33,504 bases of DNA from positions 1 through 33,504 of the forward strand of contig JANQMF010000169.1 in NCBI GenBank assembly GCA_028280225.1, in the 5' to 3' direction. The notes under the pieces were generated by a model, which worked only from the letters and a program-made list of their open reading frames with translations, was not told the origin of the DNA and did no database searches. Source of the stretch: Pseudomonadales bacterium (GTDB lineage: Bacteria; Pseudomonadota; Gammaproteobacteria; Pseudomonadales; Azotimanducaceae). Both the position numbers and the translations under genes were made by a program. How positions within the stretch are numbered: the first letter of the stretch is position 1; each line of letters starts with the position of its first letter. Positions 1 through 33,504 of this stretch are shown piece by piece.

Positions 1-1
1 G

Positions 2-274
2 GTTATGCCAGCCCCGGTTAGCCGATCCATACCCGCAACTGGTGATGCGGTGAATGCGCCCATGGCGGGAACGTTTTATCGCGCGGCACATCCCCAGGCG
101 GCACCCTATGTGGAAGTTGGCCAACAGGTCAACGCCGGTGAGGTTCTGTGCATTATCGAAAGCATGAAAATGATGCATGAAATACGGGCAGCCAAGGGGG
201 GGCAGGTGGCTGAAGTTTGTGTCGACAATTCAGAGCCGGTGAATACCGGGGATGTACTGTTTAGACTTTTGTGA
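2..274 (+). CDS. accB: Biotin carboxyl carrier domain (acetyl-CoA carboxylase BCCP), 5'-truncated by window edge
   Basis: This is the C-terminal biotinyl domain that carries carboxybiotin between the biotin carboxylase and carboxyltransferase parts of acetyl-CoA carboxylase in fatty acid synthesis. The visible part has the AccB-type thumb motif (A-P-M-A-G-T-F-Y-R) followed by ESMKM, with the biotinylated lysine encoded near position 168. The usual AccB sequence is EAMKM, so the Ala-to-Ser change is a small oddity. The reading frame is open to the window start, so the ATG at position 5 is probably internal and the protein continues upstream. Its stop overlaps the GTG start of prmA by 4 bp. In most gammaproteobacteria accC, not accB, directly precedes prmA. 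Here the order is either accC-accB-prmA, or the domain is the C-terminus of a fused biotin carboxylase/BCCP. The biotinyl domain is certain; the exact subunit is not. Confidence 0.8.
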   Translation, partial: VMPAPVSRSIPATGDAVNAPMAGTFYRAAHPQAAPYVEVGQQVNAGEVLCIIESMKMMHEIRAAKGGQVAEVCVDNSEPVNTGDVLFRLL

Positions 275-1188
275 GCTGGATAGAAGTGGTGTTTTCGGTT
301 ACACCACAGCAGTTGAACCCTATTGAAGATGCGCTCTTTGAGCTCGGTGCGCTATCCATATCGCTGGTCAGCGACACCGACGAACCGGTATTGGAACCGA
401 TGCCCGGCGAAACCCCGCTGTGGTCCGGCATTACTCTAAAAACCATATTCAGCACCGAGACCGATATTCAGGCCCTGCGTCTGGCGCTGGGGGATTTAGT
501 CCCCGGGGCGGAGGTGCTGGTCAATTTTATTGGCGACAAAGACTGGCAGGCAGGGTCAACAAACCACGCGGTAAACCGGGTGTTTGGCGGAAAGTTGTGG
601 CTGCGCCCAAAAGAGATTGGGGCACAACAGCTACCCCCGGAAGCAATAGACGGTCCAGGTCAGTCAGCCGGTAACCTGATTCCCCTGGTGCTGGAACCGG
701 GACTGGCCTTTGGTTCGGGTAGCCATCCGACCACACGGTTGTGCCTGGCCTGGCTGGCGGAACATGTCTTGCCGGGACAGCGGGTATTGGATTTTGGCTG
801 CGGTTCCGGTGTCCTGAGTCTCGCGGCAGCCCTGCTGGGTGCCGGGGTGCTTGGCGTAGACCACGATCCCCAAGCGTTACTGGCGACTAGAGAGAACGCC
901 ACATACAATAGTCTTGGTGACGACAAAGTGATGACTTTGGCGGCCGGTGACTGGTCGGTGGAAGCGTACCGGCGCAGTTTTGACATTGTGGTTGCCAATA
1001 TTCTTGCAGCCCCGTTACAGGAATTGGCGGAGGATTTTCAAGCTGTGGCAAAGCCAGGCGCACATATCATCCTATCTGGTGTCTTGATTGAGCAGGTGAA
1101 TGCCGTTGCGGATTGTTATCAGCACACCCATTTTCAACCCCCGTTAGTGGAAGACGGCTGGGCATTAATGCGAGGTGTGGTGGCTTAG
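271..1188 (+). CDS. prmA: Ribosomal protein L11 methyltransferase
   Basis: PrmA uses S-adenosylmethionine to trimethylate ribosomal protein L11 in the cytoplasm. The 305-residue product is close to the usual length (about 293). It shows an N-terminal L11-binding region beginning SWIEVVFSV, a class I methyltransferase motif I (VLDFGCGSGVLSLAA, around residues 172-186), and the PrmA-type VANILAAPLQEL motif near residue 245. It starts with GTG at 271, inside the stop codon of the preceding biotinyl-domain gene (GTGA overlap), so translation is probably coupled. A zinc-ribbon membrane protein gene follows after about 20 bp, as in Pseudomonas-like genomes. Identification is firm from the motifs, length and context. 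Confidence 0.95.
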   Translation: MSWIEVVFSVTPQQLNPIEDALFELGALSISLVSDTDEPVLEPMPGETPLWSGITLKTIFSTETDIQALRLALGDLVPGAEVLVNFIGDKDWQAGSTNHAVNRVFGGKLWLRPKEIGAQQLPPEAIDGPGQSAGNLIPLVLEPGLAFGSGSHPTTRLCLAWLAEHVLPGQRVLDFGCGSGVLSLAAALLGAGVLGVDHDPQALLATRENATYNSLGDDKVMTLAAGDWSVEAYRRSFDIVVANILAAPLQELAEDFQAVAKPGAHIILSGVLIEQVNAVADCYQHTHFQPPLVEDGWALMRGVVA

Positions 1189-1209
1189 GTGCGGTGAACC
1201 CCAATATCC

Positions 1210-2442
1210 ATGAGTGAAGATAATCTTGCACCCCTGGTCACCCAGTGCCCAAATTGCACTACCCGATTTAAGGTGACCGAAACCCAATTGCAGGTTGCAA
1301 CAGGCCGTGTTCGTTGCGGTGCCTGCCTCACGGTATTTGATGGTACCGATCACTTGTTGCTGGACGGTGAGCCCTTAAGTTCGGGCGGGGTTGAAGAAGT
1401 TGATGCGCTGTTGGATGAACTGGCGGGTGATTTGGACAGCGAAGATGCCCAAGCGGCTGATGCTGCCGCAACCTCCAACCCAGCGGAAGAGACCGCTTTG
1501 AAGGGTCATGCTGCGGTTGAGCCCCAGTCCCTGGATTTGTCCGGCGAGGTGTTACCAGCGGACTTGACTGCCCTGGAAGAAGAATTGATGGCGGACCTGC
1601 GCGGCGACGAGGTACCTGCCGGCCGTTCTGAGGCTGCAACCGGGCAAGGTGAAGCTGAATGGGTAGAGGATGCAGTTGATGATATTTGGGCAAGTGCTTC
1701 TTCATCAGCGGATGCCGAATCAGCAGATACCGAGTCCGACGCCGGGGAGATTGTTGAGCCTGGAGGGTCAAGCCCGGCATCACCGGTCAACTCCCTCCAG
1801 GGCAACAAAGAAACCGAAAAAGAAACCGAAGAAGTTGGAGAGACGGCAGAACAGGTTCTATTGTCCGGCGTGGAAGAACCGGTTATCTCCATAACCGCCA
1901 CGGAAAATACAGCCAGTGCCGCCTCCCCACCCTCCGTGGCGACGGCAGCCGGGGAAGAGGCGCCGCCCGACGGGCCAAAACCCTGGCTGACTTGGGGGCT
2001 GATCGCCCTGGCGGTCATCGGTTTACCTGCACAAGTGTTGTGGTTTCAATATGAGTCCTGGGTGACGGATTTGACCTTTCGCCCGGTATATCAATTGATG
2101 TGTGATGTGGCCGGCTGTGAGCTGCCACCCATGCGTGACCTGGCCTTAATCGAATCCCGCAAGTCAGTGAGCCGGCGGCATCCGGATCAGGCCAATGTAC
2201 GGGTAGTGGATGTGCTTCTGGTCAATAACGCCGATTTTGCTCAGCCGTTCCCACAGGTACAGATTTCGTTTACCAGCTTAAGCGGCCAACTGGTGGCCAG
2301 CCGGCGTTTTCAACCCAGGGAATATTTGCGCGGGGATATGGCCAAAGTTCAGCTGATGCCGCCCAGAACACCCGTGCATGTTTCGTTGGAGTTAGACGAT
2401 CCGGGGAATGACGCCCAGAGCTTTCGGGTTCAGTTTCACTAA
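1210..2442 (+). CDS. Zinc-ribbon (MJ0042-type) and DUF3426 membrane protein
   Basis: The 410-residue protein has three parts. Residues 13-39 form an MJ0042-type zinc ribbon with two CxxC pairs (C13, C16, C36, C39). Residues about 50-255 are a long acidic, Ala/Glu/Ser-rich, probably disordered linker containing a short repeated KETE. A single transmembrane helix around residues 260-280 (rich in L, A, I, V, G) is followed by a C-terminal DUF3426 domain of about 120 residues. The expected topology is a cytoplasmic zinc ribbon, one membrane pass and a periplasmic DUF3426 domain. The family is found between prmA and dusB in many gammaproteobacteria and has no established function that I know of. 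The start ATG at 1210 has only a weak ribosome binding site. The family assignment is firm; the role is unknown. Confidence 0.85.
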   Translation: MSEDNLAPLVTQCPNCTTRFKVTETQLQVATGRVRCGACLTVFDGTDHLLLDGEPLSSGGVEEVDALLDELAGDLDSEDAQAADAAATSNPAEETALKGHAAVEPQSLDLSGEVLPADLTALEEELMADLRGDEVPAGRSEAATGQGEAEWVEDAVDDIWASASSSADAESADTESDAGEIVEPGGSSPASPVNSLQGNKETEKETEEVGETAEQVLLSGVEEPVISITATENTASAASPPSVATAAGEEAPPDGPKPWLTWGLIALAVIGLPAQVLWFQYESWVTDLTFRPVYQLMCDVAGCELPPMRDLALIESRKSVSRRHPDQANVRVVDVLLVNNADFAQPFPQVQISFTSLSGQLVASRRFQPREYLRGDMAKVQLMPPRTPVHVSLELDDPGNDAQSFRVQFH

Positions 2443-2457
2443 ATAGTGCTTGCGCGA

Positions 2458-2488
2458 GGATCATCCGCCACGGTTTACTAGATGATCC
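2458..2488. repeat. 8-bp perfect inverted repeat in the spacer before the VOC gene
   Basis: GGATCATC at 2458-2465 pairs with GATGATCC at 2481-2488 across a 15-nt loop, between the DUF3426 gene and the small VOC gene. No T-run follows, so it is not a classical terminator. It could be an mRNA processing hairpin or an operator for a dimeric regulator. Confidence 0.45.
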
Positions 2489-2516
2489 GACAGATTGAGA
2501 TTTTGGGAGAGAATTT

Positions 2517-2888
2517 ATGCTTGGATACGCAACAATTGGTGTAAACGACATGGCTCGCGCGGAAGCATTTTACGGTGCGCTATTGTCCGAAGTTGGCGCC
2601 AGTCAGCTCTTTGGCAGGGACCGTATTAAGTTTTATGGCACCGGCCCGGATGCGGCCATGCTGGCGATCTGCATACCCTATGACGAGCAGGCGCAACACC
2701 ACGGCAACGGCAATATGATTGCCATTCCCGGTGGTGACCGGGCGGGGGTGGATCGTCTGTATGCCAAGGCCATCGAGTTAGGGGCCACGGATGAAGGTGA
2801 ACCCGGGGAACGCAATCCGGTGTTTTATGGTGCCTATGTGCGTGATCCGGATGGCAACAAGTTGTGCTTTTTCGAGATGATCATGTAA
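2517..2888 (+). CDS. VOC-superfamily (glyoxalase/bleomycin-resistance fold) protein
   Basis: The 123-residue single-domain protein has the vicinal oxygen chelate fold pattern: an N-terminal strand with GYATIGVNDMARAEAFYGALL, a middle region with GNMIAIP, and a C-terminal FYGAYVRDPDGNKLCFFE typical of the second beta-alpha-beta-beta-beta module. Members range from metal-dependent lyases and dioxygenases to binding proteins, and the substrate cannot be told from sequence. The start is an ATG preceded by GGGAGAG at good spacing. A strong terminator follows, so it probably ends the transcript that carries prmA and the zinc-ribbon gene, or it is expressed alone. Confidence 0.8.
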   Translation: MLGYATIGVNDMARAEAFYGALLSEVGASQLFGRDRIKFYGTGPDAAMLAICIPYDEQAQHHGNGNMIAIPGGDRAGVDRLYAKAIELGATDEGEPGERNPVFYGAYVRDPDGNKLCFFEMIM

Positions 2889-2913
2889 GGCATAATGTGG
2901 CCAACATGCTGAC

Positions 2914-2944
2914 AAAGGGGCCGGTGCAACCGGCCTCTTTTATT
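2914..2944 (+). terminator. Rho-independent terminator after the VOC gene
   Basis: A GGCCGGT-GCA-ACCGGCC hairpin (7 perfect pairs, extended on both sides to about 12 with one G-T pair) is followed by TCTTTTATTT. It lies only about 22 nt before the dusB start codon, leaving no room for a separate dusB promoter between them. Confidence 0.85.
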
Positions 2945-2966
2945 TACAGCAGCAAATTTGTATTCC

Positions 2967-3974
2967 ATGTCCGTACTGACACCCATACATAACCAACTGT
3001 CCCAGCCGGTTCTGATTGGCAACACAGCAACCCGCAACCGCGTGGCCCTGGCGCCCATGGCTGGACTTACGGATGTGCCATTTAGAACGGTGGCGTGGCA
3101 GATGGGGGCCGGCTATATGGTCAGCGAGATGGTCTCCAGTCAGCCCCAGCTTTGGGACAGCGGCAAGAGTAAACAACGCCGGATTCCGGTACCCGGGGTG
3201 GCGCCGGTGGCGGTACAAATTGCGGGCACACAGCCCGGACTTATGGCTGAAGCTGCGCAACGCCATGAGGACGATGGGGTACAGGTGATCGATATCAACT
3301 TTGGCTGTCCAGCCAAAAAAGTCTGTCGCAAGGCAGCAGGGTCGGCACTGCTGGCCAACATTGATCAAATCAGTGAAATTGTTTATGCGGTGTGCGCTGC
3401 GGTGAAGATTCCGGTGACGGTGAAAACCCGCACAGGCTTAGTGCCCGGAGACGGGCTGGGGTTGGTGGCAGCAAAAGCCGCGGCCCAGGCGGGTGCGCAG
3501 ATGATTGTCTTGCACGGCCGTAGCCGGGCCTGCCGTTTTCAGGGATTTGCCCAGCATCACACGGCGGGGGAACTAAAACGGCACATCACCGTTCCCCTGT
3601 TGGTGAATGGTGATTTACAGGATTTGCATTCGGTCCGGACCGCCTTGCGGCTGTCCGGGGCGGACGGGGTCATGATTGGCCGGGGTGCCATTGGCAAACC
3701 CTGGTTGTTCAGAGAACTGCTGGGTCAGCCGCCATTATCAGCAGAACAAAAGTGGCAGCTTGTGCTGGATCATGTTGCAGCCATGCATAGCTTTTACGGC
3801 GAAGAGATGGGTGTGCGCATCGCGCGTAAACATGTGTTGAGCTATTTACAAAAACTGGATCCGGGCCGTGCTGATCCTGCGTCCGGGACAAAATATTTTC
3901 ACACCATCAAAAGTGCGTCAGGGCAGTTGGACTGGCTGCTGCGTCGGGCGGAAAGATTATTGCAGGCGGCTTAG
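2967..3974 (+). CDS. dusB: tRNA-dihydrouridine synthase B
   Basis: DusB is an FMN-dependent enzyme that reduces specific uridines of tRNA to dihydrouridine using NADPH. The product shows the Dus signature APMAGLTDVPFR near the N-terminus, the catalytic-cysteine segment INFGCPAKKVCRKAAGSALL (second Cys is the likely proton donor), the phosphate-binding VLHGRSRACRFQGFA, and VNGDLQD and GADGVMIGRGAIGKPW of the TIM barrel. I chose the ATG at 2967 (about 335 residues); an upstream TTG at 2958 adds three residues. It sits just behind a terminator and about 100 bp before purH. In E. coli and Pseudomonas dusB is followed immediately by fis; here the spacer to purH is too short to hold fis. Confidence 0.93.
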   Translation: MSVLTPIHNQLSQPVLIGNTATRNRVALAPMAGLTDVPFRTVAWQMGAGYMVSEMVSSQPQLWDSGKSKQRRIPVPGVAPVAVQIAGTQPGLMAEAAQRHEDDGVQVIDINFGCPAKKVCRKAAGSALLANIDQISEIVYAVCAAVKIPVTVKTRTGLVPGDGLGLVAAKAAAQAGAQMIVLHGRSRACRFQGFAQHHTAGELKRHITVPLLVNGDLQDLHSVRTALRLSGADGVMIGRGAIGKPWLFRELLGQPPLSAEQKWQLVLDHVAAMHSFYGEEMGVRIARKHVLSYLQKLDPGRADPASGTKYFHTIKSASGQLDWLLRRAERLLQAA

Positions 3975-4074
3975 AGGGATCGGTTGCGAAATGGGGCAGA
4001 CACGGCCTGGATGGCGAGGTTTGAGGTAATAATCAGTTGAGAAGCTGAGCTGGACCGCAAAAAGAGGAAAAACG

Positions 4075-5619
4075 TTGGCAGAACTAAAAATAAAGCGAGC
4101 GCTGCTGAGTGTATCGGACAAAACCGGGCTGCTCAGCCTGGCAACCCGGCTCAGTGAGGCAGGGGTTGAGATACTCTCCACCGGCGGCACATTTGGCACA
4201 TTACGGGACAACGGCGTACCGGCCCGGGAGGTACAGGACTACACGGGATTTCCGGAAATGATGGAAGGCCGGGTGAAAACCCTGCATCCCAAGATACACG
4301 GAGGCATTCTGGGGCGCCGCCACCTGGACCGGCAGGTGATGGCGGAGCAGGGGATAGCCGCCATAGATCTTGTGGTGGTTAATCTTTATCCGTTTGCCCA
4401 GACCATCTCCCGTGAGGATTGCACCGAGGAGATGGCCATTGAGAACATAGATATTGGTGGCCCCGCGATGTTGCGCTCCGCGGCAAAAAACCATCGGGAC
4501 GTATTGGTAGTGGTTGATCCGGGTGACTATGCAGAGGTGATGGCCGGATTGGACAAGGGTTTTAGTTTTGAGCAACGTAAACGGTTGGCGGTGAAAGCCT
4601 TTCGCCACACCGCACAGTATGATGCAACGGTGAGTGCCTATTTGGGATCTGAAGAAAACCTGCCGGATAACCTGAACCTGACCTTCAACAAAGTTGAACA
4701 GATGCGTTATGGGGAAAACCCTCACCAGGAGGCGGCTTTTTACCGGGAAGTGGTTGGGGACCACAGCGGCACCATTGCCAACTACGAACAACTGCAGGGT
4801 AAGGCGCTATCGTATAACAATATTGCTGACACAGATGCGGCTCTGGAGTGTGTAAAGGTGTTTACCGAGCCGGCGTGTGTCATCGTAAAACATGCCAACC
4901 CCTGCGGGGTTGCCCAGGCAGAGACCCCCGGCCTGGCTTACGCCAAGGCATTTGCCACGGATCCCACGTCTGCCTTTGGCGGCATTATTGCCTTTAACCG
5001 TCGGCTTGATGCGGCTACCCTGGCGGCGATTCTGGAGCAACAATTTGTTGAAGTGGTTATAGCACCGGAAGTTGACGCGGATGCGGTAACTGTTGCGCAG
5101 AAGAAGAAAAACGTCAGATTGCTCAGGTGCGGTAACTTTGGCGATGGTTCCCGGGGGTTGGAATACAAGCGTGTTGGCGGTGGATTGCTGGTGCAGAGTG
5201 CTGATGAAACCTGCCTTGATCAGGATAGTATGGCGGTGGTTACCCAGCGGCAGCCCACCCAGGCGCAGATGCAGGATTTGCTTTTTGCCTGGAAGGTAGC
5301 CTGGTTTGTCAAGTCCAACGCCATTGTGTATGCGCAAAACTTACAAACCATTGGTGTCGGGGCGGGGCAAATGAGCCGGGTCATCAGTGCCAAAATTGCG
5401 GGGCTAAAGGCGGACGAAGAAGGACTGACGGTACCGGGGGCGGTGATGGCATCAGACGCCTTTTTCCCGTTCAGGGATGGTATTGACGCGGCTGCTCAAG
5501 CGGGTATCAAAGCGGTTATTCAACCCGGGGGTTCAATGCGCGATGCGGAAGTTATTGCTGCTGCTGACGAACATAATCTGTCGATGGTCTTCACGGGAGT
5601 GCGGCATTTTCGGCACTAG
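4075..5619 (+). CDS. purH: Bifunctional AICAR transformylase / IMP cyclohydrolase
   Basis: PurH catalyses the last two steps of de novo purine synthesis: formylation of AICAR with 10-formyl-THF, then ring closure to IMP. The 514-residue protein has an N-terminal MGS-like cyclohydrolase domain ([15 protein letters not shown] and [15 protein letters not shown], residues about 1-150) and a C-terminal AICARFT domain with [21 protein letters not shown] and KSNAIVYA. The start is TTG at 4075 behind the strong ribosome binding site AGAGGAAA. It precedes purD by 45 bp, and the two probably form one transcript. Length and motifs are complete. Confidence 0.96.
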
Positions 5620-5664
5620 CAACGGTGAATTGGATTTGCGAGTCGTAAACTGAAAGAGGCTGAT

Positions 5665-6951
5665 ATGGCAAAGGTACTGGTAGTGGGGTCAGGCGGCAGA
5701 GAACACGCCCTGGCTTGGAAGATGGCGTGCAGCGAGGGGGTGGAAGAAGTCCTGGTGGCGCCGGGGAATGCCGGAACCGATGCAGAACCGGGTTTACGCA
5801 ATGTCCCGGTTGCCGTGGATGACTTTGACGGGCTGATTGCCCTGGCCAGACAGGAAGAGGTTGAGATGACCCTGGTCGGCCCGGAAGGACCGCTGGTTGA
5901 CGGTATTGTAGACCGCTTTCAGGCTGCGGGATTACCCTGTTTTGGACCCACCCAAGCGGCTGCGCAACTGGAAGGCTCAAAGGCATTTACCAAAGAATTT
6001 CTTGCCCGCTATGACATTCCCACGGCGGCTTATGAGAGTTTTACCGACGCGGGGAAAGCTCACGCCTATGTTGAAGCCCAGGGCGCCCCCATTGTGATTA
6101 AGGCAGATGGTCTGGCTGCGGGGAAGGGGGTGGTGGTTGCTCAGTCGGTTGACCAGGCTAAGCAAGCCATTACTGACATGTTGAGTGGCAATGCCTTTGG
6201 TGCAGCGGGTGCCCGGGTGGTGGTTGAAGAATTTCTTCAGGGAGAAGAAGCCAGCTTTATTTGCTTGTGTGATGGCCAGACCGCAGTGCCCTTTGCATCG
6301 TCACAGGATCACAAAGCCCGGGACGATGGGGACCGGGGTCCAAATACCGGTGGCATGGGCGCGTATTCGCCGGCACCGGTGGTTGATGATGTGCTGCACG
6401 AACGGGTGATGCGGGAAGTCATTGAGCCGACCCTGGCCGGCATGCGGACTGACGGCAGCCCCTATGTGGGATTTTTGTATGCCGGTTTAATGATCTGTGA
6501 CGGTAAACCCAAGGTCATTGAGTTTAATTGCCGGTTTGGTGATCCGGAGGCTCAACCGGTTATGTTGCGTTTGCAGTCTGATCTGCTGGCCATCTGCCGG
6601 AAAGCTTACCGGGGTGAACTGGCCGGGACCCAACTGGAGTTTGATCCGCGCACCGCGTTGGGGGTGGTGATGGCCGCGGGGGGTTATCCACTGGACTACG
6701 CCAAGGGTGACCCGATCAGCGGCTTGGACAAAGATTTGCTGGATACCAAGGTTTTTCATGCGGGCACCGCGCTGACAGAACAGGGTGTGGTGACCAATGG
6801 CGGACGGGTGCTTTGTGTGGTGGGTCTGGGCAGCAGTGTGCGTTCCGCCCAGGCAAGAGCTTATGAACGTGTTGATTTAATTGGCTGGCGTAACCGGTAC
6901 TTTCGCAAAGACATTGGTCACCGGGCCATCGCCCGGGAGGAAACTGGGTAA
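5665..6951 (+). CDS. purD: Phosphoribosylamine-glycine ligase (GAR synthetase)
   Basis: PurD joins phosphoribosylamine and glycine with ATP to give GAR, the second step of purine synthesis. The 428-residue protein has the N-terminal VLVVGSGGREHALAWK signature and an ATP-grasp core including IVIKADGLAAGKGVVVA, the GARS signature around RGPNTGGMGAYSP, and EFNCRFGDPEAQPVM. The C-terminal KDIGHRAI is typical of complete PurD. The ATG at 5665 follows GAAAGAGG. The gene ends 27 bp from the convergent coq7 gene, and no convincing terminator is seen in that gap. Confidence 0.96.
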   Translation: MAKVLVVGSGGREHALAWKMACSEGVEEVLVAPGNAGTDAEPGLRNVPVAVDDFDGLIALARQEEVEMTLVGPEGPLVDGIVDRFQAAGLPCFGPTQAAAQLEGSKAFTKEFLARYDIPTAAYESFTDAGKAHAYVEAQGAPIVIKADGLAAGKGVVVAQSVDQAKQAITDMLSGNAFGAAGARVVVEEFLQGEEASFICLCDGQTAVPFASSQDHKARDDGDRGPNTGGMGAYSPAPVVDDVLHERVMREVIEPTLAGMRTDGSPYVGFLYAGLMICDGKPKVIEFNCRFGDPEAQPVMLRLQSDLLAICRKAYRGELAGTQLEFDPRTALGVVMAAGGYPLDYAKGDPISGLDKDLLDTKVFHAGTALTEQGVVTNGGRVLCVVGLGSSVRSAQARAYERVDLIGWRNRYFRKDIGHRAIAREETG

Positions 6952-6978
6952 CTGTGTAGTATTGGGGTGCCGTACTAA

Positions 6979-7608
6979 CTAAATGCGATAAGTGGTGGTG
7001 GTCATCACTTTTGCAACCACGGACATGGCTTGTTTAATGGGTGCGGGAAATTTATTACCCCCCAGCGCCAGCGCGTTGGCACCGTGTTCAGCTTCTTCAT
7101 TGCGCATTTTATTCAGGATTGCCTTGCTGCGCTGATCTTCAGGGGGGAGTTGCTCAATATGTTTATCCAGGTGCCTGACCACCTGGTCTTCAGTGGCCTC
7201 CACAAAACCCAGGCTGACCCGGTCTCCCGCCAGTCCGGTCACGGCACCCATGGCAAATGCAGCGGCATAAAACAGCGGGTCTAACAGGCTCGGTTGAGCG
7301 TTCAGCTCATCAAGCCGTTCGCGGCACCAGCGCAGATGATCGCGCTCTTCATCCGCAGCCCTGAGCAGAGCAGTTTCGGCACTCGTTGAGCGGGCGGTCA
7401 GTGCCTGACCTTCGTACAGTGCCTGAGCGCAGATTTCGCCACAGTGATTAACCCGCATTAAACCCGCCGCGTGTGCGCGCGAGGTTTCGTCCATGTCCGG
7501 CTCAACAATATCTTGAGCCGGGTTGGGTCTTTCGCTGGCGTAGTTGCCGGACAGGGTGCGTAAGGTGCGGTCGAAGCCCTTTATCACTTGATCCAATGGA
7601 TTTGACAA
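6979..7608 (-). CDS. coq7: 2-polyprenyl-3-methyl-6-methoxy-1,4-benzoquinone monooxygenase (di-iron)
   Basis: Coq7 is a di-iron hydroxylase for the penultimate step of ubiquinone synthesis at the inner membrane. The 209-residue product shows the ferritin-like ligand pattern: Glu in LMRVNHCGEICAQ (about E58), ExxH in EERDH (E88/H91), Glu in ATEDQV (E140) and ExxH in EEAEH (E172/H175). It closely matches the Pseudomonas-type protein, including the C-terminal TTYRI. The start is TTG at 7608 behind AAAAGG. This enzyme type replaces the flavin enzyme UbiF used by E. coli, which fits a Pseudomonadales-like host. It diverges from the AAA ATPase gene. Confidence 0.93.
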   Translation of the reverse strand: MSNPLDQVIKGFDRTLRTLSGNYASERPNPAQDIVEPDMDETSRAHAAGLMRVNHCGEICAQALYEGQALTARSTSAETALLRAADEERDHLRWCRERLDELNAQPSLLDPLFYAAAFAMGAVTGLAGDRVSLGFVEATEDQVVRHLDKHIEQLPPEDQRSKAILNKMRNEEAEHGANALALGGNKFPAPIKQAMSVVAKVMTTTTYRI

Positions 7609-7742
7609 TTTTATGGCCTTTTATCTTGCCCGATGGTATTGCATGAGTGGTTGTCATCCTTGGGCCGGCCCAGGCAGCCTTTGCCCCACCTTTGCTGTCT
7701 GGTCGATATTTCATTCCTGCTGAAAGCGGCATAATTATACCT

Positions 7743-9236
7743 ATGGCTGATACAAAAGACCTAAATGTATTACTCGGCGCCGGGATACCCATCGTGGGCA
7801 TCGAAACACCGGACGAAGGACGGGTGCTGGCATTGTTGCTGCGTCTTGCCATGCAGCGAAACCTGGCGTTTTACGAGTGGAGTATTACCCGGGGGCTACG
7901 CCTATCAGGGTTTGGGGAAGAGCTTGGCAACGGCTCGGAGATTCAGTTGGACGAGCCTGAAGCCCTGCTCCGGCACGTGAGCAAAACCCCGGGGCCGGGT
8001 TTATATGTTCTGTGCGACTTCCACCCCTACTGGCGGGACGAGCCCAAGATCGTCAGATTCTTAAAGGATATTGCGCTGGCTCATGAACGGCTGCAAAACA
8101 CCGTGGTCCTGGTCAGCCACAAGCTGGATATGCCGGTTGAAATTGGCCGTTTGACGGCAAACCTGCAGATGCGTTTACCCAGCGACGAAGAACTGATGGC
8201 GATGGTTCGCAGCCAGGCCCAGGTTTGGGGTGAGCAGCACCAGGGCAAAAAGGTCCGCACGGACAGCAGGACCCTGAAAAAGCTGATTGCCAACCTGCGT
8301 GGGGTGTCCCATGCCGACGCACAGGTACTTATCCGGCACGCCATCCATGAAGATGGCGCCATTACCGAGTCGGATATACCCGAGGTTAACAAGCTGAAGT
8401 TTGACCTGATGGATGCGGAAGGTGTGCTGCATTTTGAGTATGACACCGAGCGGTTCTCCAACGTTGCGGGCCTCAGCAACTTGAAAAGTTGGCTGAAAAT
8501 TCGTCGCGATGCGTTTTTGAACGGTGACGACAACAGCGCTGCCCAGGACCGGCCCAAGGGTATGTTGCTGCTGGGCGTACAGGGGGGAGGCAAAAGTCTG
8601 GCTGCCAAGGCGGTGGCCGGGTTCTGGTCCGTTCCCTTGCTGCGCCTGGATTTTGGCAGCTTATACAACAAATATTTTGGCGAGACCGAAAGAAATTTGC
8701 GCAATTCGTTGAAACAAGCAGAGCAGATGGCACCCTGCGTGTTGTGGATGGACGAAATCGAAAAGGGGCTGGCCACGGGTGGGGGAGACAATGCCACAGC
8801 CCATAGAATTATGGGCACGTTGCTGACATGGATGGCGGAAAATTCCAATGCCGTTTTTATTGTCGCCACGTCGAACGATATCTCCGGTTTGCCTCCGGAG
8901 CTTATGCGTAAGGGGCGCCTTGATGAGATATTTTTTGTGGATTTACCCGACCACCAAGTTCGGCAGGAAATTTTTCGCATCCATCTAAAGAAGCGCGATC
9001 TGGATCCTGAAGCTTTTGATGTGGATGAACTTGCGTCCCGGGCTGAGGACTTTACCGGAGCTGAAATAGAGGAGGCCATTGTTTCCGCCCGCTATCTGGC
9101 GGCGGACCGGGAAGGCAGTATCAGCCAGGGGGATATTGCCGCGGCGCTGGATCGCACCTACCCGATTTCGGTGTTGCGGGCTGAGAGCATCGATGCCTTG
9201 CGAACCTGGGCAAAAGGCAGAACGGTGCCCGCTTAA
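7743..9236 (+). CDS. Ycf46-type AAA+ ATPase
   Basis: The protein (497 residues from ATG 7743) resembles the Ycf46 family of chloroplast and bacterial AAA ATPases. Residues about 1-215 form the family-specific N-terminal domain, starting MADTKDLNVLLGAG and containing ITRGLRL. The AAA module follows with Walker A GVQGGGKS (about 277-285), Walker B VLWMDEIEK, sensor 1 VATSN and the arginine-finger region RKGRLDEIFF. The C-terminal helical lid includes DFTGAEIEEAI. A GTG at 7647 would add 32 residues of poor-quality sequence; I prefer the ATG that begins the conserved part. A -10-like TAATTATAC ends just before this ATG, so its mRNA may have a very short leader. The family's role is not well defined; work in cyanobacteria links it to carbon acquisition. 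A weak hairpin with a T-run (9236-9263) follows. Confidence 0.88.
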   Translation: MADTKDLNVLLGAGIPIVGIETPDEGRVLALLLRLAMQRNLAFYEWSITRGLRLSGFGEELGNGSEIQLDEPEALLRHVSKTPGPGLYVLCDFHPYWRDEPKIVRFLKDIALAHERLQNTVVLVSHKLDMPVEIGRLTANLQMRLPSDEELMAMVRSQAQVWGEQHQGKKVRTDSRTLKKLIANLRGVSHADAQVLIRHAIHEDGAITESDIPEVNKLKFDLMDAEGVLHFEYDTERFSNVAGLSNLKSWLKIRRDAFLNGDDNSAAQDRPKGMLLLGVQGGGKSLAAKAVAGFWSVPLLRLDFGSLYNKYFGETERNLRNSLKQAEQMAPCVLWMDEIEKGLATGGGDNATAHRIMGTLLTWMAENSNAVFIVATSNDISGLPPELMRKGRLDEIFFVDLPDHQVRQEIFRIHLKKRDLDPEAFDVDELASRAEDFTGAEIEEAIVSARYLAADREGSISQGDIAAALDRTYPISVLRAESIDALRTWAKGRTVPA

Positions 9237-9336
9237 GCAGAATTTCTGATTCCTGCTAGTCTTTTGCTATGCGTCCAAGATTCCTCCAAGATTTTGTGGT
9301 GAACAAGGGCCCCGGCGCCAGTGCCCAACTTTTCAG

Positions 9337-9867
9337 ATGGGTGGTCTGACGGTGCGCTGGCGTGGTCACAACACCAGCCAACCGGGCTTTACCCTGGTGG
9401 AGTTGGTTGTTGTCATTATCCTGGCGGGTATTCTGGTGGCCACGGCCTTACCCCGGCTGCTGAATGTAGAAGACGAAGCGGGTGAAAGCGCCGCTGCCTT
9501 TGCCGGTGTGTTGGCGGGTTTTCAAACGGCATTGGTCCTGTATCACACCGAATATATGGCGCTTGGGCGGCCTGACGCGGGTACCCCGTTGGCTGAATTT
9601 TCCGGACTCAGACACAATGCCCAGGGTTATCCCTACGGTTTGCAGCCCAACCAGGCTCATGTCATTCAGGGGAATGATGACTGTTTGTCGATATTCCGGG
9701 CCCTTCTCCCCATCAGCGCACTCACCCAGAACTATGCTGCTGTCAAAGAAAGTGACGGCAGCTGCCGGTACTTTGCCACGGGTGCGCCATCCGGTACCCA
9801 GGTGCGGGCCATGCAATACAACGCGCTATCGGGAACAGTGCGGCGTGATGTCTATATCCTCCCCTAA
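9337..9867 (+). CDS. Type IV pilin-like (prepilin N-methylation motif) protein, orphan
   Basis: The 176-residue protein has a 17-residue basic leader ending in Gly, then the prepilin cleavage and methylation motif FTLVE with Glu at +5 of the mature protein, and a hydrophobic helix (VVVIILAGILVATALP). It should be processed by a PilD-type prepilin peptidase. The globular part has two Cys residues (in DDCLSIF and GSCRYF) that could form a disulfide loop, as in MSHA-type or minor pilins. No pilus assembly gene lies in the window, so its machinery must be elsewhere. Its last 42 bp overlap the 3' end of the convergent CNB/rhodanese gene. There is no clear ribosome binding site. I cannot assign it to a named pilin. 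Confidence 0.8.
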   Translation: MGGLTVRWRGHNTSQPGFTLVELVVVIILAGILVATALPRLLNVEDEAGESAAAFAGVLAGFQTALVLYHTEYMALGRPDAGTPLAEFSGLRHNAQGYPYGLQPNQAHVIQGNDDCLSIFRALLPISALTQNYAAVKESDGSCRYFATGAPSGTQVRAMQYNALSGTVRRDVYILP

Positions 9868-10932
9868 AGCTCCTCCCTGAGGTATTGGTATAACCGGAAA
9901 GGCCCGGTAGCCTCTCTGCAGGAGTAAAAAACAAGCCAGGGCCCGGGTTGCCGAAGTTCCGCCAACCACCACGCAGGGCAGTTGTGGATTGATACCGGGG
10001 CCGTCGCCGCGGCGGATGTCTGCCAGCGATGTATTTATGGCGTTTGGCAGGTGCGGGGTACCCACATTGATCTGGCGTGCGTTGGCCACGGCCTCGGGGC
10101 TGCCCACGGCTTTAACTACCTTGTCTAGCATAAATTGTTTGAAATTTTCCGCGTCAATGCGATACACAACCACAGGTGACTGTGCAACAACATGGGCGTT
10201 ACGTCGCCTGCCTGTGATGAGGGCATCTTCACCAAAGATATCTCCAGGCTGAAGCTGATGAACGGTGTATGGCCCTTGCCGGACTACCGCACGGCCGCTG
10301 CGCAGTACGTAACAGCAGGTTGCAACCGCGCCCAGGGTGATGACGTGGGTCCCGGCTGGAAAAGTATAAGATTGAAGTGAAGAAAAAAACCCCTGCCAGT
10401 CCTGCACCGAAAGATGTTGCAGCAATGGCGAACGGGCAAATCGCCGGGCCCAGGGTTCCGGATTTTCAAGGACGTTAGCAGATGCTGGAACAGCCGTGGG
10501 CAAAAATGGGCTTGTGCACGTCTTTTTCCCGGCGCACAGCGGTTGCAGGTCGTCAGCCCGGATCGAGAGGACACGCACTTCTGATCCCGTCACAGCGGCT
10601 TGACAGCCCGGATAAAAATGTTCAAACCCCTCCGGGTGGGCGCGGATACGTATTGTCTTGTCTGCCCGGGTGAGGATCATGTGCCCTTCCAGCAAATAGA
10701 GATATATGTTGGGCCGGTGTGTTTTGCTGATACACACCCTTCCGGGCGGCAGGGTAAGGCAGCGGGCCCGCTGAGCCAGGGTACGCAGTTGATCAGCGGA
10801 ACAATGTTGAATTTTGGGAATGCGCAGCAGAGCCTGTTGAACAGCTTGCTCAAATTGTGCACTTTTAACAAAGTACTTTTGGCTGAACCGTCTTGGATTG
10901 AGTGAACCTGCCATGTCGGCATGGTTGCCCAA
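9826..10932 (-). CDS. Tandem cyclic-nucleotide-binding domains with C-terminal non-catalytic rhodanese domain
   Basis: The 368-residue protein has three modules. Residues about 40-135 look like a degenerate CNB domain (IYLYLLEGHMIL and following). Residues about 165-270 form a clearer CNB domain with YVLRSGRAVVRQG, LQPGDIFGEDALITGRRRNA (phosphate-binding-cassette-like) and VYRIDAENFKQFM. Residues about 285-350 resemble a rhodanese fold (PHLPNAINTSLADIR, then PCVVVGGTSATRAL). Aligned to active rhodaneses, the catalytic Cys position is Gly, so sulfur transfer is unlikely. There is no DNA-binding helix-turn-helix, unlike CRP. It sits two genes from crp, suggesting but not proving a link to cAMP or c-di-GMP sensing. 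Alternative start: ATG at 10914. The CNB call is firmer than the rhodanese call. Confidence 0.75.
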   Translation of the reverse strand: MGNHADMAGSLNPRRFSQKYFVKSAQFEQAVQQALLRIPKIQHCSADQLRTLAQRARCLTLPPGRVCISKTHRPNIYLYLLEGHMILTRADKTIRIRAHPEGFEHFYPGCQAAVTGSEVRVLSIRADDLQPLCAGKKTCTSPFLPTAVPASANVLENPEPWARRFARSPLLQHLSVQDWQGFFSSLQSYTFPAGTHVITLGAVATCCYVLRSGRAVVRQGPYTVHQLQPGDIFGEDALITGRRRNAHVVAQSPVVVYRIDAENFKQFMLDKVVKAVGSPEAVANARQINVGTPHLPNAINTSLADIRRGDGPGINPQLPCVVVGGTSATRALACFLLLQRGYRAFPVIPIPQGGALGEDIDITPHCSR

Positions 10933-10940
10933 ACCGGACC

Positions 10941-10969
10941 AAAAAAGAGTCAGCGGCTCTCAACGTTTT
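10941..10969 (-). terminator. Weak possible terminator downstream of the OsmC-family gene
   Basis: Read on the minus strand, an AGAG-CCGCTGA-CTCT stem flanked by a run of A on the left is followed by six T residues. The stem is short (4-5 bp), so this is only a possible intrinsic terminator between the osmC-type gene and the CNB/rhodanese gene. Confidence 0.3.
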
Positions 10970-11021
10970 TTGTAAGCACATGATGTTGCAGCAGGTGCGC
11001 CGATCTTGTCCCGCGCGATTT

Positions 11022-11444
11022 CTATGCTGCCGGTTTGAGCTCAAAGGTATGGCTGATCTTGACCCCGGCCCGTTGCAGCATGATCGAAGCCGAACAGTAC
11101 TTCTCCGCGGTCAACCGAATAGCCCGGTCGACCCTGGTTGCGTCGAGATTGTCCCCGGTGATGACAAAGTGAATGGCAATTTCTTCAAATACCTGAGGAA
11201 TCTCGTCAGCACGTTTTGCTGTGATGTGTGTCACACATTGGGTCACTTTCTGACGTGATTTAGCCAAAATATTGACAACATCAAAGGACGTGCAGCCACC
11301 AACACCCATCAGCATCAGCTCCATGGGCCGGCTCCCCTTATTTTCCCCGCCTGAATCCGGGGGGCCGTCGATTTGAACGGTGTGACCGGAGTCCGCAATC
11401 GCCTCAAAGTGAACGTTTTCCAGCCATTTGATTTGTGTATTCAT
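11022..11444 (-). CDS. OsmC/YhfA-family protein
   Basis: The 140-residue protein belongs to the OsmC superfamily of thiol peroxidases and related proteins, and is closest in pattern to YhfA, which in E. coli also lies divergent from crp. The two conserved cysteines are present: C51 in GVGGCTSFDVV and C117 in EKYCSASIM, with the typical SRPMELMLMG before the first. OsmC proteins reduce organic hydroperoxides; YhfA-type members are less characterised, so the substrate is open. It diverges from crp across a 172-bp spacer. A perfect CRP consensus core lies inside this coding sequence. Confidence 0.9.
   Translation of the reverse strand: MNTQIKWLENVHFEAIADSGHTVQIDGPPDSGGENKGSRPMELMLMGVGGCTSFDVVNILAKSRQKVTQCVTHITAKRADEIPQVFEEIAIHFVITGDNLDATRVDRAIRLTAEKYCSASIMLQRAGVKISHTFELKPAA
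11220..11235. promoter_or_regulatory. Perfect CRP/Vfr consensus core (TGTGA-N6-TCACA) inside the osmC-type gene
   Basis: TGTGA at 11220-11224, six bases, TCACA at 11231-11235: an exact match to the CRP core palindrome. It lies within the OsmC coding region, about 380 bp before the crp start. Whether it is bound is not known; the position inside a gene argues for caution. Confidence 0.4.
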
Positions 11445-11616
11445 GGTCTAAACTGTTTGTAGGTTTTTGTAAACACGAGACATTTTCGGCCATTTATTCG
11501 AGAACTGCGACCGTTTAGAGTGTGAAATCACGCCGTTTGTCGACCATGTCTCGAAATAGTTCACATATCTCACCTAATATTCATCACACGCAACGTGTTA
11601 CGAAGGAGCGCAACAA
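11445..11616. promoter_or_regulatory. Divergent control region between osmC-type gene and crp
   Basis: This 172-bp spacer must hold the promoters of both divergent genes. For crp, a -10-like TAATAT lies at 11575-11580 without a good -35, and a clear ribosome binding site GAAGGAG at 11602-11608. CGAGACAT at 11476-11483 is repeated inverted at 11546-11553, and the related TTCGAGA occurs once between them, suggesting a multi-site operator. A CRP half-site (TGTGA) lies at 11521-11525. The ACACG-CAA-CGTGT inverted repeat at about 11586-11598 falls just before the ribosome binding site. Confidence 0.4.
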
Positions 11617-12306
11617 ATGCTTGCAGCAAAAAGCAATCAGATAAATCGGCCACTTACTGCTAAGGGGTTTCAAATGAATTTAAACGCTGAGGCCACGGAT
11701 ACCCACCTTGATGCGTTTCTCGCAGCAGCGCATCGCCGCAAATATCCTGCGAAGAGTACGCTCATCTACGCAGGTGATAAAAGTGATTCCATCTACTACA
11801 TTCTTAAAGGGTCTGTGACGGTCCTGGTAGAGGACGAATCCGGACGAGAAATCATTGTCGATTATTTGAACAAAGGGGATTTCTTCGGCGAAATGCCCCT
11901 GTTTGTTGAAGGCACCCCGAGATCTGCGTGGGTTAAAGCCAAAAATGAATGTGAAGTGGCTGAATTGTCTTACAACAAATTTAAAGAGTTAGCGGAGCGG
12001 CATACGGATTTGCTGTACGCAGTTGGAAAGCAGCTTGCAGACCGGCTGAACCGCACAACGCAGAAGGTAAGCGATCTGGCGTTCCTGGACGTCACGGGTC
12101 GGGTAGCAAGGACGTTGCTGGAACTTACCAAACAACCCGACGCAATGACTCATCCTGACGGCATGCAAATCAAAATCACCCGTCAAGAAATTGGGCGCAT
12201 TGTCGGTTGCTCAAGGGAGATGGTTGGACGTGTACTTAAAACCCTCGTGGACCAGGGACTGGTTTCTGTCAAAGGGAAGACCATGGTGGTTTACGGTACG
12301 CGTTAG
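11617..12306 (+). CDS. crp: cAMP-binding global transcription regulator CRP/Vfr
   Basis: The product matches E. coli CRP and Pseudomonas Vfr along its length. The N-terminal cAMP domain has [20 protein letters not shown] and [10 protein letters not shown], with RSAW carrying the cAMP phosphate-binding Arg-Ser pair. TT in the C-helix matches the Thr-Ser/Thr-Thr pair that contacts adenine. The C-terminal domain has [26 protein letters not shown] and the recognition helix [11 protein letters not shown], ending VVYGTR. Two in-frame starts each have a ribosome binding site: ATG 11617 (GAAGGAG, 229 residues) and ATG 11674 (AAGGGG, 210 residues, equal to E. coli CRP). I annotate the longer; the shorter may be the main or a second form. 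A bidirectional terminator separates it from convergent trpC. Confidence 0.95.
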
Positions 12307-12334
12307 TCAACTGGCACAGGGATGTGTAAATTAT

Positions 12335-12358
12335 AAAAGGGGCCAACGGCCCCTTTTT
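12335..12358. terminator. Bidirectional rho-independent terminator between crp and trpC
   Basis: A-run, GGGGCC, loop AAC, GGCCCC, then TTTTT: a 6-bp GC stem flanked by A and T runs that works in both directions. It serves crp on the plus strand and the trp operon on the minus strand. Confidence 0.9.
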
Positions 12359-12371
12359 ATTGGGCAAAAAA

Positions 12372-13166
12372 TTATTGGGCAAAAAACATTTCCTCAAGAG
12401 CTACCCCCGGGTCCGGCGCGCGCATAAATGCCTCTCCAACCAAAAAGCCGTAAACCTTGTGATCCAGCATGTGCTGAACATCCCGGGCGTCAGCAATACC
12501 GCTTTCGGTAATGACGGTCACGTTCTCGGGAATGTCCGGTAGCAGGTCCAGGGTGGTGGACAGGCTGGTTGCAAAGGTTTTCAGATTGCGATTGTTGATG
12601 CCCACAACGTCCGGACTGAGGCTCAAGGCGGCATCAAGCTCAACAGCATTGTGCACTTCGATCAGCACGTCCATCCCCAACCCCCTGGCGGTTTGATTAA
12701 GCACCGTCAGGCGCATGATATCCAAGGCGGCGACGATCAGCAGAATACAGTCAGCCCCCATGGCTCTGGCCTCATAAACCTGATATTCATCAACAATAAA
12801 GTCTTTGCGGATGACAGGCAGGTCCACGGCAGCCCGGGCTTGGATAAGATATTCCGTGCTGCCTTGAAAGTACTGTTCGTCGGTGAGGACAGACAGGCAA
12901 GTGGCACCATGTCTGGCGTAGCTTCGGGCAATGGCGGCAGGTTCAAACTGTTCCCGGATGACACCCTTGCTGGGTGATGCTCTTTTAATCTCCGCAATAA
13001 TGGCGGGTTTTTGGGCAGCCGCTTGTGCAGCCAGTTTATCGACAAAACCCCGCACAGGCGGGGCCTGGTCTGCCAGGGTGTGCAGTTCTTGAAGTGATGT
13101 CCGGGTTTTTCTGAGGGCAATCTCTTCGTGTTTTGTGGCTACGATTTGGGTCAGGATATCGGTCAT
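12372..13166 (-). CDS. trpC: Indole-3-glycerol phosphate synthase
   Basis: TrpC converts CdRP to indole-3-glycerol phosphate, the fourth step of tryptophan synthesis. The 264-residue TIM barrel has the signature [11 protein letters not shown] with catalytic Glu and Lys, [30 protein letters not shown] with the catalytic lysine, [16 protein letters not shown] and ESGI. It is monofunctional, without the TrpF domain fused in E. coli. Its ATG overlaps the trpD stop by 4 bp (ATGA). It is the last gene of the operon, followed by the bidirectional terminator. Confidence 0.96.
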
Positions 13167-14203
13167 GCTTGGCCCATCATTTTGCTGACCCGGGTCAGTT
13201 CATCCAGGCGTTCCTTAGCCAGGCCGGATGCAATGGCATCCTGCGCCATGACCACACCGTTGGCCATGGAGGTTGCGATACCGGCCACATAGATTGCGGC
13301 TCCGGCGTTGAGGCTGACAATGTCCGCCGCAGCGGAGTCCGGCTCGGTGAGCGCGGTTTTAACCAGCGCCAGGCTATGTTCCGTGGACTCTGCGTTCAGA
13401 TGGGTTAAGTCTGCCGGGTTGCGGGTGGCGATACCCAGATCGTCCGGGGTGATCTGATATTCGCTGATTTTGCCGGCACGCAGCTCAACAACCTGGGTGG
13501 GGGCATCCAGCCGGATTTCATCCAGGCCCTGGCTGTGGACAATCAGGGCATGTTCCGCGTCAAGCAGGTCCAGCACCTGGGCCATACGCTTCTGCCACAC
13601 CGGGCTGAAGACGCCGATTACCTGGCGGCGCGCGCCCGCGGGATTGGTCATGGGCCCCAACACATTCATCATGGTGCGTATGCCGATTTCCTGGCGTACC
13701 GGGCCGGCGAAACGCATGGCGCTGTGGTGAGCCTGGGCAAACATAAAGCCAACCCCAACCTCAAGGATACAGGTGCCAATTTGTTCCGGCGACAGGGCCA
13801 GACTGACTCCGGCGGCTTCCAGGACATCGGCGCTGCCGCAAAAGCTGGTCATTTTGCGGTTGCCGTGTTTGGCGACCTTGGCACCCGCTGCTGCGGCCAC
13901 AAAGGCGGCGGCGGTGGAGATATTGAATAGCTTATGACCACTGCCCCCGGTGCCGCAGGTATCTACCAGATTGGGGTGCTCGATGTTAACCCGGGTGGAC
14001 AAATTCCGCATGGTAATGGCCGCACCGGCCAATTCTTCCGGGGTTTCACCCTTGACCCGCATGGCGGCCAGAAAAGCGCCAATCTGTGCAGGGGTGGCCT
14101 CCCCGGACATAATGATATTGAAAATTCCGGCGGCCTGTGTCTGATTGAGAGATTCACCCTCAACAATTTTTGCCAAAGCGTCTTGTATGTTCATTATCGA
14201 CAT
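13163..14203 (-). CDS. trpD: Anthranilate phosphoribosyltransferase
   Basis: TrpD transfers phosphoribosyl from PRPP to anthranilate. The 346-residue protein has the N-terminal helical region and the alpha/beta core with [62 protein letters not shown] and the metal-binding acidic pair in LDEI. Two usually conserved spots differ from the E. coli pattern: GTGGDG is GTGGSG, and SSKSGS is TSFCGS, losing the Lys seen in many homologues (not invariant; mycobacterial TrpD also lacks it). It lies 23 bp after trpG and overlaps trpC by 4 bp. Confidence 0.95.
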
Positions 14204-14226
14204 CTGTTGTTGTTAACGTTTTGCGG

Positions 14227-14805
14227 TCAGGTTGACTGCAAAAAGTTGTTCAGCAAATCATGGCCCCCCTGGGTCATGATGGATTCCGGGTGGAATTGTA
14301 CACCTTCCACAGCCATATCCCGGTGCCTGAAACCCATGATTTCGTCCACTTCACCATCAATTTCCGTCCAGGCGGTGACTTCCAGACAATCGGGTAAGGT
14401 CTGTTTGTCTACAATCAGGGAATGGTAGCGGGTGGCTTCAAAGGGTTGGGGCAGGTTGGCAAATACGCCCAGGTTGTTGTGGTATATCAGGGAGGTTTTG
14501 CCGTGCATGACATTGTTTGCCCTGATCACGTCGCCGCCAAAGGCTTGACCAATGCTCTGGTGGCCCAGGCAGATACCCAGCAAGGGAACCTTGCCGGCAA
14601 AGGTGGTGACCACTTCCAGGGAAATACCCGCTTCGTTGGGCGTGCAGGGTCCCGGCGAGATGACAATTTTTGCCGGCGCAAGCCGCTTGATTTCGGCAAT
14701 GCTGATTTCGTCGTTGCGATAAACAACTACCTCCGCGCCAAGTTCCATAAGATATTGGACCACGTTGTAGGTAAAGGAGTCGTAGTTATCGATCATTAAG
14801 ATCAT
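14227..14805 (-). CDS. trpG: Anthranilate synthase glutamine amidotransferase component II (possibly shared with PabA)
   Basis: The 192-residue class I glutamine amidotransferase supplies ammonia to TrpE, and often to PabB as well. It shows [10 protein letters not shown] at the start, the oxyanion region [12 protein letters not shown], the catalytic nucleophile in GICLGHQSI, and the His-Glu pair in GVQFHPESI. It overlaps the preceding VOC gene by 4 bp (ATGA). A second in-frame ATG three codons downstream is also possible. The position before trpD and trpC matches the Pseudomonas trpGDC block. Confidence 0.95.
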
Positions 14806-15359
14806 GATGATTGTCCTGTAGTCGATCCGCTTAAACTCATTGTTCTAACCGGCTCTTCACCCTGCCAGTTGTGCGCAGCGGTTTTGATAAAGCGATAGAA
14901 GTCAATCAGCGGGCTACTTCTTTCGTACACTTCAATAAAGTGTCCCAAAGATCGCAGAGCATCGAGGAAAGCGAAGTTAATGCCGGTTTTCGTGACGCAC
15001 CGGGTGGCCACCGGAATCCCGGCCGCGGCATATTCATCACATGCCCTGGGCAGTGAATCCACCATGGTGGCGACATGATGCAAACCCTCTTCGCCGGGGG
15101 TGTACAAATCGCGAAAGGGAGAGGGCCCCGGGCTGTCCTGTTGGACCAGTTCCATCATCACCTCGCCCCACTGCCCGTATGCTGAGGAGTGCACAAAGAG
15201 ACAGGATTCACCCCGGTGTTCAGCCCGGGACAATTCAATGTTTCTGCTGATGTAGAAGGGGCCCGCGCCGAAGGTTTGGGCCATGCGCAAAGCCGCCGCT
15301 TCGATATCGTTGACAAAATAGGCAATCTGGACCACCGGATAGCCGGGCATGGTGTTCAT
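14802..15359 (-). CDS. VOC-superfamily protein embedded in the trp operon
   Basis: The 185-residue protein has the two-module VOC fold. Candidate metal ligands are spaced as in methylmalonyl-CoA epimerase and glyoxalase relatives: Gln in VVQIAYFV, Glu in VMMELVQQ, His in LHHVATMV and Glu in [10 protein letters not shown]-terminal tail of about 35 residues is unassigned. The gene is locked between the channel gene and trpG by 4-bp ATGA overlaps at both ends, so it must be co-translated with tryptophan genes. Its substrate is unknown. Functions to consider are an isomerase or lyase acting on a small organic acid, or simple operon hitch-hiking. Confidence 0.8.
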
Positions 15360-16159
15360 GAGTTATCCAGTTGTTCAAGTTTGCGTTGCACTGCTGCCAA
15401 TGCCTGCTGGGTCTGCTTAAGTTCCCGCAGAATTTCCTCGCGTGTGGGGGCGCTGGTGAGGGTCTCTAAACGTTCTTGTTTAGCTTCGTCCAGATTGTTG
15501 ATGACCACGGCGATAAACAAGTTGACTACAACAAAGGTGCCCAGGACGACAAAACTGACAAAGTACATCCATGCCAGGGGTTCTGCCGCCATGGCGGCAT
15601 ACATGATGTCTGTCCAGTCTTCCAGGGTGACGATGCGAAACAGAGACAACAGAGAAATGCCCAGATTGCGCCAATGGGTTGGGTCGATCTCGTGAAAGAG
15701 GTGGTAGCCGGCGACGGCGTAGACATAAAAGATAATCGACATCAGGGCCAGAACGTGGCCCATGCTTGGAATAGACCGCACCAGGGTGGCAACAATCAGC
15801 CGCAGCTCCGGCAGGGTGGATATCAGGCGCAGCACGCGCAGCAGCCTCGCCGGGCGTGCCCGGGTTGCCAGTTGTCCGGTGGCGGGCAGCAGACTCAAAA
15901 CGATGATGCTGAAGTCAAAAACGTTCCAGCCGTCCTTAAAATAGTCCTGAACCCGCGGTGCGTGAGCCATCATTTTGATGGCCGCTTCGATGACAAAGAT
16001 CCCCAGAAAGATCTGATTGGCCAGGTTAAACCAGCGGCCGTAGTCCGCGGTCAGGTCCGCTGAGGTATCCAGGCCAATGACAATGGCATTTAAAACAATG
16101 GCCACGGTGATGCCGTGGTTAAAGCCATTGCTCGCGCAGATTCGTTGAGCCCAGGACAC
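15356..16159 (-). CDS. Single-repeat voltage-gated cation channel (NaChBac/CavAb-like ion transporter)
   Basis: The 267-residue protein has six transmembrane segments. S1 is near residues 15-32, S2 46-64, S3 78-92. S4 (about 98-112) has arginines every third residue (R102, R105, R108, R111). S5 (about 133-155) is followed by a pore loop and S6 (about 196-222). The selectivity filter T178-L-E-D-W-T-D184 has acidic residues at three positions, like engineered CavAb (TLDDWSD) and unlike sodium-selective NaChBac (TLESWAS). Calcium or mixed cation permeation is therefore inferred. The C-terminal tail (about 239-265) is a probable coiled coil that would tetramerise the channel. The start is GTG, 3 nt after the trpE stop, and the stop overlaps the VOC gene start. 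The family is clear; ion choice and the reason for a trp operon location are not. Confidence 0.9.
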   Translation of the reverse strand: MSWAQRICASNGFNHGITVAIVLNAIVIGLDTSADLTADYGRWFNLANQIFLGIFVIEAAIKMMAHAPRVQDYFKDGWNVFDFSIIVLSLLPATGQLATRARPARLLRVLRLISTLPELRLIVATLVRSIPSMGHVLALMSIIFYVYAVAGYHLFHEIDPTHWRNLGISLLSLFRIVTLEDWTDIMYAAMAAEPLAWMYFVSFVVLGTFVVVNLFIAVVINNLDEAKQERLETLTSAPTREEILRELKQTQQALAAVQRKLEQLDNS

Positions 16160-16162
16160 CGC

Positions 16163-17632
16163 TTAGTCTGCTAGGTCGCGAAATTGATTTTCAGCCATGG
16201 CCGCGGCGCGAAAAATGGCGCGGCCCTTATTGAGGCTTTCTTTCCATTCCAGGCGCGGGACCGAATCGGCGACAATGCCACCGCCGGCTTCGATGTATAA
16301 CTTGCCGTCTTTGACAACCGCGGTACGAATGGCAATGGCGGTATCCATGTTGCCGTTCCAGGCCAGATAACCCACTGCGCCGCCATAAATACCGCGTTTC
16401 ACCGGCTCCAGTTCATCAATAATTTCCATGGCACGGACTTTAGGTGCACCGGACAGAGTTCCCACGGGCAGGGTGGCCCGCAACAGGTCCATGGCGGACA
16501 TGTTAGGGCGCAATTTACCCTCAACGTTTGAACAGATATGCATGACATGGGAATAACGTTCGATAATAAATTGCTCGGTCACCTTCACGCTGCCGGCTTG
16601 CGCCACCCGGCCGACGTCGTTTCTGCCCAGGTCGATCAGCATCAGATGTTCGGCAATTTCCTTAGGGTCTGCCAGCAGTTCCGCTTCGAAGGCTTGATCC
16701 TCTTCGTCGGTGTGCCCGCGCCGGCGGGTACCCGCCAACGGCCGGTTGGTAATCTTGCCATTGTCCAGGCGGGCAAGGATTTCCGGAGATGAACTGACAA
16801 TTTCAAAACCGTTCAGATTCATGAAGTACATATAGGGGGAAGGGTTGAGGCTGCGTAGCGCCCGATAAAGATTAATCGACGGTGAGGTGAAGGGGATGGA
16901 CATACGCTGGGCCAATACCACCTGCATAACGTCACCGGCCCGGGTGTACTCGCGAATCCGTTCCACAGCGTCCTTAAAACTCTTTTCACCAAATTCCGAG
17001 ACGAAATCAGATTCCTCAATTTGTTGGTTGGCATGGCTTGGGTGTAACGGGGGTACCGCATGTTCCAGGACCTGGATATGTTGCCGCAAGCGTTCCCGGG
17101 TGTCCTCTACAATGCCGGGGATATCCGGATCAACCAGGCTGATGAGTTGCATGCGCCCTTTGACGTTATCAAAAACCACCACATCCTCGCTGACCATCAG
17201 CAGGATATCAGGAGTTTTCAGCGGATCCGGCGGGGTGCTCTCCCGCAGGCGCTTTTCCACATAGCGCACGGTGTCGTAGCCAAAATATCCAACCAGGCCG
17301 CCGTAAAACCGGGGCAGATCGTCTGCGTCTTCTACATCAAAACGGTTCTGGAAGGATTCGATAAAGTCCAGGGGGTCTTCGGTTTCAATCTGTTCGGTGA
17401 TTTCGCCATTGTGAGAAACAGTGACCTGGTCACCGCGAACGGTAATAACCGTTCGCGCCGGCAAACCGATAATTGAATACCGGCCCCATTTCTCTCCGCC
17501 TTGGGAAGATTCGAGCAGGTAGGTATAGGGGGCGTTGGCCAGCTTCAGATAAACGGACAGCGGGGTATCCAGGTCAGCCAGGGTTTCGACCACAACGGGA
17601 ATGCGGCGGTAGATCGGAGGTTTTTCGTTCAT
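16163..17632 (-). CDS. trpE: Anthranilate synthase component I
   Basis: TrpE makes anthranilate from chorismate and ammonia or glutamine with TrpG. The 489-residue protein has an N-terminal regulatory domain with the LLES tryptophan-binding motif ([21 protein letters not shown] region) and NPSPYMYF, which supports feedback inhibition by tryptophan. The chorismate-binding core has [57 protein letters not shown] and AGGGIVADS. It is the first gene of the operon; gph ends 197 bp upstream. The start ATG has no clear ribosome binding site and lies in a directly repeated GTAACCAT. An abutting pair of inverted repeats lies in codons about 59-71. Confidence 0.96.
17421..17457. repeat. Two abutting perfect inverted repeats inside the 5' part of trpE
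   Basis: GTGACC-T-GGTCAC at 17421-17433 is followed at once by CGCGAACGGT-AATA-ACCGTTCGCG at 17434-17457, which is 10 perfect pairs with a 4-nt loop. In trpE mRNA this would be a very stable hairpin within codons about 59-71. No T-run follows, so it is not a standard terminator. Confidence 0.6.
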
Positions 17633-17829
17633 GGTTACATCGTAAAAACTTATGGTTACTTTTTTGCTTATTTCACAGGATGACGCCCCGTGATCTGGCG
17701 AAGGCCAATGAATTGACTATCGCCAACACCCGCTGGTCGGTGAGATGTTGCAAAGTTTAACCCAAGTTTTCAAAACGCAACGCATAATCGCTTACTCATT
17801 GAATGGGCGAAGGTTAGCATGTCGGTTGC
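17633..17829 (-). promoter_or_regulatory. trpE leader region (possible promoter, hairpins and a small Trp-containing ORF)
   Basis: This is the untranslated stretch between gph and trpE. Read on the minus strand, it holds a 22-codon ORF (17785-17717, ATG to TAG) with Trp at codons 8 and 21. TGGCGA/TCGCCA inverted repeats (17696-17725) overlap its end, and a second hairpin, TCACGGG/CCTGTGA (17673-17693), lies downstream. The layout recalls a trp attenuator. However, the Trp codons are not adjacent, the ORF has a weak ribosome binding site, and no U-run follows either hairpin, so classical attenuation is not shown. No strong promoter was identified. Confidence 0.35.
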
Positions 17830-18537
17830 CTAATGTGGAGCATCCAGCAGGCGGTTAAAGTCTTCAATAACTCCGTTAGCCCCCAGGGTGTTCACGTCGA
17901 TGCCGTGGTTATAGCCGTAGGGCACACAGACCACTTTCAGCAGACTGTTGTGCGCTGCCTTTACGTCGGTTTCGGAATCGCCGACAAATAACACTTGTTG
18001 GGGGCCAAGACCCAGGGTATCCAGGGCCAGGCTGATGGGTGCGGGGTGGGGCTTGGGATGTGCACAGGTATCACCACCAACCAATACGCTAAAAAAGTGT
18101 GCAAGCTCGAGGGTCTGCAAAAGGCGGCGGCTGAGTTCAGCAGGTTTATTGGTTACCACTCCCAATTGCTTGCCTGCCCCGTGCAGGTGCTCCAGGGTAT
18201 CTACCACGGTGGGGTAGGGCTGGCTGCTGTGTGCAATATGGGCGCCGTAGTATTGTAGAAATTCGGTAAATAGATGTTCGACGTCCACATCATCCAGTGC
18301 AGCAGGATCTTGTTTGTTGTGATACAGGAGGGCTTGTTTGATCATGACCCGGGCACCGTGGCCAACCCAATGCCGGGTCAAAGCTTCGCTGACCGGAGGC
18401 AGATTGATCAGCTCCAGAGTGAAGTTAAGGGCCCGGTTTAAGTCCGGTGCCGTATCCACCAGGGTGCCATCCAGATCAAATAGGTACCCTTGGTAGATCT
18501 GGTGCCAATCAGGCGGTGATTTGGCGTCAGCCGGCAC
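17830..18537 (-). CDS. gph: Phosphoglycolate phosphatase (HAD superfamily)
   Basis: Gph removes phosphate from 2-phosphoglycolate, formed during DNA repair and by Rubisco side reactions. The 235-residue HAD protein has motif [15 protein letters not shown] (D21, D23), a cap domain, motif II/III in [10 protein letters not shown], and motif [13 protein letters not shown]. It overlaps rpe by 11 bp, a pairing known from many proteobacteria (rpe-gph-trpE). Substrate specificity is inferred from context and similarity. Confidence 0.9.
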
Positions 18538-19189
18538 GGGTTATGGCGGCGCGCATTTCAGCAATGGTGGTCCGATAATCACTGGTACCGAATATCGCGG
18601 ACCCCGCCACAAAAGTGTCTGCACCGGCGGCCGCGACGGCGCCTATGTTGTCGGTTTTGATACCCCCATCCACTTGCAGGCGAATAGCCTGATCACCAAT
18701 CATTTGCCTGGCGCGTTCTACCTTGGCAAGGCTGGATTCGATAAATTGCTGGCCGCCAAATCCCGGATTTACCGACATGATCAACACTAAATCAATCATG
18801 TGCAGGCATTCGGGCAGGACCGTCAAGGGCGTCGCGGGGTTAAATACCAGACCGGCCTTGGCCCCGCCGGCGCGAATCATGGACAAGGTGCGATGCAGGT
18901 GCTCCGTGCTTTCCGGATGGACGGTAATGTAATTGGCTCCGGCCTCAAGAAAGGCCTCAACCAGTGTATCGACGGGTTTGACCATCAGGTGCACATCGAC
19001 AATGGCGCTGATACCAGCACCGCGAAGGGACTTTAATACCATGGGTCCCACGCTGAGGTTGGGGACATAGTGATTGTCCATGACATCAAAATGTATGGTG
19101 TCCGCACCGGCTGACAGCACATCATTAACTTCTTCACCTAAACGGGAAAAATCAGCGGCAAGGATCGAGGGTGATATCCAGGGTGTCAT
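18527..19189 (-). CDS. rpe: Ribulose-phosphate 3-epimerase
   Basis: Rpe interconverts ribulose-5-phosphate and xylulose-5-phosphate in the pentose phosphate pathway. The 220-residue TIM barrel shows [16 protein letters not shown], the metal-binding [23 protein letters not shown], the [14 protein letters not shown] signature and [11 protein letters not shown]. Its 3' end overlaps gph, so both are translated together. About 104 bp separate it from djlA; I see no strong terminator there and only a weak TTGTCA -35-like element. Confidence 0.95.
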
Positions 19190-19293
19190 AAGGTGCGCTA
19201 GTTTACCTGCTGCCTCAATCTTTGCTAGCGGTCTGCTGAAAAACTATGACAAATTGTTTTACCCCACGTCACGGCGGCCAAAGGGGCAGGAAT

Positions 19294-20304
19294 TTAGTTT
19301 TGACCCCGATAGACTTGGATGGTCTCCAGCGCGTCACGCATCTCCACCATGCGCTGCTGGGCCAGCCGCAGGGCCTCAGCATTAGCCTGGGTGTCGCCTC
19401 GTCCGGCAAGGCGGTCGGGATGATAACGGCTGACCATGCGGCGATAGGCCAGCTTGACCTTGTGCATCGGCGCATCGGGGGCTATATCCAGGCACCGGAA
19501 GGCAGCCTGCACCTGCGGCGGCATGTCCTTAGTCTGGGGCCCGGGGGGTGGCTTTGGCGGGGTTGTTGATTGACGGTGAGATTGGGCTTTTTGGGGCTGT
19601 GCGGCAGCTTGCTGAGCTTCACCAAATTCGTTGGCAATTTCTGCCGGGGTGAATTTGAGTTGGCCACCAATTGTCTTCAGGGTGGACAAGGTGGCGTTGG
19701 TTGGGGATACGGCGGCCTGTTGGGCCAACAGGTGGAGCAGCTCGTGGCGCGTCCTTTCATCCAGATGCCGGTGACAGCGTTGAGCCAGGCGTTGCAGGTT
19801 GATACGGCCATCCTTGCCTGCGGAAAACCAGGTAATGGCCTGTTGGCGCAGAGCTTGAGGATTCAAGGCCGGGTCGTTTCCCTGTGCCTGTTGGATCAGA
19901 TGTTCAGCAAACCGTATGTGTCCAGGGTGTACAACACCGCCGGACTTTGCCAGGTAACCCAGGGTGGTGAACAGAAATTCCCGCACTTCAGCCTGCTGCC
20001 AGGCTTGGGCATTGTATGGGGTCCCCGCCTTGTGCCGGGATCTTTGGTGGGTCTGTTTTTCCCGGGCGGCATAAGCCATCCATAGATCATAACCGTGGCC
20101 CAGGGTGATTCCGATGATGATCCCGATGGACAATCGTGTTGGATCAAATGAAGCGCCGGAAAAAGCGGTCACACAGGCTATGGTCAATCCCAGAGCTTTG
20201 CCGAACCAGGTGGCTTTGAGCAGATGTTGACGCATATCCGTTAAGTCTAGGCGAGGGGTGGGGATATGTTGGGACCAGGTTCTAAATTTTTGGCTGCCGG
20301 TCAT
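19294..20304 (-). CDS. djlA: DjlA-type membrane-anchored DnaJ co-chaperone (TerB and J domains)
   Basis: The protein has one transmembrane segment near the N-terminus (about residues 30-55, including SIGIIIGITLGHGYDLWMAY). A TerB-like helical domain follows (about 95-230), then a Gln/Pro-rich linker (about 230-265), then a C-terminal J domain with the essential HPD in YRRMVSRYHPDRLAG. This order matches DjlA, which stimulates DnaK at the inner membrane. The start at 20304 overlaps the murU gene by 23 bp; a later ATG at 20235 would put the membrane segment closer to the N-terminus, as in E. coli. The position next to murU/amgK and lptD suggests an envelope role. Confidence 0.85.
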   Translation of the reverse strand: MTGSQKFRTWSQHIPTPRLDLTDMRQHLLKATWFGKALGLTIACVTAFSGASFDPTRLSIGIIIGITLGHGYDLWMAYAAREKQTHQRSRHKAGTPYNAQAWQQAEVREFLFTTLGYLAKSGGVVHPGHIRFAEHLIQQAQGNDPALNPQALRQQAITWFSAGKDGRINLQRLAQRCHRHLDERTRHELLHLLAQQAAVSPTNATLSTLKTIGGQLKFTPAEIANEFGEAQQAAAQPQKAQSHRQSTTPPKPPPGPQTKDMPPQVQAAFRCLDIAPDAPMHKVKLAYRRMVSRYHPDRLAGRGDTQANAEALRLAQQRMVEMRDALETIQVYRGQN

Positions 20305-20995
20305 CCGCCAACGTTGCAGCAGTGGTCTGGGCGGCGCGATATTGCTCGATACTGCCGATATCCTGCCAGATGCCGTTGAAAATTTGGGCCCCCAACTGCT
20401 GCTGGTGGATCAGGGCAAACATGATCTCCCTGAAGGAAAAAGCCGTGCCACCGGCGTAAGCCTGGAAAAGCTCCGGTAACAGTACGGCAATACCGCAGTA
20501 GACGTAGGGTTCACCCCGGCTGGTTACGGTGCCTTGGGTGTATGCAAAATCTCCGGAAGCCCGGTGGTCGGGTGTAGGTGTCAGCACGATATGTGCGCGG
20601 TGGGGGGGGTGTGGCGCCGGGGGGAGGGTGGAAAAGTCGAAATTCGTAAAAATATCGCCATTCAACAGACAGAAGGGCTGGTTGTTGAAAAAGGGTAATG
20701 CCCGGGCAATGCCCCCGCCGGTTTCCAGCAGGGTGGATTCTTTACTGTACTCGATACTGACACCAAAATTACTGCCGTTCCCCAGATAGGTTTCGATCTG
20801 ATCCCCCAGGTGGTGCAGATTGATAATAATGCGCTGGATACCCGCTCTGGCCAATGCCTGCACCTGATGACCAATTAGTGGTGTGCCGGCCAGCTCCAGC
20901 ATCGGTTTGGGTACGGTGTCGGTCAAGGGTGCAAGGCGGGTGCCGCGACCGGCAGCCAGGATCATGGCTTGTCGTGGGGCGTGGTTCCGGGTCAA
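20282..20995 (-). CDS. murU: N-acetylmuramate-1-phosphate uridylyltransferase (MurU-like)
   Basis: MurU makes UDP-MurNAc from MurNAc-1-phosphate in the Pseudomonas cell-wall recycling route that bypasses early murein synthesis, the basis of intrinsic fosfomycin tolerance. The protein shows the nucleotidyltransferase signature AMILAAGRGTRLAPLTDTVPKPM, ETGGGI for sugar binding, and LLNGDIFTNFDF with the metal-binding Asp. I chose a TTG start at 20995 that overlaps the amgK stop (TTGA), because the upstream ATG at 21034 adds 13 non-conserved residues. It directly follows amgK, its partner kinase. Specificity is inferred from that pairing. Confidence 0.85.
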   Translation of the reverse strand: MTRNHAPRQAMILAAGRGTRLAPLTDTVPKPMLELAGTPLIGHQVQALARAGIQRIIINLHHLGDQIETYLGNGSNFGVSIEYSKESTLLETGGGIARALPFFNNQPFCLLNGDIFTNFDFSTLPPAPHPPHRAHIVLTPTPDHRASGDFAYTQGTVTSRGEPYVYCGIAVLLPELFQAYAGGTAFSFREIMFALIHQQQLGAQIFNGIWQDIGSIEQYRAAQTTAATLADDRQPKI

Positions 20996-22029
20996 CGCTG
21001 CAATATCTCCAGGTGTCCAGCCGGTTTCATGCAATCTGCGAGTTGCACTTTTAGACTGCTGAGTTGGGGGTAGGCGTCACACAACTGGGCCAGACGGTGC
21101 AACAGGGGAAGAATATAGGCCAGGTGTGAGGATTTTCCATCACGCAAGTGTAAGCGGGCAAATATGCCTACCGCCTTAAGCTGACGCTGCACGGCGGTAT
21201 AGTCGAACTGCTGTTTAAGCGTGGTGTATTCCACCGGGGCTCCGTTTGAATCAACACCCAGCCGGGGATTTGCCGCCAGATAGTAGTGAAACCAGTAGTC
21301 AATTTCTGTTTCGCTGAATACCCAGTAGCAATCCCTTAACAGTGAAGCCAGGTCGTAGAGGATAGGGCCACGGAGCGCGTCCTGAAAATCAACCACGCCA
21401 AGGCGTATGCCTCTGACGTCCTCGCTGACCATCAGGTTGCGGCAATGATAGTCCCGGTGAACGCAACCATAGGGTTGCGTTATCATGGCGTTTATCAATT
21501 GGTTGTTGATAGGTTGCAGTCGGGCCTCCTGGTCCGCTAGCCCCAGCAAGCCCTGGCAAAACCATTCGTTGTACAGATTCAGTTCCATGGCCATGCGCTC
21601 GATGGTATAGGCTTCGATGTCCGGGGTGCTGACTGTCCGTAGTCTGCCCAATAGATCGATAGCGGCTTTTAAGGCCTGATCCTTGCTGGTTGTGGGGTAG
21701 ACGTCTTCGATGTGCCGGCTGCCTAGATCCTGCATCAGATACCAACCCTGTTTGCTTTGCTCAGCATAGATCTTGGCCACCGGGATCCCCGCTGCACTAA
21801 ATATCTCAGACAGGCGGCAGAAAGCCTCGTTGCGCTCAAGTGCCGGTGGGCTCAACATGACGATCAGGTTGCGCGTGTTGGTGTGTAAGCGAAAAAATCT
21901 GCGGTGACTGGCTTCGACCCGCAGCGGCGATATGGCGGTGATTTCCTCATCGGTCATGGCGAGCTGGGTTTTGCACCAGGCCTCGGCTGCCTGATCTATT
22001 AATATTGGCGGGCTTGTTTTTTCTTGCAC
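20992..22029 (-). CDS. amgK: Anomeric MurNAc/GlcNAc kinase (AmgK-like aminoglycoside phosphotransferase family)
   Basis: AmgK phosphorylates the anomeric carbon of MurNAc released from recycled peptidoglycan, feeding MurU. The 345-residue protein has the phosphotransferase (APH) fold: a nucleotide-binding N-lobe, WYLMQDLGSRH in the hinge region, the catalytic loop GCVHRDYHCRNLM with the catalytic Asp, and the metal-binding VVDFQDALRGP. The start is GTG at 22029. A perfect TATAAT on the minus strand (22042-22037) sits so close that the transcript would start near the start codon, giving an almost leaderless mRNA, unless another promoter is used. It diverges from lptD. Confidence 0.88.
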   Translation of the reverse strand: MQEKTSPPILIDQAAEAWCKTQLAMTDEEITAISPLRVEASHRRFFRLHTNTRNLIVMLSPPALERNEAFCRLSEIFSAAGIPVAKIYAEQSKQGWYLMQDLGSRHIEDVYPTTSKDQALKAAIDLLGRLRTVSTPDIEAYTIERMAMELNLYNEWFCQGLLGLADQEARLQPINNQLINAMITQPYGCVHRDYHCRNLMVSEDVRGIRLGVVDFQDALRGPILYDLASLLRDCYWVFSETEIDYWFHYYLAANPRLGVDSNGAPVEYTTLKQQFDYTAVQRQLKAVGIFARLHLRDGKSSHLAYILPLLHRLAQLCDAYPQLSSLKVQLADCMKPAGHLEILQR

Positions 22030-22072
22030 GTTACGGATTATAACCGGCTGCGGAATTCTTTATCATGTGCCC
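22014..22072. promoter_or_regulatory. Divergent amgK/lptD promoter region with overlapping -10 elements
   Basis: For lptD (+), TATAAC at 22039-22044 has a TTGTTT-like -35 at 22014-22019 (19-bp spacing, suboptimal) and would give a leader of about 22 nt. For amgK (-), TATAAT at 22042-22037 is a perfect -10 without a good -35. The two hexamers share four base pairs, so RNA polymerase could probably occupy only one at a time. Confidence 0.45.
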
Positions 22073-24946
22073 ATGAAGGCTAGAAGGTGTTTGCGCAACA
22101 CCCTTTCTTTCTCCTGTACTTCCCTGGCTGTTTGTGTGCTGTTCACAGGATTGGCTTTGAGCAGTGGCTTGGTGCGTGCTGCCAGTGAGAGTACGGAAGA
22201 TGAAGACAAGGGTTTTTATTGTTATCCCGGCGAGGATGGGCAGTCTTGGGTTTGTGACAAGGGTGTGCACAACAAGCCGGTGCGCCAGATCCGGAGTACC
22301 ACGCCGGCCGCGGGGGTAAAAAGTCGTGAGGCAAAGGCTGGCCAGCTGGAGAATAATCCGCGGACGGCTAAACCTGCCAACCCCCCGGTACGGTCCGAAC
22401 ATTCAACAACACAAGCGTCTGCAGCCCAGGCTGAGGGGCAGCGGATTGCCGGGGACAAAGCAGAGGCTGGCCGTCTCGGCAACGGGCCCACGGCTGAGGT
22501 GTTGCGCTGGAATGAAATATCCGGAAGCCGGTCACCCGAAGTCAGCAACAATCCGCAAGATTGGTATACCCCTGCCCAGGCGCGGGCAATTGATGCGCAA
22601 TACAGGCCGGTTGAGGACCTGGCCGCACAGCTATATGTGCAGGACCCGGATCCGGCTGGCTATTGTGCCGGTGGCTATGTCCAGCGCGATTATCCCTACC
22701 CGGTGGATGTGGACAATGAATCTTTTCCCATTATCGCGGAGGCGGATTCTCTGAGTTCGGAAATTGATGTCACCGCCCAGTTGGTGGGCAATGTCTCGGT
22801 GGCTCAGGGTAACCGGTTAATCCGGGCACCTTTGGCGGATTTGGACCAGGTTCAACGTGTTGGCCATTTCCCGCAAGGGGTGCGCATGGACCAGCCTGGG
22901 CTGATCATGCAGGGTGAACAAGCGGTAGTGCACTTGGACAGCCAGGAGGCTGACCTGCAAGGGGTGCAATTTGTGATTACGGATGCCGGCTTGCGCGGTG
23001 AAGCCCGGCAAATGCAGCAAAGCAGCGGGGGAGATTTAGCCCTGGCACATAACAGCTTTACCCGGTGCGAACCCGATAATAACGGCTGGCGCTTGAATAC
23101 CCGCAACTTGCTGATTGAGCAGGACGAAGTGTTTGGTACGGCTAAACATGCGGTGTTAAGGCTGAAACGGGTGCCGGTGTTTTATACCCCCTATTTAAAA
23201 TTTCCCGTCTCGGATGAACGTGTGTCCGGCTTTTTGTTTCCCACGCTGGGGTATTCGGATGAAGATGGAGCGGAGGTTTCGCTGCCGTATTACTTTAATT
23301 TGGCCCCAAATTACGACGCAACCTTTGTACCGCGCTACTTCAGCAAGCGGGGGGCCAGTGGCGAGTTGGAAGTGCGTCATATGTCCTCTTGGCAGACTAC
23401 CGCTGTGGGGGGCGCGCTGTTGCCCGATGATGATTTGTATAACGGCACCTTAAGCCGCAAGGACTTTGATGAATTTGTTGATGACATGGGTAATCCGGTG
23501 GATCTTGGCGTGTTTGAGCCTGCGGATCGATGGCTGGGGGCCTTGGATCACCGGGGTCGCTTTGGCCGCTTTCGCACCTTTGCGGACATTAACATGGTCA
23601 GTGACCCGGACTATTTTCGGGATCTCGGTTCGGATTTAAACGTCTCCAGCCAGATTGAGTTGGAGCGCAGAGCAGAAATCCAATACGTACATTCCGGTTT
23701 GTCGGTGCGGCTGTGGGGCCAACGCTTCCAGCGGCTCGACCAGGTGGGTGTCGACGACTATGAAAGACTGCCGGAGCTGGAGCTGTTGTACTCAACGGAT
23801 CTGGGCCCCCTGGAGCTTGGGGTCAGTGCCACCTGGGCGGATTTTGATAGAGATACCACGGGTCTGAACGGACTCAATGCGGTGACCGGCGAGCGTACCC
23901 ACATCGAGCCACGGGTCAGCCTGCCCATGTCCTGGCCGTTCGGTTTTCTTAACCTAACCGGTGGGTATCGCTATACCCGTTACGATCTGGAGCAGGATTC
24001 GAATGCCGCGGGTTTTCAACTGGTTGATGATAAACCGGACCGCAATATTGGGTTGGCAAGCGTTGATGGCGGATTAATTTTTGAACGGGATATTAACTGG
24101 TTTGATCAAGCGTTGGTGCAAACCCTTGAGCCTCGCGTTTACTATCTTTGGCAGGAGTTTGATGATCAAGCCGAATTGCCGCGCTTTGACGCTTCGGTCC
24201 TCACCTTTGGTTATCAACAGCTCTTCCGCAATAATCGGTTCTCCGGTCTGGATCGAATTGGGGATGCAAATCAAGCCTCGGTTGGTGTCACCACCCGATT
24301 TCTTGCTGAAGAGACCGGGCGGGAATATTTCCGCTTCAGCGTTGGCGAGATCTTCTACTTTGAAAACCGCAAGGTCACCCTGGCCGGCGGGCAAACCGCT
24401 TTTGACCGGCGCAGTCAGTCGGCGGTTGCCGCGGAAATTTCCGCAAGCATAGCGCAACACTGGCGGTTGACCGGCACCACGCTGTGGGACCCCTACGACA
24501 ATGAGGTGGACGAGGGTGGAGCGGCCTTGCAATACCGGCGGGATAACCGGCATATTTTTAATCTGGGCTTTCGTAACCGCCGCGATCAGGATATTGAACA
24601 AACCGATGTATCGTTATACTGGCCAATCTCCCGGCAGTTTTCCATCATAGGCCGTTGGAACTATGATCTGGTGAGTGGTCGAACCATAGAAGGTTTTGGC
24701 GGCATCGAATACAACGATTGTTGCCTGCAAATACGGCTCCTTGCACGCAGATTTCTGGACAGCCCTGCGGGTACGGTCATCACCGATTTTGATGAAGCGG
24801 ATGGTGATGATGGGATATTCTTGCAAGTTGTCTTTAAGGGCCTTGCCGGGTTTGGCACTAAGATTGAAGGTGTATTGGAAAATGGGATCTCCGGTTATCG
24901 GTCACCTGAGCAGCAAGACTACTTTTCTAATGGCTCAAGTTACTAG
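22073..24946 (+). CDS. lptD: LPS-assembly outer membrane protein LptD
   Basis: LptD is the outer-membrane barrel that inserts lipopolysaccharide into the outer leaflet together with LptE. The roughly 957-residue protein begins with a signal peptide (basic start, hydrophobic core, likely cleavage after LVRA near residue 34 of this form). A Pseudomonas-like low-complexity linker with early Cys residues follows (CYPG...WVC), then the OstA/LptA-like beta-taco (about 210-350) and the long barrel. The adjacent Cys pair in YNDCCLQIRL near the C-terminus matches the E. coli pair that forms interdomain disulfides. I chose ATG 22073; a GTG at 22067 adds two residues. It heads the operon with surA, pdxA, rsmA, apaG and apaH. 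Confidence 0.95.
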   Translation: MKARRCLRNTLSFSCTSLAVCVLFTGLALSSGLVRAASESTEDEDKGFYCYPGEDGQSWVCDKGVHNKPVRQIRSTTPAAGVKSREAKAGQLENNPRTAKPANPPVRSEHSTTQASAAQAEGQRIAGDKAEAGRLGNGPTAEVLRWNEISGSRSPEVSNNPQDWYTPAQARAIDAQYRPVEDLAAQLYVQDPDPAGYCAGGYVQRDYPYPVDVDNESFPIIAEADSLSSEIDVTAQLVGNVSVAQGNRLIRAPLADLDQVQRVGHFPQGVRMDQPGLIMQGEQAVVHLDSQEADLQGVQFVITDAGLRGEARQMQQSSGGDLALAHNSFTRCEPDNNGWRLNTRNLLIEQDEVFGTAKHAVLRLKRVPVFYTPYLKFPVSDERVSGFLFPTLGYSDEDGAEVSLPYYFNLAPNYDATFVPRYFSKRGASGELEVRHMSSWQTTAVGGALLPDDDLYNGTLSRKDFDEFVDDMGNPVDLGVFEPADRWLGALDHRGRFGRFRTFADINMVSDPDYFRDLGSDLNVSSQIELERRAEIQYVHSGLSVRLWGQRFQRLDQVGVDDYERLPELELLYSTDLGPLELGVSATWADFDRDTTGLNGLNAVTGERTHIEPRVSLPMSWPFGFLNLTGGYRYTRYDLEQDSNAAGFQLVDDKPDRNIGLASVDGGLIFERDINWFDQALVQTLEPRVYYLWQEFDDQAELPRFDASVLTFGYQQLFRNNRFSGLDRIGDANQASVGVTTRFLAEETGREYFRFSVGEIFYFENRKVTLAGGQTAFDRRSQSAVAAEISASIAQHWRLTGTTLWDPYDNEVDEGGAALQYRRDNRHIFNLGFRNRRDQDIEQTDVSLYWPISRQFSIIGRWNYDLVSGRTIEGFGGIEYNDCCLQIRLLARRFLDSPAGTVITDFDEADGDDGIFLQVVFKGLAGFGTKIEGVLENGISGYRSPEQQDYFSNGSSY

Positions 24947-25001
24947 CGAGTGCGGGCAGCGAGTTAGCACTACCGGGTGCAGCCAACAAACTGGATAAGA
25001 A

Positions 25002-26282
25002 ATGAAAAAGTTAATTCAAGGGTTGAGCGTATTTTTGTGGTTAGGCGCACCGTGGAGTTGGGCGGCCTATCAGGAACTGGACGCCATTGTGGCGGTGGTC
25101 GAAGACGACGTGGTACTGGCTTCGGAGTTGCGCTATCGGTTTAATCAAGTTGCACGGCAGATGCAGGCTTCCAATGTCCAACTGCCACCCCGGGACATCA
25201 TGATGAGCCAGGTGATGGAGCGGCTGATTCTGGAGAGTATTCAGCGCCAGGAAGCCCAGCGCCGGGGTATTGAAATTGATGATGAAACGTTGACCCGGGC
25301 GGTACAGTCTTTTGCACAGGGTAACAACATGACCTTGGAGCAGTTTCAGGCCGCGTTGCAGAAGGATGGTATTGGTTACCGCCAGTTTCGCGAGGAGATC
25401 CGCCAGGAAATGATCATCTCCCGACTACAGCGGAATTTGATTAACCGGCGCATTACCATTACGGAACAGGAAGTCCAGGGGTTGCTCAATTCTCCGTTTT
25501 ACAAACAACTGTTTTCTGATGAGTATCGGGTGGGACACATACTGCTGTCTATCGAGGAAGGGGCCTCGGAGGCGGTGGTGGCTCAGGTGGCGGTCCGGGC
25601 CAACGAAATTGTCAGGCAACTTAAGGATGGCGCTGACTTTACCCAGATGGCGATTTCAAGCTCTTCAAGCAGTACCGCCCTGGAGGGGGGTGACCTGGGT
25701 TGGCGCCGGGCGGGTGAGCTGCCCAGCTTGTTCACTGAACAGGTTTTAGCCATGCAGGTGGGGGACATAGCGGAACCCATTCAGACCTCCGGGGCTTTTC
25801 ACATCATAAAGCTGCTGGAACAACGCGGTGCGGGCATGCAACAGGTTGAGCAGACTCTGGTACGCCACATTTTGGTTAAACCCTCGGCCATTCGCAGCCC
25901 TGAAGAGACCGCTGAACTCATCAGCGACATCAAGGTCCAGTTGGATGGCGGCGCGGACTTTGCCGAGCTTGCTGCAGAACACTCTGAAGATCCTGCCAGT
26001 GCTCTAAACGGCGGAGATTTGGGCTGGTCGAGCCCAGGTCAGTTTGTGGGGCAATTCGGCGAGGTGATGAGCGTCACCCCAATCAACGGTATCAGCGATC
26101 CCTTTTTAACCCAGTTTGGCTGGCATGTGTTGCAGGTATTGGATCGCCGCCAGGAAGACCTGAGTGACGAAGCCCGGGAAAACATGGCCATGGAAATTCT
26201 GCACAAACAAAGGTTTGAGGAGAAGCAGCAGGAGTGGCTCAAAGAGTTGCGGGATGAGGCCTTTGTTGAAATTCGTCTGTAA
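25002..26282 (+). CDS. surA: Periplasmic chaperone / peptidyl-prolyl isomerase SurA
   Basis: SurA escorts unfolded outer-membrane proteins, including LptD, through the periplasm. The 426-residue protein has a signal peptide ending PWSWA at about residue 21, the SurA N-terminal domain starting LDAIVAVVEDDVVLASEL, and two parvulin domains (about 170-275 with RVGHILLS and GGDLGW, and about 280-385 with RHILVKPS and GGDLGW). A short C-terminal helix completes the chaperone part. A GATAAG-like ribosome binding site precedes the ATG. The order lptD-surA-pdxA is conserved widely in gammaproteobacteria. Confidence 0.95.
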   Translation: MKKLIQGLSVFLWLGAPWSWAAYQELDAIVAVVEDDVVLASELRYRFNQVARQMQASNVQLPPRDIMMSQVMERLILESIQRQEAQRRGIEIDDETLTRAVQSFAQGNNMTLEQFQAALQKDGIGYRQFREEIRQEMIISRLQRNLINRRITITEQEVQGLLNSPFYKQLFSDEYRVGHILLSIEEGASEAVVAQVAVRANEIVRQLKDGADFTQMAISSSSSSTALEGGDLGWRRAGELPSLFTEQVLAMQVGDIAEPIQTSGAFHIIKLLEQRGAGMQQVEQTLVRHILVKPSAIRSPEETAELISDIKVQLDGGADFAELAAEHSEDPASALNGGDLGWSSPGQFVGQFGEVMSVTPINGISDPFLTQFGWHVLQVLDRRQEDLSDEARENMAMEILHKQRFEEKQQEWLKELRDEAFVEIRL

Positions 26283-26314
26283 CGCGAGGCTCGCGCCTTA
26301 CCGCGAATAAAGCC

Positions 26315-27289
26315 ATGCCGGTTATCGCCATCACTCCCGGTGAACCCGCAGGTATTGGACCGGACCTGCTTATTCGTCTGGCCCAGCATCCGCGTATTCA
26401 GGCTTGGGTGGCGATCTGCGACCGCAACATGTTGCAATCTCGAGCCGAGCAACTGGGCCTGGCACTGCATGTGGATGCCAATGTTGCTGAACCGGCCCGA
26501 CGGGCGGGCCTGTTGAGTGTGATGCACACTCCGTTGGCACAACAGGTTGTGCCCGGGGTGCTCAACCCGGCTAATGCGGAAGGAGTTTTAGCGGCGTTAG
26601 ACAAGGGTATTTCCGGGTGTATGGATGGCACCTTCGCGGGCCTGGTTACCGGGCCGGTACAAAAGTCGGTGATCAATGAAGCGGGGCAACCCTTTTCCGG
26701 GCATACGGAATATCTGGCACAGCATGCGGGGGTTGAAGATGTTGTGATGTTGTTGGTGGCGGATGAGCTGAGGGTAGGGTTGGCAACTACCCATATGCCC
26801 TTGCGTGAGGTTGCGGATGCGATCACTGCAGAGTTGCTGACCAGACGTATCGGCATTTTACACCGCGGTCTGGTGGCACGTTTTGGCCTGAGCCGCCCCA
26901 GAATTTTAGTGGCGGGTCTCAACCCTCACGCCGGTGAGGGTGGCCATTTGGGTGAAGAAGAAATCCGCATTATCACCCCGGTTTGTACACAGCTGCGTAA
27001 ACAGGGCCTGGATGTGGTTGGTCCCTTACCGGCGGATACGCTGTTTACCCGGGAGAAGCTGGAAACCGCGGATGCGGTATTTGCCATGTACCACGACCAG
27101 GGTCTGCCGGTGCTTAAACACAGGGGTTTTGGCCATGCGGTTAATGTCACCCTGGGTTTACCCTTCGTGCGCACTTCTGTTGATCACGGCACTGCCCTGG
27201 ACCTGGCCGGTAGTGGTCATGGTGATGTCGGCAGTTTGGCTGCTGCCTTGCAGTTGTGTGGACAGATGGCCGCTGCGGTTCAGACTTAA
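26315..27289 (+). CDS. pdxA: 4-hydroxythreonine-4-phosphate dehydrogenase
   Basis: PdxA oxidises 4-phosphohydroxy-L-threonine with NAD in the DXP-dependent route to pyridoxal phosphate. The 324-residue protein starts ITPGEPAGIGPDL and has TGPVQKSVINEAG, the metal- and substrate-binding HTEYLAQH, MYHDQGLPVLKH and TSVDHGTALDLAG. It lies 32 bp after surA and 12 bp before rsmA, within the conserved operon. Complete in length and motifs. Confidence 0.95.
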   Translation: MPVIAITPGEPAGIGPDLLIRLAQHPRIQAWVAICDRNMLQSRAEQLGLALHVDANVAEPARRAGLLSVMHTPLAQQVVPGVLNPANAEGVLAALDKGISGCMDGTFAGLVTGPVQKSVINEAGQPFSGHTEYLAQHAGVEDVVMLLVADELRVGLATTHMPLREVADAITAELLTRRIGILHRGLVARFGLSRPRILVAGLNPHAGEGGHLGEEEIRIITPVCTQLRKQGLDVVGPLPADTLFTREKLETADAVFAMYHDQGLPVLKHRGFGHAVNVTLGLPFVRTSVDHGTALDLAGSGHGDVGSLAAALQLCGQMAAAVQT

Positions 27290-27301
27290 GCCTTTTTTCA
27301 T

Positions 27302-28108
27302 ATGCAAGCGCGCAAACGGTTTGGACAACACTTTCTTACGGATTCACAGGTACTGGACAGGATCGTCGATAGTATTCACTGTCAGCAAGGTGACCATGTG
27401 CTGGAGATTGGTCCGGGCCACGGCGCTCTAACAGATCTTTTGGTGGGCAGCGCCGCTTATTATCTGGCAGTGGAAGTGGATCGTGATCTGGTGCCGCTGC
27501 TGCGTGCGCGTCACCCGTCCATGCAGGTGGTTAATGAAGATATCCTAAAGTGTGATCTGGTCGACTTGCTGCAACATCCGCCGGGGTTGGGGAACAAGGA
27601 TGACCGGCACATCAAGTTTCGGGTGATTGGCAATTTACCCTATAACATCTCTTCGCCAATTCTCCTGCAAATGGTGGAACTGGTTCAACAGCTGGACTGT
27701 GTAGCGGATATGCACTTTATGTTGCAACAAGAAATGGCAGATCGCCTGTGTGCCTCCCCGGGCAGCAAAGCCTGGGGGCGGCTTGGTGTGTTGGTGCAGT
27801 TGTTTTTCACCACCGGCAAGCTTTTTTCCGTATCCCCAGGCAGTTTTTCACCTCCCCCCAGGGTGGACTCCGCGGTGGTGCGAATGGTGCCGCGGCATCA
27901 GCAGCCTTCCGGCAAAGATGTTGACCACTTGCAGCAGGTACTGCGTCTGGCGTTTTCCGGGCGGCGCAAGCGGCTGTCTAATTCCTTGAAACCCTTAAAT
28001 CTGGACTGGGCAGCGGTGCAGTCGAAACTGGGCCTTACCGGGGGAGAGCGGGCGGATGATATCAGTAAGGAGCAGTTTTTGGGGTTGGCAAGGTTGCGAC
28101 AAACTTGA
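27302..28108 (+). CDS. rsmA: 16S rRNA dimethyladenosine methyltransferase
   Basis: RsmA (KsgA) dimethylates two adjacent adenosines near the 3' end of 16S rRNA during small-subunit assembly. The 268-residue protein shows KRFGQHFLTDSQVLDRIV, the SAM motif VLEIGPGHGALTDLL, the acidic VEVDRDLV, and the catalytic IGNLPYNISSPIL. The C-terminal small domain has FSGRRKRLSNSLK. It begins 12 bp after pdxA. Confidence 0.96.
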   Translation: MQARKRFGQHFLTDSQVLDRIVDSIHCQQGDHVLEIGPGHGALTDLLVGSAAYYLAVEVDRDLVPLLRARHPSMQVVNEDILKCDLVDLLQHPPGLGNKDDRHIKFRVIGNLPYNISSPILLQMVELVQQLDCVADMHFMLQQEMADRLCASPGSKAWGRLGVLVQLFFTTGKLFSVSPGSFSPPPRVDSAVVRMVPRHQQPSGKDVDHLQQVLRLAFSGRRKRLSNSLKPLNLDWAAVQSKLGLTGGERADDISKEQFLGLARLRQT

Positions 28109-28159
28109 GCACATGGCTTACTGCATATTCACAGTCATGGCCAACCCATTATTTAGAAT

Positions 28160-28537
28160 ATGTGCAAAACCGGCAAAATTCGAGTTGAGGCTACCAGCGA
28201 GTATGTTGCTTCACAATCTGATAGCACGCGGCAGCGTTATGTCTTTGCCTATCACATCCGTATCACCCACGAAGCAGGACCGCGGTGTCAACTGTTAACC
28301 CGGCACTGGATTATCACCGATGGGTCGGGAGAGGTTGAGGAGGTCAAAGGAGAGGGGGTAATTGGTCAACAACCGGTCCTGTCCCAGGGAGAACAATTTG
28401 TATACAGCAGTGGGGCTGTGCTCAAAACGCCGGTGGGTGCCATGCAGGGCAGCTATCAATTCCGCTCGGAAAACGGCGATCTCTTCGATGTGCCAATTCC
28501 CGCCTTTTCTCTCAGCATGCCCAACCTCGTCCACTAA
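28160..28537 (+). CDS. apaG: ApaG protein (DUF525)
   Basis: The 125-residue single-domain protein has the ApaG beta-sandwich pattern: FAYHIRITHEAG, LLTRHWIITDGSGEVEEVKGEGVIGQQP, FVYSSGAVLKTPVGAMQGSYQF and FDVPIPAFSL. ApaG is conserved next to apaH and rsmA; its molecular role is not settled, though the fold resembles a fibronectin-type module and occurs in some F-box proteins. The ATG at 28160 has no obvious ribosome binding site. apaH follows 8 bp later. Confidence 0.94.
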   Translation: MCKTGKIRVEATSEYVASQSDSTRQRYVFAYHIRITHEAGPRCQLLTRHWIITDGSGEVEEVKGEGVIGQQPVLSQGEQFVYSSGAVLKTPVGAMQGSYQFRSENGDLFDVPIPAFSLSMPNLVH

Positions 28538-28545
28538 GGGTAGTT

Positions 28546-29385
28546 ATGGCCACCTATGTTGTCGGGGATGTTCAAGGCTGTGCCCGTGAATTGGAAAAAT
28601 TGCTCCAACACATTGGGTTTGGCGCTGACGATCATCTGTGGTTGCTGGGTGACCTGGTTAACCGGGGGCCTGATTCTGCCCGGGTGATGGCCATGGTCTA
28701 TGCGTTGCAGCGTCAGTGCACCGTGGTGCTGGGAAATCATGACCTGCACTTTCTGGCCGCGCACTTTGCCGGTCACAGCCTTGGCAGCAACGACACGATG
28801 GGCGATTTGTTGGACGCCCCCCAGGCATCACAATATGCCGAGTGGCTGTGCCGGCAAAAGCTGTTGCACTGGGACAAAACACTTAACGTTGCCATGGCCC
28901 ATGCGGGTGTGCCACACATCTGGTCCATGCACCAGGCCGTTGAGCTGGCCGGGGAAGTTGAAGACGTTCTACTGGATCAGCACCGGGATGTGTCCCGGGC
29001 TGAATTTTTTAAACACATGTATGGCAACAAGCCGGATTGTTGGCAAGCTGACTTAACCGGCTTGGACAGGGTTAAGTTGATCACCAACTATTTTACGCGC
29101 ATGCGGCTGATTGATGACGATGGGACTCTGGACTTCAGCCACAAGGGTGCACTTGCTGATGCACCGGCGGGTTGGACACCCTGGTATCAGCTGACCGCAC
29201 CGTGCCTGGGGCATACGACTTTGCTCTTTGGCCACTGGGCCTCCCTGGACGGTATCACCGGTTATGAGAATCTGTTGGCCCTGGATACCGGTTGTGTCTA
29301 CGGGCGTGCTCTAACGGCGTTTTGTATCGAAACCGGGCAATATTATCGAGTCCCCGGATATGACAAAACAAGTTCGCAAGGCTAG
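28546..29385 (+). CDS. apaH: Symmetrical bis(5'-nucleosyl)-tetraphosphatase
   Basis: ApaH splits Ap4A into two ADP, limiting this stress alarmone, and also removes Np4 caps from RNA. The 279-residue metallophosphatase has GDVQGCARELEKLL, WLLGDLVNRGPDS and VLGNHDLHFLA, the three blocks that hold the two metals, and a later FGHWASLDG histidine motif. It is the last gene of the lptD operon. A possible weak terminator (AAGTT...AACTT stem with a bulge, then T-run, 29370-29397) overlaps its stop. Confidence 0.95.
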   Translation: MATYVVGDVQGCARELEKLLQHIGFGADDHLWLLGDLVNRGPDSARVMAMVYALQRQCTVVLGNHDLHFLAAHFAGHSLGSNDTMGDLLDAPQASQYAEWLCRQKLLHWDKTLNVAMAHAGVPHIWSMHQAVELAGEVEDVLLDQHRDVSRAEFFKHMYGNKPDCWQADLTGLDRVKLITNYFTRMRLIDDDGTLDFSHKGALADAPAGWTPWYQLTAPCLGHTTLLFGHWASLDGITGYENLLALDTGCVYGRALTAFCIETGQYYRVPGYDKTSSQG

Positions 29386-29715
29386 GGCAACTTTTTTATG
29401 TCTAATGGGTATAAACACCTGGTTTGTTATAGCCCCTTGTGCCTTATGTCGGAAAAAGCGTGGCTGCATAGCACAAAATTCGGATTTTGCTGAAAAATTT
29501 TTGTGATCCGGTGCTCAGTTTTGATCATGTAGTGGAACTGGTTCACGGATTTGAACTTTACCCGGTTCGTTCTAGTCTTACTAATAGGTATCGTTTATCT
29601 ACCCTGAATTAGTCGGGGTTTTCGCCGCAGCGGCTCCGCAGTGACCCTAGGTGACCCAAACCGAAGGTATACGCCACTCGGTGATCAAGACCGATCATAG
29701 TATGGAGACTTGGTT
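29386..29715. other. Non-coding stretch upstream of prkA
   Basis: No convincing gene is present; the small ORFs here lack homologue-like features. It holds a weak terminator at the apaH end, an AT-rich hairpin CAAAAT-TCGG-ATTTTG (29474-29489), and a candidate prkA promoter with TTGAAC (29551-29556) and TAGTCT (29573-29578) 16 bp apart. Extended with one C, the latter is close to the sigma-S -10 CTATACT. GGAG at 29704-29707 is the prkA ribosome binding site. A glpE gene found in this interval in Pseudomonas is not present. Confidence 0.4.
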
Positions 29716-31638
29716 ATGGGCGTATTTGAGCACTTTCAGGAACGGTATGACGCGGTTCAGCAGGAAGAAATGTCTTTGGACGATTACTTGGCCCTGTGCA
29801 GGGAGGATCCGAAGGTATATGCCACCGCCGCGGAGCGCATCCTGACAGCCATCGGCGAACCCGAATTTGTAGACACCTCTAAAGATCCCCGTCTATCCCG
29901 TATATTTTCCAACAAAATAATTAAGCGCTACCCTGCGTTTGACGAATTTTATGGTATGGAAGAAGCCATCGAACAGATTGTTTCGTTCTTCCGCCATGCA
30001 GCCCAGGGGTTGGAGGAGCGCAAGCAGATCCTCTATCTGCTGGGTCCGGTGGGTGGCGGTAAGTCCTCTCTGGCGGAAAAGCTCAAAGCACTGATCCAGC
30101 GGCAGCCGTTTTATGCCATCAAGGGGTCTCCGGTTAACGAAAGCCCTCTTGGCCTGTTTGATGCGGCTGAGGATGGTCACCTGTTAGAGGAAGAGTACGG
30201 CATCCCCAGAAGATACCTGAACAATATCATGTCCCCCTGGGTCAGTAAGCGCCTGAAAGAATATGGTGGAGACATCTCTCAATTTAAGGTGGTAAAACTA
30301 TTTCCCTCCACCCTGGAACAGATCGCCGTCGCAAAAACCGAGCCCGGCGACGACAATAATCAGGACATCTCCGCCTTGGTGGGCAAGGTGGACATTCGCA
30401 GTCTTGAGGATCACGCGCAAAATGACCCGGATGCCTACAGCTTTTCCGGCGGTCTATGCAAGGCCAATCAGGGGATGCTCGAATTTGTGGAAATGTTTAA
30501 AGCCCCCATTAAGGTGTTGCACCCGTTGCTCACGGCCACTCAGGAGGGTAATTACAACGGTACCGAAGCCATTGGCGCCATACCCTTTGACGGTGTTGTT
30601 CTGGCGCACTCCAACGAATCTGAGTGGCAAAATTTTCGTAACAACCGCAACAACGAAGCTTTTATCGATAGGGTGTATATCGTCAAAGTACCTTACTGTT
30701 TGCGCCTGTCGGACGAAATGAAGATCTATGAAAAACTGGTCAGCGAATCTTCCCTCAAGGATGCACCCTGCGCGCCGGATACACTGGAAATGCTGGCCCA
30801 GTTCACCGTGTTATCGCGCCTGCGCGAGCCGGAAAACTCAAATGTATTTTCCAAGATGCGGGTCTATGACGGCCAGAATCTGAAAGACACAGACCCCAAG
30901 GCTAAAACGATTCAGGAGTATCGGGATATGGCCGGGGTGGATGAAGGCATGGATGGCTTGTCCACCCGCTTTGCGTTCAAGATACTGTCCAAGGTTTTCA
31001 ATTTTGACCCGACGGAAATAGCCGCTAACCCGGTTCATTTGATGTACGTCCTGGAACAGCAGATCGAGCGGGAAAACTATCCCCAGGAAGTGCGGGACCG
31101 CTATCTGGGTTATATCAAGGAATACCTGTCAGCCAAATACGTCGATTTTATCGGCAAGGAAATCCAGACCGCTTATCTCGAGTCGTACTCGGAGTACGGT
31201 CAGAATATCTTTGATCGATATGTCACCTATGCGGACTTCTGGATTCAGGATCAGGAATATAGAGACCCGGAAACCGGTGACATTCTCGACCGGGCATCCC
31301 TGAATGAAGAGCTTGAGAAAATAGAAAAACCGGCGGGTATCAGCAATCCAAAAGATTTCCGGAATGAGATAGTGAACTTTGTGTTACGCGCCAGAGCCAA
31401 TAACAACGGGCACAATCCGTCATGGCAGAGTTATGAAAAGTTACGCGCGGTGATCGAGAAGAAGATGTTCTCGAATACCGAGGATCTGTTGCCGGTGATC
31501 TCCTTCAGTGCCAAGGGCAGCAGCGAAGAGCAGAAGAAGCATGACGATTTTGTGGCACGGATGGTTGAGCGCGGTTATACCGAAAAGCAGGTCCGGCTGT
31601 TGTCTGAGTGGTACATGCGGGTGCGGAAGTCGCAGTAA
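29716..31638 (+). CDS. yeaG: PrkA/YeaG family AAA serine protein kinase
   Basis: The roughly 640-residue protein matches PrkA/YeaG, an AAA-domain protein with serine kinase activity linked to starvation and stationary-phase stress. It begins MGVFEHFQERYDAVQQEEMS, has Walker A GPVGGGKSSLAEKL near residue 113, Walker B-like FDGVVLAHSNESEW, and the C-terminal PrkA domain with PSWQSYEKLRAVIEKKMF. I chose ATG 29716 behind GGAG at 8 nt; TTG 29710 adds two residues. yeaH follows 29 bp later. In E. coli yeaGH depends on sigma-S, and similar control is inferred here. Confidence 0.94.
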   Translation: MGVFEHFQERYDAVQQEEMSLDDYLALCREDPKVYATAAERILTAIGEPEFVDTSKDPRLSRIFSNKIIKRYPAFDEFYGMEEAIEQIVSFFRHAAQGLEERKQILYLLGPVGGGKSSLAEKLKALIQRQPFYAIKGSPVNESPLGLFDAAEDGHLLEEEYGIPRRYLNNIMSPWVSKRLKEYGGDISQFKVVKLFPSTLEQIAVAKTEPGDDNNQDISALVGKVDIRSLEDHAQNDPDAYSFSGGLCKANQGMLEFVEMFKAPIKVLHPLLTATQEGNYNGTEAIGAIPFDGVVLAHSNESEWQNFRNNRNNEAFIDRVYIVKVPYCLRLSDEMKIYEKLVSESSLKDAPCAPDTLEMLAQFTVLSRLREPENSNVFSKMRVYDGQNLKDTDPKAKTIQEYRDMAGVDEGMDGLSTRFAFKILSKVFNFDPTEIAANPVHLMYVLEQQIERENYPQEVRDRYLGYIKEYLSAKYVDFIGKEIQTAYLESYSEYGQNIFDRYVTYADFWIQDQEYRDPETGDILDRASLNEELEKIEKPAGISNPKDFRNEIVNFVLRARANNNGHNPSWQSYEKLRAVIEKKMFSNTEDLLPVISFSAKGSSEEQKKHDDFVARMVERGYTEKQVRLLSEWYMRVRKSQ

Positions 31639-31667
31639 CTTTCACCGACAATGTCTAGGGGTGGTCC

Positions 31668-32936
31668 ATGTCTTATCTGATTGATCGTCGCGCCAACGCC
31701 AAGCACAAAAATATGGTGAATCGCCGGCGCTTTATGGACCGGTACAAACGGCACATCAAAAAAGCCGTGGAAAAAGCGGTAGATCAGCGCAGCATCACCG
31801 ACATGGAACGTGGTGAGGAAGTGAATATTCCTGCACCGGATGTCTCGGAACCCATTTTTGGCCATGGTGCCGGAGGCAAGCGGACCATTGTTCATCCCGG
31901 CAACAAGGACTTTGTTGCAGGCGACAAAGTGCCGCGTCCTCCGGGCGGCCGTGGTGGTGGCAGCGGTGAGGGTGACGCAAGCAATCAGGGTGAGGGAGAG
32001 GATGACTTTGTTTTCCAACTCACCTCTGATGAGTTTATGGAGGTACTTTTTGAAGATCTGGAACTGCCCAATTTAACCAAGCGGCACTTAAAGGGCGCCA
32101 ACAGCTTTAAATACGAACATGCGGGATTCAGCAGTGACGGGGTGCCGGCTAAGCTGTCCATACCGCGCACCATGCGCGCTTCCAAAATGCGCCATGTTGC
32201 GTTGAACGCCCGGCGCAAAAAAGAGCGTGCAGCGTTGCAGGCAGCCCTCGCGGAAGCAGAGCAAGCCGGGGACGAGGTCAGCACCCGGCGGCTGATTGTC
32301 GAATTGGCTGAACTTGAGAGGCGGATACGCAAGGTGGTTTTTCTTGACGACACCGATATGCGGTACAATCTTCACGTACGCCGCCCGGTGCCGACCTCCC
32401 AGGCGGTGATGTTCTGTCTGATGGATGTATCCGGGTCCATGGACCAGGCCATCAAGGACATGGCTAAACGGTTCTATCTATTATTGTACTTATTTCTTCA
32501 ACGCCACTATGAACGCACGGAAATAGTATTTATCCGGCATCACACCGTGGCCAAGGAAGTTGATGAGCAGGAATTTTTTTACTCCCGGGAGACGGGCGGA
32601 ACAGTAGTGTCCAGTGCTTTGGAGCTGATGAAAGAAATCATGCAAGCACGTTATTCTGCTGAAGAGTGGAATATTTATGGTGCGCAAGCCTCGGATGGTG
32701 ACAACTGGAACGATGATTCGCCCCGGTGCGCCAAGCTGCTGGCTGAAGATATACTGCCCAGTATACAACATTTTTCATATGTTGAAATTACCCAGCGTTC
32801 ACACCAGGCTCTGTGGCAGGAATATTCCAAGCTGGAGGAGGCTTTTCCGGATACCTTTGCCCAGCAGCATATACGTACCGTTGGGGATATTTTCCCCGTA
32901 TTCCGGCGGCTGTTTCAAAAAAGGCTGGCAGCATAG
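31668..32936 (+). CDS. yeaH: YeaH/YhbH family protein (DUF444, VWA-like)
   Basis: The 422-residue protein belongs to DUF444. An N-terminal basic region ([20 protein letters not shown]) is followed by a Gly-rich segment ([12 protein letters not shown]), a long Ala/Glu/Arg helix, and a C-terminal von Willebrand A-like domain with a metal-binding DVSGSMDQ (DxSxS). It is the regular partner of PrkA/YeaG; both are needed for adaptation to nitrogen starvation in E. coli. The ATG follows a G-rich ribosome binding site (AGGGGTGG). spoVR starts 2 nt after its stop. Confidence 0.94.
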
Positions 32937-32938
32937 AT

Positions 32939-33504
32939 ATGCAAGCAAAAAATAAAGTTGAGCCAATTTCCACGGGCAGTGAGTGGACCTTTGAGCTGAT
33001 CGATAAATACGACCAGGCAATTGGCGAAATTGCCGCAGAGTTTGGCTTGGACACCTATGCCAATCAGATAGAGATTATTCGTTCGGAGCAGATGCTGGAT
33101 GCATATGCCTCCATCGGTATGCCCATCGGTTACAACCATTGGTCGTTTGGCAAACACTTTGTTGAAGCTGAACAAAACTATCAACGCGGCCACATGGGCC
33201 TGGCTTATGAAATAGTGATCAACTCGGACCCCTGTATAGCCTACCTGATGGAAGAAAATACCATGACCATGCAGGCGCTGGTGATTGCACATGCCTGTTA
33301 CGGTCACAACTCATTTTTTAAGGGCAACTATCTGTTTCGGACCTGGACCGACGCCGGCTCGATTATCGATTACCTGGTTTTTGCCAAACAATATATCGCC
33401 CGGTGCGAGGAGCAGTACGGCGTCAGCGAGGTGGAGCAGACCCTGGATTCCTGCCACGCCCTCATGAACTATGGGGTTGACCGTTATAGACGCCCCTATC
33501 CCAT
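32939..33504 (+). CDS. ycgB: SpoVR/YcgB family protein, 3'-truncated by window edge
   Basis: The first about 188 residues are present and the frame is open to the window end. The N-terminus carries SpoVR hallmarks: WTFELIDKYDQAIGEIAAEFGLDTYANQIEIIR spread over residues about 16-48, then GMPIGYNHWSFGKHF, YEIVINSDPCIAYLMEENT and ACYGHNSFFKGNYLF, with many conserved His, Cys and Trp. SpoVR affects spore cortex in Bacillus; the role of YcgB in non-sporulating bacteria is uncertain but tied to PrkA and YeaH. The 2-nt spacing to yeaH shows a three-gene operon. The ATG at 32939 is the first in frame. Confidence 0.93.
   Translation, partial: MQAKNKVEPISTGSEWTFELIDKYDQAIGEIAAEFGLDTYANQIEIIRSEQMLDAYASIGMPIGYNHWSFGKHFVEAEQNYQRGHMGLAYEIVINSDPCIAYLMEENTMTMQALVIAHACYGHNSFFKGNYLFRTWTDAGSIIDYLVFAKQYIARCEEQYGVSEVEQTLDSCHALMNYGVDRYRRPYP

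Follow-up and report, generated by a model that had tools for sequence, protein, structure and literature searches.

The window analysed here, 33,504 nucleotides from a draft genome of 4.4 Mb, carries a tryptophan locus on its minus strand. Open reading frames and Pfam matches give the order rpe, gph, trpE, channel, VOC, trpG, trpD and trpC, all on this strand, and crp lies beyond trpC on the plus strand. The upstream neighbours are rpe for ribulose-phosphate 3-epimerase (18527-19189, Pfam) and gph for phosphoglycolate phosphatase (17830-18537, Pfam, TIGR01449 above its cut-off). The trpE gene for anthranilate synthase component I (16163-17632; Pfam Chorismate_bind and Anth_synt_I_N) reaches 568 bits with the NCBIfam equivalog TIGR00564 (trpE_most), for which the cut-off is 517.7. 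It is followed by a gene for a single-domain voltage-gated cation channel (15356-16159; PF00520, Ion_trans, E = 4e-51) and one for a VOC-fold protein (14802-15359; Glyoxalase_4, PF13669, E = 7e-12), and the span 14802-16159 consists of exactly these two genes. Next come trpG for a glutamine amidotransferase (14227-14805; Pfam GATase, TIGR00566 above cut-off), trpD for anthranilate phosphoribosyltransferase (13163-14203; Pfam Glycos_transf_3) and trpC for indole-3-glycerol phosphate synthase (12372-13166; Pfam IGPS).

The junctions within this row of genes are tight. The stop codon TAA of trpE is followed by GCG and then by the GTG start codon of the channel gene at 16159, which leaves a spacer of 3 nt. 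The TGA stop of the channel gene overlaps the ATG of the VOC gene as ATGA at 15356-15359, and the VOC stop overlaps the ATG of trpG as ATGA at 14802-14805. Between trpG and trpD there are 23 nt, and trpD and trpC overlap. The open reading frames and the sequence thus bear out the original prediction of trpE, channel, VOC and trpG genes on one strand, 3 nt apart at the first junction and overlapping as ATGA at the other two, followed by trpD and trpC. The GTG start codon is in frame with trpE and one codon past its TAA, and a read-through fusion of the two proteins was considered; however, there is no sign of read-through. A consensus scan of this strand from the start of trpE to the end of trpC gave one promoter-like match, within the channel gene, and three matches were found in the whole region versus 4.9 in its shuffles.

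The channel protein comprises 267 residues with a single Ion_trans domain over residues 13-229 (Pfam). Arg102, Arg105 and Arg108 of S4 are invariant in 19 aligned orthologs, which points to a charged voltage sensor. The filter residues T178, E180, D181, W182, T183 and D184 are invariant in 19 aligned rows as well; the filter of the window channel, TLEDWTD, is of the acidic type and not TLESWSM. At positions 15851-15862 of the window (channel residues 100-103), before and in S4, Arg is found at residue 100 and Pro at residue 103; the corresponding residues of the remaining 18 aligned rows are Leu or Ile and Leu or Val, respectively. Sequence matches in the PDB (best 60 of 175 and of 142) are voltage-gated Ca2+ and Na+ channels, both animal and bacterial. 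The AlphaFold model of the channel is weak (pLDDT 72.9, pTM 0.44). We know of no electrophysiology for this ortholog group. By domain size, filter and S4, the channel appears to be AnclNav-like. The AnclNav channels NavPp of Plesiocystis pacifica and CavMr of Meiothermus ruber are likewise single-domain, six-helix and voltage-gated, and NavPp has the identical filter TLEDWTD, conducts Na+ and shows a low-affinity Ca2+ block (PMC7041947). Since the filters are identical, Na+ permeation of the window channel, partly blocked by Ca2+ as in NavPp, is likely. For the gammaproteobacterial AnclNavs of H. elongata and T. turnerae, current was undetectable in Sf9 cells (PMC7041947). The main text of that paper never mentions trpE or an operon and so gives no trp-operon location for any of these channels.

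Irregular channel genes were also seen. In L050 the channel reading frame runs on into an ORF of 1455 aa downstream of trpE, possibly a fusion or an assembly error. A truncated channel with the first 56 residues lies directly behind trpE in genome G055 (L169, 8837-8670, minus strand) and is followed by unrelated sequence, and a Tepidiformaceae genome carries a tandem pair of channel genes (L090, 7001-8754).

For the VOC protein, the structure model is confident (pLDDT 94). Its best solved match is 3gm5, a putative methylmalonyl-CoA epimerase with 26% identity, and residues Q11, H94, H95 and E143, candidate metal ligands, are invariant in 28 rows. The epimerase-like fold and the tight ATGA junctions in the window would suit a functional unit of channel and VOC protein acting on an aromatic intermediate or its transport, as had been proposed for this operon. 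However, within the operon the VOC gene was seen in only one genus, in six of its nine linked genomes, and the other linked loci gave no match. Moreover, of six VOC relatives elsewhere, the neighbours of which were scanned, three lie next to short-chain dehydrogenases and none next to tryptophan genes, the other neighbours being enoyl-CoA hydratase, MFS, MlrC, photolyase-like or unknown genes. A joint function of the two proteins is consequently very improbable. The VOC gene is a recent passenger, inserted at the level of one genus, and does not belong to the conserved unit.

The channel, on the other hand, is found behind trpE well outside this genus. Linked channels were defined as those that share the strand of trpE and start no more than 400 nt downstream of it; the window's own genome is counted throughout. 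The genome samples overlap, so that the following linkage counts are not additive: among the relatives, 96 of 146 genomes have a channel match at E <= 0.001 and 20 have one at E <= 1e-60, 18 of these being linked; in the order sample, the channel is present at E <= 1e-60 in 21 of 390 genomes and linked in 18 of the 21, in five families (f1, f12, f15, f16 and f41); in the class sample, the channel is present in 19 of 369 genomes and linked in five of the 19, which adds the families f138, f191 and f202; and in the phylum sample, 28 of 349 genomes carry the channel, with linkage in two, the window's own and G105. Overall, linkage behind trpE occurs in these eight families. A named scan restricted to the best 80 of 577 confirmed stretches gave 26 linked loci, all among the 41 labelled Gammaproteobacteria (26/41 versus 0/39 others). 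These 39 other loci among the best 80 belong to Nitrospirota (11), Mariprofundia (9), Acidobacteriota (8), Chloroflexota (8), Nitrospinota (1), Betaproteobacteria (1) and unclassified Pseudomonadota (1); one of them, L073 from Nitrospira, has only 104 nt upstream, too little to judge, and was counted as unlinked. A further linked record comes from Candidatus Azophilus lithoversatilis (L035, Candidatus Azotimanducaceae). In G003, from the window's genus, the channel sequence is the same as in Gammaproteobacteria bacterium UBA4421. The channel-trpE arrangement is therefore not a peculiarity of this genome, which would have spoken against a functional unit. Of the order trpE-channel-VOC-trpG, for which a search in relatives had been suggested, the trpE-channel part recurs in several families, whereas the part containing the VOC gene is confined to the six genomes of one genus.

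Many channels lie elsewhere. Linkage is missing from 14 of the 19 genomes with a channel in the class sample, which come from 7 of 11 families. The 26 f242 genomes of the phylum sample all lack it too, with upstream sequence of only about 380 nt at one of their 27 loci, as do four genomes of the window's own family (G051, G075, G705 and G775). Since so many channel-bearing genomes are unlinked, the channel evidently works without the trp genes. The neighbours of 69 unlinked channels were clustered, and in the 30 largest clusters no partner gene was common to phyla at one place except in Nitrospirota and Nitrospinota.

Where the channel is linked, it often overlaps the next gene. The channel stop and the trpG start share an ATGA in 23 of 59 linked rows, in which the same genomes partly appear twice, from Microbulbifer, f1, f15 and unplaced records; seven more linked rows show a channel-trpG overlap of 1-20 nt. 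Forty trpE regions were taken from genomes that lack an ortholog next to this gene; in 25 of them trpG follows trpE directly, with a spacer of about 15-133 nt as measured from alignment ends. Thus, the channel is dispensable. The difference between the ATGA overlaps and this spacer could be taken to mean that the main role of the channel frame is one in cis, namely to bridge translation and thereby set the TrpE:TrpG ratio. Such a role is hardly credible, because filter and S4 are conserved, because dN/dS of the channel lies at 0.03-0.18 in 11 of 12 genome pairs (one pair was not computable, and several are near silent-site saturation) and because channels far from the trp genes are still 52-72% identical to the window channel. 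These dN/dS values fall within the range of trpE, trpG and trpD; purifying selection acts on the channel as it does on the trp enzymes.

The gap between trpE and trpG is a site that accepts foreign genes, as the original prediction had rightly assumed. Pyocins are located there in P. aeruginosa (PMC13075995). In the loci studied here, genes for amidohydrolase, acyl-CoA dehydrogenase, matrixin, methyltransferase and MMPL proteins lie downstream of the channel, and HDOD genes occupy the gap in channel-less relatives. In L220, a relative that lacks the channel, the amidohydrolase cargo is situated directly behind trpE, which looks like a clean loss of the channel. A survey of the Sargasso Sea also describes trp operons with non-trp genes in them (PMC2395257); its main text mentions neither a channel nor ion transport. 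Hence, the channel may have landed in a permissive gap and may stay there by operon inertia; its position would then merely provide steady low expression, and tryptophan control would be incidental and without physiological meaning. The varied cargo, the pyocins and the direct joining of trpE and trpG in 25 of the 40 regions are in favour of this explanation, which we regard as possible although rather unlikely. It accounts less readily for the one-sidedness of the linkage. The channel stays with trpE in all 12 distinct linked loci in which trpG either lies over 300 nt past the channel or VOC gene or is not seen downstream. A same-strand channel beside trpG without trpE was not observed among the loci examined. 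A landing bias could produce the same one-sidedness, and the 12 loci are not 12 separate events, because four of them carry the same amidohydrolase cargo. In G438 from the class sample (L131/L149), the channel is divergent from trpGDC, and the fetched 16 kb contain no trpE match. Unlike at the pyocin site of Pseudomonas, where the same gap between trpE and trpGDC takes foreign genes (PMC13075995), here a single gene, the channel, immediately follows trpE in several families, shares its strand and often has overlapping junctions. A known landing site can thus retain one gene throughout several families even though the genes next to it vary.

The history of the linkage was followed on trees of the channel and of TrpE. 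For a careful channel tree of 82 rows, 45 of 119 usable rows were dropped, namely distant channels, the divergent f97, f188 and betaproteobacterial rows and near duplicates, and 8 rows were added. A 38-row clade (100/99) holds all linked rows used from f1, f15, f41 and Microbulbifer. The remaining eight linked rows form four lineages elsewhere on this tree, which has 9 changes of linkage state; an alternative tree of 114 rows has 10. The TrpE tree follows taxonomy and shows 15 changes. From these numbers it might be concluded that the linkage arose several times independently and that channel and trpE are functionally tied. We consider this improbable, since change counts cannot separate gain from loss and since a single clade of all linked rows, including the unlinked rows nested among them, is not rejected (AU p = 0.209), so that losses and transfers also explain the pattern. 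The trees fit either an old linkage with many losses or several gains. By the same token, a single origin, which the test does not reject, would mean that the conservation reflects one event followed by inheritance, as would be expected of a gene that simply remained in the gap. Four unlinked acidobacterial channels (L034, L044, L049 and L062) are nested in the mostly trp-linked 38-row clade, which suggests a transfer out of the operon. The two f242 genomes placed on the channel tree match Mariprofundia rows. On the TrpE tree, the channel-bearing L160 and nine rows without a channel, all from the window's genus, form a group, so that loss is the simplest reading.

Upstream of trpE, the interval between gph and trpE (17633-17829, minus strand) probably contains the trpE promoter and a leader region, as indicated by the sequence, the alignment with relatives from the genus and the fold. 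An extended -10-like element, TGCTAACCT, is present at 17819-17811. It is followed by a putative leader ORF of 22 codons, MRCVLKTWVKLCNISPTSGCWR* (17717-17785, minus strand), identified by the test for ORFs ending in Trp-Arg (WR) and by the genus alignment. Of 15 upstream regions in the genus, 9 contain the nine-base end of this ORF, TGGCGNTAG. The present analysis adds to the locus this short ORF ending in Trp-Arg upstream of trpE. With a criterion of 8-60 codons and WR within the last six residues, such an ORF precedes trpE in 53 of 82 distinct upstream regions, the window included, compared with a mean of 2.0 (sd 1.6, maximum 10) in 200 shuffles. The same criterion gave 5 of 74 regions upstream of trpD, 5 of 62 upstream of trpC and 0 of 34 upstream of rpe. 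Because the criterion was fixed after the first alignments had been viewed, the excess is somewhat optimistic. In a stricter test for two Trp in the last eight residues, 30 of the 82 regions were positive versus 1.1 by shuffling; the window fails here, since its leader has one terminal Trp, while that of its closest relative has two.

The region 17840-17620 folds stably (z = -4.2), and none of 200 shuffles was equally stable. Rfam gave no match over 11000-20500 at E <= 1, hence no known Trp leader family. No terminator-like site was found in the leader region of the window, and RNAalifold revealed no conserved attenuator helix in 8 aligned leaders. In L036, a T run can be seen behind a GC hairpin. 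Leader control of the trpE unit, in one form or another, is likely, because the WR motif exceeds chance and the fold is stable. As in classical trp attenuators, a short ORF with terminal Trp codons lies before the first trp gene, but the motif here is WR or WRW, with no Rfam match and no conserved terminator detected. TrpR has no match in the window's genome. Where trpG is separated from trpE, a Trp-Trp leader precedes trpG in 5 of 15 loci (0.04 by shuffling) as opposed to 0 of 49 contiguous ones. The separate trpG leader ORF ends in or near Trp-Trp-Ala in L036, L152, L153, L162 and L215. Judging from the title of a study by Olekhnovich and Gussin from 2001, trpE and trpGDC of P. putida are reportedly subject to attenuation. 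The WR leader also precedes trpE genes without a channel and was therefore not made for the channel. Nevertheless, a Trp leader upstream of trpE is a concrete reason to expect that the channel follows tryptophan status.

Taken together, the locus is better read as a channel gene which several families of one class have retained behind trpE, with a Trp leader upstream of both, than as a unit of channel and VOC protein. We think it fairly probable that the channel gene is an old cistron of the gammaproteobacterial trpE transcription unit and is under tryptophan-leader control. A single promoter before trpE would drive the leader peptide, trpE, the channel and, where nothing is inserted, trpGDC on one mRNA. 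In many lineages the stop codon of the channel gene and the start codon of the following one overlap, so that translation of the two is probably coupled there. As the leader ends in Trp-Arg, charged tRNA-Trp should determine how far transcription proceeds: ample tryptophan would result in little trpE and little channel, and shortage in more of both. Four copies of the encoded protein presumably form an AnclNav-like voltage-gated cation channel, a homotetramer. In the window's genus, the VOC gene would have been inserted later between channel and trpG and would ride on the trpE unit. A further step is more tentative and, in our view, somewhat doubtful: the amount of channel may be set by tryptophan supply via the trp leader, and starved cells may put more channel in the membrane, which would alter their Na+ or Ca2+ response to depolarisation; a benefit may come from tying the channel level to tryptophan.

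Links to other functions were also considered. Flagellin (PF00669) occurs in 95 of the 146 relatives, in 12 of 20 channel-bearing genomes versus 83 of 126 others, so that there is no association with motility. For a Na+ pump, nqrB is above cut-off in 118 of the 146 relatives and too common to discriminate.

A channel in a trp operon was not described in any of the titles and abstract openings listed from the open-licence PMC literature. To our knowledge, the role of prokaryotic voltage-gated sodium channels for their owners is largely open. That its position in a biosynthetic operon is conserved, downstream of a leader expected to respond to tryptophan, names a condition under which the role of this channel can be sought, and this in the culturable Microbulbifer. 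If the proposed control by tryptophan supply is true, the channel would give amino-acid starvation an electrical arm, retained in place across gammaproteobacterial families.
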